DNA from: Tepidiforma sp.
Lineage (GTDB): Bacteria; Chloroflexota; Dehalococcoidia; Tepidiformales; Tepidiformaceae
Assembly: GCF_026003995.1 (NCBI RefSeq)
Contig: NZ_BPIG01000002.1
Coordinates: 186,001 to 250,000 of the forward strand
DNA: 64,000 nt
Reading direction: 5' to 3'
A program made the translations under genes and the position numbers. Of this stretch, positions 1-64,000 are shown piece by piece; positions within the stretch are counted from its first letter, which is position 1; each line of letters starts with the position of its first letter. A model generated the notes under the pieces. That model searched no databases and was not told where the DNA came from. It saw only the letters and a program-made list of their open reading frames with translations.

Positions 1-2
1 CC

Positions 3-341
3 GCCATCCTCATCGCCGCCATCGCGGGCTTCATCCTCGTCTTCACGGCCCTCATCGCCACCCGCATCCTCGCCCCCTTCGCCCGCGAGCGCGCCAAGGG
101 CATCTCCTACGAATGCGGCATGCTCCCCATCGGCCGCAACTGGGCGCAAATCCACGTCCGCTACTACCTCATCGCCATCGTCTTCCTCCTCTTCGACGTC
201 GAAACCGTCTTCATCTTCCCGTGGGCGATCACCTACCTCTCGCTCGCTGAATTCATCTTCTGGCAGATGATCCTCTTCATCGGCATCCTCAGCCTCGGTC
301 TCGTGTACGCCTGGAAACGCGGCGTCCTGGAGTGGAAATGA
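3..341 (+). CDS. nuoA: NADH-quinone oxidoreductase subunit A (5' end outside window)
   Basis: Small membrane subunit of respiratory complex I, part of the proton-pumping arm near the quinone site. Reading from base 3 the frame is open and gives hydrophobic helices around the conserved SYECGM..G loop, with a third helix ending in [11 protein letters not shown]. This is the usual NuoA layout of three helices with an acidic DVE motif (LFDVETVF) in the second. The start codon and roughly the first ten residues lie before the window. Its TGA overlaps the nuoB start (ATGA), so translation is probably coupled. It opens the operon nuoABCDHIJKLMN as seen here; genes further upstream cannot be judged. 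Confidence 0.93.
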
Positions 342-898
342 GCGAAGCGACCGTCCCGCCCTACGTCCCCGATTACGGCGCCGAGCCCGAACGCCTCCGG
401 CCCGTCGAACTGCCGCAGGCCCGCGCCGCCTACCGCATCGTCCTCCCCGGCGTCATCCAGACCGGCGCCGATGTCCTCCTCGCTGTCAGCCGCAAGAGCT
501 CCCTCTGGCCGATGACCTTCGGCCTCGCCTGCTGCGCCATCGAGATGATCGGCACCTTCATGGCGAACCACGACCTCGACCGCTTCGGCATCGTCCCGTG
601 GCCCAGCCCCCGCCAGAGCGACGTCATGATCGTCTCCGGCACCGTCACCAAGAAGATGGCGCCCGCCATCAAGCTCCTCTACGAGCAGATGCCGAACCCG
701 AAGTACGTCATCTCCATGGGTGCCTGCGCCACGAACGGCGGCCCCTATACCGAATACGACCGCGTCCTCCAGGGCGTCGACAAGATCATCCCCGTCGATG
801 TCTACGTCCCCGGCTGCCCGCCGCGGCCCGAATCCCTCCTCGATGGCTTCCTGCGCCTGCAGGAGAAAATCATGGAAGACAGGCGGATGGTCGGATGA
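338..898 (+). CDS. nuoB: NADH-quinone oxidoreductase subunit B
   Basis: Peripheral complex I subunit holding the terminal [4Fe-4S] cluster N2 that passes electrons to quinone. The conserved ligands are visible: the paired cysteines in GLACCAIEM, the GACATNGG cysteine and the VPGCPPRPE cysteine. At about 186 residues it is of normal length. I chose ATG 338 because it overlaps the nuoA stop as ATGA; an in-frame GTG lies two codons earlier. Its stop again overlaps nuoC by four bases. Confidence 0.97.
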
Positions 899-1413
899 GC
901 AAGTCCCTCGCCCCCAAGCCCATCGACCAGGTCGTCAAGCTCCTCGAACAGCGGTTCGGCAAGCTCCTCGTCACCATCAACCAGACGGCCACCGACGCCA
1001 ACATCGATTGCCCGCCGGAGCACTTCCGCGCCGTCGTCGAAGAGCTGAAGAACCATCGGGACCTCGCCTTCGACTTCCTCCGCAACATCGTCGGCATCGA
1101 CATGCTCGAGGAAGGGCTCGCCTGCAAATACCAGTTCTTCTCCTACAAGAACCGGCAGGCCGTGCAGGTCACGGTCCTCACCCCGCCGGGCAACCCCCAC
1201 ATCCCGAGCATCACCGACCTCTACCCCGCCGCCAACTGGCACGAGCGCGAAGCCGCCGAGATGGTCGGCCTCGTCTTCGATGGCCACCCCAACCTCAAGA
1301 ACCTCCTCCTCGATGAGGACGTCCGCATCCACCCGCTCCTGAAGGCCCACCCGCTCCAGAAAGCCGAGATCCTGCAGGGCATCGAAGACGCCACCCCGGG
1401 GTTCACCTTCTGA
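895..1413 (+). CDS. nuoC: NADH-quinone oxidoreductase subunit C
   Basis: Peripheral arm subunit (30 kDa family) that packs against NuoD. The start is ATG 895, overlapping the nuoB stop, giving 172 residues. The family signature near the C-terminus is present: [29 protein letters not shown] followed by a short HPLLKAHPL segment (the family motif is ERE..D..G..F.GHP). It is a separate gene here, not fused to nuoD as in enterobacteria. A 37-base gap follows before nuoD. Confidence 0.95.
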
Positions 1414-1450
1414 TGTCCGCCATCCGCCGAGCCAGCCCGAGGTACGCCGC

Positions 1451-2608
1451 ATGAGCATCTGGCCCGAAGAGCGCGTCCACGCCCTCGCCGACGACGGCTT
1501 CGAAACCGTCGACATGACCATCAACGTCGGGCCCCAGCACCCGGCCACCCACGGCGTCTTCCGCATGGTCCTCACCGTCGACGGCGAAAAGGTCGTCGAC
1601 TGCGAACCCTACATCGGCTACCTCCACCGCGGCCTCGAAAAGCTCACCGAAAACCACGACTACCGCCAGGCCATGGGCTGGTGGGACCGCACCGACTACC
1701 TCGCCGGTATGGCCTGCGAAATGGCCTACTGCATGGCCGTCGAAAAGCTCGGCAACATCAGCGTCCCCCTCCGCGCGGAGTACATCCGCGTCATGATGGT
1801 CGAGCTCTCCCGCATCCTCTCCCACTTCATGTTCTTCGGGGCCTTCGGCGCCGACGTCGGCTCCTTCGGCACCTCCTTCATCTACGGCTGGCGCGAACGC
1901 GAACGCATCTACGACTTCTTCGAAGAAGTCGCCGGCGACCGCATGTTCCCCACCTACTTCCGCCCCGGCGGCGTCCAGATGGACCTGCCCGAGAACTACC
2001 AGGACCGCGTCCGCTGGCTGCTCGGCTCCATCCGCCAGGGCCTCGAAGACTTCGACGGCCTCCTCGTCGGCAACGAAATCTTCGTCGAACGCTGCCGCGG
2101 CCTCTCCCCCGTCACCCCCGAGCAGGCCATCGCCTGGGGCCTCACCGGCCCCTGCCTCCGCGCCACCGGCTTCAAGTTCGACCTCCGCAAGGACGAACCG
2201 TACAGCGTCTACCCCAACCTCAAGTTCGATATCCCCACCGGCGCGAACGGCGACGTCTTCGACCGCTTCATGGTCCGTATGGCCGAGGCCTGGCAGAGCA
2301 CGCTCATCGTCGAGCAGTGCCTCGATGCTCTCTCCCAGATGGAGGGCGAACTCGTCCTCAATCCCGACCTGCCCAAGACCCTCCGCATCGACAGCGGCGA
2401 ATGCTACGTCCGCACCGAGGGCACCAAGGGCGAATACGGCGTCTACGCCCTCGCCAAAGGCGGCAACAAGCCCTACCGCATGAAGCTCCGCTCGCCCTCC
2501 TTCTGCAACCTCTCCGCCCTCCGCGAGATGGTCATCGGCACCTACGTCGCCGACGCCATCATCATCCTCGGCTCCCTCGATATCGTGCTCGGCGAGGTCG
2601 ACAAATGA
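1451..2608 (+). CDS. nuoD: NADH-quinone oxidoreductase subunit D
   Basis: The 49 kDa subunit, related to the large subunit of NiFe hydrogenases, which forms the quinone-binding pocket with NuoB. It has the N-terminal NVGPQHPATHG motif, a YLHRGLEKL segment, the DRTDYL segment, and the C-terminal SLDIVLGEVDK that ends the family. The length of 385 residues is normal. The start ATG 1451 follows a weakly purine-rich leader. Its TGA overlaps the nuoH ATG. Confidence 0.97.
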   Translation: MSIWPEERVHALADDGFETVDMTINVGPQHPATHGVFRMVLTVDGEKVVDCEPYIGYLHRGLEKLTENHDYRQAMGWWDRTDYLAGMACEMAYCMAVEKLGNISVPLRAEYIRVMMVELSRILSHFMFFGAFGADVGSFGTSFIYGWRERERIYDFFEEVAGDRMFPTYFRPGGVQMDLPENYQDRVRWLLGSIRQGLEDFDGLLVGNEIFVERCRGLSPVTPEQAIAWGLTGPCLRATGFKFDLRKDEPYSVYPNLKFDIPTGANGDVFDRFMVRMAEAWQSTLIVEQCLDALSQMEGELVLNPDLPKTLRIDSGECYVRTEGTKGEYGVYALAKGGNKPYRMKLRSPSFCNLSALREMVIGTYVADAIIILGSLDIVLGEVDK

Positions 2609-3762
2609 TGCTCTTTGCCGATCCCCTCTTCGGGCTCCCCACCTGGATCGACGCCATCATCCGCATCGTCATCGTCGTCCTCGTCATGACGGTGTTCGTC
2701 ATCTACAGCACCTACGGCGAACGGAAGCTCGTCGCCCGCTTCCAGCAGCGCCTCGGCCCGATGCGCACCGGCCCGTGGGGCCTCTGGCAGGGCTTCGCCG
2801 ATGCCATCAAGCTCGTCGGCAAAGAGGACATCCGCCCGAAGAACGCCGACCGCTGGGTCTTCGAACTCGCGCCCTACGCCACCTTCATCCCCGTCCTCCT
2901 CACCCTCATGGTGCTGCCCTTCGCCGAGAACTGGGGCGTCCGCAACCTCGCCCTCGGCGTCTTCTTCGTCTTCGCCGTCCTCGGCCTCAACATCGTCGGC
3001 ATCCTCATGGCGGGCCTCGGCTCGGGCAACAAATACGCCCTCCTCGGCGCCGTCCGCGCCGCCGCCCAGATGATCAGCTACGAAATCCCGCTCGTCGTCT
3101 CCCTCCTCTGCGTCGTCATGATTACCGGCGCCGATACGGGCAACGGCGTCGGCACCCTCAACCTCAACACCATCGCCGCCCTCCAGGAGGACCGGCCCTA
3201 CATCCTCCTCCAGCCGCTCGCCTTCCTCATCTTCTTCACGGCGATGCTCTCCGAACTCCACCGCGCGCCGTTCGATATCCCCGTCGCCGAATCCGAAATC
3301 GTCGGCGGCTACTTCGTCGAGTACTCCGGCATCCGCTGGAGCATGTTCCAGCTCACCGAATACGCCTCGATGTGGGGCTTCGCGGTCTTCGGCTCCGTCG
3401 TTTTCCTCGGCGGCTGGGCCTGGCCCTTCGGGGTCGATAGCCACTGGGCGCTCCAGCTCGCCACCACCTTCACCAAAGCCCTTGCCATCGTCATCGTCAT
3501 CATCTGGATCCGCACCACCGTGCCCCGCCTCCGCATCGACCAGCTCATGAACTTCAGCTGGAAGGTGCTTCTCGAACTCTCCTTCCTGCAGCTCATCGTC
3601 AACGGCATCATCCTCTACTACGACTGGCCGCAGGAGATCCTCGCCCTCACCAGCGCGGTCGGCGCCGGCTTCCTCATCTTCCTCATCATCCGGCACGCCT
3701 CCGCCCGCTCCACCAAAGGCCTCCTCGGCACCTACCGCACCCTCGGAGCGTCGTCGTCATGA
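2605..3762 (+). CDS. nuoH: NADH-quinone oxidoreductase subunit H
   Basis: Eight-helix membrane subunit that joins the redox arm to the proton pumps and lines the quinone channel. Diagnostic stretches are RLGPMRTGPWGLWQ with DAIKLVGKED, GAVRAAAQMISYEIPL, and ELHRAPFDIPVAESEIVGGYFVEYSG. Two ATGs in a row (2605 and 2608) could start it; 2605 overlaps the nuoD stop. It is about 385 residues long. It overlaps nuoI by four bases. Confidence 0.96.
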   Translation: MMLFADPLFGLPTWIDAIIRIVIVVLVMTVFVIYSTYGERKLVARFQQRLGPMRTGPWGLWQGFADAIKLVGKEDIRPKNADRWVFELAPYATFIPVLLTLMVLPFAENWGVRNLALGVFFVFAVLGLNIVGILMAGLGSGNKYALLGAVRAAAQMISYEIPLVVSLLCVVMITGADTGNGVGTLNLNTIAALQEDRPYILLQPLAFLIFFTAMLSELHRAPFDIPVAESEIVGGYFVEYSGIRWSMFQLTEYASMWGFAVFGSVVFLGGWAWPFGVDSHWALQLATTFTKALAIVIVIIWIRTTVPRLRIDQLMNFSWKVLLELSFLQLIVNGIILYYDWPQEILALTSAVGAGFLIFLIIRHASARSTKGLLGTYRTLGASSS

Positions 3763-5381
3763 AAGGCATCCTCAAAGGGCTCGGCGTCACCTTCTCGACC
3801 TTCCTCCGGAAGCCCGTCACCGTCGAATACCCCGACGACCGCAAAGCCCTCCCCGTCCGCCAGCGCTCCTTCCCCGTCCTCGTCTGGGACTTCGACCACG
3901 ACGAGCCGTTCTGCACCGGCTGCAACGTCTGCGTCCGCAACTGCCCCGTCGACTGCATGACGGCGGTCATGATGGACAACCCGAAGTACGCCGAGGGCAC
4001 CAGCAACCGCCGCAAGATCGTCGAGAAATTCTGGATCGACTACGCGCGCTGCATGCGCTGCAACATCTGCGTCGAAGTCTGCCCCTTCGAAGCCATCGTC
4101 ATGGACAACACGTGGAGCGGCCACGAGCACGCCGTCTACGACCGGCGCGACCTCCACATGGACATCGACGAGCTGACGAAGGTCTCGCGCTCCGGCCAGC
4201 TCGCCCGGCCGTTCCGCCCGCAGGACAACATCGAGCTCCTCGAGCGCAAGGCGAAGGGCGAAGAGCCGCCGCCGCCCTCGTTCGTCGGCGCCCGGCCCGA
4301 AGACCGCCAGCGCCAGCTCGAGCGCATCGCCCGCGGCGAGCCCGCCGCCATCCAGGAGCGCGAGCCCGAAAAGCCGAAAGCCGCCGCAGCCGCCGCAGGG
4401 GCAGGCGCTGGCGCCGCCGCGGCCGCCGGCGAGGGCGAAGTCCTCTCCGAATCGAAAATCCGCGCCAAGCGCATGCGCGCCGAGCGCGAGGCAAAAGCCT
4501 ACCTCGACCGCGGCGAACCCGTCCCGCAGGAGATCCTCGACCGCATCGAGTACTACAAGAACCTCAAGCCGGGCCAGGCCGCGCCCGCGCCCGGGGCCGC
4601 CGGCGCCGGCGCGCCCGCCGGCGAAGTCCTCTCCGGCACGAACCCGGACGGCACGATGCGGTTCCCGCCGGGCGTCGGCACCGGCCCGAAGGGCGACCCG
4701 AACAGCTACGAAAAAGTCCGCGCCCGCCGGATGCGCGCCGAGCGGCAGTTCAAGGAGCTGACCGAGAAAGGCGAGCCGATCCCGGACGACCTCGCAAAAA
4801 CGCTCTACGAACTCGGCAGCGACCTCGCCCCCGGCGGCAGCATCTGGCAGACGCTCGCCGCCCAGGGCGGCGGCGGTGGGGCGGGCGCCGCAGCGGCCCC
4901 GCTCTCCGGCACGAACCCGGATGGCACGATGCGGTTCCCGCCGGGCGTCGGCACCGGCCCGAAGGGCGACCCGAACAGCTACGAAAAGGTCCGCGCCCGC
5001 CGGATGCGCGCCGAGCGCCAGTTCAAGGAGCTGACCGAGAAGGGTGAGCCGATCCCGGACGACCTCGCGAAAACGCTCTACGAACTCGGCAGCGACCTCG
5101 CGCCCGGCGGCAGCATCTGGCAGACCCTCGCCGGCCAGGGCGGCGGCGCGGCGGCCCCCGCGGCCGCTGGCGGCGGTTCGGGCGGCGGCGCATGGACGCC
5201 TCCGCCGGGCGTCGGCACCGGTCCGAAGGGCGACCCGAACAGCTTCGAAAAGGTCCGCGCTCGCCGCATGCGCGCCGAGCGCCGCGCCCGCGAAGCGCTC
5301 GCAAAAGGCGAACCCATCCCCGAGGACGTCATCCAGACCATCAAAGAGCTGGGCGGCACCCTGCCGGAGGGCATCGAGTAA
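3759..5381 (+). CDS. nuoI: NADH-quinone oxidoreductase subunit I with a long repeat-bearing C-terminal tail
   Basis: Residues 1 to about 150 are a normal NuoI: two 4Fe-4S motifs, Cys52/55/58/62 (CTGCNVCVRNCP) and Cys98/101/104/108 (CMRCNICVEVCP). They carry electrons to NuoB. The protein then continues to 540 residues, against roughly 150-220 in typical NuoI. The extra 350 residues are Ala/Pro/Gly linkers alternating with four copies of a basic module centred on VRARRMRAER, followed by GEPIP and a short helix. Copies begin near residues 231, 320, 411 and 500; the two middle ones are almost identical at DNA level. No NuoE, F or G gene is next to it. I infer the tail may bind an electron-input partner or the membrane, but nothing in the sequence proves this. 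Confidence 0.93.
   Translation: MKGILKGLGVTFSTFLRKPVTVEYPDDRKALPVRQRSFPVLVWDFDHDEPFCTGCNVCVRNCPVDCMTAVMMDNPKYAEGTSNRRKIVEKFWIDYARCMRCNICVEVCPFEAIVMDNTWSGHEHAVYDRRDLHMDIDELTKVSRSGQLARPFRPQDNIELLERKAKGEEPPPPSFVGARPEDRQRQLERIARGEPAAIQEREPEKPKAAAAAAGAGAGAAAAAGEGEVLSESKIRAKRMRAEREAKAYLDRGEPVPQEILDRIEYYKNLKPGQAAPAPGAAGAGAPAGEVLSGTNPDGTMRFPPGVGTGPKGDPNSYEKVRARRMRAERQFKELTEKGEPIPDDLAKTLYELGSDLAPGGSIWQTLAAQGGGGGAGAAAAPLSGTNPDGTMRFPPGVGTGPKGDPNSYEKVRARRMRAERQFKELTEKGEPIPDDLAKTLYELGSDLAPGGSIWQTLAGQGGGAAAPAAAGGGSGGGAWTPPPGVGTGPKGDPNSFEKVRARRMRAERRAREALAKGEPIPEDVIQTIKELGGTLPEGIE
4629..5138 (+). repeat. Tandem 273-bp direct repeat inside nuoI
   Basis: Two nearly identical in-frame units, beginning at 4629 and 4902 (period 273 bp, 91 codons). 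Each encodes SGTNPDGTMRFPPGVG, the VRARRMRAER module and a block ending GSIWQTLA. They differ at only a few bases. A third, more diverged partial unit follows at about 5205-5330, and a degenerate first one lies at about 4447-4560. The near identity suggests recent duplication. Confidence 0.9.
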
Positions 5382-5881
5382 TGGCGACCGAAGTCATCTG
5401 GTGGCTCTTCGCGCTCGGCATCATCGCCCTCTCCGCGGGCGTCGTCTTCTCCCGCTCCGTCATCCACTCCGCCATCTTCCTCATCGGCAGCCTCGCGGGC
5501 GTCGGCGTGATGTTCGTCATCCTCACCGTCGAGTTCCTCGCCCTCACACAGTTCCTCATCTACGGCGGCGCCGTCACCGTGCTCGTCCTGCTCGCGCTCA
5601 TGCTGACGCGGGCCGACCCGAGCGGCCGCGCCGAGAAGGTGAACGGCCCGCAGGCGCCCTTCGCCCTGCTTGCCGGCATCGGCGTCGCCGCCGTCCTGCT
5701 TGTCGCTGCCCTCAGCACCGAATGGGCCGGCAACACCGAATCGCCGACCAACATCGCCATCGAAGCCATCAGCCAGCGGCTCTTCGAGGACTTCGGCCTC
5801 CCCTTCATCCTCGCCTCCGTCCTCTTGCTGGTAGCCCTCGTTGGGGCCATCATCGTCGCTCGGCAAGAGGAGGGCGAGTAG
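5381..5881 (+). CDS. nuoJ: NADH-quinone oxidoreductase subunit J
   Basis: Five-helix membrane subunit of complex I. The start ATG 5381 shares one base with the nuoI stop (TAATG), giving 166 residues. The family hallmarks are the early SRSVIHSAIFLIGSLAGVG segment and the LTQFLIYGGAVTVLVLLALML helix that contributes to the central hydrophilic axis. It ends in a short charged tail (RQEEGE). It is followed after four bases by nuoK, as in most nuo operons. Confidence 0.94.
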   Translation: MATEVIWWLFALGIIALSAGVVFSRSVIHSAIFLIGSLAGVGVMFVILTVEFLALTQFLIYGGAVTVLVLLALMLTRADPSGRAEKVNGPQAPFALLAGIGVAAVLLVAALSTEWAGNTESPTNIAIEAISQRLFEDFGLPFILASVLLLVALVGAIIVARQEEGE

Positions 5882-5885
5882 ACCG

Positions 5886-6194
5886 ATGGTGCCGCTGGAA
5901 AACTACCTCGCCCTCAGCGCAATCGTCTTCGCTCTCGGCGTCTACGGCGTCCTCGCCCGGCGCAACGCCGTGATGATCCTCATGAGCGTCGAGCTCATGC
6001 TCAACGCGGTGAACATCAACTTCGTCGCGTTCGCCGCCTACCTCGACCCCGGTCGCATCGTCGGCGCCATCTTCGCCGTCTTCATCATCACCGTCGCCGC
6101 TGCCGAAGTCGGCCTCGCGCTCGCCATCGTCATCCGGCTCTTCCGGAACCGCGCGACCGCGAACGTCGACGAAGCAGCGACCATGAAGTGGTAA
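5886..6194 (+). CDS. nuoK: NADH-quinone oxidoreductase subunit K
   Basis: Three-helix membrane subunit related to MrpC. I chose ATG 5886 (MVPLENYLAL) because it gives the usual 102-residue length and follows nuoJ by four bases; an upstream in-frame ATG at 5841 lies inside nuoJ. The two membrane glutamates important for proton transfer are visible in MSVELMLNAVNINF and VAAAEVGLALAIVI. Confidence 0.94.
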   Translation: MVPLENYLALSAIVFALGVYGVLARRNAVMILMSVELMLNAVNINFVAFAAYLDPGRIVGAIFAVFIITVAAAEVGLALAIVIRLFRNRATANVDEAATMKW

Positions 6195-6212
6195 AAGGGG
6201 CCAGGACAACGC

Positions 6213-8117
6213 ATGGGAGCTGAACAGGCCTGGGTGCTCGCCGCTATCCCGGCGGGCGTGTTTCTGGTGCTCGCGCTCTTCGGACGCGCCCTTCCGCGCG
6301 GCGGCGATTACCTCGGCGTCGCCGCCATCGCGTCGTCCTTCCTCCTCTTCTTCGTCGTCCTCGCCGACTTCCTCGATACGCCCGGCAAGCTCGGCCCCGT
6401 CGTCAACGACATCCAGTGGTCGAAAATCGGCGACACCTTCGACCTCCGCATGGGCATCTACGTCGACCCCATCACCATCGTGATGTTCGCGGTCGTCGTC
6501 ACCGTCGCCCTGATGGTGAACATCTTCTCCATCGGCTACATGAAGGGAGAGCCGCGCTACCACTGGTTCTTCGCCGTCCTCCAGCTCTTCGTCGCCTCGA
6601 TGCTCCTGCTGGTGATGGCCGATAACCTCCTCCTCGTCTACATCGCCTGGGAGCTCGTCGGCGTCTGCTCCTTCCTCCTCATCGGCTTCTACTGGGAGAA
6701 GCGCTCCGCCACCGAAGCCGCAAAGAAGGCGTTCGTCACCACCCGCGTCGGCGACGTCGGCCTCCTCATCGGCATCATCCTCCTCTGGAAGGAAGGCGGC
6801 ACCTTCAACATCCAGGAGCTCATCCACCTCGCCGAGGAGGGCCACTTCAGCCAGCCTTACCTCTTCACCGCCCTCGCCTTCATCTTCCTCGGCTGCATGG
6901 GCAAGAGCGCCCAGGTCCCCTTCCACGTCTGGCTCCCCGACGCCATGGAAGGCCCAACCCCCGTCTCCGCCCTCATCCATGCCGCCACGATGGTCGTCGC
7001 CGGCGTCTACCTCACGGCGCGCCTCCTGCCAATGTTCGAAATCGCCGACGGCATGCTCCTCACCGTCACCATCGTCGGCCTGGTCACCGCCCTGCTGACC
7101 GGCTTCATCGCCCTCGCCCAGACGGATATCAAGAAGGTCCTCGCCTACTCGACCGTTGGCCAGCTCGGCTTCATGTTCATCGCCCTCGGCGCCGGCGAGC
7201 CGGCCGTCGCGATGTTCCACCTCATGACCCACGCCTTCTTCAAGGCCCTCCTCTTCCTCGGCGCCGGCTCCGTCATCATCGGCACCCACCACAACCAGGA
7301 GATGGACCGCCTCGGCGGCCTCTGGAGGAAGATGCCGATCACGGGCACCACCTTCCTCATCGGTTCGCTCGCCCTTGCCGGCCTCCCGCCGCTCGCCGGC
7401 TTCTGGTCGAAGGACGAAATCTTCGTGGTGCTCGAACACAAGTGGGGCGCCTGGGCCGTCATCCTCCTCGGCATCAGCGCCGTCACCACCGCCTTCTACA
7501 CCACCCGTCTCTTCATCCGCACCTTCATGGGCCGGCCCGCCGACCCGCACGTCTACGAACACGCCCGCGAGACGCCGCCCGTGATGACCGGGCCGCTCGT
7601 CTTCCTCGCCTTCCTCGCCGCCACCAGCGGGTTCGTGGTCTTCCACGAGGTCGGCAAGGCGCTCGGCTTCCCCGGCGGCATCACCGAGTTCATCTTCCTC
7701 CCGCACCACGGCCCGCACGAATACGAGCTGAAGTGGGGCTTCGCCGCGGCCTCGTTCGCCATGGCCGTCGTCGGCATCTTCTCCGCCGCCTGGATGTACT
7801 GGGGCAACGACCTCCGCCGCGCCACCGCCCTCGCCAACTGGCAGCCCGGCCTCTACGACATGCTCCGCCGGAAGTTCTACTTCGATGAGCTCTACCAGGG
7901 CATGATCGACCGCGGCGTCCTCGGCTTCAGCTACATCGTCTCGTGGTTCGACCGCTACGTCGTCAACGACACCGGCGTCGATGGCTCGGCGCAAATCACC
8001 GGCTTCACCGGCGGTGTTCTCAAATATCTCCAGACCGGCCGCGTCCCGAACTACGCCATGGCCGTCGCCCTCGGCGTCATCGGGCTCGCTCTCGCCGGGC
8101 TGGTGGTGAGGGGCTAA
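6213..8117 (+). CDS. nuoL: NADH-quinone oxidoreductase subunit L
   Basis: Largest antiporter-like proton-pumping subunit, at the distal end of the membrane arm. The 634 residues hold the family landmarks: the WELVGVCSFLLIGFYW helix with its essential Glu, KSAQVPFHVWLPDAMEGPTPVSALIHAATMV, and the lysine segment DIKKVLAYSTVGQLGFMF. The C-terminus carries the lateral-helix region and a final membrane anchor. Its start is preceded by a purine-rich AAAAGGGG leader. Confidence 0.96.
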   Translation: MGAEQAWVLAAIPAGVFLVLALFGRALPRGGDYLGVAAIASSFLLFFVVLADFLDTPGKLGPVVNDIQWSKIGDTFDLRMGIYVDPITIVMFAVVVTVALMVNIFSIGYMKGEPRYHWFFAVLQLFVASMLLLVMADNLLLVYIAWELVGVCSFLLIGFYWEKRSATEAAKKAFVTTRVGDVGLLIGIILLWKEGGTFNIQELIHLAEEGHFSQPYLFTALAFIFLGCMGKSAQVPFHVWLPDAMEGPTPVSALIHAATMVVAGVYLTARLLPMFEIADGMLLTVTIVGLVTALLTGFIALAQTDIKKVLAYSTVGQLGFMFIALGAGEPAVAMFHLMTHAFFKALLFLGAGSVIIGTHHNQEMDRLGGLWRKMPITGTTFLIGSLALAGLPPLAGFWSKDEIFVVLEHKWGAWAVILLGISAVTTAFYTTRLFIRTFMGRPADPHVYEHARETPPVMTGPLVFLAFLAATSGFVVFHEVGKALGFPGGITEFIFLPHHGPHEYELKWGFAAASFAMAVVGIFSAAWMYWGNDLRRATALANWQPGLYDMLRRKFYFDELYQGMIDRGVLGFSYIVSWFDRYVVNDTGVDGSAQITGFTGGVLKYLQTGRVPNYAMAVALGVIGLALAGLVVRG

Positions 8118-8121
8118 ACGC

Positions 8122-9627
8122 ATGACCTTCGACGAAGGCCAGGGCTACGTCGTCCTTGCCACACTCGTGCTGCCGCTCGCGGCCGCGCTCATCCTCATCT
8201 TCACCCCCGGCTCCCAGAAGATGGCGGTCCGCTACATCTCCGCCGTCACGGGCGCCATCCTCGCCGCCCTCTCCATCTATATCTTCGTCGCCTACCAGGT
8301 CGATGGCCCCGAAGCCCAGATGAACCTCAACTGGGCCTGGGTCGAAAACGTCGCCTTCCTCGGCCCGGGCGGCATCTCCCTCCGCCTCGCCGTCGACGGC
8401 ATCTCCGCCCTCATGGCGCTCCTCACCGGCGTCGTCGCCTTCGCCGGCGCCCTCGCCAGCTGGAAAATCGAATACCGCAACAAAGACTTCTACATCCTCT
8501 ACTGGATTCTCCTCGCCGGCGTCTACGGCACCTTCTTCGCCTACGACCTGTTTTTCTTCTTCTTCTTCTACGAACTCGCGGTCATGCCGCTCTACCTGCT
8601 CATCGGCGTCTGGGGCTCCACCCGGAAGGAGTACGGCGCCGCCAAGCTCACGCTCATGCTCGTCGGCGGCTCGGTGCTCATCTGGATCGGCATCTTCGCC
8701 ACCTTCCACCAGGCCGGCATCGGCACCTTCGACCTCCCGTCGCTCTGGGCCGCCGGCCAGGACGGCACCATCAGCGCCACTGCCCAGAAGGTCATCTTCC
8801 CGCTCATGGTCGTCGGCTGCGGCGTCCTCGCCGCCCTCTGGCCGTTCCACACATGGTCTCCCGACGGCCACATGTCCGCCCCCACTGCCGTCTCGATGGT
8901 GCACGCCGGCGTCCTCATGAAGCTCGGCGCCTTCGGCATCATCCGGCTCGGCATCCAGCTCCTGCCCGAAGGCGCCGCCTTCTGGATGCCGGCGCTCATG
9001 GTCCTCGGCACCATCGGCGCCGTCTACGGCGCCACCGCGGCCCTCACCCAGCGCGACTTCAAGCTCATCTCCGGCTACAGCTCGGTCAGCCACATGGGCT
9101 ACGTCCTCATGGGCCTCGCCACCATGAACACCATCGGCATCACCGGCGCCGTCCTCCAGATGTTCTCCCACGGGGTGATGACCGCCCTCGTCTTCCTCAT
9201 GATCGGCGCGCTCTACGACCAGGCGCATACGCGCGACATGAAGGAGTTCGGCGGACTCGGGCGCGTCATGCCGCTCTGGGTCATCTTCTACGCCATCGCC
9301 GGCCTCGCGAACGTCGGCCTGCCCGGCTTCTCCGGCTTCACCGCCGAATTCCACATCTTCGTCGGCACCTTCCGGACCTACCCGGTCTTCGGCGCCCTCG
9401 CCATCTTCGCCGCGGCCCTCGCCGCCGCCTACATGCTCCGGATGTTCGCGACCGTCTTCTTCGGCCCGCTCAACCCGCACTGGAAAGACCTGAAAGACCT
9501 CACCCCGCTCGAGCGCCTCTCCGGCGCGATGCTCATCGCCTCCATCGTCATCATGGGCGTCTGGTGGGCGCCGTTCACCGAGCGGGTCGGCCACACCGTC
9601 ACCCTCCTCCCGGGGGTCACTGGCTAA
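8122..9627 (+). CDS. nuoM: NADH-quinone oxidoreductase subunit M
   Basis: Antiporter-like proton-pumping subunit of complex I, 501 residues. Visible features are FFFFFFYELAVMPLYLLIGVWG with the conserved Glu, LWPFHTWSPDGHMSAPTAVSMVHAGVLMKLGAFG, and DFKLISGYSSVSHMGYV. It starts four bases after nuoL and is followed by nuoN after one base. Confidence 0.96.
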   Translation: MTFDEGQGYVVLATLVLPLAAALILIFTPGSQKMAVRYISAVTGAILAALSIYIFVAYQVDGPEAQMNLNWAWVENVAFLGPGGISLRLAVDGISALMALLTGVVAFAGALASWKIEYRNKDFYILYWILLAGVYGTFFAYDLFFFFFFYELAVMPLYLLIGVWGSTRKEYGAAKLTLMLVGGSVLIWIGIFATFHQAGIGTFDLPSLWAAGQDGTISATAQKVIFPLMVVGCGVLAALWPFHTWSPDGHMSAPTAVSMVHAGVLMKLGAFGIIRLGIQLLPEGAAFWMPALMVLGTIGAVYGATAALTQRDFKLISGYSSVSHMGYVLMGLATMNTIGITGAVLQMFSHGVMTALVFLMIGALYDQAHTRDMKEFGGLGRVMPLWVIFYAIAGLANVGLPGFSGFTAEFHIFVGTFRTYPVFGALAIFAAALAAAYMLRMFATVFFGPLNPHWKDLKDLTPLERLSGAMLIASIVIMGVWWAPFTERVGHTVTLLPGVTG

Positions 9628-9628
9628 G

Positions 9629-11128
9629 ATGCGCGACTACGCCCTCTTCATCCCCGAATACATCGCCTGCGGCGTCGCCCTGCTCGTCATCGCCATCGAG
9701 CTCTTCGCACCGCGGCTCCGGAAGGACCTCCTCGCCTGCCTCACCGCCCTCGGCGCCGTCGCCTGGTTCGCCGCCGGCCTCGCCTTCCTCGACCGCGACC
9801 CGAAGTCCTACCAGGGCCTCTTCATCAGCGACGACTTCACTGCCTTCTTCCGGCTCCTCGCTGCCGGCATCGTCTTCGTCGTCGCCCTCATGTCGGCCGA
9901 ATTCCTCAAGCGCCAGCGCGGCGTCGACCAGGGCGAGTTCTACGGGCTCCTCCTCATCGCCGGCTCCGCCATGACGATCATGGCCGGCGCCACCGAACTC
10001 CTCACCGCCTACCTCGCGCTTGAAGTCCTCTCCTTCTCCCTCTATGTCCTCGTCGGCATCCTGAAGCGCGACCTCCGCTCCAATGAAGCCTCCCTCAAGT
10101 ATATCCTCCTCGGCGCCTTCTCCAGCGCCCTCTTCCTCTACGGCCTTTCGCTCGTCTACGGCGCCGCCGGCACCACCTCGTACGCCGGCATCGCCGAGGC
10201 CTTCGCCGGCCGCGATTCCGGGCTCGACCCGGCCGTCGCTGTCGGCATGATGCTCATCCTCGCCGGCGTCGGCTTCAAAGTCTCGGCCGCGCCCTTCCAC
10301 ATGTGGGCGCCCGATGCCTACGAAGGCGCCCCGCTCCCCATCACCGCCTTCCTCTCCACCCTTTCGAAGGCCGCCGGCTTCGCCCTCATCCTCCGGCTTT
10401 TCTCCACGGCCTTCGTCACCGACGCCGAGAGCTGGCGCTGGGCCTTCCTCGCCCTCGCCGCCATCACCATGACGGTCGGCAACCTCATCGCCATCCAGCA
10501 AAAGAACCTCAAGCGCCTCGTCGCCTACTCCTCCATCGGGCAGGTCGGCTACATGCTCATCAGCATCGCCGCCCTCGGCTACGGCGATGCCCAGGTCGGC
10601 CTCAACGCCACCAGCGGCCTCCTCGTCCACCTCGTCGGCTACATCGTCACCACGCTCGCGCTCTTCTCCGCCCTCACCGCGGCCGTGAACCGCACCGGCA
10701 GCGAAGAGATCGCCGGCCTCCGCGGCCTCGCCGAGACGCAGCCGTTCCTCGCCCTCGTCATCACCGCCTCCCTCTTCTCCTTCGCCGGCCTGCCGTTCTT
10801 CGCCGGCTTCGCCACCAAGCTCTTCATGCTCCTGGGCGCCACGACCGACGAAACCCTCTGGATCGTCGCGCTCGCCGTCCTCAACAGCTTCATCAGCCTC
10901 TACTACTACCTCATGGTCATCCGCCAAATGTACCTCTTCGACCCCGTCGGCGAAGCCGTCCGCTTCCGGGTCCAGCCGGTGCTCTGGGGCCTCGCGGCCA
11001 TCCTCCTCCTCGGCATCCTCTTCATCGGCATGTACCCCGGCCCGGCGTTCGAATTCTCCGAGCAGGCCGCGAAGCCGCTCTTCGAAACCGCCTCCGCAGC
11101 GGCCAGCGCGCGCGTCCAGGCCCCCTGA
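9629..11128 (+). CDS. nuoN: NADH-quinone oxidoreductase subunit N
   Basis: Third antiporter-like proton-pumping subunit, 499 residues, the last gene of the operon. Characteristic parts are ALEVLSFSLYVLVGILKRD, KVSAAPFHMWAPDAYEGAPLPITAFLSTLSKAAGF, and NLKRLVAYSSIGQVGYMLI. No strong intrinsic terminator follows; the next 70 bases lead into the secA promoter. NuoEFG are not in the window. Confidence 0.96.
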   Translation: MRDYALFIPEYIACGVALLVIAIELFAPRLRKDLLACLTALGAVAWFAAGLAFLDRDPKSYQGLFISDDFTAFFRLLAAGIVFVVALMSAEFLKRQRGVDQGEFYGLLLIAGSAMTIMAGATELLTAYLALEVLSFSLYVLVGILKRDLRSNEASLKYILLGAFSSALFLYGLSLVYGAAGTTSYAGIAEAFAGRDSGLDPAVAVGMMLILAGVGFKVSAAPFHMWAPDAYEGAPLPITAFLSTLSKAAGFALILRLFSTAFVTDAESWRWAFLALAAITMTVGNLIAIQQKNLKRLVAYSSIGQVGYMLISIAALGYGDAQVGLNATSGLLVHLVGYIVTTLALFSALTAAVNRTGSEEIAGLRGLAETQPFLALVITASLFSFAGLPFFAGFATKLFMLLGATTDETLWIVALAVLNSFISLYYYLMVIRQMYLFDPVGEAVRFRVQPVLWGLAAILLLGILFIGMYPGPAFEFSEQAAKPLFETASAAASARVQAP

Positions 11129-11172
11129 AGCGAACGGCAGGGCTCAGCCTGGGCGCGCCCCGTTACCCCGCC

Positions 11173-11203
11173 TTGCCGCGCCTTGCCCAATCCGCGCTAC
11201 ACT
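11173..11203 (+). promoter_or_regulatory. secA promoter, nearly leaderless
   Basis: A -10 box TACACT (11198-11203) stands only nine bases before the secA ATG at 11213, and the gap GGGCATAGC holds no Shine-Dalgarno sequence. TTGCCG at 11173-11178 is a possible -35 with a long 19-base spacer. Transcription would begin within about three bases of the start codon. This is inferred from sequence only. Confidence 0.6.
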
Positions 11204-11212
11204 GGGCATAGC

Positions 11213-13827
<2,615 letters not shown>

Positions 13828-13828
<1 letters not shown>

Positions 13829-14217
13829 TGGGCGCTCTCGCCGACCTCGGCCTCTCCACGGCCGACGGCCCCATCATGCTCGTCTCCGCGCCTGATTCGG
13901 TCCTCGCCGAGGCCTCCCGCATGAAGCCGCGGCCCGCCTTCGCCAGCACCATCCTCACCGCCGAGCCGACGCCCCGCATCCTCTGGTGGCCCGAGCGCGC
14001 CCACCTCGACCCCGCCGTGCTCAGCCGCCTCGCCTGGATGACCTCCGTCGCCCGCGGCGAAGCCTGGCTCATCCTCGACCCCGCCGAGCCCGAATCGCCC
14101 GCCAGCGCCGAGCTCCAGCCCCTCCTCGGCGCCGCTTCCCTCGCCCTCGTCGAAGAGCGCCCCATCGGCAGGGGCGAGATCGCCCTCCGCGTCCGCCCTG
14201 CCGCCGCCCAGCGCTGA
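13828..14217 (+). CDS. Hypothetical protein following secA
   Basis: I do not recognise a family with confidence. It is 129 residues, starting at ATG 13828, which shares a base with the secA stop, so it is probably co-translated. It lacks a signal peptide or membrane helix. The middle reads RILWWPERAHLDPAVLSRLAWMTSVARGEAWLILDPAE, an alpha/beta pattern resembling small Rossmann-like DUF proteins. Composition and codon use match its neighbours, which supports a real gene. Confidence 0.7.
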
Positions 14218-14242
14218 GCCCCGCGCCGTCCTCTGCTACAGT
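14214..14242 (+). promoter_or_regulatory. Promoter of the PIG-L deacetylase gene
   Basis: CTGAGC (14214-14219), a 17-base spacer, then TACAGT (14237-14242). The predicted start site is about 30 bases before ATG 14279. The -35 overlaps the end of the preceding gene. Confidence 0.55.
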
Positions 14243-14278
14243 TCCCCCCACACCCCCGCGCGAGCAGCCCCACGCCCC

Positions 14279-15136
14279 ATGAGCAAGGACAAAGCGAAGA
14301 AGTCGGCCAAGAAGAAGCAGAAACAGCAGCAGCCCGAAGCGAACCCCACCACCCTCCTCCAGTCCGAACCCCTGTCCCCCATCGAAGGGCCCGGCCGCGC
14401 CATGGTCATCATGGCCCACCCCGATGACGCCGATTTCCTCTGCGCCGGCACCGTCGCGAAGTGGTGCGCCGAGGGCTGGGAGGTCGTCTACGTCGTCGTC
14501 ACCAGCGGCGACAAGGGCACCCACGACCCCGCCATGCACCCCGAAAAGCTCGCCGCCATCCGCGAAGAAGAGCAGCGCGAAGCCTGCCGCGTCCTCGGCG
14601 TCAAAGAGTGCATCTTCCTCGGCTACCCCGACGGCTTCACCAGCGAGAGCGCCGAGCTCCGCGGCCAGATCGTCCGCCTCCTCCGCCTCTACCGGCCCGA
14701 CGTCGTCATCACCTGGGATGCCTTTCGCGGCACCTTCAACCACCGCGACCACCGCAACGTCGGCCAGGCCACCATGGACGCCATCTACCCCATCGTCCGC
14801 GACCGCCTCTTCTACCAGCACCACGAGCACGAAGGCCTCGAAAGCCACCAGGTCAACGAAGTCCTCCTCGCCGGCGCCGAAAAGCCTGACTACGCCGTCG
14901 ACATCACCGACTACTGGGAGACGAAGATCGCGGCCATCCTCTGCCACACCAGCCAGCTCGGCGGCCGCACGCGCGAGGACTTCCTCCGCGACCGCGCCGA
15001 GCGCGAGAAGCGCGAACCTGGCAAGCCGATCGAAGAGCGGTTCCGCCGCTGGAGCATCCGGCGGCCGCCCCGCATGCCGCAGCAGGCGCAGGCCGGTGCC
15101 GAGCCCCGCCCGAAACCCCAGCGCGCCGCCGGCTAG
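14279..15136 (+). CDS. PIG-L (LmbE-like) family deacetylase
   Basis: Zinc-dependent N-deacetylase fold acting on N-acetylglucosaminyl-type substrates in this family; the actual substrate is unknown. The zinc and catalytic motif AHPDDADF is at about residues 46-53, and the HRDHRNVGQ metal segment comes later, as expected. The protein is 285 residues. The first 20 residues are very lysine-rich (KDKAKKSAKKKQKQQQ), an unusual hydrophilic extension. It ends seven bases before the convergent CoA-transferase gene. LmbE relatives act in mycothiol or bacillithiol synthesis, glycan processing or antibiotic pathways; no neighbour narrows this. Confidence 0.88.
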   Translation: MSKDKAKKSAKKKQKQQQPEANPTTLLQSEPLSPIEGPGRAMVIMAHPDDADFLCAGTVAKWCAEGWEVVYVVVTSGDKGTHDPAMHPEKLAAIREEEQREACRVLGVKECIFLGYPDGFTSESAELRGQIVRLLRLYRPDVVITWDAFRGTFNHRDHRNVGQATMDAIYPIVRDRLFYQHHEHEGLESHQVNEVLLAGAEKPDYAVDITDYWETKIAAILCHTSQLGGRTREDFLRDRAEREKREPGKPIEERFRRWSIRRPPRMPQQAQAGAEPRPKPQRAAG

Positions 15137-15142
15137 CCGCCG

Positions 15143-17440
15143 CTACCGCTGCCGCACCACCCCGGCAGCCAGCAGCGCCGCAATCCGCTCCTCGGCGAAG
15201 CCGCACTCCCGCAGCACCTCGGCCGAATGTTCGCCCACCAGGGGCGACCGCCGCGGGTAGCCGTTCGGCATCTCCGGGAACCAGCCCAGCAGCCGCGGCC
15301 CGCGAATCGGCCCCAGCTCCGGGTGGTCGAAATCCTCGAAGTAGCCCGAGGCGTGCAGCCACGGGTCCTCGAACAGCTCCTCCGCCGAGAGCGCCGGCGC
15401 CGCCGGCACGCCGCGCGTCAGCAGCCGGTCCAGCGCCTCCGCCCGCGGCATCCCGGCCAGTGCCCCCGCGATGCGCTCCGCCAGCGGGCTCGTCACCGGC
15501 TCCCGCAGCGCCTGCTCCGCCAGCCAGCCCCCTGCCCATTCCGGGTGGCCGAGCGCCGCGCACACCGCATGGAACTGCTCCGGCTTCGCGGCCGCGATGA
15601 GCAGCCAGCCGTCCGCGCAGCGGTAATACCGGTTCAGCGCCGAGAGCCCGAGCAGGTCGAGCCCGCCCTTCGGGTTCGCCGGCCGCCCCTCGTACCACGT
15701 CACCTCGCCCGAGAGCGTCAGGATGCTCTGGTTCGCGAGGCAGGTCGTCACCTCCTGCCCCTCGCCCGTCACCTCCCGCGCCGCCAGCGCCGCCACCACC
15801 CCGAACGCCGCCATCATCGCGCTCGCCGTGTCGTTCACCGGGATCTGGTAGAAGACCGGCTCATCGTCGCCGCCCTGCAGCGCCATCAGCCCGCTCCGCG
15901 CCTGCACCAGCGGGTCGAACCCCGGGTCCTGCGCCAGCGGCCCCTCCGGCCCGTAGCCCGTCACCGAACAGCTGATGATGCGGGGGTTCACCGCCCGCAG
16001 CGCCGCGTAGTCGATGCCGAGCCGCTCCCGCACGCCGAGCCGGTAGTTGTCGAGCACCACGTCACTCACCTTCACCAGCTCGAAGAACGCCTCCCGCCCC
16101 TCCGGCCGCTTCAGGTCGATGGCGAGGCTCCGCTTCCCCCGGTTGTAGCCCACGAAGCCGAGCCCGTACGTCCGGAACGGGTCGCCCTCCAGCGGCTCCA
16201 CCTTGATCACGTCCGCGCCCCAGTTCGCGAGGATCGTCGGCGCGTACGTCCCGGCGATGAATGCGCCGAGGTCCAGCACCCGCACGCCCGCGAGCGGCCC
16301 GCCCGGCTGCGGCGCGGCGTTCCCGCCCTGCACCCGCGCGTGCGGCCCGATCTCCTCCGCCCGCGCCGGCTGCGGCAGGTGGCGCACCCCGCCCGGCGTC
16401 GCGCTCAGCTTCACCGGCACGCCCGGCATCACCACCTTCCCCAGCTGTTCGTGCTCCAGCTCCACCCGCATCCCGTTCGCGCGCACCGTCTCGCTCGCGA
16501 ACCACTCATCGATCGTGCCCACCGGCCCGCGCGGCACGCCCGCCGCGTGGAGGATGTCGAGCCACTCCTGCCGCGGCTTCTCCTTGAACCGCGCCTCCAG
16601 CGCCTCGATCACCTGCTGGTTGATGCCCGGCTTCAGCAGGTTGGTGAATTCGCCCTCCACGCCCTCGAGCGCCATCAGATGGAGCATGTCCGTCGCCTCG
16701 AGCGCCTTCAAGAAGAACTGCGGCGTCAGCGTGCCGAGGAAAAACCACTTCCCATCCGCGCATTCGTACAGGCGGTAGTTCGGCACCCCGCCCCGGCTGC
16801 CGCGGCCGCCCAGCCGGAACATCTCGCCTGCCCGGATCGTGCCCCCGCTCTCCACCGCCGCCACCCCGTGGAGCCCGCTCACGATCAGCTCCTGCCCGCG
16901 GCCCGTCCGCAGCTTCGCGTAAAGCGCGCTCGCGATCGCCCCTGCGCCGAGCATCGCCTGCCCGTAGTGGACCTGCGGCGTGACGAGGTACGTCGGCCGG
17001 TCCTCGTAGCTCATCTGCAGCCACGCGACCCCCGAAACGGCCTCGAGCAGCCCCTCATCCGGCGGCAGCTGGCTCCAGCGCCCGAGGGGGGAGTAGGGCG
17101 GAAACCATGCGTGCACCAGGGCGGGGTCGGTGCCTCGCACGGAAACGGTGTCGAGGCCGCTCCGCTCCAGCTCCCCCGGTGTCCAGTCGAACACGGCAGC
17201 ATCGGCAGTGGCAAGGAGCTCCCGAGCGGCAGTCAGGCCCTCAAACTGGTGGAGATCGAGGGTCACCACCCGCTTGTTCCGGTTCCAGCACCAGTAGCCC
17301 GGGTGTCCTTTCGCCCGGTCGCCCCCCGGCGGCTCCACCTTGATGACCTCGGCGCCGAAGTCGGCGAGCAGCATCGTCGCCATCGGCCCCGCAATCCCCT
17401 GGCAGAAATCGATCACCCGGAAACCGCTGAACGCACTCAT
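15143..17440 (-). CDS. Double-domain class III (CaiB/BaiF) CoA-transferase
   Basis: Two complete family III CoA-transferase domains in one 765-residue chain. The first begins FRVIDFCQGIAGPMATMLLADFGAEVIKVEPP, the second (from about residue 390) VRVLDLGAFIAGTYAPTILANWGADVIKVEP. These enzymes move CoA between carboxylic acids through an aspartyl-CoA intermediate. The second domain has the expected Asp in PVNDTASAM; the aligned position in the first domain is His (PQVHYGQAM), so the first is probably structural. ATG 17440 follows a TATAGT -10 box by eight bases and lacks a ribosome site. A role in activating a carboxylic acid fits the catabolic genes elsewhere in the window, but the substrate is unknown. 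Confidence 0.9.
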   Translation of the reverse strand: MSAFSGFRVIDFCQGIAGPMATMLLADFGAEVIKVEPPGGDRAKGHPGYWCWNRNKRVVTLDLHQFEGLTAARELLATADAAVFDWTPGELERSGLDTVSVRGTDPALVHAWFPPYSPLGRWSQLPPDEGLLEAVSGVAWLQMSYEDRPTYLVTPQVHYGQAMLGAGAIASALYAKLRTGRGQELIVSGLHGVAAVESGGTIRAGEMFRLGGRGSRGGVPNYRLYECADGKWFFLGTLTPQFFLKALEATDMLHLMALEGVEGEFTNLLKPGINQQVIEALEARFKEKPRQEWLDILHAAGVPRGPVGTIDEWFASETVRANGMRVELEHEQLGKVVMPGVPVKLSATPGGVRHLPQPARAEEIGPHARVQGGNAAPQPGGPLAGVRVLDLGAFIAGTYAPTILANWGADVIKVEPLEGDPFRTYGLGFVGYNRGKRSLAIDLKRPEGREAFFELVKVSDVVLDNYRLGVRERLGIDYAALRAVNPRIISCSVTGYGPEGPLAQDPGFDPLVQARSGLMALQGGDDEPVFYQIPVNDTASAMMAAFGVVAALAAREVTGEGQEVTTCLANQSILTLSGEVTWYEGRPANPKGGLDLLGLSALNRYYRCADGWLLIAAAKPEQFHAVCAALGHPEWAGGWLAEQALREPVTSPLAERIAGALAGMPRAEALDRLLTRGVPAAPALSAEELFEDPWLHASGYFEDFDHPELGPIRGPRLLGWFPEMPNGYPRRSPLVGEHSAEVLRECGFAEERIAALLAAGVVRQR

Positions 17441-17448
17441 GGCCCGGA

Positions 17449-17454
17449 ACTATA
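17449..17454 (-). promoter_or_regulatory. -10 box of the CoA-transferase gene, leaderless layout
   Basis: On the minus strand TATAGT (17454 to 17449) is followed by eight bases and then ATG at 17440. That places transcription start within two bases of the start codon. A clear -35 is not visible. Confidence 0.5.
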
Positions 17455-17565
17455 GCCCGCCCGCCGCGAACCGGCACCGCACCCCGTCCGCCCCCTCCTC
17501 GTCCCCCCGCTGCCCCTCCGGCCGCCCCGCGCGCGGCCGACGATCCCGGCAGGAGCCGCCCCGCG

Positions 17566-18120
17566 GTGCGCATCGTCGAATCCGCCGACCTGCCGCTCGC
17601 TGCCTTCCAGCGCAGCCTCGAAGCCCGCGCGGCCGAGGCCCGGGAGGCGCTCGCCCGCCTCGCGAGCGCGCCGCCCGGCGCCACCGCGCCCGCCGCACCG
17701 TTCGCCGATGCCGTCACCCTCTCGCCGGAAGCCCGCGCCGCCTACCAGCAGCTCCTCCGCGAGCCGCCCGACCTCGCCGCGCTCGCCCGGCTCCTCCGCG
17801 AGGCCCTCCGGCAGCCCGCCGATGCGGCCGCCTTCCGCGCGCTGCAGGCCGCGCTCGCACGTGCCGGCGTCCCGGCGTCCAGCCTGCCCGCCGCGCCCGG
17901 CCAGCTCGCGGCGCTGCTTGCCGCGCTCCGCGCTGCCGTCCCCGCCCTCGCGGCCGACCCGGCTGCCGCGCACCTCGCCGCGGCCTGGCTCCTCGCCGGC
18001 GGCCCCCGGCCCGGGCTCGAACTTCCGCCCGCGCTCCTCTCGCTGCTCGCCGAACCGCCCCCGCGCCGCCGCGAGCCGCCCCGCCGGAAGGCCGCCCGGC
18101 CCGCGCCTCGACAGCGATAG
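17566..18120 (+). CDS. Hypothetical Ala-rich helical protein
   Basis: No family recognised. It is 184 residues from GTG 17566, preceded by a good ribosome site (GGCAGGAGCC) at 10-14 bases. The predicted structure is almost entirely helical and Ala/Leu-rich, with a VTLSPEARAAYQQLL stretch and a basic Pro/Arg-rich tail. It lacks signal peptide and membrane helix. High GC makes chance open frames common here, so the ribosome site and position between two promoter regions are the main support. Confidence 0.55.
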   Translation: MRIVESADLPLAAFQRSLEARAAEAREALARLASAPPGATAPAAPFADAVTLSPEARAAYQQLLREPPDLAALARLLREALRQPADAAAFRALQAALARAGVPASSLPAAPGQLAALLAALRAAVPALAADPAAAHLAAAWLLAGGPRPGLELPPALLSLLAEPPPRRREPPRRKAARPAPRQR

Positions 18121-18137
18121 CCAAAAATTTGTACAGT
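18108..18137 (+). promoter_or_regulatory. Promoter of the PNPOx-like gene
   Basis: TCGACA (18108-18113), an 18-base spacer containing an unusually AT-rich CAAAAATTTG, then TACAGT (18132-18137). It overlaps the 3' end of the preceding gene. GGGAGG precedes ATG 18170. Confidence 0.6.
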
Positions 18138-18169
18138 CCGCCCAGCATCCCGCCGGGAGGCCCCTCCGC

Positions 18170-18643
18170 ATGAACGTCACCTGGGCCGAACTCCAGCCCG
18201 AGTTCGATAGCATCACCCGCCGCGTGGTCTGGGCCGTCGTCACCACCGTCGATACCCGCGGCCGCCCCCGCTCCCGCATCCTCCACCCCATCTGGGACGG
18301 CCACGTCGGCTGGATCGCCACCTCGCCCCGCTCCCTCAAGGCGAAGCACATCGCCGCCAACCCGTACGTCGCCGTCGCCTACTGGGACCAGCAGCACGAG
18401 CAGGTCTACGCAGAGTGCCGCGCCAGCTGGGATGACTCCCTCGAACGGAAGCAGTGGCTCTGGGAGCTGTTCAAGACGACGCCCCCGCCGCTCGGCTACG
18501 ACCCCGGCATGCTCTGGGCTGGCGGCCCGGCCGACCCCACCTTCGGCGCCCTCCGGCTCGACCCCTTCCGCGTCGAAGTCTCGCGCCTCAGCGAGGTGAT
18601 GACCGGCAAGCCGCCGCGCATCTGGCGGCCGTCGCACGGCTAG
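18170..18643 (+). CDS. Pyridoxamine 5'-phosphate oxidase-like flavoprotein
   Basis: Split-barrel flavin or F420-binding fold, 157 residues. The N-terminal strand pattern VVWAVVTTVDTRGRPRSRILHPIWDGHVGWIAT, followed by SLKAKHIAANPYVAVAYWD, is typical of the PNPOx-like superfamily, whose members reduce or oxidise small substrates or bind heme. The exact reaction is not evident. ATG 18170 follows GGGAGG at good spacing. The C-terminus overlaps the convergent gene by four bases. Confidence 0.8.
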   Translation: MNVTWAELQPEFDSITRRVVWAVVTTVDTRGRPRSRILHPIWDGHVGWIATSPRSLKAKHIAANPYVAVAYWDQQHEQVYAECRASWDDSLERKQWLWELFKTTPPPLGYDPGMLWAGGPADPTFGALRLDPFRVEVSRLSEVMTGKPPRIWRPSHG

Positions 18644-19281
18644 CTGCCGGCGGCCGCCCCCCGCTCCCGCGCTTCGAAGGCCGCCAGCATCTCAGCGCCC
18701 ATCGCCGGCAGGTCCGGCTCCCGCTCGCCCCGGTACACCCCCGCCGCCACCTGCCGCCAGAGATCCAGCACCGCGGCGAGCTGCTCCCGGTAGAAGATCG
18801 CGTACGCCCCGGCCAGCGTCTCGAGCCGCTCGCCGAGAGCCGCCGCGTCGGCCTCGCCCGCCCGCGTCGCCTGCCACGCGAGGCTCGTGCCCATGTGCTC
18901 CCACGGCCAAGCCAGCACCGTGTGCTCCCGGTCCGCCAGCGCCGCCTTGAAGCCGTCTGCCGTCCGCCGCGCCACCACGCCCGCCTCCTCCCGCAGCGCC
19001 GGCCGCAGGATGTCGGCCCGCCGGAACGCCTCCGGCCGCGCGAACGCCGCCCCGCACACCAGCGAGGCCGCGTTGCTGCACGCCCGCTCCAGCTTCTGGA
19101 ACGGCATTGCGCCGGCTGGCTCGTCCCCCGCGAACTGCGCCAGCAGCCACGCCCCGAAGCTCGCCGGCTTCGCCGTCTCCGCCGGGGACGCTGCCTGCCG
19201 CCGGAACCATCTCATGCTCCCATTGTCGGCCGCCGGCCCGCCGCGGCGCACACGGCCCCGGACCCTATCGAAGAACGCCAT
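18640..19281 (-). CDS. Hypothetical protein
   Basis: No family recognised. The frame encodes 213 residues; a second possible start, MRWFRRQAASPA at 19215, would give 191 and looks more natural, since the first 22 residues are Arg/Gly-rich. The rest is helical, with WPWEHMGTSLAWQATRAGEADAAAL and a conserved-looking cysteine pair near ACSNAASLVCGAAF. It has no signal peptide. It runs convergent to the PNPOx-like gene and divergent from the cytochrome oxidase operon. Confidence 0.6.
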   Translation of the reverse strand: MAFFDRVRGRVRRGGPAADNGSMRWFRRQAASPAETAKPASFGAWLLAQFAGDEPAGAMPFQKLERACSNAASLVCGAAFARPEAFRRADILRPALREEAGVVARRTADGFKAALADREHTVLAWPWEHMGTSLAWQATRAGEADAAALGERLETLAGAYAIFYREQLAAVLDLWRQVAAGVYRGEREPDLPAMGAEMLAAFEARERGAAAGS

Positions 19282-19369
19282 ACCGCTGATGCGGCCGTAC
19301 CGCTCCGAGGGCCATCCGGCCGTCCGGCGGGTACCCCTGCGGCCGTACCGCGTCCCCGCAGCCCGTTCT

Positions 19370-19375
19370 TAGCAT
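19370..19375 (+). promoter_or_regulatory. Possible -10 box of the cytochrome oxidase operon
   Basis: TAGCAT (19370-19375), the same box as before pyrG, about 75 bases upstream of coxB. No good -35 is visible, so this is tentative. Confidence 0.35.
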
Positions 19376-19452
19376 GAGCTCGAATCACGCGGCGGCGAAC
19401 TCAGGGCGTCCGCCGCGTTCGCTCGCCTTCATCCTTGCGTGGAGCGTTGCCC

Positions 19453-20224
19453 TTGCACGGCAAACATCTCATCAGCGTCGCCCTCCTCTGGGCCGGCCTC
19501 ACCGCCGTCGGCGAGCTCCTCGTCTTCGCCGACCTCTTCCCCACCGTCGGGTCGCACGAAGCCGAGGACTTCGACAGCATCTTCCGCTTCCTGCTCATCC
19601 TCGGCATTCCCGTCTTCACCTTCGTCATCGCCGTCGTGACCTACGCCGCCCTCACCTGGCGCATCCGCGGCGAGGCGCCCGACGGCGATGGCCCGCCCAT
19701 CCGCGGCCACGGCTGGATTCCCGCGCATCTGGCTCGCCATCACCGCCGGGCTCGCCATCTTCGTCATGATTCACCCCGGCCTCACCGGCCTCGCCAAGCT
19801 CCAGTCCAGCGCCACCGCCTACGGCTGGGGCAAAGAAGAGGCCGACCTCGAAATCAACGTCACCGCCTTCATGTGGCAGTGGACGTTCGACTACCCGGAC
19901 GGCACCCAGGTGACGATTTCGAAGGGCGGCGAAGTCGTCATCCCCGTCGACAAGTACGTGAAGTTCAACGTCAACTCCATCGACGTCGTCCACTCGCTCT
20001 GGATTCCCGCGTTCCGCATGAAGATCGACGCCGTCCCCGGCCGCACCACCTTCATGACCGTGCACCCCACCAAACTCGGCGACTACCGCGACGACCAGTC
20101 CTACCGCGTCCAGTGCGCCGAACTCTGCGGGCTCGACCACGGGAAGATGTGGCTCCCCGTCCGCGTCGTCACCGAATCCGAATTCGAGGCATGGCTCGCC
20201 AGCCTCAAGAGCCAGGGGAACTAG
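19453..20224 (+). CDS. coxB: Cytochrome c oxidase subunit II, frameshifted by one base
   Basis: CuA-bearing subunit that accepts electrons from cytochrome c. The CuA ligands are clear at the C-terminus: VVHSLWIP, then CAELCGLDHGKMW. The N-terminal half (GKHLISVALLWAGL, first membrane helix) is in one frame and the rest (RIWLAITAGLAIFVMIHPG) is in the next. The break falls at GGATTCCCGCG: removing one C from the CCC at 19720-19722 restores HGWIPRIWLAITAG in a single frame. An error in the sequence is more likely than a pseudogene, because subunits I, III and IV are intact. TTG 19453 is the preferred start, eight bases after GGAG. Confidence 0.88.
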
Positions 20225-20227
20225 CAC

Positions 20228-22084
20228 ATGTACGCAGTCAAATCCGTCGCAGGCGCCGCAGGCCTCGGCCTCATCGGCTTCTACCTCGGTCTCGGCATCG
20301 TCGCCGTCCTCCGCTGGCTGTTCGGCTACCCCGACGCCTGGGGCGGCGAAATCAACATCATCGGCGGCTGGGTGCTCGGCGTCTTCCTCTGGCTCATGGG
20401 CATCGGCATGTGGGGCATGTGGGGCCGCGAATGGTTCGGCCTCAAGACCTACCAGCGCAACCTCCCCGGCTGGCAGCGCTACTTCACCTTCAATACCGAC
20501 CATAAGGTCATCGGCATCCAGTACCTCGTCACCTTCATGGTCGTCTTCTTCCTCGCCGGCGCCCTCGCCATGCTCATGCGCGCCGAGCTCGCCCAGAGCG
20601 GCAACCAGTTCCTCTCCAACAGCCAGTACAACGGCACCATGGGCCTCCACGGCATCCTCATGGTCGCCGTCGCCGTCGCGGCCGTCATCGGCGGCATCGG
20701 CAACTACGCCGTCCCGCTCATGATCGGCGCCCAGGACATGGCCTTCCCCCGCCTCAACGCCCTCACCTTCTGGCTCGTCCCGCCCGTTGCCGTCGGCCTC
20801 CTCGCCACCCCCTTCCTCGGCGGCATCGAACACGGCTGGACGGCCTACCCGCCGCTCGCCGTCTTCACCAACAGCTCCCAGGTCCTCTTCTCCCTCTCCA
20901 TCATCACCTTCGGCCTCACCTCCATCCTCGGCGCGCTCAACTTCATCGTCACCATCATCTACATGCGCGCGCCGGGGCTCACGTGGGGCCGGCTCCCCAT
21001 CTTCGTCTGGTCCATGTTCGCCACGTCATGGATCGCCCTCCTCTACACGCAGGGCTTCGCCGCCGCCCTCCTCCTCATCCTCCTCGACCGGCTCGGCTTC
21101 TCCTTCTTCGAAGCCTCCACCGGCGGCGACCCGCTCCTCTACCAGCACGTCTTCTGGTTCTACTCCCACCCGGCCGTCTACATCATGGTCCTGCCCGGCT
21201 TCGGGCTCGCCCTCGAAATCATCGCCCACTTCTCCCGCAAGCCGCTCTTCGCCTACAAGTACGCCGTCGCCGCCTTCCTCGGCATCCTCGGCCTCAGCGG
21301 CGTCGTCTGGGCCCACCACATGTTCACCTCCGGCATGCCCAACTACCTCCACGGGCCCTTCCTCGTCGCCACTGAGCTCATCTCCATCCCCACCGGCCTC
21401 ATCTTCCTCTCCGCCCTCGGCACCATCTGGCTCGGCCGCCTCTGGCTCAAGCCGCCGATGCTCTTCGCCCTCGCCGTCATCTTCAACTTCGCCTGCGGCG
21501 GCGTGACCGGCATCTTCCTCGCCGACGTCCCCACCGACATCCACCTCCAGGACACCTACTTCGTCGTCGCCCACTTCCACTACACCATCGTCGGCGGCGA
21601 AATCTTCGCCCTCTTTGCGGCCATCTACTACTACTTCCCGAAGATGACCGGCCGCATGTACAGCGAACGGCTCGCCAAGCTCCACTTCTGGTGGATGTTC
21701 ATCGGCTTCAACGCCACCTTCTTCCTCATGCACCTCCCCGGCATCAAAGGCATGAACCGCCGCATCGCCGACTTCCAGTCCGAACTCGACCCCATCAACC
21801 TCGCCGTCAGCCTCGCCGGCTTCTTCCTCGGCGCCTCCTTCCTCGTCTTCATCTGGAACATGGTCTACAGCTGGGTCCGCGGCCCCGTCGCCGAGGCGAA
21901 CCCCTGGCAGGTGCGCACCCTCGAATGGCAGACCACCTCGCCGCCGCCGCACGAGAACTTCCCCGCCCCGCCCGTCGTCCGCGGCGGCCCCTACGACTAC
22001 GGCGTCCCCGGCTCCATCCACGCCACCTTCCCCTCCGCCCCCTCGGCCGGCTTCGCCGGCGCGCCCGCGGGCGGCGGCCAGTAA
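20228..22084 (+). CDS. ctaD: Cytochrome c oxidase subunit I, A2 type
   Basis: Catalytic heme-copper subunit, 618 residues. It has about 14 membrane helices, two of them in an N-terminal extension before FNTDHKVIGIQYL, and the binuclear-centre segment FWFYSHPAVYIMVLPGFG. It also has WAHHMFTSG for CuB and the HFHYTIVGG heme-ligand region. YSHP in place of GHPE is the signature of A2-type oxidases, which lack the K-helix-side glutamate of mitochondrial enzymes. The extension of two helices resembles subunit fusions in Thermus and Chloroflexi oxidases. ATG 20228 lies three bases after the coxB stop. Confidence 0.95.
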   Translation: MYAVKSVAGAAGLGLIGFYLGLGIVAVLRWLFGYPDAWGGEINIIGGWVLGVFLWLMGIGMWGMWGREWFGLKTYQRNLPGWQRYFTFNTDHKVIGIQYLVTFMVVFFLAGALAMLMRAELAQSGNQFLSNSQYNGTMGLHGILMVAVAVAAVIGGIGNYAVPLMIGAQDMAFPRLNALTFWLVPPVAVGLLATPFLGGIEHGWTAYPPLAVFTNSSQVLFSLSIITFGLTSILGALNFIVTIIYMRAPGLTWGRLPIFVWSMFATSWIALLYTQGFAAALLLILLDRLGFSFFEASTGGDPLLYQHVFWFYSHPAVYIMVLPGFGLALEIIAHFSRKPLFAYKYAVAAFLGILGLSGVVWAHHMFTSGMPNYLHGPFLVATELISIPTGLIFLSALGTIWLGRLWLKPPMLFALAVIFNFACGGVTGIFLADVPTDIHLQDTYFVVAHFHYTIVGGEIFALFAAIYYYFPKMTGRMYSERLAKLHFWWMFIGFNATFFLMHLPGIKGMNRRIADFQSELDPINLAVSLAGFFLGASFLVFIWNMVYSWVRGPVAEANPWQVRTLEWQTTSPPPHENFPAPPVVRGGPYDYGVPGSIHATFPSAPSAGFAGAPAGGGQ

Positions 22085-22096
22085 GGAGACCGCACC

Positions 22097-22300
22097 ATGC
22101 GCAAGCCCATGCAGACCGGCCTCATCGTTGCCGCAATCCTCGCCGTTCTCACCATCACCGAATACCTCTTCGCCACCCACGTCGAGGACGACCTCGTCCG
22201 CTTCCTCGGCATCACCGTCTCGGCGCTCGGGAAGGCCGTCCTCATCATCTACTACTTCATGCACATCTACCGCCTCTGGCGGCCCCAGGAGGCCCACTAA
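22097..22300 (+). CDS. ctaF: Cytochrome c oxidase subunit IV-like small membrane protein
   Basis: A 67-residue protein with two membrane helices (LIVAAILAVLTITEYLFA and LGITVSALGKAVLIIYYFMHI) separated by a charged HVEDD turn. This is the prokaryotic COX4 pattern, in which the YYFMH.. ending is conserved. It stabilises the oxidase rather than catalysing. AAGGAG precedes the start at good distance and its stop is immediately followed by the subunit III start. Confidence 0.82.
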   Translation: MRKPMQTGLIVAAILAVLTITEYLFATHVEDDLVRFLGITVSALGKAVLIIYYFMHIYRLWRPQEAH

Positions 22301-22870
22301 ATGGCGCTCGCGACCGCACACCAGGAAGCTGCCCACGCCCCCGCGCACAACCACCTCGCCATCAACCGCGCCGGGCTCTGGCTCTTCTTCTTCTCCGAGA
22401 CCATCCTCTTCGGCCTCCTCCTCAGCGCCCGCTTCTACCTCGAAGGCATCCACCGCGAAGAGCTCAACCAGGCGCTCGGCCTCCTCATCACCGTCATCCT
22501 CCTCCTCAGCTCCGTCACCGCCTACACCGCCGAGACGGCCATCGAGCACGACAACAAGAAGGTCGCCAGCTGGTACCTCTTCTTCACCATCGTGCTCGGC
22601 CTCATCTTCGCAGGCGGCGTCGCCTACGAATGGTCCATCGCCCACTTCCACCGCAACGAAGCCTTCGGCTCCATCTTCTTCACCATGACGGGCATCCACG
22701 CCACCCACGTCATCACCGGCGTGTTCATGCTCATCCTCGTCTGGGCCCAGGCCCTGCGCGGCCGCTACAGCTCGAAGAATCCCTGGGCCGTCAGCGCCGT
22801 CGTCATGTACTGGCACTTCGTCGACGTCGTCTGGGTCTTCTACTACCCGGCCCTCTACCTCACCAAATAA
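22301..22870 (+). CDS. ctaE: Cytochrome c oxidase subunit III
   Basis: Membrane subunit III, 189 residues, a short five-helix form. Diagnostic segments are GLWLFFFSETILFGLLLSARFY, a central GVAYEW helix, MTGIHATHVITG, and the final VVMYWHFVDVVWVFYYPALYL. The glutamate and histidine positions fit the family. It starts directly after the subunit IV stop. Confidence 0.94.
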   Translation: MALATAHQEAAHAPAHNHLAINRAGLWLFFFSETILFGLLLSARFYLEGIHREELNQALGLLITVILLLSSVTAYTAETAIEHDNKKVASWYLFFTIVLGLIFAGGVAYEWSIAHFHRNEAFGSIFFTMTGIHATHVITGVFMLILVWAQALRGRYSSKNPWAVSAVVMYWHFVDVVWVFYYPALYLTK

Positions 22871-22895
22871 CCCCCGCTCACCGGAGAAGCCGCCG

Positions 22896-23402
22896 ATGCG
22901 CCAGCTCGCTCGCCCCTGGGTGCGCCAGCTCCTCCTCTGGACGCTCGGCGGCTTCGTCGTCGGCTGGCTCGTCAGCCTCCTCTGGTGGTCCATGCTCGTC
23001 CCCAACACCCCGGACCCCGTCGAGGAGATCACCATCCCGCCAGGCGCCGCCGACCTCGTCGCCCGCGGCTTCCGGGTGCCCGGCGTCCCCTCCGTCATCC
23101 GCGCCGGCGAAAGCGGCACCGTCCGCATCATCAACAACGACACCGCCGAGCACTTCCTCGCCGGCAACCTCATCCGCCCGGGCACCATCGCCGATATCCG
23201 CCCCGGCCCGGCCGAGGGGCAGATCGCCTGCTCCTTCCACCCCGGCGGCGTCATCGGCTACCAGCTCGATGCCCGCCCGCCCATCACCGTCACCTTCATC
23301 CCCGCCGCCATCCTCGGCGTCCCGTTCGGCATCGCCTTCGGGGTCGCTGCCATCGTCGCCCGCCGGCTCGGCGACGAACCCGCCGAACCCTCCCCCGCCT
23401 GA
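22896..23402 (+). CDS. Membrane-anchored cupredoxin-like protein of the oxidase operon
   Basis: The chain is 168 residues. An N-terminal helix (LLLWTLGGFVVGWLVSLLWWSML) is followed by a beta-sandwich domain and then a second helix (AAILGVPFGIAFGVAAIVA). The soluble part has VRIINNDTAEHFLAG and, later, IACSFHPGG, placing His, Cys and His as in cupredoxin copper sites. The fourth ligand is not obvious. Its place after subunit III suggests an electron-transfer or copper-delivery role at the outer membrane face, which is inference. CCGGAGAAG precedes ATG 22896. Confidence 0.65.
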   Translation: MRQLARPWVRQLLLWTLGGFVVGWLVSLLWWSMLVPNTPDPVEEITIPPGAADLVARGFRVPGVPSVIRAGESGTVRIINNDTAEHFLAGNLIRPGTIADIRPGPAEGQIACSFHPGGVIGYQLDARPPITVTFIPAAILGVPFGIAFGVAAIVARRLGDEPAEPSPA

Positions 23403-23436
23403 GTCCTCGAACCGAATCCGCCCTCCGGAGAACATC

Positions 23437-23952
23437 GTGTCCGAACCGCCGCTCGCCGGCTCCCCTCCACGTTTCGAAGGGCGCCGTGTCGTGCTGGAAC
23501 CCCTCCATCCCGGGAAGCTCAGCGCTTCCGTCCGCGAGCTTTTCCTCGCCTGCAGCGAGCGCGTTCGTCGCGGAGCCGACCCCGATTCGGCCTGGGCTCA
23601 TTCCGCGTCCGCAGTGGCGGCAGGAGAGTGTCTCGCATGGACGATTTCCTGCGGAACCGGCGAACCAGTCGGCCTGGCGTGGCTCGCGCCGGGTCGGCAC
23701 CTCGGGGGCGTCGGCGGTCCGGTGGCCGCGGCACTCGGCATCGGCTGGCGGAACGGCCATCGGCCGCCCACCTCCTGTGTCACCGAGGTGATTCATCTCC
23801 TCGGTGGGTACGCATTCGATAGCTGCGCGGTGCATGCGCTGACCGTGAGGTTGCCGGAGACCGGCAAGGAGCCGGCAACCTCTGCCGCCCCCATCCTCCG
23901 CGGCGAGTGGCCAGCCCTCCGCGCCTCCCTCCAGGCCCGCCTCGCCGGCTGA
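23437..23952 (+). CDS. GNAT-like acetyltransferase-related protein
   Basis: A 171-residue frame from GTG 23437 with CCGGAG seven bases upstream. The beginning, RFEGRRVVLEPLHPGKLSASVRELF, is the usual first strand and helix of GNAT N-acetyltransferases. The middle keeps a GEPVGLAWLAPG strand. The acetyl-CoA pyrophosphate loop (Q/RxxGxG/A) is not evident; instead there is GIGWRNGHRPPTSCVTEVIHLLGGYAFDSCAVHALTVRL, which follows GNAT topology. It could be a degenerate or divergent member. Codon bias is somewhat less C-rich than in neighbours. Confidence 0.55.
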   Translation: MSEPPLAGSPPRFEGRRVVLEPLHPGKLSASVRELFLACSERVRRGADPDSAWAHSASAVAAGECLAWTISCGTGEPVGLAWLAPGRHLGGVGGPVAAALGIGWRNGHRPPTSCVTEVIHLLGGYAFDSCAVHALTVRLPETGKEPATSAAPILRGEWPALRASLQARLAG

Positions 23953-24013
23953 CGCCCCCGCGCGTCATCCCGCTCACATGGTCCGCGCAGCCGCCCCCGC
24001 CCGGCCGCGCAAG

Positions 24014-24048
24014 TGGCCCTATGGCCAGACCCCCGTTCGTCCTACACT
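24014..24048 (+). promoter_or_regulatory. pdxS promoter region with a TGG-N8-CCA palindrome
   Basis: TACACT (24043-24048) is the likely -10. The usual -35 place lacks a good hexamer but is occupied by TGGCCCTATGGCCA (24014-24027), which matches the palindrome found across the catabolic island. It may be an activator or repressor site, or coincidence. Confidence 0.45.
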
Positions 24049-24084
24049 CAGGACCACACACCTGTCGCACAGGAGCAGCGCACC

Positions 24085-24975
24085 ATGTCCCAGGCACAAA
24101 CCGGCACGTGGGCAGTCAAAGTCGGCCTCGCCCAGATGCTCAAGGGCGGCGTCATCATGGATGTCGTCACCCCCGAACAGGCGAAAATCGCCGAAGAAGC
24201 CGGCGCCTGCGCCGTCATGGCCCTCGAACGCGTCCCCGCCGACATCCGCCGCGACGGCGGCGTCGCCCGTATGAGCGACCCCGAAATCATCTACCGCATC
24301 ATGGAAGCCGTCACCATCCCCGTGATGGCCAAGGCCCGCATCGGCCACTTCGTCGAAGCCGAAGTCCTCCAGGCCATCGGCATCGACTACATCGACGAAT
24401 CCGAAGTCCTCACCCCCGCCGACGAATCCCACCACATCGACAAGCACCAGTTCAAAGTCCCCTTCGTCTGCGGCGCCCGCAACCTCGGCGAAGCCCTCCG
24501 CCGCATCGGCGAAGGCGCCGCCATGATCCGCACCAAGGGCGAGGCCGGCACCGGCGATATCGTCGAGGCCGTCCGCCACATGCGCGCCGTCCAGGACGAA
24601 ATCCGCCGGCTCACCACCCTCGCCGACGACGAGGTCTACACCGTCGCCAAGGAGCTCGGCGCCCCGCTCGAACTCGTCCAGCAGGTCAAGCGCGAAGGCC
24701 GCCTGCCCGTCGTCAACTTCGCCGCCGGCGGCGTGGCCACCCCCGCCGATGCCGCGCTCATGATGCGCCTCGGCGCCGATGGCGTCTTCGTCGGCTCCGG
24801 CATCTTCAAGTCCGAAAACCCGCCCGCCGTCGCGAAGGCCATCGTCGAAGCCACCACCCACTACCAGGATCCGGAGGTCATCGCCCGCGTCAGCCGCGGC
24901 CTCGGCAAGGCGATGCCCGGCATCTCCGTCAGCTCCCTCGGCGAAAAGGAGCTCCTCGCCACCCGCGGCTGGTAG
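24085..24975 (+). CDS. pdxS: Pyridoxal 5'-phosphate synthase lyase subunit PdxS
   Basis: Makes vitamin B6 (PLP) from ribose 5-phosphate, glyceraldehyde 3-phosphate and ammonia supplied by PdxT. The protein is 296 residues. It has the two catalytic lysines in [15 protein letters not shown] and [21 protein letters not shown] and the phosphate loop [21 protein letters not shown] 24085 ([22 protein letters not shown]) follows AGGAGC; an in-frame ATG at 24013 precedes the promoter. The glutaminase partner pdxT is not next to it, so it must be encoded elsewhere or ammonia used directly. Confidence 0.96.
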
Positions 24976-24989
24976 CCGGTCCGCGCGCC

Positions 24990-25508
24990 GTGTCCACCCG
25001 CGCCGAACGGTACGCCCACCGCATCGAGGCCCAGGCCGAGGCCCTCTTCCGGCGCATCGTGCTCGCCCCGCCGGGCTCGTGGCACCGCCGCGAGCCTGGC
25101 GGCTGGTCGCCGTCAGTCACCGTCGCCCACATCTGCGAATTCCTCCCCTACTGGTCGAGCCGCCTCGCCGTCCTCGCCTCGAACCCCGGCAGCAGCTGGG
25201 GCCGCCCCGAAGACGACCCCGACCGGCTCGCCGGCATCGAGCCCGGCGCCCTGCTCGAACCGCCCGCCGCCTGCGAACGCCTCCACCGCGTCGCCGCCGC
25301 CGCCAGCGCCGCCATCCGCGCCCTGCCCGAAGCGGCGCTTGACGTGCCGCTGCGCCACGTCTCCGGCGACCCCGCCCTCGGCACCCTCGAGGCGCTCATC
25401 GATCGCGCCCTCTGCAGCCACCTCGAAGCCCACCACGCCCAGCTCCGCCGCCTCCTCGCCCGGCCCCCTTCCCCCACCCCCGTCGCCCCGCCCCGGGTTG
25501 AAGGTTGA
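24990..25508 (+). CDS. DinB/YfiT-like metal-binding protein
   Basis: A 172-residue four-helix protein of the DinB_2 type; members are metal-dependent thiol transferases (for example with bacillithiol or mycothiol). Helix one has ERYAHRIEAQAEALFRRI, then SVTVAHICEFLPYW with a metal-type His, and the final helix has SHLEAHHAQLRRLLA with the other histidines. GTG 24990 is 15 bases after the pdxS stop. The last residues and the TGA stop (25506-25508) lie inside the first GGTTGAA unit of the downstream repeat, so the natural C-terminus may have been altered by it. Confidence 0.72.
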   Translation: MSTRAERYAHRIEAQAEALFRRIVLAPPGSWHRREPGGWSPSVTVAHICEFLPYWSSRLAVLASNPGSSWGRPEDDPDRLAGIEPGALLEPPAACERLHRVAAAASAAIRALPEAALDVPLRHVSGDPALGTLEALIDRALCSHLEAHHAQLRRLLARPPSPTPVAPPRVEG

Positions 25509-25886
25509 AGGTTGGAGGTTGACGAATCCGGCTACCACCGTACGCTCTCTCCCAACTCCCAACTCCCAACTCCCAACTCCCAACTCCCAACTTCGTCGTC
25601 GCGGGGCTCCGTCCCCGCGGAGGGCCGGGAGGCCCACCCGAACGCTCGCATTCACCGCCCTCCCGGTTCCCGGGTTCGAGGTTGAAGGTTGGAGGTTGGA
25701 GGTTGGAGGTTGACGAATCCGGGGGTCACCGCACACTCCCTCCCACCTCCCACCTCCCACCTCCCACCTCCCACCTCGCGCCTCCCGCCTCCCGCTTCCC
25801 GGTTCCCGCCTCCCGCCTCCCGCTTCCCGGTTCCCGGTTCCCGGTTCCCGCCTCCCGCTTCCCGGTTCCCGTCTCCCGCCTCCCCC
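25495..25886. repeat. Composite heptad-repeat element, cluster A (two copies)
   Basis: This fills the 450-base gap before the MFS gene. Copy 1 has four GGTTG units at exact 7-base spacing (25496-25521), a spacer starting CGAATCCGG, then six CCCAACT units (25551-25592). A palindromic module (25600-25619) comes next. Copy 2 has five GGTTG units (25680-25712), the same spacer start, then five CCCACCT units passing into CCCGCCT, CCCGCTT and CCCGGTT variants up to 25886. The arms are roughly complementary. No gene is seen within it. Confidence 0.88.
25600..25619. repeat. REP-like palindrome, copy 1
   Basis: CGCGGGG, a six-base loop CTCCGT, then CCCCGCG, followed by GAGGGCCGGGAGGCCCACCC. The same stretch recurs at 29484 and, inverted, at 29592. 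Confidence 0.85.
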
Positions 25887-25934
25887 TTGCCAAGGACACC
25901 CGAGCTTTCTATAGTCCGTTGCACGAAACAACGG
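25887..25934 (+). promoter_or_regulatory. MFS promoter with an inverted repeat at the start site
   Basis: TTGCCA (25887-25892), a 17-base spacer and TATAGT (25910-25915) make one of the best sigma-70-type promoters in the window. Directly after it CCGTTG-N7-CAACGG (25916-25934) is a perfect inverted repeat covering the expected transcription start near 25922, a classic repressor position. Confidence 0.7.
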
Positions 25935-25962
25935 ATCGGTGCGGCGGTCCCCGGAGGCACCC

Positions 25963-27522
25963 ATGCCCGCCCGAACCTCTGCTCCCTCGAAGTGGCTCAC
26001 CCTCCTCGCCGCCTGCGTCGGCCTCGCCATGCTGATGGTCGACACCTTCATCGTGAACGTCGCCTTCCCCGCCATCGGCCGCGACCTCGGCGCCTCCCTC
26101 AGCGCCGCCGAATGGACCGTCTCCGGCTACGTCCTCATGACCGGCGTCTTCCCCCTCGCCATGGGCCGCCTCGGCGACATGTTCGGGCGGGACCGGGTCT
26201 ACCTCGCGGGGCTGGCCGGGTTCGTGCTCACCTCAGGGCTCTGCGGCCTCGCGCCCGGCATCGAAGCCCTCATCCTCTTCCGCATCCTCCAGGGCATCGC
26301 CGCCGCCGTCATGATGCCGCTCACCCTCTCCATCGTGACCGCCGCCTTCCCGCCGGAGCAGCGCGGCCTCGCCATCGGCATCTGGGGCGGCGTCTCCGGG
26401 CTCGGCCTCATCGCCGGCCCCATCCTCGGCGGCCTCCTCGTCACCGGCGACGAATGGCGCTGGATCTTCCTCATCAACCTCCCCATCGGGCTCGCTGCTG
26501 TCCTCTTCGCCATCCTCTGGATTCCCCCGACGCGCGACCCCGCCGCGCCCCGCACCATCGACTGGGCCGGCCTCGCGGTGCTCTCCGGCGGCCTGCTCCT
26601 CATCCTCTTCGGCGTCAACCGCGGAAACGACCTCGGCTGGGCCTCGCCCGCCATCCTCGCCTGCTTCGCCGCCGGCGCGCTCCTCCTCGCCGCCTTCCCC
26701 GCCATCGAACGCCGCAGCCGCGCGCCGCTCGTCGACCTCGCGCTTTTCCGCAGCGGCCCCTTCGTGATGGCCTCGCTCAGCGCGTTCCTCTTCTCTGCGG
26801 CGGTCTTCGGCTCGCAGCCCTACGCCAGCCTGTTCATGCAGAACTACCTCGGCCTCACGCCGCTGCAGGGCGGCCTCGCGTTCCTCCCCGCTACCGGCCT
26901 CGTCGCCGCCCTCATGCCCGTCTCCGGCATCCTCGGCCAGCGGCTCGGCCACCGCATCCGGCTCATCATCATCGCCGGCTCCCTGTCCGTGGGCCTCTCC
27001 TTCGTCCACCTCCTCCAGCTCGATACCTCCAGCCGCTACCTCGATGGCCTGCTGCCGGCCTTCATCCTGCGCGGCCTCGGCATCGGGCTCGTCATCTCCG
27101 CCACCTCCTACGCCGTCGTCAGCTCATTGCCCGTCGCGAAATCCGGCCTCGCTTCCGGCGCGCTGACGATGGCCCGGAACATCGGCACCTCCGCCGGCGT
27201 CGCCGTCTTCGGCGCCGTCTATCTCCGCAGCATCGAAACCATCCTCCCGCCGCGCCTCGCGGATGCCGGCATCGAACCCCCGCTCGCCTCCGCGCTCACC
27301 GGCAGCGCCACCCGGTTCGTCCCCGCCCCGGCCGAACCGGCAGCGGCCGTGACCGCCGGCGGCATCGTCGATGCCTACGTCGTCCTCGCCGCCGTGGGCA
27401 TCGGCATCTCCGCGCTCGCCATCGCCGCGGCCGCCCTCATCCGCCCCCGGCCCGCTGCCGCGCCGCTCCCGGCTGCCGGCGCCGCTCCCATTCGCCCTGC
27501 CTCCCCCGGCCTCGGCAGCTGA
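25963..27522 (+). CDS. MFS transporter, DHA2 (EmrB/QacA) type
   Basis: Proton-driven exporter of the 14-helix drug-resistance branch, 519 residues. Visible motifs are MVDTFIVNVAFPAIGRDLG in helix 1, motif A GRLGDMFGRDRVY, RILQGIAAAVMMPLTLSIV, and motif C GLGLIAGPILGGLLV. ATG 25963 (MPARTSAPSKW) follows CCGGAGG. No TetR or MarR gene is adjacent, so a regulator for the inverted repeat before it must be elsewhere. The substrate cannot be told. The last residues are Ala/Pro-rich and the gene ends just before another heptad tract. Confidence 0.92.
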   Translation: MPARTSAPSKWLTLLAACVGLAMLMVDTFIVNVAFPAIGRDLGASLSAAEWTVSGYVLMTGVFPLAMGRLGDMFGRDRVYLAGLAGFVLTSGLCGLAPGIEALILFRILQGIAAAVMMPLTLSIVTAAFPPEQRGLAIGIWGGVSGLGLIAGPILGGLLVTGDEWRWIFLINLPIGLAAVLFAILWIPPTRDPAAPRTIDWAGLAVLSGGLLLILFGVNRGNDLGWASPAILACFAAGALLLAAFPAIERRSRAPLVDLALFRSGPFVMASLSAFLFSAAVFGSQPYASLFMQNYLGLTPLQGGLAFLPATGLVAALMPVSGILGQRLGHRIRLIIIAGSLSVGLSFVHLLQLDTSSRYLDGLLPAFILRGLGIGLVISATSYAVVSSLPVAKSGLASGALTMARNIGTSAGVAVFGAVYLRSIETILPPRLADAGIEPPLASALTGSATRFVPAPAEPAAAVTAGGIVDAYVVLAAVGIGISALAIAAAALIRPRPAAAPLPAAGAAPIRPASPGLGS

Positions 27523-27530
27523 GCCCGGGC

Positions 27531-27610
27531 CGCCTCCCGTCTCCCGCCTCCCGTCTCCCGCCTCCCGGTTCCCGCCTCCCGCTTCCCGCCTCCCGCTTCC
27601 CGCCTCCCGG
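27531..27610. repeat. Heptad tract, cluster B (C-arm only)
   Basis: About eleven 7-base units of the types CCCGTCT, CCCGCCT, CCCGGTT and CCCGCTT in direct succession, without a GGTTG arm. It occupies most of the gap between the MFS gene and the next gene, just upstream of the latter's promoter. Confidence 0.8.
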
Positions 27611-27638
27611 AACCCCCGCCGCGCCGCCCGGCGTTCTC

Positions 27639-27644
27639 TATCAT
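27639..27644 (+). promoter_or_regulatory. -10 box of the secreted-protein gene
   Basis: TATCAT (27639-27644), thirty bases before GTG 27674, with GCGGAGG as ribosome site in between. No convincing -35 is present. Confidence 0.4.
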
Positions 27645-27673
27645 GAGTCCGAACCTCGCGGCGGAGGTCCACC

Positions 27674-29413
27674 GTGCCCCGGCGTCTCCTGCTCCCGTTT
27701 GTCGCCGCCCTCCTCGTCGTCACCGCGCTCGCCCGCGCGCCCGAAGCCGGCCGCGCCGCCGCCACCGTCACCTGGACCGGCGCCGGCACGAACGGCCTCT
27801 GGTCGAACCCCGCCAACTGGAGCCCGTCGCTCCCGTCGCCCGGCGATACGCTCGTCTTCCCGCCGGTCACCGGCCAGCTCAGCCCTTCCAACGACCTCGG
27901 CACCGGCCCCTACGCCGCCATCCAGGTCACCGGCGCGGGCTACACCTTCCTCGGCGGCCAGGCCGACGTCACCGGTCAGCTCTCCGTCTCGGCCCCGGGA
28001 ACCGTCCAGGTCGCTGCGCCCATCGGCGGCCCGGGCGGCATCCAGCTCGCCGCCGGCACGCTCCGCATCACCGCGGCGCAGCTGTTCGCCGGGGCGGTCC
28101 AGGTCGCCGGCGGCACCCTCATCGCCGAACACGGCGCCGCCCTCGGCACCGCCGCAGCCGGGACGTCCGTCACAGGCGGCGGCGCGCTCCGGCTCGGGTT
28201 CGGCGTCGACCTCGGCCCGGAGCCGGTCACCATCGCGGGCACCGGCCCATCCGGTGCCGGCGCGCTGCAGGCCCCCTGGGGCGCCGCCGCGCTCGGCGAC
28301 CTCACGCTCGCCGCCGATGCCCGCGTCGCCGTCGCGAACGGCACCCTCCTCGTCGGCGCCCTCAGCGGGCCGCCAACCGCCGCGCTCGAACTGGTCGGCG
28401 GCGGCAAGCTCGAGATCGACGGCGGCACCTTCGCCGGCATCGCCGTCGCCGCCCAGGGCAACCTCACCTGGGACGCCCCCGCCGCCCCTGCCGCCGCCCG
28501 CGCGGGCCGCGACGGCCTTCTTCGCGGCACCGGCGTGCTCGGCTCCCTCGCTGTCACGGGCGGCACCGCCTGGCCCGGCTCCGGCCCCGCCATCGGCACG
28601 CTCGCGGTCGCCGGCCCCGCCGACTTCTCCGGCGGCACGCTCCGCATCGATATCGCCGGAACCGCGCCCGGCATCGGCTACAGCCGGCTGACCGCCGGGT
28701 CGCTCAGCCTCGCCGGCACGCTCCTCGACCTCCGCCTCGCGCCCGGCTACGCGCCCGAACCCGGCGACACGTTCACCATCGTCCAGGTCGGTGCCGGCCC
28801 CGTCGCCGGCACCTTCCGCGACCTGCCCGAAGGCGCCACCTTCGCCCGCGCCGGCTACCGCTGGGCCGTCAGCTACCGCGCCGGCGATGGCAACGACGTC
28901 GTCCTCCGCGTCGTCCGCCAGCTCGAGGCCGACCTCTCCGCCGCCATCAGCGCCGACCCCGCCGCCTACCGGCCGGGCGACCTCCTCGCGCTCCGTCTCA
29001 CCATGGCGAACGCCGGCCCCGATGCCGCCGCCTCGCCCCGCTTCTACGCCTCCGTGCCGCCGGGCACCAGCTTCGTCCGCGTCGACGCCCCCGGCCATAC
29101 CTGCGTGACTCCGCCCTACTTCGCCAACTCCATCACCTGCACCGGCGGCGTCCTCGAGCCCGGGACCTCGCGCGAGATCGTCCTCGTCGTCCGGGTCGAA
29201 CCCGGCACCGCCGGGCCGATTCGCGCCACCGTCGCCGTCGCGTCGAACACCAGCGACCGCCACACCGTCAACGACGGCGCCGCGCTCGATATCCCGCCCG
29301 CCGCGCCGGGCACCTTCCCCTACCGCCGCGTCCTCCCCGGCCTCGCCGCCGACGCCGTCCCCGGGGGTGAGGTTGGAGGTTGGAGGTTGGAGAGGTTGGA
29401 GGTTGGAGGTTGA
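27674..29413 (+). CDS. Secreted beta-rich repeat protein with a DUF11-like domain
   Basis: A 579-residue exported protein. It has a signal peptide (PRRLLLPFVAALLVVTALARA), then WTGAGTNGLWSNPANWSPSLPSPGDTLVFPP, a motif found in autotransporter-type and cell-surface passenger proteins. A long Gly/Ala/Thr-rich beta-helix-like region of short strands follows to about residue 400. A DUF11-like domain (LEADLSAAISADPAAYRPGDLLALRLTMANAGPDAAASP) occupies about 415-545. A surface or adhesion role is likely but unproven. The final residues EVGGWRLERLEVGG are translated from GGTTGGA repeats, and the stop TGA (29411-29413) lies in the repeat. The original end was probably displaced. Confidence 0.8.
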   Translation: MPRRLLLPFVAALLVVTALARAPEAGRAAATVTWTGAGTNGLWSNPANWSPSLPSPGDTLVFPPVTGQLSPSNDLGTGPYAAIQVTGAGYTFLGGQADVTGQLSVSAPGTVQVAAPIGGPGGIQLAAGTLRITAAQLFAGAVQVAGGTLIAEHGAALGTAAAGTSVTGGGALRLGFGVDLGPEPVTIAGTGPSGAGALQAPWGAAALGDLTLAADARVAVANGTLLVGALSGPPTAALELVGGGKLEIDGGTFAGIAVAAQGNLTWDAPAAPAAARAGRDGLLRGTGVLGSLAVTGGTAWPGSGPAIGTLAVAGPADFSGGTLRIDIAGTAPGIGYSRLTAGSLSLAGTLLDLRLAPGYAPEPGDTFTIVQVGAGPVAGTFRDLPEGATFARAGYRWAVSYRAGDGNDVVLRVVRQLEADLSAAISADPAAYRPGDLLALRLTMANAGPDAAASPRFYASVPPGTSFVRVDAPGHTCVTPPYFANSITCTGGVLEPGTSREIVLVVRVEPGTAGPIRATVAVASNTSDRHTVNDGAALDIPPAAPGTFPYRRVLPGLAADAVPGGEVGGWRLERLEVGG

Positions 29414-29483
29414 AGGTCGAAGGTTAACCAGCCCGGCTTCCGCCCTGCGCTCCCTCCCAACTCCCAACTCCCACCTCCGTAGT

Positions 29484-29503
29484 CGCGGGGCTCCGTCCCC
29501 GCG
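29484..29503. repeat. REP-like palindrome, copy 2
   Basis: CGCGGGG-CTCCGT-CCCCGCG, with the same flanking GAGGGCCGG.GAGGCCCACCC and a shared CATTCACC further on as in copy 1, indicating a common module of roughly 85 bp. Confidence 0.85.
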
Positions 29504-29591
29504 GAGGGCCGGCGAGGCCCACCCCGCCCTCGGCATTCACCCGCCTCCCATCTCCCGGTTCCCGGAGCATCCGTTGGGCGCATGGCGCCCC

Positions 29592-29609
29592 GCGGGGACG
29601 GAGCCCCGC
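29592..29609. repeat. REP-like palindrome, inverted copy 3
   Basis: GCGGGGACGGAGCCCCGC: the loop ACGGAG is the reverse complement of CTCCGT, so this copy is in the opposite orientation to the one about 90 bases upstream. Confidence 0.8.
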
Positions 29610-29737
29610 AGCTACGGCCCTTCGCTCGCGCCTGCTGAAGGTTGAAGGTTGACCAGCCCGGCTTCCGCCCTGCGCTCCCTCCCAACTCCCAACGCCCAAC
29701 TCCCAACTCCCGGTTCCCCGTTCGCCGTTCCCGCTGC

Positions 29738-29743
29738 TACCCT
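29738..29743 (+). promoter_or_regulatory. tsaD -10 box, leaderless layout
   Basis: TACCCT (29738-29743) followed by only seven bases before GTG 29751, so the expected transcription start coincides with the start codon. TTCCCC at 29714-29719 is a weak -35 lying in repeat DNA. Confidence 0.5.
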
Positions 29744-29750
29744 GATAGAC

Positions 29751-30737
29751 GTGAAAGTTCTCGCGATCGAATCGTCGTGCGATGAGACGGCGGCGGCGGT
29801 CGTCGAAGACGGGCGCGTCGCTCTCTCCTCCATCGTCTCTTCCCAGGTCGACCTCCACGCGAAGTACGGCGGCGTCGTCCCGGAGGTCGCCTCCCGCCAG
29901 CACCTCCTCAAGATCGTCCCGGTCATCAAGGAGGCGCTCGAGGCCGCCAACTGCACCCTCGACGATATCGACGCCGTCGCCGGCACCCGCGGCCCCGGCC
30001 TCGCCGGCAGCCTCCTCGTCGGCTACAACGCCGCCCGCGCCATCGCCGCCGGCCGCGGCCTCCCCTTCATCGGCATCAACCACCTCGAAGGCCACATCTA
30101 CGCCAACTGGCTCGTCGAAGGCCCCGAGCCCGAGTTCCCCGCCCTCTGCCTCGTCGTCTCCGGCGGCCATACCGACCTCGTCTTCATGCGCGGCCACGGC
30201 CAGTACGAGCGCATCGGCGGCACCCGCGACGACGCCGCCGGCGAAGCCTTCGACAAGGCTGGCCGCCTCCTCGGCCTCCCCTTCCCCGGCGGCCCGCACA
30301 TCGCGAGAGCCGCGCTCGAAGGCGGCCCCTCCTCGCTCGAACTCCCCCGCGCCTGGCTCCACGGCACCTTCGACTTCAGCTTCAGCGGTCTCAAGACGGC
30401 CGTCCTCCACACCGTCCGCGAAGGCCGCTACCCCGTCCCCGAAGTTGCCTGGGAGTTCCAGGAATCCGTCGTCGACGTCCTCGCCGGGAAAACCTCCCGC
30501 CTCGCCCGCGAACTCGGCGCACGCAACGTCCTCGTCGCCGGCGGCGTCGCCGCCAATGCCCGCCTCCGCGAAGAGCTCCAGCGCCGCTGCCCCGTGCCGG
30601 TCCGCATCCCGCCGCCGAAGTTCTGCACCGACAACGCCGCGATGATCGGCGCCGTCGCCGGCTTCCGCCTCGAACTCGGCGAACGCACGCCGCCGGACGT
30701 CGATATCTTCACCACGAACGACTGGGCCGCCGTCTAG
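29751..30737 (+). CDS. tsaD: tRNA threonylcarbamoyladenosine transferase TsaD
   Basis: Transfers the threonylcarbamoyl group to A37 of ANN-decoding tRNAs with TsaB and TsaE; universal and essential. It has the N-terminal [19 protein letters not shown], the metal site NHLEGHIYA, the nucleotide loop [10 protein letters not shown], and [26 protein letters not shown] 29751 gives 328 residues and the natural N-terminus ([13 protein letters not shown]); the frame is open further up but that part is repeat DNA. tsaB and tsaE are not nearby. The 3' end is 24 bases from the convergent gene. Confidence 0.96.
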
Positions 30738-30761
30738 GCGGCCCTCCCGCCGATTCCCCGC

Positions 30762-31475
30762 TCAGCGCGTGCAGGTGCCCCGGCCCGAGCAGGTCTCCGG
30801 CGGCTCGTCCGCCGGGATGCGCGCCTTACACAGCTCCGAAGGGATGCACGCCTGGTCCGTCACCAGCCCCCAGTACTTCGCCAGCGCCTCCTCCGGCGTC
30901 TCTGGCCCGTAGCTGAACAGCACCCGGTCGAGGTCGCCGATGTTCACCGTCGCGAGCCCGTCGACCGGCACCCCGTTCGCGATGAACGACCACCGCTCCG
31001 AGGCCGTGTTGCACAGCTTCTCCCCCGAGGGCAGCTCGAGACAGGTCCGCTCATCCGTCACCCCCGGGAACGAGGGGTCCGTCAGCTTGAACCCGAGGCT
31101 CTGGAAGAACTCGCCCCACGTCACCAGCGTCGAATGCACGTGCACCACCGTGAAGCGCGGCGCGTGGATGTGCACGTGCTCGCTCAGCTCCTTGCCCTCG
31201 GTGTCCGAGATGAACTGCGGCTGCCCGAAATCGAACCGCTCGCCGCGGATGACGACCGCGAAATCGGCGTGCTCGTGCGTCGGCGCGCGCGGCCCGGTCG
31301 CCGCCCACCCGGGGCCGCTCGAGGTCGTCCCGGCGGCGTCGCCGTTGCCGTCCCAGCGCCACACCAGCAGCCCGGCGAGCACGGCGGCGGCGATGCCCAG
31401 CACGCCCGCCGCGGCCATCCACGCCGTCGGCCGGCCTGGGCCGGTGCTGCTGCCGGGGCCGCCGGAGCTCGCCAT
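30762..31475 (-). CDS. Membrane-anchored protein paired with a DsbA-like gene
   Basis: No well-known family. It is 237 residues: a cytoplasmic Ser/Gly/Pro-rich start, one membrane helix (WMAAAGVLGIAAAVLAGLLVW) and an exported domain. The domain is His- and Cys-rich: THEHADFAVVIRGERFDFGQPQF, HVHIHAPRFTVVHVHSTL, and C-terminal cysteines in ERTCLELPSGEKLCN, QACIPSELCKA and ETCSGRGTC. The cysteines make it a plausible substrate or partner of the DsbA-like protein encoded directly upstream; the two genes are six bases apart. The clustered histidines could bind metal. Function is unknown. Confidence 0.65.
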   Translation of the reverse strand: MASSGGPGSSTGPGRPTAWMAAAGVLGIAAAVLAGLLVWRWDGNGDAAGTTSSGPGWAATGPRAPTHEHADFAVVIRGERFDFGQPQFISDTEGKELSEHVHIHAPRFTVVHVHSTLVTWGEFFQSLGFKLTDPSFPGVTDERTCLELPSGEKLCNTASERWSFIANGVPVDGLATVNIGDLDRVLFSYGPETPEEALAKYWGLVTDQACIPSELCKARIPADEPPETCSGRGTCTR

Positions 31476-31481
31476 CGCCGG

Positions 31482-32378
31482 CTAAGGGGTCGGCGTCGCG
31501 GTGGCCGCGGGGCTGGCGCCCGGTGTCGCGGTCGAACCCGCCTGCGCCGTCTGCGTCGCCAGCTGCTGCTCCACCTGCTGGAACAGGCTGCGCCAGCCGT
31601 CCATGCTCGCCGGCGCGCCCGCCCCGAGCGGCTGGCCGTTCACGAGGAAGCCCGGCGTCCCGCGGATGCCGAACGAATTCGCCGTCCGCTGCTGCTCCGT
31701 CACCTCGTCCAGGTGCTGCGACGTATCGAGGCACCGGTCGAACTGCGCCGTATCGAGCCCCAGCTCGGCCGCGTACTTCTTCAAATTCTCATCCGAGAAG
31801 CGGCCGACGTTCACCTTCTCGTCGTCTGCCTGCCCCGCCTCCGCCTGCACGAGGAACAGCTTGTTGTGGTACTGCCAGAACTTGTTCTGGTCCGCCGCGC
31901 ACATGCCCGCCAGCGCCGCCCGCACCGATTCCGAGCCGAGGATCGGCAGGTTCTGGTACTCCAGCTGCACCCGCCCCGTCTTCACGAACTCGTCGATGAT
32001 GTCGATCTCCTGCTCGCCCGTGAACTTCAGGCAGAACGGGCACTGGAAGTCGGCGTACACCGTCAGCTTCACCGGCGCGTCGTCCTTGCCGAGCTTCATC
32101 CCGTTCGCGAGGTCCGTCGGGATGTTCGCGGCGTGGTCCCGCAGCCGCTGTGCGATGTCGTCGCTTGAGCCGCCGCCTGAAGTCGCCACCACCGCGATGA
32201 GGATGCCGCCGAGGATGACGATGACGGCCGCGACGACCAGCACGAACGGCCGGGTGAAGATGTCGCTCCCCCCGCCGCCGCCTGTCCGGCGCGGTGCGGG
32301 CGTGGTTGGGCGCTGGCTGCGTTGCGGCCGCGTCCCCTGCGTGCGGCTCATTTCGCGACGGGCCTGGCGGTTCGACAT
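31482..32378 (-). CDS. Membrane-anchored DsbA-family thiol oxidoreductase
   Basis: A 298-residue protein. It has a basic cytoplasmic N-terminus, one membrane helix (FVLVVAAVIVILGGILIAVVA), and an outside thioredoxin-fold domain with the CPFC active site (KLTVYADFQCPFCLKF). The cis-Pro segment is GIRGTPGFLVNGQPLGA, as in DsbA_4/thioredoxin_4 proteins. It would form disulfides in exported proteins. The C-terminal tail is Ala/Thr/Pro-rich. ATG 32378 has GCAGGAA upstream; ATG 32351 is an alternative. A VKOR or DsbB partner is not in the window. Confidence 0.88.
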   Translation of the reverse strand: MSNRQARREMSRTQGTRPQRSQRPTTPAPRRTGGGGGSDIFTRPFVLVVAAVIVILGGILIAVVATSGGGSSDDIAQRLRDHAANIPTDLANGMKLGKDDAPVKLTVYADFQCPFCLKFTGEQEIDIIDEFVKTGRVQLEYQNLPILGSESVRAALAGMCAADQNKFWQYHNKLFLVQAEAGQADDEKVNVGRFSDENLKKYAAELGLDTAQFDRCLDTSQHLDEVTEQQRTANSFGIRGTPGFLVNGQPLGAGAPASMDGWRSLFQQVEQQLATQTAQAGSTATPGASPAATATPTP

Positions 32379-32507
32379 GGGCGCTTCGTTCCTGCGGAGA
32401 AGGTTGGATTGCGGTCAGCACGGGGCCGCCGGCAAACCCGCCGGCAGCCCCTCCGAGATTACCACCCGCGCCGATACGGGATACGGAAGCGCTCTTTACA
32501 GCCGCGG

Positions 32508-33422
32508 TCAGCCCTCGCCCAGCCCGCTGCCGCGCAGCCGCGGGTCCAGCTCGTCCCGCAGCGCATCGCCCAGCAGATTGAAGGCCAGCACCGTCAGGCT
32601 CAGCGCCGCCCCGGGGAAGACCGCGAGCCACCACGCCATGTTGAAGTACGCCCGCGCCTGCGGCCCGAGGTCGTTCCCCCAGCTCGGCTCGCCCAGCGGC
32701 AGCCCGACCCCGAGGAACGTCAGCGCCGATTCGGCGAGAATCGCTGCCGGCAGCGTCGTGCTCGCCACCACGATCACCAGCGGCCCGATGTTCGGCAGGA
32801 TGTGCCGGAACATCAGCCGCGCCTCCGAACAGCCGATCACCCGCGCCGCGTCCACGTACATCCGCTGCCGCTCCACCAGCACCGCCCCCCGGATGATCCG
32901 CATGATCACCGGCGTGAAGATGATACTGATGGCGATGATCACCGCCTTCAGTCCCGGCCCGAGCCAGGTCGCCACCACCAGCCCGAAGAGGATCGCCGGG
33001 AACGACAGGAGCACCTCCGAGAGCCGGCTGATCACCGTATCGACCACGCCGCCGAGGTAGCCGGCCAGCAGCCCCAGCACCGTCCCGCCCACCACGCTGA
33101 TGAGCACCGTCGCCATCCCCACCATCAGCGACGGCCGCGCCCCGTACACCACCCGCGAATACAGGTCCTGCCCGTTCCGGTTCGTGCCGAACCAGTGCTC
33201 GCCGCTCGGCGGCACGAGGATGTTCGAACCGAACTCCTTCGGGTCCGTCGTCCGCATGAACGGCGCATCCGCGAAGACCGCCGCGAAGACCAGGAGCGCG
33301 ATCACCACCGCCGAGGCCGTCCCGAGCGGCTGCCGCCGCGCGAACCGCTTCAGCCGCCCGAGCCCGAACGTCGGCCGGCTCACCGGCCCCGCCAGCACGC
33401 CTGCCTGCGCTTCCGTTGCCAT
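32508..33422 (-). CDS. ABC transporter permease, DppC/OppC type
   Basis: Second inner-membrane permease of a peptide/opine/nickel-type ABC importer, 304 residues with six helices. It begins with a cytoplasmic segment RRQPLGTASAVVIALLVFAAVF and the family stretch HWFGTNRNGQDLYSRVVYGARPSL. The EAA loop is YVDAARVIGCSEARLMFRHILPN. ATG 33422 follows a strong GGAGGGAGG; a GTG at 33446 overlaps the dppB stop but has a poor ribosome site. It is the last gene of the unit: no ATPase genes (DppD, DppF) follow, so these must be encoded elsewhere. Confidence 0.92.
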   Translation of the reverse strand: MATEAQAGVLAGPVSRPTFGLGRLKRFARRQPLGTASAVVIALLVFAAVFADAPFMRTTDPKEFGSNILVPPSGEHWFGTNRNGQDLYSRVVYGARPSLMVGMATVLISVVGGTVLGLLAGYLGGVVDTVISRLSEVLLSFPAILFGLVVATWLGPGLKAVIIAISIIFTPVIMRIIRGAVLVERQRMYVDAARVIGCSEARLMFRHILPNIGPLVIVVASTTLPAAILAESALTFLGVGLPLGEPSWGNDLGPQARAYFNMAWWLAVFPGAALSLTVLAFNLLGDALRDELDPRLRGSGLGEG

Positions 33423-33442
33423 CGTCGCGTCCCTCCCTCCGC

Positions 33443-34390
33443 TCACGCCCGCAGCCGCGGGTCGGCCCAGGCGTAGAGCACGTCCACGATCAGCGTCACC
33501 GTCAGGAACGAGGCCGCGATCGTCACCGTCACCGCCTGGATCGTCTGGTGGTCGCGGTCAGCCACCGCCTTCGCTGCCATCGACCCCATCCCCGGGATCG
33601 CGAACAGCTGCTCGATGACGATCGAACCGCCGAGGATGAGCCCGAACTGCAGCCCCAGCACCGTCAGCAGCGTCAGCACCGAATTCCGGAAGACGTGGAT
33701 CCACACCACGCTCCGCTCCTTCAGCCCCTTCGCCCGCGCCGTCCGCACGTAGTCCGCGTAGAACGCCTCGAGCATGCTCGAGCGCACGATGCGCGCCACG
33801 TACGCCGAGGCGCCGATGCCCAGCACCAGCGCCGGCAAAATCAGCAGCCCGATGTGGGCGAGCGGGTCTTCCGCGAAGCCCCGCCACTGCTTCACCGGCG
33901 TCCAGCCCCACCAGTAGGCCGGCAGGTAGATGACCAGCGTGCCCAGCCAGAAGCTCGGCACCGAAAGCCCGAGAATCGAAAAGAAGCGCGCCGTGTAGTC
34001 CGCTGCCGAATGCGCCCGCACCGCGGAAAGCGCGCCGACCGGCACGCCGATCGCCAGCGTGAAGAAGACCGTCACCAGCCCCAGCTGCAGCGTCGTCAGG
34101 AAGCGGTCCCGCAGCTCGGGCGTGATCTCCCGCCGGGTCGCCGTCGAAAGCCCGAAATCGCCGCGCAGCGCGTTCCCCAGCCAGAGCAGGTACTGCTCCG
34201 GCTTCGACTTATCGAGGCCCAGCTCCTTCTTGACGACCTCGATGCACTCTTCACACGCCGAGCCCGAAGCGCCGAGCCGGATCGTCGCCGCATCAGCCGG
34301 CAGCGCCCGGATGAGCGCAAACGAAAGGATCGAGACGCCGAGGAGCGTGACGGGAAAGAGCGCCAGCCGGCGCAGGATGTACGTTCGCAT
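33443..34390 (-). CDS. ABC transporter permease, DppB/OppB type
   Basis: First permease of the same importer, 315 residues. MRTYILRRLALFPVTLLGVSILSFALIRALP is the typical first helix. The periplasmic loop is followed by TLQLGLVTVFFTLAIGVPVGALSAV and the EAA motif YVRTARAKGLKERSVVWIHVFRNS. It is separated from the binding-protein gene by a strong hairpin, which probably lowers expression relative to the binding protein. Confidence 0.93.
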   Translation of the reverse strand: MRTYILRRLALFPVTLLGVSILSFALIRALPADAATIRLGASGSACEECIEVVKKELGLDKSKPEQYLLWLGNALRGDFGLSTATRREITPELRDRFLTTLQLGLVTVFFTLAIGVPVGALSAVRAHSAADYTARFFSILGLSVPSFWLGTLVIYLPAYWWGWTPVKQWRGFAEDPLAHIGLLILPALVLGIGASAYVARIVRSSMLEAFYADYVRTARAKGLKERSVVWIHVFRNSVLTLLTVLGLQFGLILGGSIVIEQLFAIPGMGSMAAKAVADRDHQTIQAVTVTIAASFLTVTLIVDVLYAWADPRLRA

Positions 34391-34415
34391 CGCCGTTCAC
34401 CTGCCAGGAGGGGGA

Positions 34416-34451
34416 GGTGGAAGGCGGAGCGGGGCGGCTCCGCCTTCCACC
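34416..34451 (-). terminator. Strong hairpin between binding protein and permease genes
   Basis: A perfect 15-bp stem, GGTGGAAGGCGGAGC (34416-34430) with GCTCCGCCTTCCACC (34437-34451), and a six-base loop, lying in the 71-base gap. There is no T run on the minus strand, so it may protect the upstream mRNA end or act as a partial terminator. Confidence 0.7.
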
Positions 34452-34461
34452 CGGGACCGGA

Positions 34462-36258
34462 TCAGCCGTCCAGCCAGAGGTTCTGCACCCGGAAGAGGCC
34501 GGTGCCCGCGTTCGCGTACATGAAGTCCTTCTCCGGGTAGTTCTTCACCCGGTCGCGGAAGGCCGCGTACTGGAACTCCGGAACCGGCAGCGGGATCGCC
34601 GGCCCGTACTCCTGGTGGATCGTCCGGACGATCTCCTGCACCTTCTGCTTCCGCGCCTCCGGGTTCAGCTCCTGCGCCTGCGCCGCCCAGAGCTGCTGCA
34701 TCTTCACCGCGAACGCCGCCGTCTCCGCCTTCGGCGAATCCGGCCGCAGGTTGCCGAAAATCGCCCCGTAGCCCACCGGCACGTAGTGCGCCAGCGCGTT
34801 GTAGTCCGGGATCGTCTGCAGCGAAAGCTCCCACGCGATGAACAGGTCCCACGGCTTCGGCGCCTTCTCCGCGAACCCCGCCACCGCCCGCGCCACGTAC
34901 GTCGCCGGGTCCACCACCTCCACCTCCACCTTCGCGCCGAGGTTCTGCTCCAGCTGTTTCTTCACGAACTCCGTCGCCGTCGCGAAGATCGGGATCGCCT
35001 GCATCGTGACCATCTTGATGGTCGGGAACGCCTGCGCCCCGCCCGATTCCTGCCACAGCTTCTTCGCATCCGCCGCGTTGAAGGGCTGCAGCTTCTTCAG
35101 TTCATCTTGCGGGAGGCCGTATCCCTCCTTCGCGAACTCCGAAGCCGTCGGGCTCCCATAGAGCCCTTCGCCGAGGTACAGGTTCTTGATGAACGCGTCC
35201 CGGTCGATCGCCATCCACACAGCCTGCCGGTGCCGCTTGTCCGTCCACTTGAAGTTGTCGAACTGCATCACGAGGTGGCCGTTCGCCGGGCCCTTCACCA
35301 CCTTCACACCCTTCTCCCGGCCCAGCTCGTCCGCCACCAGCCGGTCGATGTTCACCACCGAGAGGACGTCCAGCTCCCCGGCGAGGAACTTCGCCTTGAT
35401 CGTCGCCGGGTCGGGGATGATCGCCTCCTCCCACGCGTCGATGTACGGCCCCTCCTTCACGTACGTTGGCGAGGGCGGGTCGTGATCGAAGTAGTTCGGG
35501 TTCCGCTCGTAGCGCGTCCCCGTCGGCTCCCGCTTCACCATCCGGTACGGCCCGCTCCCGGCGTTCATCACCTTCATCAGGTCGCCGCCGTTCGCTTCGA
35601 CCACCTCCTTCGCCACCACCGCGAACGCGCTCGAACCGAGCGAAATCACGTTCGAAGCGAACGGGTTCTTCTGCTTGATGACGACCGTGTACTTGTCCGG
35701 CGTCTCGATCTTATCGATCCAGCCCCACTGGATCTGATTCACCTGCGAACCCTTCGTCAGCGCCACCGGGAAGCGCGTGTACGAATAGGCGATGTCCTCC
35801 GCCGTCAGCTCCCGGCCGTTCGCCACGTCCGCCTGGAACTTCACCCCCTGCCGGATCTTCACCCGCAGCGTGAGCGGGTCCGCCTGCTCATGCTCGAGCG
35901 CGAGGTCGTAGCAGACCGTCTTCGTCGAGGGCTGGTACGTCCAGAGGTGCGAATACGCCTTCGCCGGGTGGATCGGGTTCGTCACCACGATGTGCGGGTC
36001 CAGCCCCGTATCGGGCGAAGCCTTCGCGATGCGGAGCGTGCCGCCCCGCTTGCCGGCAGCCGGCGCCGTCGGGCTCCCCGCCGGCTGCGTCCCCTGCCCG
36101 CCGCCGGGCGTCGCCGTCGCGCCGCTGTCGTCGTCATCGCCGCCGCCGCAGCCCGCGGCGAGCGCGGCCGCGCCCGCCGCGGCGGCGCCGGCCCCCGCGA
36201 GGAACGCCCGGCGGCCGAGGCGCGCCCGCCAGTAGCGGCTCCAGTAGGTCGATTCCAT
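34462..36258 (-). CDS. Extracellular solute-binding protein, family 5
   Basis: Captures the substrate for the downstream permeases. It is 598 residues. The N-terminus has a Tat-like LGRRAFLAGAG motif and a lipobox ending in AAGC, then an Asp/Gly/Thr linker; so it is an exported, lipid-anchored protein. The family 5 pattern follows: GGTLRIAKASPDTGLDPH, LTLRVKIRQGVKFQADVANGRELTAEDIAYSYTR, RHRQAVWMAIDRD. Family 5 ligands include peptides, opines, nickel and sugars; the neighbouring catabolic genes suggest an organic growth substrate, as inference. It is transcribed from a near-consensus promoter with an operator palindrome downstream. Confidence 0.94.
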   Translation of the reverse strand: MESTYWSRYWRARLGRRAFLAGAGAAAAGAAALAAGCGGGDDDDSGATATPGGGQGTQPAGSPTAPAAGKRGGTLRIAKASPDTGLDPHIVVTNPIHPAKAYSHLWTYQPSTKTVCYDLALEHEQADPLTLRVKIRQGVKFQADVANGRELTAEDIAYSYTRFPVALTKGSQVNQIQWGWIDKIETPDKYTVVIKQKNPFASNVISLGSSAFAVVAKEVVEANGGDLMKVMNAGSGPYRMVKREPTGTRYERNPNYFDHDPPSPTYVKEGPYIDAWEEAIIPDPATIKAKFLAGELDVLSVVNIDRLVADELGREKGVKVVKGPANGHLVMQFDNFKWTDKRHRQAVWMAIDRDAFIKNLYLGEGLYGSPTASEFAKEGYGLPQDELKKLQPFNAADAKKLWQESGGAQAFPTIKMVTMQAIPIFATATEFVKKQLEQNLGAKVEVEVVDPATYVARAVAGFAEKAPKPWDLFIAWELSLQTIPDYNALAHYVPVGYGAIFGNLRPDSPKAETAAFAVKMQQLWAAQAQELNPEARKQKVQEIVRTIHQEYGPAIPLPVPEFQYAAFRDRVKNYPEKDFMYANAGTGLFRVQNLWLDG

Positions 36259-36305
36259 CGGTTCCCTCCCCTGTTGGTCGCCCGGAAAACGTTCTGGTCC
36301 AAGAC

Positions 36306-36366
36306 TTTGGTTGAATGGCCAAATTCCGGGCTCGGCGTATTATAGGTTGGCCGCACTCGATTGCAA
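36306..36366 (-). promoter_or_regulatory. Binding-protein promoter with an operator palindrome
   Basis: On the minus strand TTGCAA (36366-36361), a 16-base spacer and TATAAT (36344-36339) form a near-consensus promoter. Downstream, at about +10 to +27, lies TTTGGTTGAATGGCCAAA (36306-36323), read on the plus strand, with TTTGG and CCAAA arms spaced by eight bases. This is one of the sites of the TGG-N8-CCA family. Confidence 0.72.
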
Positions 36367-36391
36367 GCATCGACCGCGTCGATACGCCCCC

Positions 36392-36443
36392 TTCACGCGC
36401 CGTCCCCGCCCCGCTACACTTCTCCGCGCTGGCCGATCGGCCA
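36392..36443 (+). promoter_or_regulatory. P450 promoter with a perfect operator palindrome
   Basis: TTCACG (36392-36397), a 17-base spacer and TACACT (36415-36420). Nine bases further begins TGGCCGATCGGCCA (36430-36443), a perfect 14-base palindrome followed by AAA, covering the start of the transcript. This geometry matches a repressor site. Confidence 0.75.
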
Positions 36444-36464
36444 AAACCTTGCGGGAGCAGCCAA

Positions 36465-37706
36465 ATGCCCAGCCTCGCCGAGATTAACCCCCTCGCACCC
36501 GAAACCGCCGAGTGCCCCTTCCCCTTCTACGAGGCCATGCGCCGCGAATGCCCCGTCTACCAGGTCCCCGGCGCCGGCTTCTTCATCGTCTCCCGCTTCG
36601 ACGACGTCCTCCACGTCCTCCGCCACCCCGAAATCTTCTCCTCCAAATCCGGCCCCGGCCTCCGCCCCGTCCCCGATGAGGAGGTCATCGCCATCATGCG
36701 CCAGGGCTGGATGCCCGTGAACACCCTCCTCACCAACGACCCGCCCGCCCACTCCCGCTACCGCGCTCTCGTCAACAAAGCCTTCTCCGCCAGGCGCGTC
36801 GCCAGCCTCGAACCCTCCGTCACCGCCATCGCCAGCGACCTCATCGACCGCTTCATCGGCGACCGCGAAGTCGAACTCGTCCGCCAGTTCGCCGTCCCGC
36901 TCCCGCTCACCGTCATCGCCGACGCCCTCGGCGTCGACCGCGCCGATATGGACCGCTTCAAGCGCTGGTCCGACGACTCCGTCGCCCCCCTCGGCGGCTT
37001 CCTCACCCGCGAGCGCGAAATCGAATGCGCCCGCTCCATCGTCGAATTCCAGCACTACTTCGCCGAGCGCCTCGAAGAGCGCCGCACCAACCCCCGCGAC
37101 GACATCCTCACCGACCTGCTGAACGCCCACATCGGCCTCGACGGCGAAGAAGCCCGCCCGCTCGATATGGCCGAAATGCTCAGCATCCTCCAGCAGATCC
37201 TCGTCGCCGGGAACGAAACCACCACCAACCTCATCGCCTCCGGCATGATGATCCTCGTCCAGCAGCCGGAGCTGCAGGAGCGCCTCCGCGCCGAGCCCGA
37301 CCGCATCCCCAACTTCGTCGAAGAAGCCCTCCGCCTCGAATCCCCCGTCCAGGGGCTCTTCCGCCAGGCCGTCGTCGATACCGAAATCGGCGGCACGCCC
37401 ATCCCCGCCGGCTCCCGCCTCCTCCTCTCCTACGCCTCCGCCAACCGCGACGAGGCCGAATTCCCCCACGCCGATGAGATCGACCTCGACCGCGAGGCCC
37501 CGGAAGGCCACCTCGCCTTCGGCCGCGGCATCCACTACTGCCTCGGCGCGGCCCTCGCCCGCCTCGAGGCCCGCATCGCCTTCACCCTCCTCCTCCAGCG
37601 CCTCCGCGCCATCCGCGCCGCCGAGGGCAAGAACGACTATACCCACGTCCCGAGCGTTATCCTCAGGGGGCTCAAGGCCCTCTACCTCGAGTTCGAACCC
37701 GCCTGA
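36465..37706 (+). CDS. Cytochrome P450 monooxygenase
   Basis: Soluble bacterial class I P450, 413 residues, inserting oxygen into a lipophilic substrate with electrons from a ferredoxin not encoded nearby. Present are the I-helix oxygen motif LVAGNETTTNLIA, the ExxR region EEALRLESPVQGLFRQA, and the heme loop LAFGRGIHYCLGAALARLEA with its Cys ligand. ATG 36465 (MPSLAEINPLAP) lies after the operator; the open frame extends upstream through the promoter and is not coding there. It forms a unit with the acyl-CoA dehydrogenase 17 bases downstream, suggesting oxidation of an alicyclic, terpenoid or branched acid; the substrate is not proven. Confidence 0.95.
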   Translation: MPSLAEINPLAPETAECPFPFYEAMRRECPVYQVPGAGFFIVSRFDDVLHVLRHPEIFSSKSGPGLRPVPDEEVIAIMRQGWMPVNTLLTNDPPAHSRYRALVNKAFSARRVASLEPSVTAIASDLIDRFIGDREVELVRQFAVPLPLTVIADALGVDRADMDRFKRWSDDSVAPLGGFLTREREIECARSIVEFQHYFAERLEERRTNPRDDILTDLLNAHIGLDGEEARPLDMAEMLSILQQILVAGNETTTNLIASGMMILVQQPELQERLRAEPDRIPNFVEEALRLESPVQGLFRQAVVDTEIGGTPIPAGSRLLLSYASANRDEAEFPHADEIDLDREAPEGHLAFGRGIHYCLGAALARLEARIAFTLLLQRLRAIRAAEGKNDYTHVPSVILRGLKALYLEFEPA

Positions 37707-37723
37707 AGGAGACGCCCCTACCC

Positions 37724-38896
37724 ATGCAGCTCCGCGACACGCCCGAACAGGCCGCCTGGCGGCAGGAGGTCCGCGCCTTCATCCGCGACAACCTCCCCGA
37801 ATCCATCCGCGGCGTCACCGGCTTCTTCTACGACCCCCGCGCCGACCCCGGCTTCGGCCAGTGGCGCGACGCCCTCGTCCGCCGCGGCTGGATCGCCCCC
37901 GCCTGGCCGAAAGAGTACGGCGGCGCCGGCATGTCCGTCGTCGAACAGTTCATCCTCAACCAGGAATTCGCCGAGGCCGGCGCCCCCCAGCCCGGCGGCC
38001 TCGGCGTCGCCATGCTCGGCCCTACCCTCATCGCCCACGGCACCGACGAACAGAAGCGCGAACACCTCCCCCGCATCCTCAGCGGCGAAGTCCTCTGGTG
38101 CCAGGGCTACTCCGAACCCGGCTCCGGCTCCGACCTCGCCTCCCTCCAGACCCGCGCCGTCCGCGACGGCGACGACTTCGTCATCAACGGCCAGAAGATC
38201 TGGACCTCCTTCGCCCACTTCGCCGACTGGTGCTTCCTCCTTGCCCGCACCGACCCGGACGCCCCCAAGCACCGCGGCATCACCTACTTCCTCGTCGATA
38301 TGAAGTCGCCCGGCATCACCGTCCGCCCGCTCGTCAACATGGCCGGCGGCCACGACTTCAACGAAGTCTTCTTCGAAGACGTCCGCGTCCCCGCCCGCAA
38401 CGTCGTCGGCGAGGTCAACCGCGGCTGGTACGTCGGCGCCACCACCCTCGATTTCGAGCGCTCCTCCATCGGCACCGCCGTCGGCCAGCGGAAGAGCATC
38501 GAACGGTACACCGCCTGGCTCCGCGACCACCGTGCCCAGCTCCCGCCCTCCACCGCCGCCGCCGCCCGCCTCGCCTGGGCCGACCGCGCCGTCGAAGTGC
38601 AGGTCCTCACCCTCCTCGCCTACCGCATCATCAGCATGCAGGCCGCCGGCAAAATCCCCAACGCCGAGGCCTCCATCGCGAAGCTCTTCACCTCCGAGAC
38701 CGGCCAGCGTATCGCCCACACCGCGCTCAAGATGCTCGGCACCGCCGGCGCCCTCATGGACCGCGCCGCCGCGCCCTTCCGCGGCGAGGCCGCCCGCGGC
38801 TACCTCAACGCCGTCTCGCTCACCATCGCCGGCGGCACCAGCGAAATCCAGCGCAACATCATCGCCCAGCGCGGCCTCGGCCTCCCGCGCGACTGA
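37724..38896 (+). CDS. Acyl-CoA dehydrogenase
   Basis: FAD enzyme introducing a double bond next to an acyl-CoA thioester, 390 residues. It has LWCQGYSEPGSGSDLASLQTRAVRDGDDFVINGQKIWTS, the middle beta domain, and the closing TIAGGTSEIQRNIIAQRGLGLPRD. It belongs to the FadE17/FadE26-like branch often found in steroid or cyclic-acid degradation clusters, by resemblance of the N-terminus (DTPEQAAWRQEVRAFIRDNLP). AAGGAG precedes ATG 37724. It is co-transcribed with the P450 and ends in a hairpin shared with the convergent genes. Confidence 0.94.
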   Translation: MQLRDTPEQAAWRQEVRAFIRDNLPESIRGVTGFFYDPRADPGFGQWRDALVRRGWIAPAWPKEYGGAGMSVVEQFILNQEFAEAGAPQPGGLGVAMLGPTLIAHGTDEQKREHLPRILSGEVLWCQGYSEPGSGSDLASLQTRAVRDGDDFVINGQKIWTSFAHFADWCFLLARTDPDAPKHRGITYFLVDMKSPGITVRPLVNMAGGHDFNEVFFEDVRVPARNVVGEVNRGWYVGATTLDFERSSIGTAVGQRKSIERYTAWLRDHRAQLPPSTAAAARLAWADRAVEVQVLTLLAYRIISMQAAGKIPNAEASIAKLFTSETGQRIAHTALKMLGTAGALMDRAAAPFRGEAARGYLNAVSLTIAGGTSEIQRNIIAQRGLGLPRD

Positions 38897-38907
38897 CGCC
38901 CGGCGCG

Positions 38908-38942
38908 CCCGGCCGGCGGGAGGGGGACCGCCGCCGGCCGGG
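38908..38942. terminator. Bidirectional hairpin between convergent units
   Basis: CCCGGCCGGCGG (38908-38919) pairs perfectly with CCGCCGGCCGGG (38931-38942) around an 11-base loop. It lies between the acyl-CoA dehydrogenase and ThuA genes, which end toward each other. No T runs flank it. Confidence 0.7.
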
Positions 38943-38948
38943 TTCGCC

Positions 38949-39740
38949 TCACAGCAGGGGGTACTCGCCCTTCGCCCAGCGGATGCCCCGCCGCAGCAGC
39001 TCGAGGTACTCCGGCACCTCCCACGACCCGGGCTCGAAGCGGGGGTACTCCGGCAGCTGGAACCGCCCCGCCATGCTCCCGTACGCCCGCCCGCCCGGCG
39101 CCGTCAGCATGTCGTACCGCCGCCGCCGGTGGCCCGGCGTCAGGTAGAGCACCGCGCCCGCCCCGTACGGGTGGAGGTAGAGCACCGGCCACTCCCGCTC
39201 CCCCGGCCACGAGGCTTCGGCGAAGCCCGGCGCCTCGCCGCCGAACCGCGTCACCATCAGCGGCCGCACCTCCCCGTGGTACTCGCACAGGTACAGCTCC
39301 TCGCCCTCCCCCGTGCGCCACTCGCCGAGCCCCGCCACCAGCGGGTGCTCCGCCGCCGGCCAGACCGGGTAGCTCCCCACCGGCGGGTGCGCGATGAACT
39401 GGCTCCCCAGCACCTCCATGTACCGCCGCAGGATGCGCGGGCTCCGCACGCCTTCCGCCTCCATCTCGAACACCGCGTTCGTCCCGTGGAGCGCGAACCA
39501 CCGCCCGCCTCCCTCCACGAACCGCGCCAGCGCCTCTACCTCCGCCTCCGTCGGCCGCAAGTCGCAGGTGTAGGTGATGAGGAACGAGCAGCCCGCGAGC
39601 CCTTCCGTGTCGCGGAAGTCCCGCCCCACGAGCACCCGCACCTCCTCGTGCTCCGCCAGCAGCTCGAGCAGCCGCAGCCGCGGCCCGTCGAAGTCGTGCC
39701 AGTTCCCCCCGCAGACGAGGTAGCCGTCGATGCGGCCCAT
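38949..39740 (-). CDS. ThuA-like domain protein
   Basis: A 263-residue protein with the glutamine-amidotransferase-like fold of the trehalose-utilisation (ThuA) family. It starts GRIDGYLVCGGNWHDFDGPRLRLLELLAEH. The fold's middle region is FLITYTCDLRPTEAEVEALARFVEGGGRWFALHGTNAVFE, and the later PVGSYPVWPAAEHPLVAGLGEWRTGEGEELYL matches ThuA order. ThuA proteins act in sugar, keto-sugar or peptide metabolism; the reaction is uncertain. It is the last gene of the minus-strand unit that starts at the SDR gene 43088. Confidence 0.82.
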   Translation of the reverse strand: MGRIDGYLVCGGNWHDFDGPRLRLLELLAEHEEVRVLVGRDFRDTEGLAGCSFLITYTCDLRPTEAEVEALARFVEGGGRWFALHGTNAVFEMEAEGVRSPRILRRYMEVLGSQFIAHPPVGSYPVWPAAEHPLVAGLGEWRTGEGEELYLCEYHGEVRPLMVTRFGGEAPGFAEASWPGEREWPVLYLHPYGAGAVLYLTPGHRRRRYDMLTAPGGRAYGSMAGRFQLPEYPRFEPGSWEVPEYLELLRRGIRWAKGEYPLL

Positions 39741-39771
39741 CGGCCAGCCTCCTTCCCGCCCCCGCGGCGGC

Positions 39772-40530
39772 CTAGAAGTTCACCCGCTTCGTGAACCCGC
39801 CGTCGACCACGAGGTTCACCCCCGTGATCCACGAGGCCGCAGGGCTCGCGAGGAACGCCACCGCCCGCGCTACCTCCTCCGGCGTCCCCATCCGCCCCAT
39901 CGGCTGCTGCTTCAGCGTCGCCTCGTAGAAGGGCGGCATCGCCTGCTTGATCATCGCCCAGGGGCCGCCCTCGAAGTAAATCGGCCCCGGCGAGACGACG
40001 TTCACCCGGATCCCCTTCGGCGCATACGCCTGCGAGAGCGCGTTCGCGTAGTTGATCAGCGCCGCCTTCATCGCCCCGTAGCCGTTCGGCTGCCCGAACG
40101 TCTCCACCGCCGCCGTCGTGCTGATGAACACCACCGCCGGCGCCTCCGACTTCTCGAGGAACGGCCGCGCCGCTTCGAACCCGCGCACCGCGCCCAGCAT
40201 GTCGACCTCGAAGTTCTGCACGAAGCCCTGTTCGCCCGGCGCGGCGCCCCCGCTCGTGTTGCTCACGAAGATGTCGATGCCGCCGAGCTGCTCGCCCGCC
40301 CGCGCAATCCACGCGAGGTAGTCGTCCCGCTTGCCGACGTCGACCGCCTCCGCAGCGACCGTGACGCCGTGCCGGCGCAGCTGCTCCGCGGCGGCGTTCA
40401 GCCCCTCTGCGTTCCGCGCGCAGATGGCGAGGTGCGCGCCCTCCGCCGCCAGCGTCTCCGCGATGGCGCGGCCGATGCCCCGGCTCGCCCCCGTGACCAG
40501 CGCGCGCTTCCCCTTTAACCCGAGATCCAT
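39772..40530 (-). CDS. Short-chain dehydrogenase/reductase
   Basis: NAD(P)-dependent oxidoreductase, 252 residues, classical SDR. The cofactor loop is [13 protein letters not shown], the NAG position reads [11 protein letters not shown] instead of NNAG, and the catalytic part is [26 protein letters not shown] (Ser, Tyr, Lys). It ends in the GG motif [11 protein letters not shown]. The Arg after the glycine loop region (CARNAEG) suggests NADP preference. The NTSGG variant marks a separate subfamily within the cluster. The substrate is unknown. Confidence 0.92.
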
Positions 40531-40580
40531 GCTCCGTCCTCCTTCCGCCGGGCGTCAGCCCCGGCCGGTGAACTCCTCGA

Positions 40581-42296
40581 TCATGCGAGCGCGACCGTCC
40601 CGGCGCTGCCGTCCACGGTCACCTGCTGCCCGTCCCGGATGCGCCGGGTCGCGTCCTTCACCCCGACGACCGCCGGGATGCCGTACTCCCGCGCCACGAT
40701 CGCCGCGTGGCTCAGCATGCCGCCCGTCTCCACGACGAGCGCCGCCGCCGGCACGAACAGCGGCGCCATCGGCGCATCGAATACCGGCAGCACGAGCACC
40801 TCGCCCGGCGCGATGTCGGCCGCGAGCGCCGCATCGAGGTCCGGGATGACGCGCGCCGGGCCCGTCGCCGTCCCGGGGCTCACACCCTGCCCGGCGAGCG
40901 CCCCGTTCGCCGCCGCGCCGCTCTCCGCCGGCACCAGCGAAGCCGGCAGCTCGAAGACGCCCTCCGGCAGCCGGAAGCCCTCCAGCCGGCGGTACTCCTC
41001 CTGCCGCGCGCGGACAGCCGCCTTCGCTGCCGCCCCGTCCAGCGTTTCGAACTCGCGCACCTCCGCCAGCCGCAGGAAGAACACGTCCTCCGGCTGCTCG
41101 AGCGCGCCCCGCCGCGCGAGCCGCCGCCCGATCTCCAGCAGCGGCGGCCGGAACGCCCGGCAGGCCCGCGCCCAGTTCGCCTTCGTCCCTTCGCGGCCGC
41201 GGTTCAGCCGCTGCGCCATCGCCAGCGTCTCCCGGAACGCCGCCTGCGCCTTTGCCGGCAGCTTCGCCGCAATCGTCTCCTCGAGCCGCTCGCGCGCCGC
41301 CGCCGCCCGCGCCTCCCGCCGGTGCGGGTCCGCCGAAGCCGGGGCCGCCATGTCCGCCCGCAGCGCCCCGAGCAGCAGGGCCGGCGCCTCGTCCCATGTC
41401 GGCGTCGAAGGGTCCGTCTCCCGCGGCCCGCGGAAGCCGTACTCCCGGATCAGCTCCCGGTAGCCGGCCGCGAACGCCTCCCACGCCGGCGAAACCGGCG
41501 CCGCCAGCCGCGCCAGCAGCGCATCGTTCGAAAGCTCCTCTGCCGCCGCGCTGATGACCGCGCTCTTCCGGCCGGCCCGCGCGAGGTCCCACGTCGCCTT
41601 GCCCGGCTTCGCGCTCTCGACATCCCGCAGCGCGCTCGTCAGCGTCGTCACCCACGCCGGCGGGTGCCCCGGCAGGTGCTCGCCCAGCAGCGCCCCCAGC
41701 ATCCCGGTGTACTCCGCGCCCCCGACCGACACGATGACGTGCGACGTGAACAGCCCCGCGACGACGTCGAGGTTCTCCTCCACCGCCCGCAGCAGCTCGT
41801 CGCCCCGCAGCCGCGGGTACTCCCGCGCCCACGCCTGCCGGTACGCCCGCTCGGAAACCTCCCGGCCCCGCGCGATCTCCCGCTCCGCGTTCCGCCACCG
41901 GGCCGTGATGCGCCGGCGCGCTGCCTTGGCCCGCTCCAGGTTCTGCGCCTGCCCGGCCGTCAGTTCGTCCCCCTCGACGAACTGCTTCAGCATGTCCGTC
42001 CCGCCGCCCACCTGGTAGGTCGACGTGATCGCCATCGACCACGCCACGCCGAGCGTCCACCGGCCGCCGACCACCCCGAGCACGTTCATCGCCGGCGGCG
42101 GCGCCGTCGGCACGAGGTCGAGCACCCCCAGCTCATCCGCCATCCGCGTCGTGAACCGGTAGTCCCACTGGTTGATGAGGTCCGCCGTCAGCGGCTTGAT
42201 GACCCCCGGCAGCACCTCCTCCACGTTCCCCGTCGTCACCAGCCGGTAGCGCGGGTTGAGGTCCGCATCCCACGAGCAGAGCTTCTCGCCAGCCAT
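40581..42296 (-). CDS. PEP-utilising enzyme lacking its ATP-grasp domain
   Basis: A 571-residue protein. The N-terminus (TTGNVEEVLPGVIKPLTADLINQW) resembles the linker/substrate domain of PEP synthase and rifampin phosphotransferase. A long helical region (about 130-460) follows, and the C-terminus is the swivelling phosphohistidine domain with GGMLSHAAIVAREYGIPAVVGV. The expected N-terminal ATP-binding domain is missing, so it must work with a separate subunit, as in phenylphosphate synthase, or have another role. No such partner is in the window. It lies between two SDR genes in the minus-strand unit and starts 12 bases after the upstream SDR. Phosphorylation of a hydroxyl substrate is a reasonable guess. 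Confidence 0.85.
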   Translation of the reverse strand: MAGEKLCSWDADLNPRYRLVTTGNVEEVLPGVIKPLTADLINQWDYRFTTRMADELGVLDLVPTAPPPAMNVLGVVGGRWTLGVAWSMAITSTYQVGGGTDMLKQFVEGDELTAGQAQNLERAKAARRRITARWRNAEREIARGREVSERAYRQAWAREYPRLRGDELLRAVEENLDVVAGLFTSHVIVSVGGAEYTGMLGALLGEHLPGHPPAWVTTLTSALRDVESAKPGKATWDLARAGRKSAVISAAAEELSNDALLARLAAPVSPAWEAFAAGYRELIREYGFRGPRETDPSTPTWDEAPALLLGALRADMAAPASADPHRREARAAAARERLEETIAAKLPAKAQAAFRETLAMAQRLNRGREGTKANWARACRAFRPPLLEIGRRLARRGALEQPEDVFFLRLAEVREFETLDGAAAKAAVRARQEEYRRLEGFRLPEGVFELPASLVPAESGAAANGALAGQGVSPGTATGPARVIPDLDAALAADIAPGEVLVLPVFDAPMAPLFVPAAALVVETGGMLSHAAIVAREYGIPAVVGVKDATRRIRDGQQVTVDGSAGTVALA

Positions 42297-42308
42297 CGCA
42301 CCGCTCCC

Positions 42309-43088
42309 TCAGTACTGCGCGGTCCCGCAGTCGACCGAGATGCACGCGCCCGTGATCCCGGCCCCCGCCTCGCCCGCGAGCAGCAGCGCCACCGCGGCCA
42401 CCTGCTCGACCGTGTTGATGTCACCGGTCGCTGTCTTCGCTTTGAAAATCTTCTCCACCATCTCGTCGAGGCCGGAGAGGCCCATCGCCTTCGCCGTCGC
42501 GTCGCCCGAGTCCCGCACCGCGTCGGTGATGATGAGCCCGGGGCAGATCGCGTTGCAGGTGATGCCCAGCCGCCCTACTTCGAGCGCCGTCGTCTTCGTC
42601 AGGCCGTTCACCCCGTGCTTCGCCGCCACGTAGCCGGCCATCCCCGCCGCGCCCTGCTTCCCCTCGACCGACGAGATGTTGATGATGCGCCCCGACCCCT
42701 GCGGGATCATCCGCTGGAGCGCCCACTTCGTCCCGTAGAACACTCCGCTCAGGTTCCAGCGGATGTCGTTCTCCCAGGCGTCGTCGTCGAGCTGCGCGAT
42801 CGGCGCCGGCCGGGTGATGCCGCCCGCGTTGTTCACCAGGATGTCGAGCCGGCCCCAGCGCTCCGCCGCCGTCTCCACCAGCCGGCGCACGTCCTCGCTG
42901 CTCCGCGCATCGCCCGGCACGAAGACGGCCCGGTCGCCGGCGCACAGCTCCGTCAGCGCCTGCTGCCCTTTCGCCGCGTCGCGCCCGTTGAACGCGACGT
43001 ACGCCCCCTCGCGGAGGAACGCTTCGACGATCCCCCGGCCGATGCCGCGGCTCCCGCCGGTGACCGCGGCCACCTTCCCTTCGAGCAT
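42309..43088 (-). CDS. Short-chain dehydrogenase/reductase
   Basis: Classical SDR, 259 residues from ATG 43088 (MLEGKVAAVTGG), with GGAGGGG about 11 bases upstream; the frame is open to 43163 but that includes non-coding leader. It has VTGGSRGIGRGIV, LVNNAGGITRPAPI, ISSVEGKQGAAGMAGYVAAKHGV and the C-terminal ISVDCGTAQY. It resembles 3-oxoacyl or 3-hydroxybutyrate dehydrogenases, suggesting oxidation of a hydroxyacyl intermediate. First gene of the unit running through the PEP-utilising protein, second SDR and ThuA, and directly behind an operator palindrome. Confidence 0.93.
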   Translation of the reverse strand: MLEGKVAAVTGGSRGIGRGIVEAFLREGAYVAFNGRDAAKGQQALTELCAGDRAVFVPGDARSSEDVRRLVETAAERWGRLDILVNNAGGITRPAPIAQLDDDAWENDIRWNLSGVFYGTKWALQRMIPQGSGRIINISSVEGKQGAAGMAGYVAAKHGVNGLTKTTALEVGRLGITCNAICPGLIITDAVRDSGDATAKAMGLSGLDEMVEKIFKAKTATGDINTVEQVAAVALLLAGEAGAGITGACISVDCGTAQY

Positions 43089-43153
43089 CTGCACGGCTGT
43101 CCCCTCCATCCGCGGGACGCGCTGTCCCGGCGCGCCCGCGCTGCTGCCGGGAG

Positions 43154-43193
43154 CTTTTACCACATTGCCCGAAGCTTTGGAAGATCAGCCAAG
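43154..43193 (-). promoter_or_regulatory. Operator palindrome before the SDR-PEP-ThuA unit
   Basis: TTTGGAAGATCAGCCAAG (43176-43193) has the TGG-N8-CCA spacing. On the minus strand a possible promoter, TTCCAA, 17 bases, TAAAAG, would put the palindrome over the -35. The promoter hexamers are weak, so the operator is better supported than the promoter. Confidence 0.55.
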
Positions 43194-43216
43194 AAATTGG
43201 GCGTCGAGGGCGAGCC

Positions 43217-43864
43217 TCACCCCTTCGCCGCTGCGGCCGCCGTCCCCGCGCTCCCCCCGCCGGCGCCGTCCGCCACGAGGTACGCCATCAGCATCTCGAT
43301 CGTCTGCCGCTCCGTCTCCTCGAAGTCGAATGCGCCCGGCTCCAGCAGCCACTGGAGCGCCACCCCGGTTACGGCGCCGATGTGCCGCGCCGCTGCCGCG
43401 TCCGCGTCGAGGTCCTGCCGGAACGCCCCGGCCCGCTGGCCCGCCCGGATCGCCGCCGCCGTCGTCCGCCGGAAGCCCTCCCAGAGCGCCCGGATCTCCT
43501 CCCCGAGCCGCGGGTCGCGCTTGGCGCTCGCCGTGAACTGCACGAACACCTCGTACGGCACCGGGTTCACCTTCGCCAGCTCGATCCCGATCCGCGTCAC
43601 CGCCCGCATCGTCTCGACCGGGTCGCTGCTCTCCCCGAGCGCCTCCTGCACCGACTCGTTGAAGATCTCCTGGCAGCGCGCCAGCACCCCCGAGAGCAGG
43701 TCCGCCTTGTCTTTGAAGTGGTACGAGACGAGCCCGCGGCTCACCTCCGCCCGCTTCGTCGCCTCGTCGATGGACGTCTCGGCCCAGCCCTTTTCTGCCA
43801 TCACGGCCACGGCCGCGTCGATGATCTGCCTGCGCCGAATCGCGTTGATATCCAGTCGTGCCAT
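43217..43864 (-). CDS. TetR-family regulator, BetI-like
   Basis: About 215 residues (ATG 43864; ATG 43870 adds two). The N-terminal HTH is RRRQIIDAAVAVMAEKGWAETSIDEATKRAEVSRGLVSYHFKDKADLLSGV, closest in style to BetI and FadR-type TetR proteins, which respond to small metabolites or acyl-CoAs. The C-terminal ligand domain is helical, with LDADAAAARHIGAVTGVALQWLLEPG. It is the only regulator gene in the island, sits between two divergent catabolic units, and is the prime candidate to bind the TGG-N8-CCA palindromes. That assignment is inference. Its own promoter carries a different palindrome. Confidence 0.92.
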   Translation of the reverse strand: MARLDINAIRRRQIIDAAVAVMAEKGWAETSIDEATKRAEVSRGLVSYHFKDKADLLSGVLARCQEIFNESVQEALGESSDPVETMRAVTRIGIELAKVNPVPYEVFVQFTASAKRDPRLGEEIRALWEGFRRTTAAAIRAGQRAGAFRQDLDADAAAARHIGAVTGVALQWLLEPGAFDFEETERQTIEMLMAYLVADGAGGGSAGTAAAAAKG

Positions 43865-43911
43865 CCTCATCCATCCCCGCGAGGCCCGGCGGCCCCCGTT
43901 CGTTTGCGTGG

Positions 43912-43944
43912 CTAACAGTTAGGCTAACAGGCCGAAGCCCTGAA
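43912..43944 (-). promoter_or_regulatory. tetR promoter with an inverted repeat over the -10
   Basis: On the minus strand TTCAGG (43944-43939), 17 bases, TAACTG (43921-43916). The inverted repeat CTAAC-A-GTTAG (43912-43922) overlaps the -10, and GGCTAACAG is repeated directly at 43910 and 43922. This may be the regulator's own operator, differing from the island palindrome. Confidence 0.5.
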
Positions 43945-43950
43945 CGCCCC

Positions 43951-44004
43951 TTTCGGCCCGCCGCCTGTTTCGGTACAGTTACGCCGCCGTTGGACGCCCG
44001 GCCA
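43951..44004 (+). promoter_or_regulatory. Promoter and operator of the 2-oxo acid dehydrogenase operon
   Basis: TTTCGG (43951-43956), a 17-base spacer, TACAGT (43974-43979), then TGGACGCCCGGCCA (43991-44004) followed by AAAA. The palindrome covers the transcript start region as in the P450 and Rieske promoters. Confidence 0.65.
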
Positions 44005-44026
44005 AAAACCAAACCGGTGGTGCCAA

Positions 44027-44995
44027 ATGCCTCCCTCACCCGAGACCCTGCTCGACCTCCACCGCCGCATGCTCCGCATCCGCCTCTTCGAAGAAGAGGC
44101 CGGCAGGCTCTCCGAGGCCGGCCGCATCCCCGGCGCCCTCCACCTCTACGTCGGCGAAGAAGCCGTCGCTGCCGGCGTCGCTGCCCACCTCGGCCCCGGC
44201 GACCAGGTCACCAGCACCCACCGCGGCCACGGCCACCTCGTCGCCGTCGGCGGCGACTTCCGCCAGATGTTCGCCGAGCTCTTCGGCCGCGCCACTGGCT
44301 ACTGCCGCGGCAAAGGCGGCTCCATGCACATCGCCGATATGGACCTCGGCATGCTCGGCGCCAACGGCATCGTCGGCGGCGGCCCGCCCATCGCCGTCGG
44401 CGCCGCCTTCTCCAACAAGTACCGCAAGGCGCAGAACGTCACCGCCTGCTTCTTCGGCGACGGCGCCTCCAACGAAGGCTCTTTCCACGAAGCCGCCAAC
44501 ATGGCCGGCCTCTACCGCCTCCCGCTCATCTTCGTCTGCGAGAACAACGGCTTCGGCGAATTCACCCGCCAGGACCGCCACCAGGCGATCCGCGACATCG
44601 CCGACCGCGCCGCCGGCTACGGCTTCCCCGGCATCGTCGTCGACGGCATGGACGCCGTCGCCGTCTACGAAGCCGCCGGCGAGGCCATCGCCCGCGCCCG
44701 CCGCGGCGAAGGCCCCACCCTCCTCGAATGCAAGACCTACCGCTTCTTCGACCACGTCGGCGTCCGCGGCATGGGCGTCGTCTACCGCTCCGACGACGAA
44801 GTCCGCGCGTGGCGTGAGCGCGACCCGATCACGCTCCTCGAACGCCGCCTCGCCGAGCTCGGCATCCTCGATGCCGCCGGCGCCGCCGCCGTCCGCGACG
44901 CCATCCAGGCCGAGGTCCGCGAGGCTGTCGCCTTCGCCGAGGCCAGCCCCTTCCCCGACCCCTCCGCCCTCACCGAAGACGTCTACGCCAGCTAG
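44027..44995 (+). CDS. acoA: 2-oxo acid/acetoin dehydrogenase E1 component, alpha subunit
   Basis: Thiamine-diphosphate enzyme subunit that decarboxylates or cleaves the substrate and passes the acyl group to E2. It is 322 residues. The TPP motif GDGASNEGSFHEAANMAGLYRLPLIFVCENN, the phosphate contact HRGHGHLVA, and GCRGKGGSMHI-like YCRGKGGSMHIAD are present. The linked E1beta, AcoX, E2 and E3 genes make the acetoin-dehydrogenase (Aco) type most likely, although a pyruvate or branched-chain substrate is possible. ATG 44027 is 22 bases after the operator. E1beta starts 18 bases downstream. Confidence 0.92.
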   Translation: MPPSPETLLDLHRRMLRIRLFEEEAGRLSEAGRIPGALHLYVGEEAVAAGVAAHLGPGDQVTSTHRGHGHLVAVGGDFRQMFAELFGRATGYCRGKGGSMHIADMDLGMLGANGIVGGGPPIAVGAAFSNKYRKAQNVTACFFGDGASNEGSFHEAANMAGLYRLPLIFVCENNGFGEFTRQDRHQAIRDIADRAAGYGFPGIVVDGMDAVAVYEAAGEAIARARRGEGPTLLECKTYRFFDHVGVRGMGVVYRSDDEVRAWRERDPITLLERRLAELGILDAAGAAAVRDAIQAEVREAVAFAEASPFPDPSALTEDVYAS

Positions 44996-45013
44996 CCCCA
45001 CGGAGCCGCACCG

Positions 45014-46016
45014 ATGACCGCCGCAACCGCCCAGCGCCAGCTCCCCACCGTCATGGCCATCAACGAGGCCCTCCGCCAGCTCATGCGCGAGGACCCGACC
45101 GTCTTCCTCGCCGGCGAAGACGTCGCCCTCTACGGCTCCGTCTTCGGCTTCAGCCGCGGCCTCCTCGATGAGTTCGGCCCCGAACGCGTCGTCGATACCC
45201 CCATCAGCGAAGCCGCCCTCGTCGGCCTCGGCGTCGGCGCCGCCGCCACCGGCCTCCGCCCCATCATCGACATCATGTTCATGGATTTCATGGGCGTGGC
45301 GATGGACCAGCTCGTCAACCAGGCCGCCAAGATGCGCTATATGTTCGGCGGCAAAGCGCGCCTGCCCCTCACCATCCACACCATGGCCGGCGCCGGCCTC
45401 AACCTCGCCGCCCAGCACTCCCAGAGCCTCGAAGCCTGGTTCTGCCACGTCCCCGGCCTCAAAGTCGTCATGGCCTCCGGCCCGTACGAAGCCAAGGGCC
45501 TCCTCATCGCCGCCGTCCGCGACGACAGCCCCGTCATCGTCATCAACCACAAGGCGCTCCTCGGCCTCGCCGGCCCCGTCCCGGAAGAGATGTACGAAAT
45601 CCCCCTCGGCGAGGCTGCCGTCGTCCGCCCCGGCACGAACTTCACCATCATCGCCACCGGCCGCATGGTCCACGAAAGCCTCGCCGCCGCCGAAAAGCTG
45701 CTCGAGCACGGCATCGACGCCGAGGTCATCGACCCTCGCACCCTCGTCCCGCTCGATACCGCGACGCTCGTCGCATCCCTCCGCAAGACTCACCGCGCCC
45801 TCGTCGTCCACGAGGCCGTCCGCTTCGGCGGCTTCGGCGCCGAGATCGCTGCCCAGCTGCAAGAAGCCGCCTTCGACCACCTCGATGCGCCCGTCGGCCG
45901 GGTCGGCGCGCCGTTCTCGCCCGTGCCGTTCAGCCCCCGCGCTCGAAGCCCACTACGTGCCGAACGCCGACCGCATCGCCGCCGAAGCCCTCCGCCTCCT
46001 CGGCCGGGCCGCGTAG
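45014..46016 (+). CDS. acoB: 2-oxo acid/acetoin dehydrogenase E1 component, beta subunit (frameshifted near its end)
   Basis: Completes the E1 heterotetramer with the alpha subunit. Conserved parts are AGEDVALYGSVFGFSRGLLDEFGPERVVDTPISEAALVGLGVGAA, LTIHTMAGAGLN..HSQSLEAWF and the C-terminal GFGAEIAAQLQEAAFDHLDAPVGRVGAPFSPVPFSP. After this the frame breaks at a run of five C (45934-45938). With one C fewer the chain continues as ALEAHYVPNADRIAAEALRLLGRAA and stops at 46016, the expected family end; as written it reads on into the next gene. A sequence error is the likeliest cause. About 333 residues when corrected. Confidence 0.9.
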
Positions 46017-46018
46017 CC

Positions 46019-47026
46019 ATGCCCCCCGGCCCGGTCGGCGTCATCGCCAACCCCGCCTCGGGCAAGGACATCCGCCGCCTCGTCGCCCGCGCGCCCGTCT
46101 CCACCGACGCCGACAAGGTAGCCGTGCTCCGCCGCTTCTTCGCCGGCGCCGCCGCCGCCGGTGCCCGCGACATCTGCTACCTGCCGGGCCCGCACCGCCT
46201 CGCCGAGGACGCGCTCGAACCGTTCGCGCCGCCGCTCCGCCCCGTCCCGATCCCGGTGCCGCTCACCGGCTCCGCGCTCGATACGCGGAACGCGGCCGCC
46301 GCCTGCCGCGGGCGCGGCGCGGCCGCCGTCCTCGTGCTCGGCGGCGACGGCACCTGCCGGGCGGCCGCCGCCGGCTGGCCCGGCCTGCCCATCCTCCCCA
46401 TCTCCACCGGCACCAACAACGTCTTCCCCCTCGCCTGCGAACCCACGGCCGCGGGGCTCGCCGCCGGCCTCGTCGCCTCCGGCCGGGTGCCCATCGAGGC
46501 TGCCGCCGTCCGCTGCCCCGTCATCGCCGTCGAGGTCGATGGCGAACCGCCGGACCTCGCCCTCGTCGATGCCGCCCTCGTCGACGAGGCCTTCACCGGC
46601 TCCCGCGCCGTCTGGCGGCCGGCCGAGCTCCGGGCCGCGCTCCTCCTCCGTTCCGACCCGGCCGTCACCGGTCTCGCCGCCATCGGCGGCGCTCTCGGCC
46701 TCGCGATGCCCGCCGGCGCGGCCATCGCCCTCGACCTCGGCGAACCCGGCTGTCCCGTCGCCGCCGCGCTCGCCCCCGGCCTCATCGTCCCCGTCCCGGT
46801 CCGCAGCTACCGCGCCGCGCCATTCGGCGAAGCGGTCGAATGGCGCGGCCCCGGCATCATCGCCCTCGATGGCGAGCGGGAGCGCCGCCTGCTCCCCGGC
46901 CAGCGCGCCCGCCTCCTCCCGCTCCCCGATGGGCCCCGCCTCATCGACCCCCGCCGCGCGCTCGCCCACGCGGCCCGCGCCGGCCTCTTCCTCGACCTCA
47001 CCCCCGGAGCGCCCCATGCCGACTGA
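46019..47026 (+). CDS. acoX: AcoX-like ATP-NAD kinase family protein
   Basis: A 335-residue protein starting MPPGPVGVIANPASGKDIRRLVARAPV, with the ATP-NAD kinase/diacylglycerol kinase loop VLVLGGDGTCRAAAAGWPGLPILPISTGTNNVFP. AcoX genes occur in acetoin dehydrogenase operons, and their role is not well established. Its location between E1beta and E2 is the main reason to call the complex acetoin-type. ATG 46019 lies two bases after the corrected E1beta stop. It overlaps the E2 gene by 11 bases. Confidence 0.85.
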   Translation: MPPGPVGVIANPASGKDIRRLVARAPVSTDADKVAVLRRFFAGAAAAGARDICYLPGPHRLAEDALEPFAPPLRPVPIPVPLTGSALDTRNAAAACRGRGAAAVLVLGGDGTCRAAAAGWPGLPILPISTGTNNVFPLACEPTAAGLAAGLVASGRVPIEAAAVRCPVIAVEVDGEPPDLALVDAALVDEAFTGSRAVWRPAELRAALLLRSDPAVTGLAAIGGALGLAMPAGAAIALDLGEPGCPVAAALAPGLIVPVPVRSYRAAPFGEAVEWRGPGIIALDGERERRLLPGQRARLLPLPDGPRLIDPRRALAHAARAGLFLDLTPGAPHAD

Positions 47027-48383
47027 CGTCCTCATCCCCAAGCTGGGCATGACCATGACCGAAGGCACCGTCGCCGAATGGCTCGTGCCCGACGGCGCGC
47101 CCGTCCGCGCCGGCGACATCGTCTACCGCCTCGAAACCGAGAAGATCGAGTTCCAGGTCGAAGCCGAGGCCGACGGCATCCTCCGCCACGCCGTCCCGGC
47201 CGGCGCCACCCTGCCGCCCGGCGCCGTCGTCGGCTGGATTCTCGCGCCCGGCGAAGCGCCGCCCGCCGGCGCCCCGGCCGCTCCGCTCCCGGCCGCCGAA
47301 GCCGCGCCGGCCGCCCCCGCCTCCGTCCCGCCGCCGCCCCCGGCGGAGGGACGCCTCGCCGCCTCGCCTGCTGCCCGCCGCCTCGCGGCCGACCTCGGCG
47401 TCCCGCTCGATGCCGTGCTCGGCACCGGCCCCGGCGGCCGCGTCACCGAGGAGGACGTCCGCCGCGCCCACGCGGCTCTCGCCGCGGCTCCCGCGCCGCC
47501 GGCAGCCCCGCCGGCCGAACCGCCCGCCGCCACCCCCGTCGCGCGCGCCCTCGCCCGCGAGCTCGGCATCGACCTCGCCGCGGTCCGCGGCACCGGCCCC
47601 GGCGGCCGCATCACGAAGGAAGACGTCGAAGCGGCGGCCGCCCGCCCCGCCCCGCCCTCCTCCGCCCCGCTGCCCGCGCCCGCCCCGCCCTCCGCGCCCG
47701 GCGAGCGCATCCCCCTCCGCGGCATGCGCCGCACCATCGCCGACCGCATGCACCGCAGCCTCCAGGAGATGGCCCAGCTCACCCTCAGCATGCGCGTCCG
47801 GATCGACGAGGCGCTCCGCCTCCGCGAGCAGCTCATCGCCGAGTGGCAGCCCGAAGGCATCCGCCCCTCCATCACCGACCTCGTCATCCGCGCCGCCGCG
47901 AAGGCCCTCCGCCGCCACCCTGCCCTCAACGCCCGCGTCGAACCCGACGCCATCGTCCTCGAGCCCGCCGTCCACATCGGCATGGCCGTCGCCCTCGAAG
48001 CCGGCCTCGTCGTCCCCGTCATCCGCGGCGCCGACGCCCTCAGCCTCCGCGACCTCGCCCGCGAAACCTCCCGCCTCGCCGAAGCCGCCCGCGCCGGCGC
48101 GCTCGGCCTCGACGACTACGCCGGCCAGACCTTCTCCGTTACCTCCCTCGGCATGGCCGGCGTCGAGTTCTTCACCCCCATCATCAACCCGCCCAACGTC
48201 GCCATCCTCGGCATCGGCCGGATCGTCGACGACGTCGCCTGGGAGGGCGACCGCCCGGTCCGCGCGCGCACGCTCACGCTCAGCCTCACGATCGACCACC
48301 GCGCGGTCGACGGCGCCCCCGGCGCGGCCTTCCTCGCCGAGGTCCGCGACCTCCTCGAATCCCCCTACCGGCTGCTCGTATGA
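47016..48383 (+). CDS. acoC: Dihydrolipoamide acyltransferase (E2) with two peripheral-subunit-binding domains
   Basis: Core of the complex, 455 residues. It has a lipoyl domain (1-80, lysine in LETEKIEFQVEA), then Ala/Pro linkers and two E1/E3-binding domains: AASPAARRLAADLGVPLDAVLGTGPGGRVTEEDV (about 113-148) and TPVARALARELGIDLAAVRGTGPGGRITKEDV (about 171-205). The catalytic domain follows from about 230 with the final TIDHRAVDGAPGA carrying the active His and Asp. Most E2 proteins have one binding domain; two in a row is unusual. The start ATG 47016 lies within the acoX end. Confidence 0.93.
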   Translation: MPTDVLIPKLGMTMTEGTVAEWLVPDGAPVRAGDIVYRLETEKIEFQVEAEADGILRHAVPAGATLPPGAVVGWILAPGEAPPAGAPAAPLPAAEAAPAAPASVPPPPPAEGRLAASPAARRLAADLGVPLDAVLGTGPGGRVTEEDVRRAHAALAAAPAPPAAPPAEPPAATPVARALARELGIDLAAVRGTGPGGRITKEDVEAAAARPAPPSSAPLPAPAPPSAPGERIPLRGMRRTIADRMHRSLQEMAQLTLSMRVRIDEALRLREQLIAEWQPEGIRPSITDLVIRAAAKALRRHPALNARVEPDAIVLEPAVHIGMAVALEAGLVVPVIRGADALSLRDLARETSRLAEAARAGALGLDDYAGQTFSVTSLGMAGVEFFTPIINPPNVAILGIGRIVDDVAWEGDRPVRARTLTLSLTIDHRAVDGAPGAAFLAEVRDLLESPYRLLV

Positions 48384-49747
48384 CCGCGCCCGCCCGCTTC
48401 GACGTCGCCGTCATCGGCGCCGGCGCCGCCGGCGCGGCTGCCGCGCTCGAAGCCGCGCGCCTCGGCGCTTCCGTCGCCCTCATCGAGGCCCAGCAGCCCG
48501 GCGGCTCCTGCGTCCACCACACCTGCATCCCCACCTCCATCCTCCTCGACGCGGCCGAAGGCTTCGCCCGCGCGCGCGAACTCGGCCTCGCCGGCGTCTT
48601 CGCCGCGGGCGAAACCTTCCAGCTCGGCCGCGCCAGCGACCGCGCCCGCGCGCTCGTCCGCGGCCTCGCGGCAGCCACCCAAACCGCGCTCCGCCGCGCC
48701 GGCGTCCAGCTCATCGCCGGCCACGCCAGCTTCCTCGAGCCCGAGCTCCTCGCCGTCGCCGGGGGCGAACCGGTCCGCGCCGGGGCCGTCGTCATCGCTG
48801 CCGGCGCCCGCTGGGAGCCGCCGACGATTCCCGGGCTCCCCGCCGACCGCTTCGCCACCCCCGACGTCGTCCAAACGTGGCGCGAAGCCCCGGCCTCCTG
48901 CCTCGTCCTCGGCGGCGGCCCCTCGGGCGGTCTCTTCGCCATCGAGTACGCGGTGCTGCTCGCTCTCGCCGGCTCCGCCGTCACCCTCGCCGCGCCCGGC
49001 CCCGCCGTCTGCGACGGCTTCGACGCCGACCTCCAGCCGGTCATCGCCGACCTCCTCGGCGCGCTCGGCATCGCCGTCCACCGCGACGCTGCGCCGGCCG
49101 CAGCCGAAGGCGCCGCCGTCCGCCTCGCCGCGCCCGGCCGCGAGGTAGCGGTCGACGCCGCCGTGGTCCTCGCCCCCGACCCCCGCGTCCCCTCGGCCGA
49201 GGGGCTCGCGCTCGAACGCGCCGGGCTCGCGCCAGCCCCGGATGGGACCATCCCGGTCGACGAAACCGCCGCCGCGGCCGTGCCGGGCATCTTCGCCGCC
49301 GGCGACGTCACGGGCCGCGGCATGCTCTCCAGCACTGCCGCTGCGATGGGCCGCGCTGCCGGCGCCGGCGCCGCCGGGGACCCCCGCCGCTTCCGCCTCG
49401 CCGCCGTGCCGCGCCTGGTCCACGCCGTCCCGCCGCTCGCCGCCGTCGGGCTCACTGCCGAAGCGGCGCGCGCCCGCGGCCTCCGGCTCGCCACCGCGAC
49501 CGTCCCGGTGGAGGGCTCCGCCTGGTCAGCCGTCCGCGGCGGCCAGCCCGGCTTCGTCCGCCTCCACGCCGACGCCCGCACCGGCGAAATCCTCGGCGTC
49601 CAGGCGGCCGGCCCCGGCGCCCACGAGCTGGTCTGCGCCGCCGCCGCGCTCATGCAGGCCGAGGCGACCGCCGGCCAGCTGGCCGCCGCCCTGCCCTGGC
49701 ACCCCTCGCCCCTCGAGCTCCTCGCCGAGGCGGCCCGCCGCCTCTGA
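48380..49747 (+). CDS. Dihydrolipoamide dehydrogenase-like flavoprotein (E3)
   Basis: FAD disulfide oxidoreductase, 455 residues, overlapping E2 by four bases. It should reoxidise the lipoyl group with NAD. It has VAVIGAGAAGAAAALEAARLG, the redox disulfide Cys44/Cys49 in GGSCVHHTCIPTSILL, an NAD loop LVLGGGPSGGLFAIEYAVLLALAG, the FAD motif GIFAAGDVTG, and the C-terminal ALPWHPSPLELLAEA with the His/Glu pair. The disulfide loop (VHHT in place of LNVG) and the SGGLFA in place of SG.E.G differ from standard Lpd; perhaps a dedicated E3 for this complex. Confidence 0.88.
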   Translation: MTAPARFDVAVIGAGAAGAAAALEAARLGASVALIEAQQPGGSCVHHTCIPTSILLDAAEGFARARELGLAGVFAAGETFQLGRASDRARALVRGLAAATQTALRRAGVQLIAGHASFLEPELLAVAGGEPVRAGAVVIAAGARWEPPTIPGLPADRFATPDVVQTWREAPASCLVLGGGPSGGLFAIEYAVLLALAGSAVTLAAPGPAVCDGFDADLQPVIADLLGALGIAVHRDAAPAAAEGAAVRLAAPGREVAVDAAVVLAPDPRVPSAEGLALERAGLAPAPDGTIPVDETAAAAVPGIFAAGDVTGRGMLSSTAAAMGRAAGAGAAGDPRRFRLAAVPRLVHAVPPLAAVGLTAEAARARGLRLATATVPVEGSAWSAVRGGQPGFVRLHADARTGEILGVQAAGPGAHELVCAAAALMQAEATAGQLAAALPWHPSPLELLAEAARRL

Positions 49748-49755
49748 CGCCAGCC

Positions 49756-50188
49756 TCAGGCGCGCAGCGCGTACACCTCGTAGGTCACCCCCGCCCGGCG
49801 TCGTCGTCCCGACGCCGACCGCCTGCACGTTGTTCAGCCAGGCGTACTTCTCCGCCCCCGTTTCGAACAGCGGCGCCGAGTACACCTTCGTCGTCCCGTC
49901 CGCGCCCCGCGCGCCGATGCCCGTGTACGTCACGAGGATGTGCGCCCCGTCGTCCGTCTGCAGCGTCAGCCGCACGTCCAGCTTCATGCTCCCGTCCGGC
50001 CGCAGCGTCACCCAGTCGCCGCCCGAATTGGCGACGATGGTGCCCTTCAGCTTCGGGCCTTCGAACGTGCCGCCCGGCACGCTCACGATGAACCGCGACC
50101 CCTGCGGGCCGCCCTGGATGATCGTCGGCGGCGCGACCTGCGCCGTCATCGTGAACAGGAACTCCACCGGCAGGCTCTCCATCGGCAT
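49756..50188 (-). CDS. DUF3237-like protein (frameshifted near its end)
   Basis: Small beta-barrel family of unknown function often seen in aromatic or steroid catabolic clusters. It starts MPMESLPVEFLFTMTAQVAPPTIIQGGPQGSRFIVSVPGGTFEGPKLKGTI and includes SGGDWVTLRPDGSMKLDVRLTLQTDDGAHILVTYTG and KYAWLNNVQAVGVG. The frame then breaks at five C (49788-49792; five G on this strand). With one fewer the end is GVTYEVYALRA and a TGA at 49756, the natural family end. As written it would continue antisense to the E3 gene. AGGGAG precedes ATG 50188. Confidence 0.8.
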
Positions 50189-50254
50189 CGCAGCAACTCC
50201 CTTCTCGTTGTCGTTTCCCGGTTCGAAGCGGTTCGTCCCGCGGGCGGCCGTATC

Positions 50255-51019
50255 CTACCCGCCCGCGGCCGGCGCCGCGCTCTCGTGCATCACGACGCTC
50301 ACCTCGCCGGCCAGCGCATCGTCCCGGATGAGGCGCACCACCTCCTCCGCGATTCGCTCTGGCGGCAGCAGCACCGCGCCCGCCAGCGACGGCTCCAGCC
50401 ACGCCGCCGGCCGCGTCCCATCGCCCGTCTTCGCGATGATCGGCGTGTCCACCATCCCCGGCGCGACGGCGTTCACCCGCACGTTCTCCAGCTCCTTCAG
50501 GATGGCGCACGACTTCGTGAAGTGGATGACCGCCGCCTTCGAGGCCGCGTAGACGGGGTCGAACGGCAGCGGCCCGAGCCCCGCGATGCTCGCCGTGTTG
50601 ATGACCGCGCCGCCCTCCCCGTGCTCCCGGAACGCCTCCACCGCCGCCCGCGTGCCCATCACCACCCCCGCAGCGTTCACCGCGAGCACCCGGAACACCT
50701 TTTCCAGCGGCGCATCCGGCCAGCCCGGCGTGTCCCCGGTCATGATCCCCGCGTTGTTGTGCACGATGTCCAGCCGCCCGAACACCCGCTTCGCCGCCCG
50801 GAACGTCTCGGCCACCCCATCCGGGGTGCCGATGTCGCCCTGCACGAACGCCGCTTCGCCGCCCGCCGCCGCGATCCGCCGCACCGTCTCCTCCCCGCCC
50901 GCCGCGTCGACGTCGACCACGACGACCTTCGCGCCCTCGCGCGCCAGCCGCTCCGCGCACGCCCGGCCGATGCCCGAGCCCGCGCCCGTGACCATCGCAA
51001 CCTTGCCCGCGATCTCCAT
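50255..51019 (-). CDS. Short-chain dehydrogenase/reductase
   Basis: Classical SDR, 254 residues from ATG 51019 (MEIAGKVAMVTGAGSGIGRACAERLAREG), with GGGAGGCAGG just upstream; the longer open frame includes the leader. It has VHNNAGIMTGD, INTASIAGLGPLPFDPVYAASKAAV and Asp in VVVVDVD after the second strand, indicating NAD(H) preference. The C-terminal half, AWLEPSLAGAVLLPPERIAEEVVRLIRDD, resembles SDRs with a diminished GG ending. It forms a unit with the DUF3237-like gene downstream and is controlled from the shared divergent operator. Confidence 0.92.
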   Translation of the reverse strand: MEIAGKVAMVTGAGSGIGRACAERLAREGAKVVVVDVDAAGGEETVRRIAAAGGEAAFVQGDIGTPDGVAETFRAAKRVFGRLDIVHNNAGIMTGDTPGWPDAPLEKVFRVLAVNAAGVVMGTRAAVEAFREHGEGGAVINTASIAGLGPLPFDPVYAASKAAVIHFTKSCAILKELENVRVNAVAPGMVDTPIIAKTGDGTRPAAWLEPSLAGAVLLPPERIAEEVVRLIRDDALAGEVSVVMHESAAPAAGG

Positions 51020-51060
51020 GCCTGCCTCCCGTGGCGAAAATCGGCGGGAGTTTATCCTGC

Positions 51061-51090
51061 TGGACAAAGCTTTGGCCAATGGTCCAGTAT
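51061..51090. promoter_or_regulatory. Divergent promoter region with a shared operator palindrome
   Basis: TTTGGCCAATGGTCCAGT (51071-51088) has TGG and CCA spaced by eight bases and lies between the minus-strand SDR and the plus-strand pair. On the plus strand TGGACA (51061-51066), 18 bases, CAGTAT (51085-51090) is a possible promoter with the palindrome in its spacer. On the minus strand TAAACT near 51056 is a possible -10. Confidence 0.55.
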
Positions 51091-51096
51091 TCCGCC

Positions 51097-51543
51097 GTGG
51101 CACAGCCCGTCATCCCTGCCCCGCTCGCCGCTCACCTCGAACCCCTCCCTCACCTCCGTGCCGGGTTCGAACGCTTCCTCGCGGCCTGCTTCGACCCGGA
51201 CGCCGTGCCCGCCGCCACCCTCGAGCGCTGCCGGCGGCTCGTGGCTGCCCTCCACGGCGCCGACCCGGCCGCCTGCGGCCCCGCCTTCGCCGGCCTCCCG
51301 CCGGCCGAGGCCGAGGCCCTCGCCCGCGGCGAATGCCCTCCCGGCCTCCCGCCCGCCGACGCCCTCGCACTCGAAATCGCCGGCTGTATCCCGTGGCGCC
51401 ACCACGACCTGCCCGATGCTCCCGTCCTCGCTTACCGCGACGCCTGCGGCGAGCGCGCGGCCGTCACCCTGCTCGCCGCCCTCGCCATGTTCGATGCCCT
51501 CTGCCGGATGACCCTCGCCGCCAGCCGCCTCGAAGGAGCCTGA
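51097..51543 (+). CDS. Hypothetical protein upstream of a carboxymuconolactone decarboxylase-like gene
   Basis: No family recognised. It is about 148 residues from GTG 51097 (MAQPVIPAPLAAHLEPL), or 154 from ATG 51079, which lies inside the operator and is less likely. Helical, with a Pro/Ala/Leu-rich middle and IAGCIPWRHHDLPDAPVLAYRDACGERAAVTLLAALAMFDALCRMTLA. The helix pattern and cysteines loosely resemble the AhpD/CMD fold of its partner two bases downstream, so it may be a diverged subunit. Confidence 0.6.
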   Translation: MAQPVIPAPLAAHLEPLPHLRAGFERFLAACFDPDAVPAATLERCRRLVAALHGADPAACGPAFAGLPPAEAEALARGECPPGLPPADALALEIAGCIPWRHHDLPDAPVLAYRDACGERAAVTLLAALAMFDALCRMTLAASRLEGA

Positions 51544-51545
51544 CC

Positions 51546-52088
51546 GTGTCCACCGTCCCCCGCGTTCCCTCCGCCGTCCCCGGCCAGCCGCCCGCCTTCC
51601 ACACCGTCCTCGCCCACGCGCCCGCCATCCAGCAGAATTTCGCCGCCCTCTACGCCGACTTCTGGATGGACCCCGCCCTCTCCCAGCGCGACCGCGAACT
51701 CGCCCGCATCCGCAACGCCCGCGTTACGGCCTGCGGCTTCTGCCGCCAGGTCCGCTTCTCCCTCGCCCGCGAGGAAGGCCTCGACGAAGCCACCCTGGAC
51801 CTCGTCACCGACGCCTACGCCGAATCCAGCCTCTCCGACCGGGAGAAGCGCATCCTCGCCTGGACCGACGCCGTCATCGGCGACCCGGCCCGCGCCGACC
51901 CGGCCCTCGGCGAAACCCTCCGCCGCGACCTCGGCGAGGCCGGGCTGGCCGCCCTCACCCTCGGCGTCGGGCTCTTCCTCGGCCTCGCCAAGGTGCTCAT
52001 CACCCTCGGCCTCGAACCGGAGCAGATGCCCGTCACCGTGCTGCCCACGCCCGGCTCCGCGGCCTACCGCGCCCCGGCAGCCCGCTAG
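51546..52088 (+). CDS. Carboxymuconolactone decarboxylase/AhpD-like protein
   Basis: A 180-residue helical protein of the CMD/AhpD family, whose members are peroxidase-linked thiol enzymes or decarboxylases. Conserved region: LSQRDRELARIRNARVTACGFCRQVRFSLAREEGLDEATLDLV, with the CxxC disulfide pattern, then SDREKRILAWTDAVIGD. The CxxC favours an AhpD-like redox role over lactone decarboxylation. GTG 51546 lies two bases after the preceding stop. Its end overlaps the convergent small gene by four bases. Confidence 0.85.
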   Translation: MSTVPRVPSAVPGQPPAFHTVLAHAPAIQQNFAALYADFWMDPALSQRDRELARIRNARVTACGFCRQVRFSLAREEGLDEATLDLVTDAYAESSLSDREKRILAWTDAVIGDPARADPALGETLRRDLGEAGLAALTLGVGLFLGLAKVLITLGLEPEQMPVTVLPTPGSAAYRAPAAR

Positions 52089-52366
52089 CCCCGCAGCACC
52101 CGCGGCGGCGCGCCGAGCCCGAACAGCGTCCCCCGCCCCGTGACGGCGTCGAAGCTCTCCACCATCACCTCCAGCTCGTCGCCGTCATCGAGCGTCACCA
52201 CTCCCCGGCCGATCGCCGGCACCACCAGCGGCTCCGCCCGGAACGCCCCGCCCCAGCCCTGCACCTTCCCCGGCGGCGTCGGCTTCGTGAACAGCTCCAG
52301 CGCCACCCGCCGGCGGAACCCCGCCCGCAGCACCTCGAGGTCCGCTTCGCCTTCCCACCTGCGCAT
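52085..52366 (-). CDS. Small hypothetical protein
   Basis: No family recognised. It is 93 residues from ATG 52366 (MRRWEGEADLEVLRAGF), preceded by GGGAGGGAACG, a very good ribosome site. It is basic, without membrane helix, and contains a beta-type end VVTLDDGDELEVMVESFDAVTGRGTLFGLGAPPR. It reads away from the Rieske promoter region and ends against the CMD-like gene. Confidence 0.6.
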   Translation of the reverse strand: MRRWEGEADLEVLRAGFRRRVALELFTKPTPPGKVQGWGGAFRAEPLVVPAIGRGVVTLDDGDELEVMVESFDAVTGRGTLFGLGAPPRVLRG

Positions 52367-52411
52367 CGTTCCCTCCCGCGCATCGCTCCCGCCGATACCT
52401 GCGAGAGACCG

Positions 52412-52462
52412 TTGCAATCGTTCGCGGCCCCCAGTATAGTCGCGGCACTGGCCGTATGGCCA
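52412..52462 (+). promoter_or_regulatory. Rieske operon promoter with operator palindrome
   Basis: TTGCAA (52412-52417), a 17-base spacer, TATAGT (52435-52440), then TGGCCGTATGGCCA (52449-52462) with AAAA after it. Spacing from -10 to palindrome (eight intervening bases) matches the P450 promoter (nine) closely. Confidence 0.77.
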
Positions 52463-52485
52463 AAAATCTGGCAGGCAGGATAGCC

Positions 52486-52764
52486 ATGGCCGACCCCCAC
52501 GCCGAACCCGCCCCCCTCACCCGCCCGCCCCGCAAGAAGCGCCACCCCCTCTCCGGCGCCATCTACGAAGAGCTCCCCGGCAACCGCGTCCGCGTCATCA
52601 AAGGCGAGGCCTACGGCATCTTCGACGGCTTCACCACCCGCCATCTCGAAGGCCCCCTCACCTACGCCGACCCCCACATGATCATCTGGGTCGGCGGCAA
52701 AGCCGTCGAAGGCATGGGCCACCGCGCCGAGCGCGCCCGCGGCCTCGAAATCGTCCACGACTGA
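52486..52764 (+). CDS. Small protein paired with the Rieske oxygenase
   Basis: A 92-residue protein of unknown family. It begins MADPHAEPAPLTRPPRKKRHPLSGAIYEELPGNRVRVIKGEAYGIFDGFTTR and ends AVEGMGHRAERARGLEIVHD. It looks like a small beta-rich domain with no cysteines, so it is not a ferredoxin. It is the first gene of the operon, directly behind the operator, with the Rieske gene 21 bases further on. A role as accessory subunit or substrate carrier is possible. Confidence 0.7.
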   Translation: MADPHAEPAPLTRPPRKKRHPLSGAIYEELPGNRVRVIKGEAYGIFDGFTTRHLEGPLTYADPHMIIWVGGKAVEGMGHRAERARGLEIVHD

Positions 52765-52785
52765 CCCGAAGGAGGTTCCCCCACC

Positions 52786-54171
52786 ATGGCGCTCAAGACC
52801 GTCGGCGACCAGGGCCGCCTCACCTCCGCCGGCTACCGCTCCGCCGGCACCCTCTACCAGGAGCTCCTCGACCAGGACTCCCGCCCCGTCCCGCCCGTCC
52901 TCCGCCTCGAATCCCCCATCGAACCCGGCGTCACCCGCGTGCCCGCCGAACAGTACTTCAGCAAGGCCATGCACGACCGCGAAGTCGAAAAAATCTGGAA
53001 GCGCGCCTGGCAGATGGCCTGCCGCGAAGAAGACATCCCCAACGTCGGCGACTACATCGTCTACGACATCGCCCACCTCTCCTTCCTCGTCGTCCGCTCC
53101 GCGCCGGACCGCATCCAGGCCTTCCACAACGCCTGCCTCCACCGCGGCCGCCAGCTCCGCGAGTTCGACGGCCGCGGCGCCCAGGAGTTCCGCTGCCCCT
53201 TCCACGGCTGGTGCTGGGAGATCGACGGCTCCCTCAAGGAAGTCGTCTGCCAGTGGGACTTCCCCGAGGTCAACGAGCGCGACTACCGCCTGCCCGAAGT
53301 CCAGGTCGGCACCTGGGGCGGCTTCGTCTTCATCAACCCCGACCCCGACGCCGAACCGCTCGAACAGTTCCTCGGCGACCTCCCCCGCCACTTCGAACGC
53401 TGGGACCTCGCCAACCGCTTCAAGCAGGCCCACGTCGCCAAGATCCTCCGCTGCAACTGGAAGGTCGCCCAGGAAGCCTTCATGGAGGCCTACCACGTCG
53501 TCGCCACCCATCCCCAGCTCCTCAACGGCATCGGCGACTCCAACTCCCAGTACGACGTCTTCGGCAACTTCTCCCGCGCCATCACGCCCAACGGCACCCC
53601 GAGCCCCCACCTGCGCGACACCCCCGGCCAGCAGGACATGCTCGACGCCATGTTCGACCGGAACCTCGATACGCCGCCCCTCGCCGAGGTGCCCCCGGGC
53701 ATGGGCGCCCGCCAGTTCGCCGCCATGCTCAGCCGCGAAGGCATGCGCGCCGTCATCGGCGACGACGCCGATACCTACTGCGACGCCGAATACCTCGATT
53801 CCATCTACTACACCGTCTTCCCCAACTTCCACCCCTGGGGCGCCTTCAACCGCATCACCTACCGCTTCCGGCCCCACGGTGACAACCCGGACGAATGCAT
53901 CATGGAGTGCATGTTCCTGGCGCCGTGGCCGAAGGGCGAGCCCCGGCCGCCCGCCGCGCCCATCCACTGGCTCGGCCCAGATGACGACTGGGCCGATGCC
54001 CCCGAACTCGGCATGCTCGCCCGCGTCTTCAACCAGGACACCTTCAACATCCCGAAGGTCCAGCTCGGCCTGAAGACCATGCGCCGGCCCGAGGTCGTCT
54101 TCGCCAGCTACAACGAAACCAAGATCCGCCACTTCCACCAGCTCTACGACCGGTGGATGGAGCTCGAGTAG
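52786..54171 (+). CDS. Rieske non-heme iron oxygenase, alpha subunit
   Basis: Ring-hydroxylating or demethylating oxygenase, 461 residues. The Rieske [2Fe-2S] motif is FHNACLHRGRQLREFDG with EFRCPFHGWCWEIDG (CxH and CxxH). The mononuclear-iron site is WKVAQEAFMEAYHVVATHPQ. No beta subunit, ferredoxin or reductase lies beside it, so electrons come from shared partners. AAGGAGG precedes ATG 52786. Alone with its small partner gene, and followed by CoA-transferase and SDR genes, it suggests oxygenation of a cyclic or aromatic carboxylate in the same pathway as the P450. Confidence 0.94.
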   Translation: MALKTVGDQGRLTSAGYRSAGTLYQELLDQDSRPVPPVLRLESPIEPGVTRVPAEQYFSKAMHDREVEKIWKRAWQMACREEDIPNVGDYIVYDIAHLSFLVVRSAPDRIQAFHNACLHRGRQLREFDGRGAQEFRCPFHGWCWEIDGSLKEVVCQWDFPEVNERDYRLPEVQVGTWGGFVFINPDPDAEPLEQFLGDLPRHFERWDLANRFKQAHVAKILRCNWKVAQEAFMEAYHVVATHPQLLNGIGDSNSQYDVFGNFSRAITPNGTPSPHLRDTPGQQDMLDAMFDRNLDTPPLAEVPPGMGARQFAAMLSREGMRAVIGDDADTYCDAEYLDSIYYTVFPNFHPWGAFNRITYRFRPHGDNPDECIMECMFLAPWPKGEPRPPAAPIHWLGPDDDWADAPELGMLARVFNQDTFNIPKVQLGLKTMRRPEVVFASYNETKIRHFHQLYDRWMELE

Positions 54172-54176
54172 CCGCC

Positions 54177-54680
54177 ATGTCCCCCGCCGGCGCGCTCAGC
54201 TGGCTCGAATCCCCGCCCGCGCCCGGTGCGCTCGCCGCAGCCCTCGCCGCGGCTGGCTCCGCCACCGCCGAAGAGGCCGCGGCCCTCGCCGACGCCGTCG
54301 ACGCCGCCCGCGCCGGCCTCGAAGCCGCCGCCCGCGCCGCCTTCGCCGCCGCGCCGGTCAGCCGCTCGACTGCCGCCTTCCACAGCGCGCTGCCCGACCT
54401 CCGCCCGTTCGTCCTCTACCGCCTGCCCGGCCTCCTCGATGAAGCCGGCATCGCCCGCCCGGGAGAGCTCCGCGCCCTCGCCGGCGCCGCCGCGCCGGCC
54501 TGGCTCGCTGCGCAGGCGCTCCGCCAGCTCGCCGCCCTCGCCGGCGTCCGGGCCGCCGTCCGCCGCCTCGAGGCCGGCGACCTCCCGCCCGCCGCCTTCC
54601 CCGAGGCCGTCCGCAGCGCGGCCCGCGCCGCCGTTGCCGCCCGGCCCGCTGCCGCAGCCCACCCGGAGGAGCCCCGATGA
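54177..54680 (+). CDS. Hypothetical Ala-rich helical protein in the Rieske operon
   Basis: No family recognised. It is 167 residues from ATG 54177, five bases after the Rieske stop, and its end overlaps the CoA-transferase start by four bases, so it is almost certainly translated. It is almost all helix and Ala-rich, with DLRPFVLYRLPGLLDEAG, one possible helical bundle. It has no catalytic motif, cysteine or signal peptide. The general style is like the 17566-18120 protein, but no sequence relation is obvious. Confidence 0.65.
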   Translation: MSPAGALSWLESPPAPGALAAALAAAGSATAEEAAALADAVDAARAGLEAAARAAFAAAPVSRSTAAFHSALPDLRPFVLYRLPGLLDEAGIARPGELRALAGAAAPAWLAAQALRQLAALAGVRAAVRRLEAGDLPPAAFPEAVRSAARAAVAARPAAAAHPEEPR

Positions 54681-56167
54681 CTGCCACCTCGACCCGCCGC
54701 TACCGCGACTGGCGCGACGAGTTCGAGTCGCGCAAGAAGAGCCCCGCCGAAGCCCTCGAGGCCGTCCAGGAAGGCCACCTCGTCGGCCTCGGCATCCTCT
54801 GCCCCGGCGTCCTCACCGCCGCCCTTCTCGAGCGCGCCCGCAAGCTCGAGCGCGTCGACATCCGCTGCCTCGCCCCGCGCGAAGTGCCCCTCTTCTCCCC
54901 TGATGGCCCGAAAGGCGAAAAGGAGATCGAGCTCTTCATCGGCGATGCCCTCCGCCCCGCCCACGACCAGCGCATCGCTACCTACCTCCCCAACACCTTC
55001 ATGCTCGGCTTCAAGGCCTTCGATGCCGGCCGGCCCGAGGCCCGCATCCCCGACGTCTTTCTCGTCGCCGTCTCGCCCCCGAACGAGAAGGGCTACGTCA
55101 ACTTCGGCCCCCACATGTGGCACAAGAAGGCCTACGTCCGCCGCTGCCGCCACACCATCGCCGCCATCGACCCCAACATCGAGCCCGTTTTCGGCGATAC
55201 CTGGATCCACGTTTCCGAAATCGACACCTTCGTCGATGGCGCCATCCAGCCCGTCGACCTGGCCGCCGTCCGCCGGCGCATCGAAACCCAGGCCCCGCCC
55301 GAGCACCGCGAAGCCCTCCTCGACATCTTCAGCCAGGCCTCGCCCGACCAGGTCGCCCTCGTCGAGGACATGTTCCACCTCATGCCGCCCGGCATCCTCC
55401 AGCAGGCCTTCGGCCTCGCCGAGGTCGACCCCGCAGCCCAGGCCATCGCCGACCACCTGAAGACGCTCATCCGCGACGGCGACACCATCCAGGTCGGCGT
55501 CGGCCAGCCCAGCTCCCTCATGTTCAAGGCCGGCGCTTTCGACCACGCCCACGACCTCGGCCTCCACACCGAGCTCGGCTCGCCCGGCCTCGCCCGTCTC
55601 TGGGAGAAGGGCGTCCTCACCGGCGCCCGCAAGTCCATCCACCGCGGCCGCGCCGTCGCCACCGCCTGGACCGGCTGCGACGGCACCGACCTCCGTATCA
55701 TCGCCGGCAACCCCGCCTTCGAACTCTACGACTCGAACTACCTCCTCAACCCCCTCCTGATGGCCCAGAACCGCCAGATGACCTCCATCAACAGCGCCAT
55801 CGCCGTCGACCTCCTCGGCCAGGTCGCCAGCGAAGACCGCTTCGGCGGCCATATGGTCAACGGCACCGGCGGCCAGCCCGATGCCCACCTCTCGGCCGCC
55901 CTCTGCCCCGATGGCCGGGCCATCACCGTCCTCCGCTCCACCGCCCTCGAAGGCACCGTCTCGAAGATCGTCGCCCAGCACCCGGAAGGCACCCTCGTCA
56001 CCGTGCCGCGCTACCTCGCCGATACCGTCATCACCGAGTACGGCATCGCCCGCCTGCTCGATAAGAACCACCGCCAGCGCGCCGAGGAGCTCATCGCCAT
56101 CGCCCACCCCGATTTCCGCGCCGACCTCCGCGCGCAGGCGAAGCAGCTCTGGGGCAGCCTCGAATGA
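54677..56167 (+). CDS. Class I CoA-transferase/acetyl-CoA hydrolase family protein
   Basis: A 496-residue enzyme of the acetyl-CoA hydrolase/4-hydroxybutyrate CoA-transferase family. The two halves are the acetyl-CoA hydrolase N and C domains. The likely glutamate nucleophile is in [23 protein letters not shown], and the CoA-binding [19 protein letters not shown] motif is present. It would activate an acid using another acyl-CoA as donor. The family's glutamyl site usually reads HTEM.SDG; here it is HTELGSPG, a modest variation. It overlaps the next SDR gene by four bases. Confidence 0.9.
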
Positions 56168-56976
56168 CCGAACCCGCCCCGGAACCGGACCTCCCGGCCC
56201 CCGGCGCCGGCCGCCTCGCCGGCAAGGTCGCCGTCGTCCTCGGCGCCTCCTCCGGCATCGGCCGGGCGGCTGCCCTCCGCTTCGCTGCCGAAGGCGCTGC
56301 GGTCATCGCCGCCGCGCGCCGCCAGCCCGAACTCGAATCCCTCGCGGCCGAATGCGGCGCCATCCCCGTCGTCTGCGACATCACCCGCGACGAGCAGGTC
56401 GAAGCCCTCGCCCGCGCCGCCCTCGAGCGCTTCGGCACCCTCGATGTCGCCCTCAACTCCGCCGGCTTCGAACAGAGCACCCCCATCCGCGACCTCACCC
56501 CCGAGCGCCTCCACGCCATGGCCGCCGTCCAGTTCCTCGGCGCCGTCTCCTTCATCCGCCACATGGCGAACGCCATGGCGAAGACCGGCGGCGGCTCCCT
56601 CATCACCATCTCCTCCATCACCGCCCGCCTCGTCGGCGAAGGCCTCGCCGCCTATGGCGGCTCCAAGGCCGCCGTCAACCACATCACCCGCATCGCCGCC
56701 CTCGAATACGGGCCGCAGCGCGTCCGCGTCAACGTCGTCTCCCCCGGCCTCATCGAGACCCCGATGACCGCCCACATGTTCATCCCGCCCGTCGTCCGCG
56801 CCTTCACCCGGGAGACTCCCCTCCGCCGCATGGGCACCGTCGCCGATGTCGTCGAAGCCATCACCTGGCTCGCCTCCGATGCCTCCAGCTTCGTCACCGG
56901 CCACGACCTGCCGGTCGACGGCGGCCAGCTCACCCGCCGCCTCCCCGGCCGCGACGACTTCCTCGCCCCCGGCTGA
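56164..56976 (+). CDS. Short-chain dehydrogenase/reductase
   Basis: Classical SDR, 270 residues, last gene of the Rieske operon. It has [30 protein letters not shown], the variant NAG position [13 protein letters not shown], the catalytic [25 protein letters not shown], and [16 protein letters not shown] at the end. Arg after the second strand suggests NADP(H). It probably acts on the alcohol or ketone produced in the pathway. Confidence 0.92.
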
Positions 56977-56992
56977 TTGTTGACTCTCTTAC

Positions 56993-57021
56993 TCGACTTT
57001 CTCGGGCCGCCGATCTACACT
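56993..57021 (+). promoter_or_regulatory. Sulfurtransferase promoter
   Basis: TCGACT (56993-56998), a 17-base spacer, TACACT (57016-57021), about 55 bases before ATG 57075. No TGG-N8-CCA palindrome is present, marking the end of the island. Confidence 0.62.
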
Positions 57022-57074
57022 CGTGCCAGCGGCACCCGCCGCCCATCCCCAGCCCATCCCCAGGGAGGTCGTCC

Positions 57075-57934
<860 letters not shown>

Positions 57935-57938
<4 letters not shown>

Positions 57939-57962
57939 CATTCGCTACCCTTGAACTATCCC
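57935..57962 (+). promoter_or_regulatory. sufE promoter
   Basis: CTGACA (57935-57940) overlapping the sulfurtransferase stop, 16 bases, then TATCCC (57957-57962); ATG 58015 follows with CGGAGCG as ribosome site. Confidence 0.5.
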
Positions 57963-58014
57963 GGCGCGGCGGGCGGCCCGGCTGCCCGCCGCGTCCCTTC
58001 CCCGGAGCGCTCCC

Positions 58015-58467
58015 ATGGCCCAGCCCCCCAAAGCCTTCCAGCAGGTCATCGATGATTTCGCCTTCGCCGACCGGCAGGAGCGGATCGAGATGCTCATCGA
58101 GTACGCCGACCGCTTCGAAGAAGTCCCCGAGCGCATCGCCACCCGCCCCTTCCCCGAAGAGCACCACGTCCAGAAGTGCGAATCCGACGCCTACGTCTGG
58201 GCCGAAGACCTGCCCGACGGCACCCTCAAATTCCACTTCGCCGTCGAAAACCCCCAGGGCCTCTCCGCTAAGGCCTGGGCCGTCATCCTCGATGAAACCC
58301 TCTCCGGCCAGCCCCTCGAAGAAGTCGCCGCCGTCCCCTGCGACAGCGTCTTCACCGTCTTCGGCAAAGAAGTCTCCATGGGCAAAGGCATGGGCCTCAT
58401 GGGCATCGCCGACATGGTCACCGCCTTCGCCCGCCAGCGCCTCGCCGCCCGCAAATCCCCCGCCTGA
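58015..58467 (+). CDS. sufE: SufE-type sulfur acceptor protein
   Basis: Accepts persulfide sulfur from a cysteine desulfurase for Fe-S cluster building. It is 150 residues. It has FQQVIDDFAFADRQERIEMLIEYADRFEEVP, then the conserved acceptor Cys55 in HHVQKCESDAYVWAED and a FGKEVSMGKGMGLMGIADMV ending. No SufS or SufBCD is beside it; the nearby sulfurtransferase may form a sulfur-handling pair. The last part is slightly diverged from E. coli SufE. Confidence 0.9.
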   Translation: MAQPPKAFQQVIDDFAFADRQERIEMLIEYADRFEEVPERIATRPFPEEHHVQKCESDAYVWAEDLPDGTLKFHFAVENPQGLSAKAWAVILDETLSGQPLEEVAAVPCDSVFTVFGKEVSMGKGMGLMGIADMVTAFARQRLAARKSPA

Positions 58468-58497
58468 TCCGCACGCGCGACGTAACACAAATGTTCG

Positions 58498-58526
58498 TTG
58501 ACCGCGCCCACCCCGCGCCGTAGCAT
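58498..58526 (+). promoter_or_regulatory. pyrG promoter
   Basis: TTGACC (58498-58503), a 17-base spacer and TAGCAT (58521-58526), 30 bases before ATG 58557. The C-tract attenuation type known from Gram-positive pyrG is not apparent in the short leader. Confidence 0.65.
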
Positions 58527-58556
58527 CGGAAGAGCACCCGCGGGACGCAGGAGGCC

Positions 58557-60182
58557 ATGCCGAAATTCATCTTCGTCACCGGCGGCGTCGTCAGTTCCGT
58601 CGGGAAGGGCATCACCACCGCCAGCCTCGGCCGGATCCTCAAATCCCGCGGCATCAAAGTCTCGATCCAGAAGCTCGACCCCTACCTCAACGTCGACCCC
58701 GGCACGATGTCCCCCTACCAGCACGGGGAAGTCTTCGTCACCGTCGACGGCGCCGAAACCGACCTCGACCTCGGCCACTACGAACGCTTCATCGACCAGG
58801 ACCTCGAAGCCGCCTCCTCCGTCACCTCCGGCCAGGTCTACCTCGCCGTCCTCGAACGCGAGCGCCGCGGCGACTACCTCGGCGGCACCATCCAGCAGGT
58901 CCCCCACCTCACCAACGAAATCAAAGCCCGCATCTACGGCGTCGCCGAGCGCACCGGCTGCGATGTCCTCATCTGCGAAGTCGGCGGCACCGTCGGCGAC
59001 ATCGAAGGCGAAACCTTCATCGAGGCCATCCGCCAGATTCGCCACGAACAGCCCCGCGATGCCACCCTCTCCGTCCACGTCTGCTTCCTCCCCTGGGTCG
59101 GCGCAACCGGCGAACTGAAGACCAAGCCCACCCAGCACTCCGTCCGCGAACTCCGCTCCAAGGGCATCCAGCCCGATGCCATCGTCCTCCGCAGCGACCA
59201 CCCCGTCCCCCGCGACATCACCGACAAGGTCGCCCTCTTCTGCGACGTCGAACCCCGCGCCGTCATCCCCATGGAAACGGCCGACACCATCTACGAAGTC
59301 CCCATCACCCTCGAAGAACGCGGCCTCGGCGATTTCGTCCTCGACCGCCTCGGCCTCACCGGCCAGCGCGACCTCGCCGAATGGCGCGACCTCGTCTACC
59401 GCCTCAAGCACCCGAAGCGCAGCGTCGAAGTCGCCGTCGTCGGCAAATACGTCGAACTCCGCGATGCCTACATCTCCGTCAAAGAAGCGCTCGTCCATGC
59501 CGGCATCGCCCACGAAGCCGACGTCGCCATCCGCTGGGTGCCCGCCGAAGCGCTCGAAACCCGCGCCCCCGCCGACCTCCTCGCCGGCGCCGACGGCGTC
59601 GTCGTCCCCGGCGGCTTCGGCGAACGCGGCTGGGAAGGCAAGATCCGCGCCGCCGAGTACTGCCGCACCACCGGCACGCCCTACCTCGGCCTCTGCCTCG
59701 GCATGCAGGCCCTCGTCACCGAATTCGCCCGCAACGTCGCCGGCCTCGTCGGCGCCAACAGCACCGAGTTCGACCCGGAGACGCCCCACCCCGTCATCAG
59801 CCTGCTCGAAGAGCAGCACGGCGTCGTCAACCTCGGCGGCACCATGCGGCTCGGCGCCTACCCCTGCCGCCTCCTGCCCGGCAGCGTCGCCCACCGCGCC
59901 TACGGCGCCGACCTCGTCAGCGAACGGCACCGCCACCGCTGGGAGTTCAACAACGCCTACCGCGCCCGCCTCGAAGAAGCCGGCCTCCGCGTGAGCGGCA
60001 CCTCGCCCGATGGCGCCCTCGTCGAAATCTCCGAAGTGGCCGCTCATCCCTTCATGCTCGGCACCCAGTTCCACCCCGAGCTCCAGAGCCGCCCGAACCG
60101 CCCCCACCCGCTCTTCCGCGAATTCGTCGCCGCCGCGCTCGCCCGCCGGCCGGCCGGCGCCGCGACCCCTGCCACCGCCTGA
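58557..60182 (+). CDS. pyrG: CTP synthase
   Basis: Makes CTP from UTP, ATP and glutamine. It is 541 residues. The synthase domain starts [53 protein letters not shown] and [21 protein letters not shown] are conserved. The glutaminase domain has [11 protein letters not shown] and [18 protein letters not shown] with its nucleophile near Cys380, and HRHRWEFNN at the C-terminus. GCAGGAGG precedes ATG 58557 at good spacing. It ends 19 bases from the convergent NYN gene. Confidence 0.97.
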
Positions 60183-60200
60183 ACCCTGCCCCGGCCGCCG

Positions 60201-61451
60201 CTACTCCAGGTGCAGCGCCCGCCGCACCTCCGGGTTCTGCAGGTCCAGCTCGAACGTCTTGTACTCGTACTGCGCGCCCGTATCCGGCGCATGCCCCACC
60301 TTCGTCTCGCCCACTTTCAGCACGCCCCACGAGATCATGCTGTTCACCAGGTTCTTCACGTCCGTGTCCTCGCGCCGCACCACCGGCTTCAGCGTCTCCA
60401 CGATCCGGTTGAACGTCAGCCAGCCGACCCCCGGCTTGTACCGCTCGTCGTGGATGGCCACGATGACCGCCCGCCGCTGCTCCTCGCTCAGGTCGTTGTA
60501 GTTGAACCGCCCGTAGTCGTACCGGCCCGGCTCCGGCCCCGTGTTCCGCGGCCGCTCGATGGTCTCCGCCCGCTCCGTCGGCAGGAACAGCCAGTCCGTG
60601 AAGTCCGCATTCACCATCTTCACGAGCCCCGACTCGTGCAGCGCCCGCGCGAAATCGCCCGCCCGGCCCCGCGCCAGCCGCTGGAAATCGGCCTGCGGCA
60701 TCCGCTTCTGCAGCTCCTGCCCCACCAGCGAGAGCGGCAGGTCGCGCCCGTCCCGCCGGAAGTCCTCCACGATCGCGATGATGTGGCCGAGCACGTCTGC
60801 GATCTCCCGCGGCTCCGCCGAGACCGGCCCCTTCGCCTGCGCCAGCTCGAGCGCCCGCGCGGCCGCCGCCGCCAGCCGCGGCTCGATCTTCGCCACCGGC
60901 GCCGGTTCCTTCGCCGGCGCCGCCGCCGCCCGCTCCACGTCCGGCTCCACGTCCAGGTCGTAGTACAGCACCACGTCCGCCTGCTGCACGAGCTGCGCCG
61001 ACGTCGCCCACGACACCCCGATGACCACCACCCGCTTCCCCCGCGCCCGCAGCAGCATCACCACGTGGAAGAAGCTGTGGTCGCCCGAGGCGATGACGAA
61101 CGTGCCGATGTTCGGGTAGAGGTGGCTCGCCTCCACACAGTCCACCGCCAGCTTCACATCCACCGAATTCTGGATGCGCACATCCCCCTCGGCCGTCGTG
61201 TACCGCCGCGTCAGCACGTACACCGGCTCCAGCCCCGCCGTGTAGAGCGATGCCGGGTCGCCCGCCTGCACCGGGTCCATCCAGTCCGCGTACGCCCGCG
61301 CATAGGCCACCCGCCCGAACCGCTCTGCCGCTTCCCGGAGCGCCGTGACGTTCGGCTTCCGGTTCCGCTGCATCAGGCTGAACTTCAGGTTCTCCCAGTC
61401 CACCAGCAGCGCCACGTCCTCATGGCCCGGCCCGTTCGTCGGCTCCCGCAT
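60201..61451 (-). CDS. NYN-domain nuclease-like protein with LOTUS-type domain
   Basis: A 416-residue protein. The N-terminal NYN/PIN-like domain (residues 1-170) begins VALLVDWENLKFSLMQRNRKPNV, with the later acidic positions in NSVDVKLAVDCVEA and ASGDHSFFHVVMLLRARGKRVVVIG. The third acidic position reads SGDHSF rather than SGDSDF, so activity may be altered. A central OST-HTH/LOTUS-like domain (ADVLGHIIAIVEDFRRDGRDLPLSLVGQELQKR) is followed by a winged region. The NYN + LOTUS arrangement occurs in bacterial and eukaryotic RNA-binding proteins and suggests RNA processing. A -10 box lies six bases from the start. Confidence 0.83.
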   Translation of the reverse strand: MREPTNGPGHEDVALLVDWENLKFSLMQRNRKPNVTALREAAERFGRVAYARAYADWMDPVQAGDPASLYTAGLEPVYVLTRRYTTAEGDVRIQNSVDVKLAVDCVEASHLYPNIGTFVIASGDHSFFHVVMLLRARGKRVVVIGVSWATSAQLVQQADVVLYYDLDVEPDVERAAAAPAKEPAPVAKIEPRLAAAAARALELAQAKGPVSAEPREIADVLGHIIAIVEDFRRDGRDLPLSLVGQELQKRMPQADFQRLARGRAGDFARALHESGLVKMVNADFTDWLFLPTERAETIERPRNTGPEPGRYDYGRFNYNDLSEEQRRAVIVAIHDERYKPGVGWLTFNRIVETLKPVVRREDTDVKNLVNSMISWGVLKVGETKVGHAPDTGAQYEYKTFELDLQNPEVRRALHLE

Positions 61452-61457
61452 GCGCCG

Positions 61458-61463
61458 ATCCTA
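61458..61463 (-). promoter_or_regulatory. -10 box of the NYN gene, leaderless layout
   Basis: TAGGAT on the minus strand (61463-61458), then six bases and the ATG at 61451. There is no ribosome site. A -35 is not clear. Confidence 0.4.
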
Positions 61464-61514
61464 CCCGATCCGCCTGTCGCCGCCCGCCTCATGGGTCAAG
61501 CCTGTCACTAGACA

Positions 61515-61528
61515 TTAGGTATGCCTAA
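61515..61528 (+). promoter_or_regulatory. DtxR/IdeR-like iron box before FTR1
   Basis: TTAGGTATGCCTAA: perfect five-base arms with a four-base centre. TTAGG-N4-CCTAA equals one half of the actinobacterial IdeR/DtxR consensus. It sits in the leader region of an iron-uptake gene pair, so iron-dependent repression is likely. An IdeR regulator gene is not in the window. Confidence 0.6.
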
Positions 61529-61588
61529 CTTCTACGTTTCGAACGGACGACATCGCGCGGCAGCGCGCCGCTTCCCCGGGGTCCCTGC

Positions 61589-62431
61589 ATGGTCTACGCC
61601 CTCCTCATCACCTTCCGCGAAGGCCTCGAAGCCGCCCTCATCATCGGCATCGTCCTCTCCTACCTCCGCCGGGCCGACCCGCGCGCGAGCGCCCGCCCGG
61701 TCTGGCTCGGCGCCGGGCTCGCCGGCGGCCTCAGCCTCGGCGCCGCCGTCGCGCTCGAAGTGCTCGCCGTCGAGCTGCCCGGCCGCTGGCAGGACGCCAT
61801 CGAAGGCTTCGCCATGCTCCTCGCGGCGGCCGTCCTCACCTGGATGCTCGCCTGGATGCGCCGCCAGTCGGCTACCATCGGGCACGAACTCCGCCAGCGC
61901 GTCGACCGCGCCCTCGATGCCGGCACCGGCTTCGCGCTCGGCCTCCTCGCCTTCACCGCCGTCGGCCGCGAAGGCCTCGAAACCGCCCTCTTCCTCTTCG
62001 GCGGCAGCGGCCGCGCCGAATCCGCCGCACTCTACTGGACGGGCGCGTTCGCCGGCCTCGCCCTCGCCGCCGCCGTCGGCACCGCGATCTACCGCGGCGC
62101 GAAGAGCCTCCCGCTCCGCGCCTTCTTCGATGTCTCCGCGGTCGCGCTCGTCGTCCTCGCCGCCGGCATGATCCCCAACGCCCTCAAAGAGCTCCACGAA
62201 GCCGGGTTCATCGCCGCCCTCGGCCCCCGCATCTGGGACACCTACACCCTCCTCCCCGACAACTACGGCCCCGGCCGCTTCCTCGGCACCCTGCTCGGCT
62301 ACGACGCCAGCCCGTTCGCCGGCCAGGTCATCGCCTACGCCGCCTACCTGCTCATCGCGGTCGTCGTCTTCATCCGCGCCGGCCGCCCCGCGCCCCGCAC
62401 CCCATCCACCGCCGGAGTCACCGCCGCATGA
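61589..62431 (+). CDS. FTR1-family iron permease
   Basis: Membrane channel for oxidised iron, 280 residues with seven helices. The two REGLE motifs that bind ferric ions are at LITFREGLEAALIIGIVLSY (residue about 9) and AVGREGLETALFLFGGSG. ATG 61589 is followed by a strong first helix. Downstream lies a cupredoxin-like lipoprotein overlapping by four bases (ATGA). The pair resembles the EfeUO ferrous-iron uptake systems without the peroxidase EfeB. Confidence 0.93.
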   Translation: MVYALLITFREGLEAALIIGIVLSYLRRADPRASARPVWLGAGLAGGLSLGAAVALEVLAVELPGRWQDAIEGFAMLLAAAVLTWMLAWMRRQSATIGHELRQRVDRALDAGTGFALGLLAFTAVGREGLETALFLFGGSGRAESAALYWTGAFAGLALAAAVGTAIYRGAKSLPLRAFFDVSAVALVVLAAGMIPNALKELHEAGFIAALGPRIWDTYTLLPDNYGPGRFLGTLLGYDASPFAGQVIAYAAYLLIAVVVFIRAGRPAPRTPSTAGVTAA

Positions 62432-62814
62432 TCGCCCGCCCGCTCGCCAGGTTCGCCCCCCTCGCCGCCGCCGTCCTCCTCGCCGCCCTCTCCCTCGCCT
62501 GCTCCGGCAGCGAAGGCCGCCGCATCGACGTCGCCGCGGGCGACCGTCCCGATGGCTCCATGTACTTCGAGCCGAAGACCATCACCGTCCAGCCCGGCGA
62601 AAAGGTCACCTTCTACGTCCGGAACGACGGCTCGGGCGACCACGAGTTCGAATCCGACGAAGCCGCCATCGAAGAGGTCGTCATCCCGAAGGGCCGCCTC
62701 CGCAAAGTCGCCTGGACCGCCCCGAAGAGCGGCGACTACCCCATTTACTGCGACATCACCGGCCACCGCCAGGCCGGCATGGAGCTCACCGTCCGCGTCC
62801 AGCCCGCGCAGTAA
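62428..62814 (+). CDS. Cupredoxin lipoprotein partner of FTR1
   Basis: A 128-residue exported lipoprotein. It has a signal peptide with lipobox ALSLACSG, then a cupredoxin domain. Copper ligand candidates are His in GSGDHEFES and Cys, His and Met in YPIYCDITGHRQAGMELTV, in the type 1 order. It likely oxidises Fe(II) or passes electrons for the FTR1 permease, as EfeO-type cupredoxins are thought to do; this is inferred. Translationally coupled to the permease gene. Confidence 0.88.
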   Translation: MIARPLARFAPLAAAVLLAALSLACSGSEGRRIDVAAGDRPDGSMYFEPKTITVQPGEKVTFYVRNDGSGDHEFESDEAAIEEVVIPKGRLRKVAWTAPKSGDYPIYCDITGHRQAGMELTVRVQPAQ

Positions 62815-62896
62815 CGGCCCGGCCCCAGCCCGTTACAACCCCATATCAACCCCGGTCAAGATCGATCCGCAGCCGCCCGGCTGTGGTACGTTGACT

Positions 62897-63020
62897 GCGC
62901 CGAATCCCGGCGCCCGCCGGGAACGGGGGACCCACCCACTGGGGTGCATCCTTCCGGGCTGGAAGGACGGCGACTTCCGACGCCGAACCCGTCAGCTAAC
63001 CCCGTAGGCGTTCGGAGGAG
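62897..63020 (+). ncRNA. Cyclic di-AMP riboswitch (ydaO-yuaA type)
   Basis: The leader has the family's conserved blocks in order: GCGCCGAATCC, GGGGACCCA, CTGGGGTGCATCC, CGGCGACTTCCG and CGCCGAACCC, then GTCAGCTAACCCCGTAGGCG. The flanks CCGAA (62900-62904) and TTCGG (63011-63015) can pair to close it. The ligand in this class is c-di-AMP; most are off switches. A GGAGG-N7-CCTCC hairpin follows (63014-63030), possibly competing with that closing stem. The controlled genes are at 63098 and 63580. Confidence 0.85.
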
Positions 63021-63097
63021 CGTTGCCTCCTCTCATCCTTCCGCACCGGCCGCGGCTGCCCCGCAGCCTGGCCCCACCGCGCACAGGAGGAACGCGC

Positions 63098-63580
63098 ATG
63101 CAGTACGCCATCTCCCCGTCCACCATCCTGCCCCGCCGCACCGTCTACCGGGAGGCCGAGTTCAGCCTCCCCCGCGTCGTCGAAGCGGCCACCCGCCTCC
63201 GCTCCTGGGCCCTCATCTCCGGCGAGCGGATCGTCGGCCTCCCCTTCGTCCGCGTCCGGGGCGACCTCACCTGCGAGGTCCACCTCCCCGTCGACGGCAT
63301 CGTTCAGCCCCATCCGCAGACCGGCGTCGCCGCGCACGCCGCATCCGAGTCGCCGGCCGTCTCCCTCCGCGTCGTCCGCTTCGACGAAGTCCGCGCCGTC
63401 ATCCGCGAGCTGAGCAGCGAAATCGCCGTCGATTGCGGGCTCGCCGGGCCCGTCGAGTTCCACCCCTCGACGGCCGAGTTCACCCACGGCACCCTCCTCT
63501 GGCCCGTCCACCGCCTCTCGCCGGCCCTCGCGCCGTCCGTCGCCATCCCCGGCAGCCGCGTCCTGGAGGTGGCGTCCTGA
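63098..63580 (+). CDS. GyrI-like small-molecule-binding-fold protein under riboswitch control
   Basis: A 160-residue protein after AGGAGG (63084-63089). It is annotated on pattern alone: LRSWALISGERIVGLPFVRVRGDLTCEVHLPVDG is followed by VRVVRF-type RVVRFDEVRAVIRELSSEIAVDCGLAGPVEFHPSTAEFTHGTLLWPVH. This resembles the two-fold repeats of GyrI-like (SOUL/Rob effector) domains. No DNA-binding part is present. It is the first gene after the c-di-AMP riboswitch and overlaps the following lipoprotein gene by one base. Function is unknown. Confidence 0.6.
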   Translation: MQYAISPSTILPRRTVYREAEFSLPRVVEAATRLRSWALISGERIVGLPFVRVRGDLTCEVHLPVDGIVQPHPQTGVAAHAASESPAVSLRVVRFDEVRAVIRELSSEIAVDCGLAGPVEFHPSTAEFTHGTLLWPVHRLSPALAPSVAIPGSRVLEVAS

Positions 63581-64000
63581 TGCCCCGGCGCCGCTGGCGG
63601 GCGCTCCTCGCCGCAGGCCTCGCCGCCGGCGCTCTCGCGCTGGCCGCCTGCGGCGGGGGCGACGATGACGGGCCCACGCCCACACCCGCCAGCGGCGAAA
63701 CCCCCGCCGAGACCCCCGCCGCCACCGCGACGCCCGCCGCCGCCAGTCCCACCCCCGCCGGCAGCCCCACGCCCGTCGTCTTCGAACCCACCTTCACCTG
63801 CGCGAATCCGATCGCCCCGCTCGAGGCCCGCCTCCACCGCGGCGAAGCGGTCGAACTCCAGGGCCGCGTCTTCGGCACCGCCGACCGGAACGGCGACGCC
63901 GTCCTCGCCGTCGGCGCCTCGCTCGATGCCCTCCTCCGCGTCGAAGTCATCATCCCCGCCGCCAGCCGGGCAAGCTTCCCCGGCGACCCGGCCATCGGCT
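63580..64000 (+). CDS. Lipoprotein, 3' end outside window
   Basis: ATG 63580 shares a base with the preceding stop. A signal peptide (RRRWRALLAAGLAAGALALAAC) with the lipobox cysteine at residue 24 is followed by an acidic then Thr/Pro/Ala-rich linker (TPTPASGETPAETPAATATP). The start of a folded domain follows: FTCANPIAPLEARLHRGEAVELQGRVFGTADRNGDAVLAVGASLDALLRV. The gene continues past the window. It is co-transcribed from the c-di-AMP riboswitch, suggesting a cell-envelope role. The family is not recognised. Confidence 0.8.
   Translation, partial: MPRRRWRALLAAGLAAGALALAACGGGDDDGPTPTPASGETPAETPAATATPAAASPTPAGSPTPVVFEPTFTCANPIAPLEARLHRGEAVELQGRVFGTADRNGDAVLAVGASLDALLRVEVIIPAASRASFPGDPAIG

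Follow-up and report, generated by a model that had tools for sequence, protein, structure and literature searches.

The DNA analysed here (the window, 64,000 nucleotides, G000:C2:186001-250000) comes from a Tepidiforma genome, G000, whose congener T. flava is referred to below by name (G001 in our numbering). Its genes, named from their translations only, are arranged in the order dinB, repeat cluster, MFS transporter, C-rich tract, DUF11-like gene, second repeat cluster and tsaD. The clusters occupy positions 25495-25886 and 29369-29730. Sequence reading and TRF found in them four composites of the form (GGTTGRA)n–28 nt–(CCCNNCT)n, with one lone C-tract between them at 27530-27609, just as the original prediction had it. 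The composites can be written as (GGTTGRA)n, a 28-nt core and then (CTCCCNN)n, and three layers are stacked in the locus: heptamer arrays on complementary arms, the core, and GTAG-tagged palindromes in inverted pairs.

Apart from one palindrome, all features are given on the forward strand. The first composite starts with G-arm 1 (25496-25522, GGTTGAA/GGTTGGA units), which provides the TGA stop codon of the upstream DinB-like gene, and continues with core 1 (25517-25549, type I, TTGAC-N17-TACGCTC, apparently promoter-like) and C-arm 1 (25549-25592, CTCCCAA units). A type A palindrome, carrying a GTCG variant of the GTAG tag, follows at 25597-25645; its stem is GCGGGG/CCCCGC and its second stem GGGCC/GGCCC. 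The second composite consists of G-arm 2 (25673-25712), core 2 (25708-25740, type I) and C-arm 2 (25739-25884), in which CCCACCT units are followed by CCCGCCT/CCCGGTT/CCCGCTT units. The lone C-tract, located between the MFS and DUF11-like genes, is built from CCCGCCT/CCCGTCT units, and folding revealed no hairpin in it. G-arm 3 (29369-29425), with one 2-nt register slip, provides the stop codon of the DUF11-like surface protein gene and is joined by core 3 (29422-29453, type I) and C-arm 3 (29454-29478, CTCCCAA units). The palindrome GTMGTCGCGGGGCTCCGTCCCCGCGG with tail A stands directly after C-arms 1 and 3, in the latter case as a type A GTAG palindrome at 29479-29525. It is paired with a type B copy on the reverse strand (29569-29616, tail GGCGCCATGCGCCCAACGGA), from which it is separated by a short period-7 filler (29526-29568), and the pair (29479-29616) forms a head-to-head dimer with a fold z of -6.5. 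This inverted copy with tail B precedes the last composite: G-arm 4 (29636-29652, two units), core 4 (29647-29679, type I) and C-arm 4 (29679-29730), whose CTCCCAA units decay to CCCGGTT-like units.

The claimed likeness of spacers within clusters holds: all copies have a spacer of 28 nt, counted from GGTTGAC to CTCCC, and the two spacers of cluster C, described as nearly identical, differ in one base. The arms, taken at first as complementary, are not exact complements and carry about one mismatch per 7-mer. Likewise, the expected long imperfect hairpin is more stable than shuffled sequences in copies 1-3 (z -2.0, -5.7 and -2.6), but not in copy 4 (z 0.2). Matches of the hairpins to Rfam microRNA families were sub-threshold only and were rejected as chance. 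The earlier reading passed over the palindromes at 25597-25645, 29479-29525 and 29569-29616, the replication polarity and the link to PF05635 described below.

Alignment of 32 type I cores, drawn from three species, shows conservation of the block TTGAC (94-100%) and of the A, C, C, T and C of xACxCTC (84-100%); the two blocks are 17 nt apart, and about 18 positions between the conserved columns are variable. Judged from these blocks, the core looks like a sigma70 promoter that would read into the C-arm, with a partial fit of the -10 block. A promoter consensus scan left the cores unflagged. The upstream regions of tRNA genes were too few for deriving a house promoter consensus.

A genome-wide search, on which the original prediction was to stand or fall, found many further copies. 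The 2.84-Mb genome contains 289 occurrences of the unit GGTTGRAGGTTGRA, against about 0.1 expected from base frequencies (a reversed-sequence control is unusable here because the unit is nearly mirror-symmetric), and the pattern GGTTGRN{22,50}CTCCCAACTCCCA yields 78 matches, some of which overlap, whereas its reversed control yields 0. Period-7 tracts number 115 in the 1.23 Mb of G000 that was read, as compared with 0-6 per contig for every other period between 4 and 15 except the harmonic 14; tracts and palindromes in the same 1.23 Mb form 61 clusters. Besides type I composites with the 28-nt core, type II composites exist with a tight GGTTAT(C/T)CTCC turn. Among 85,000 species the full composite pattern was found only in T. 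flava, and the full composite is therefore restricted to the genus.

Comparison of congeners revealed change at orthologous sites. Between dinB and tsaD of T. flava, genes and tract sites are the same and units and cores are different; the corresponding region of G002 is without the two cargo genes and without palindromes and has a 46-bp heptamer tract only. Unit types vary among congeners (CCCAACT, CCCAGCT, CCCCGCT) and are few in G002 and G005. In G003 both arms are altered jointly, GGAGGTT/CCCAACT having become GGAGCTT/CCCAGCT, so the two arms evolve together, which would be expected if each serves as template for the other or if pairing is required.

G003 also has a gene for a four-helix protein inside such arrays. 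This protein belongs to PF05635 (S23p/IVP), whose genes a family search found in 13 of the 14 genomes examined; strong matches were mostly flanked by inverted heptamer arrays of their own kind. The same arrangement is present on cyanobacterial, Azospirillum and Gemmatirosa plasmids, and the Azospirillum case (L233) sits in a 23S rRNA gene, confirmed as LSU rRNA. Measured against nearby DNA as the control, and with many of the loci related by descent, complementary flanks exceeded the control 99th percentile at 41 of 67 PF05635 loci, and a lag-7 tract was present at 38 of 67 against 33 of 424 controls (other lags, 0-4). A stricter test for exact inverted heptamers was positive at 6 of 30 loci, compared with a fraction of 0.00055 of random points; a test for shared inverted 9-mers was dropped, as 18% of controls scored. 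PF05635 is present in every one of the 15 Chloroflexota genomes that have GGTTGRA arrays, compared with 101 of 385 others (p 4e-9, a value that overstates independence since the 15 represent nine genera).

Protein and repeat vary together. Among 61 loci, heptamers are the more alike the more similar the proteins are (Mantel r 0.349, 0/5000), and this persists with GC controlled and orthologous sites removed (partial r 0.273, 0/3000). At one and the same Tepidiforma intergenic site, different species have IVPs 52-61% identical and different heptamers; in one such orthologous pair, T. flava versus G000, the IVPs are 52% alike, the heptamers different and the flanks 88-94% alike. The closest relative of this G000 IVP is a G004 IVP (66%) at a different site, and CGGG-type units are common to both. 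Two Nostoc plasmids carry S23p inserts in homologous operons, each with an empty site on the other plasmid. The inserts, 420 nt with CAGGAGT units and 503 nt with GGGGAAA-like units, both lie between a stop and a start codon, have long terminal stems and are bordered by flanks 92-99% identical.

The arrays of the window share their vocabulary with these loci. Tepidiforma IVP genes are flanked by AGGTTGG (L208), AGTTGGG (L218) and CGGGNNN (L219), unit types that occur in the window arrays and that make up 80.2% of tract units in the fetched G000 DNA, while random triples of loci from elsewhere, which differ from Tepidiforma in base composition, account for 0.5% (maximum 3.1%). A family link between the window arrays and elements of the intervening-sequence (IVS) type is well supported. 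The window itself contains no PF05635 gene, and no such ORF lies between its complementary ends (the G000 copies are on C3, C5 and C2:773212), but its terminal heptamers are common to the PF05635 loci of the genus; its copies are at most ORF-less relatives of IVS-type S23p elements. The early suggestion of a nonautonomous element was partly right in this respect: the array units are those flanking an ORF-bearing element family.

Our proposal, at even confidence, is that the composites, MITE-like and lacking an ORF, are related to selfish elements of the IVS type and were lengthened by slippage in 7-nt steps. The ORF-bearing form would be a unit of about 0.4-0.5 kb, a PF05635 gene bracketed by arrays of a single heptamer in inverted orientation, that inserts between genes or, classically, in 23S rRNA. 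Once transcribed, its arms would form a terminal stem, and the element might require host transcription, the stem and S23p. As each S23p lineage has its own heptamer, we propose that S23p recognises the heptamer arms, which it may bind as RNA or single-stranded DNA, and that it favours their copying to new sites, gene-less copies included. S23p would in this way mobilise the arrays, and the window copies would be mobilised in trans. Copies without ORF would persist as the composites of the window. Slippage in 7-nt steps, or repair templated by the other arm, would subsequently let their arms grow, shrink and drift, with the period staying at 7 and the arms still matching despite sequence turnover. 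In Tepidiforma, arrays of this kind have accumulated around the terminus, in one orientation with respect to replication, together with GTAG palindromes and the promoter-like core. The part played by slippage, and any reason for the polarity of the copies, we infer; polarity and terminus bias do not follow from the S23p model. We know of no catalytic site in S23p. Against the ORF-less reading it must be said that insertion of an ORF-less copy was not caught, as the dinB-tsaD region of G002 already has a short tract, and that each Tepidiforma genome has only 1-4 PF05635 genes (three in T. flava), none of them in the window, as compared with scores of arrays. The order of events may also be reversed, with IVP genes inserting into pre-existing arrays; the Nostoc empty sites oppose this, for Nostoc only.

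Another account treats the tracts as pure long simple-sequence repeats (LSSRs) that arise and turn over through polymerase slippage without the help of a dedicated protein, and into which PF05635 genes simply tend to insert. We regard it as unlikely, though more probable than the other alternatives. Period 7 is the favoured LSSR length in many bacteria, for which slippage was proposed (PMC4679880, PMC4692102), and the present tracts share with heptameric LSSRs tandem units of period 7, intergenic location and differences between relatives. Tracts without IVP genes exist, and units and lengths vary at orthologous sites; the original notion of an expansion-prone tract was correct to the extent that orthologous T. 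flava tracts differ in unit and copy number. Slippage by itself, however, would not lead one to expect that matched inverted arms surround a single gene family, that protein and heptamer covary, that empty sites lack both arrays and gene, or that a conserved core and palindromes are present.

The palindromes invite another explanation, in which a REP-associated tyrosine transposase (RAYT) has spread the composites as a REPIN/BIME family, with heptamers as filler. The palindromes have a tag, two tail types and high copy number (75 exact copies in G000, 72 in T. flava, none in 39 other relatives), and form inverted dimers with a strong fold, as GTAG REPs and REPINs do. Yet RAYT (PF01797) gave 0 hits in the six Tepidiforma genomes G000-G005, the complete T. 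flava included, and heptamer tracts without palindromes occur in G003 and elsewhere. IMG/VR and plasmids contained no mobile relatives of the palindrome. We consider this explanation improbable, and an extinct RAYT could account for the palindrome layer only. Reverse transcriptase (PF00078) was likewise not detected in four Tepidiforma genomes, which, together with the undetected RAYT, argues against both as present-day drivers.

Distribution along the chromosome might suggest a role as polar sequences of the KOPS/AIMS kind, selected to guide FtsK to dif. The family is confined to the terminus-proximal third of the chromosome (1.23 Mb of G000 read), and its polarity strongly follows replication. 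All 72 T. flava palindromes lie within one 1.0-Mb arc (P about 3e-14) with its midpoint near 1.24 Mb, at the sign change of GC skew, and T. flava composites are orientated 16:1 on one side of this switch and 1:11 on the other (p 4e-6). In the 1.23 Mb of G000, composites are orientated 26:3 on C2, where skew is negative, and 2:23 on C3, where it is positive (p 9e-10). CTCCC tracts of G003, whose units are GCTTGGA and CCCNGCT, also track the skew (165:0 on one side, 307:4 on the other, one overlapping locus being counted twice). In three species, with replication direction inferred from skew only, CTCCC-type arrays have their G-rich strand on the leading-strand sequence, flip at the terminus and show leading-strand polarity increasing towards it. 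Nevertheless, the recognition sequence is not conserved in close relatives, whose units are different or few, an unusual situation for an essential sequence, and the G-arm GGTTGRA has the opposite direction. This role seems to us slightly less probable still than spread by a RAYT.

The composites are intergenic, form stable hairpins and can, through the G-arm, contribute the stop codon of the preceding gene, features compatible with 3' mRNA elements or terminators, but they lack a U-tract and a terminator scan found none at them. Neighbouring genes are convergent in 17 cases, divergent in 17 and co-directional in 13 and 13, independently of composite orientation; because gene-orientation bias is absent, we reject this very improbable reading. 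Assembly artefact, conceivable for repetitive and GC-rich sequence, is refuted for the family by tracts at the same sites in the independently assembled, complete T. flava genome, and its probability is negligible.

The original reading did not recognise the repeats as a known family; heptamer simple-sequence repeats (SSRs; PMC4692102, PMC4679880) and GTAG REPs (PMC3733652) are each known kinds; these two and rRNA IVSs (PMC4990558) are separately known. The 23S rRNA IVS with S23p ORF of Coxiella burnetii has complementary ends forming a stem, and its ORF is preceded by GACAGAT heptamers of variable number; RNase III is known to excise rRNA IVSs from transcripts, and the solved S23p relative 2GSC (XCC0516) is a pentamer (PMC4990558). 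Heptamers thus stand beside the ORF in both Coxiella and Azospirillum, and the Nostoc inserts (420-503 nt) compare with 428-444 nt in Coxiella. The window copies differ in having no ORF and in their location between protein genes, and published IVSs are described only inside rRNA, a link to genome-wide heptamer tracts being absent from the papers found. With the GGGNATC repeats of Xanthomonas and Nostoc (PMC4692102) and TAACTGA of Beggiatoaceae (PMC4679880), the Tepidiforma tracts share period 7, intergenic location, variable unit number and the quadruplex potential of their G-rich strand. The Xanthomonas repeats reportedly show no preference for a replication strand or for the terminus (PMC4692102), whereas both preferences are strong in Tepidiforma, where tracts also stand on paired arms with conserved core and palindromes. 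GTAG-tagged REPs and REPINs (PMC3733652, PMC3116915) have the same tag, short palindrome, high copy number and inverted dimers, but the Tepidiforma palindromes have no RAYT in the genus, lie inside heptamer arrays and possess two dissimilar second hairpins. Avd of diversity-generating retroelements is a distant homologue of S23p (NCBIfam DivGenRetAVD, E 2.5e-8, below its cut-off; homology of the four-helix protein and Avd is also stated in PMC10053308), and differs in that its retroelements employ the reverse transcriptase missing from the four Tepidiforma genomes. In the open-access literature we found no report of extra-rRNA PF05635 genes between inverted heptamer arrays, nor of a match between PF05635-flanking arrays and genome-wide tracts.

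To our knowledge, heptamer tracts and rRNA intervening sequences have been described for decades with no agreed function or origin. There is a realistic chance that our finding unites heptamer SSRs, GTAG REPs and rRNA IVSs, and it suggests that a hitherto unconnected family of tiny mobile elements underlies a common bacterial repeat type. More tentatively, and somewhat short of an even chance, many of the so far unexplained bacterial heptanucleotide tracts (Chloroflexota, Cyanobacteriota, perhaps the GGGAATC of Xanthomonas) may go back to a single family of minimal selfish elements with S23p/IVP as their only gene, either as its terminal arrays or as descendants without the ORF; each protein lineage would read its own heptamer, and the 23S rRNA IVS would be the special case of landing in rRNA. 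The link to one protein family, with a pairing of protein and repeat specific to each locus, makes the origin of the tracts testable and gives PF05635 proteins a candidate role. PF05635 proteins are listed as CRISPR-linked (PMC10910872), and the presence of their genes in CRISPR, conjugation or ribonucleotide-reductase operons, which we also observed, may represent hitchhiking. With its arrays bound to strand and terminus, Tepidiforma is a natural system in which to study repeat stability during replication.

Between dinB and tsaD, a block of about 4.4 kb (25509-29736) comprises an MFS transporter gene and a DUF11-like gene, and is both delimited and split by the heptamer tracts. The Tepidiforma congener G002 lacks this block, its tsaD being located directly after dinB. 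A promoter-like sequence, TTGCCA-17-TATAGT (25887-25915), lies immediately 3' of the second C-arm, upstream of the MFS gene. In the composite at 25673-25884, G-quadruplex potential is present in the G-arm (GGTTGGAGGTTGG) and in the complement of the CCCAACT-type C-arms (GGGAGTTGGGAG), the quadruplex-capable strands of the two arms being opposite. Elsewhere in the window, at 4629-5283, a unit of 273 bp is repeated in tandem, giving 2.4 copies with 89% matches.

In the Roseiflexus-like genome G220 (5,801,598 bp) and other Chloroflexota, period-7 tracts occupy entire intergenic spaces (loci L160-L166), with the unit changing gradually along the tract from GGTTGAA to TTCTCGG and CTCGCCT. Genome G223 carries near-perfect, almost loopless inverted GGTTGGA arrays in intergenic positions (L156-L158), without an IVP gene.

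Four Tepidiforma species (L208, L209, L200, L201) carry an IVP element at one shared intergenic site, which in each of them follows the same gene; proteins, heptamers and orientations all vary among them, and at L209 (window's genome, C3:132416) long inverted GC-rich palindromes (GCGGGATGGCTCGCC...) surround the IVP gene in place of heptamers. The shared site is either an insertion hot spot or subject to very fast turnover.

S23p/IVP genes with heptamer arms are also found within CRISPR operons at L221, L226 and L227, in cas6-cas4 and cas10-cmr3 contexts. Such placement of IVP elements may be the reason why S23p/IVP is listed as CRISPR-linked.
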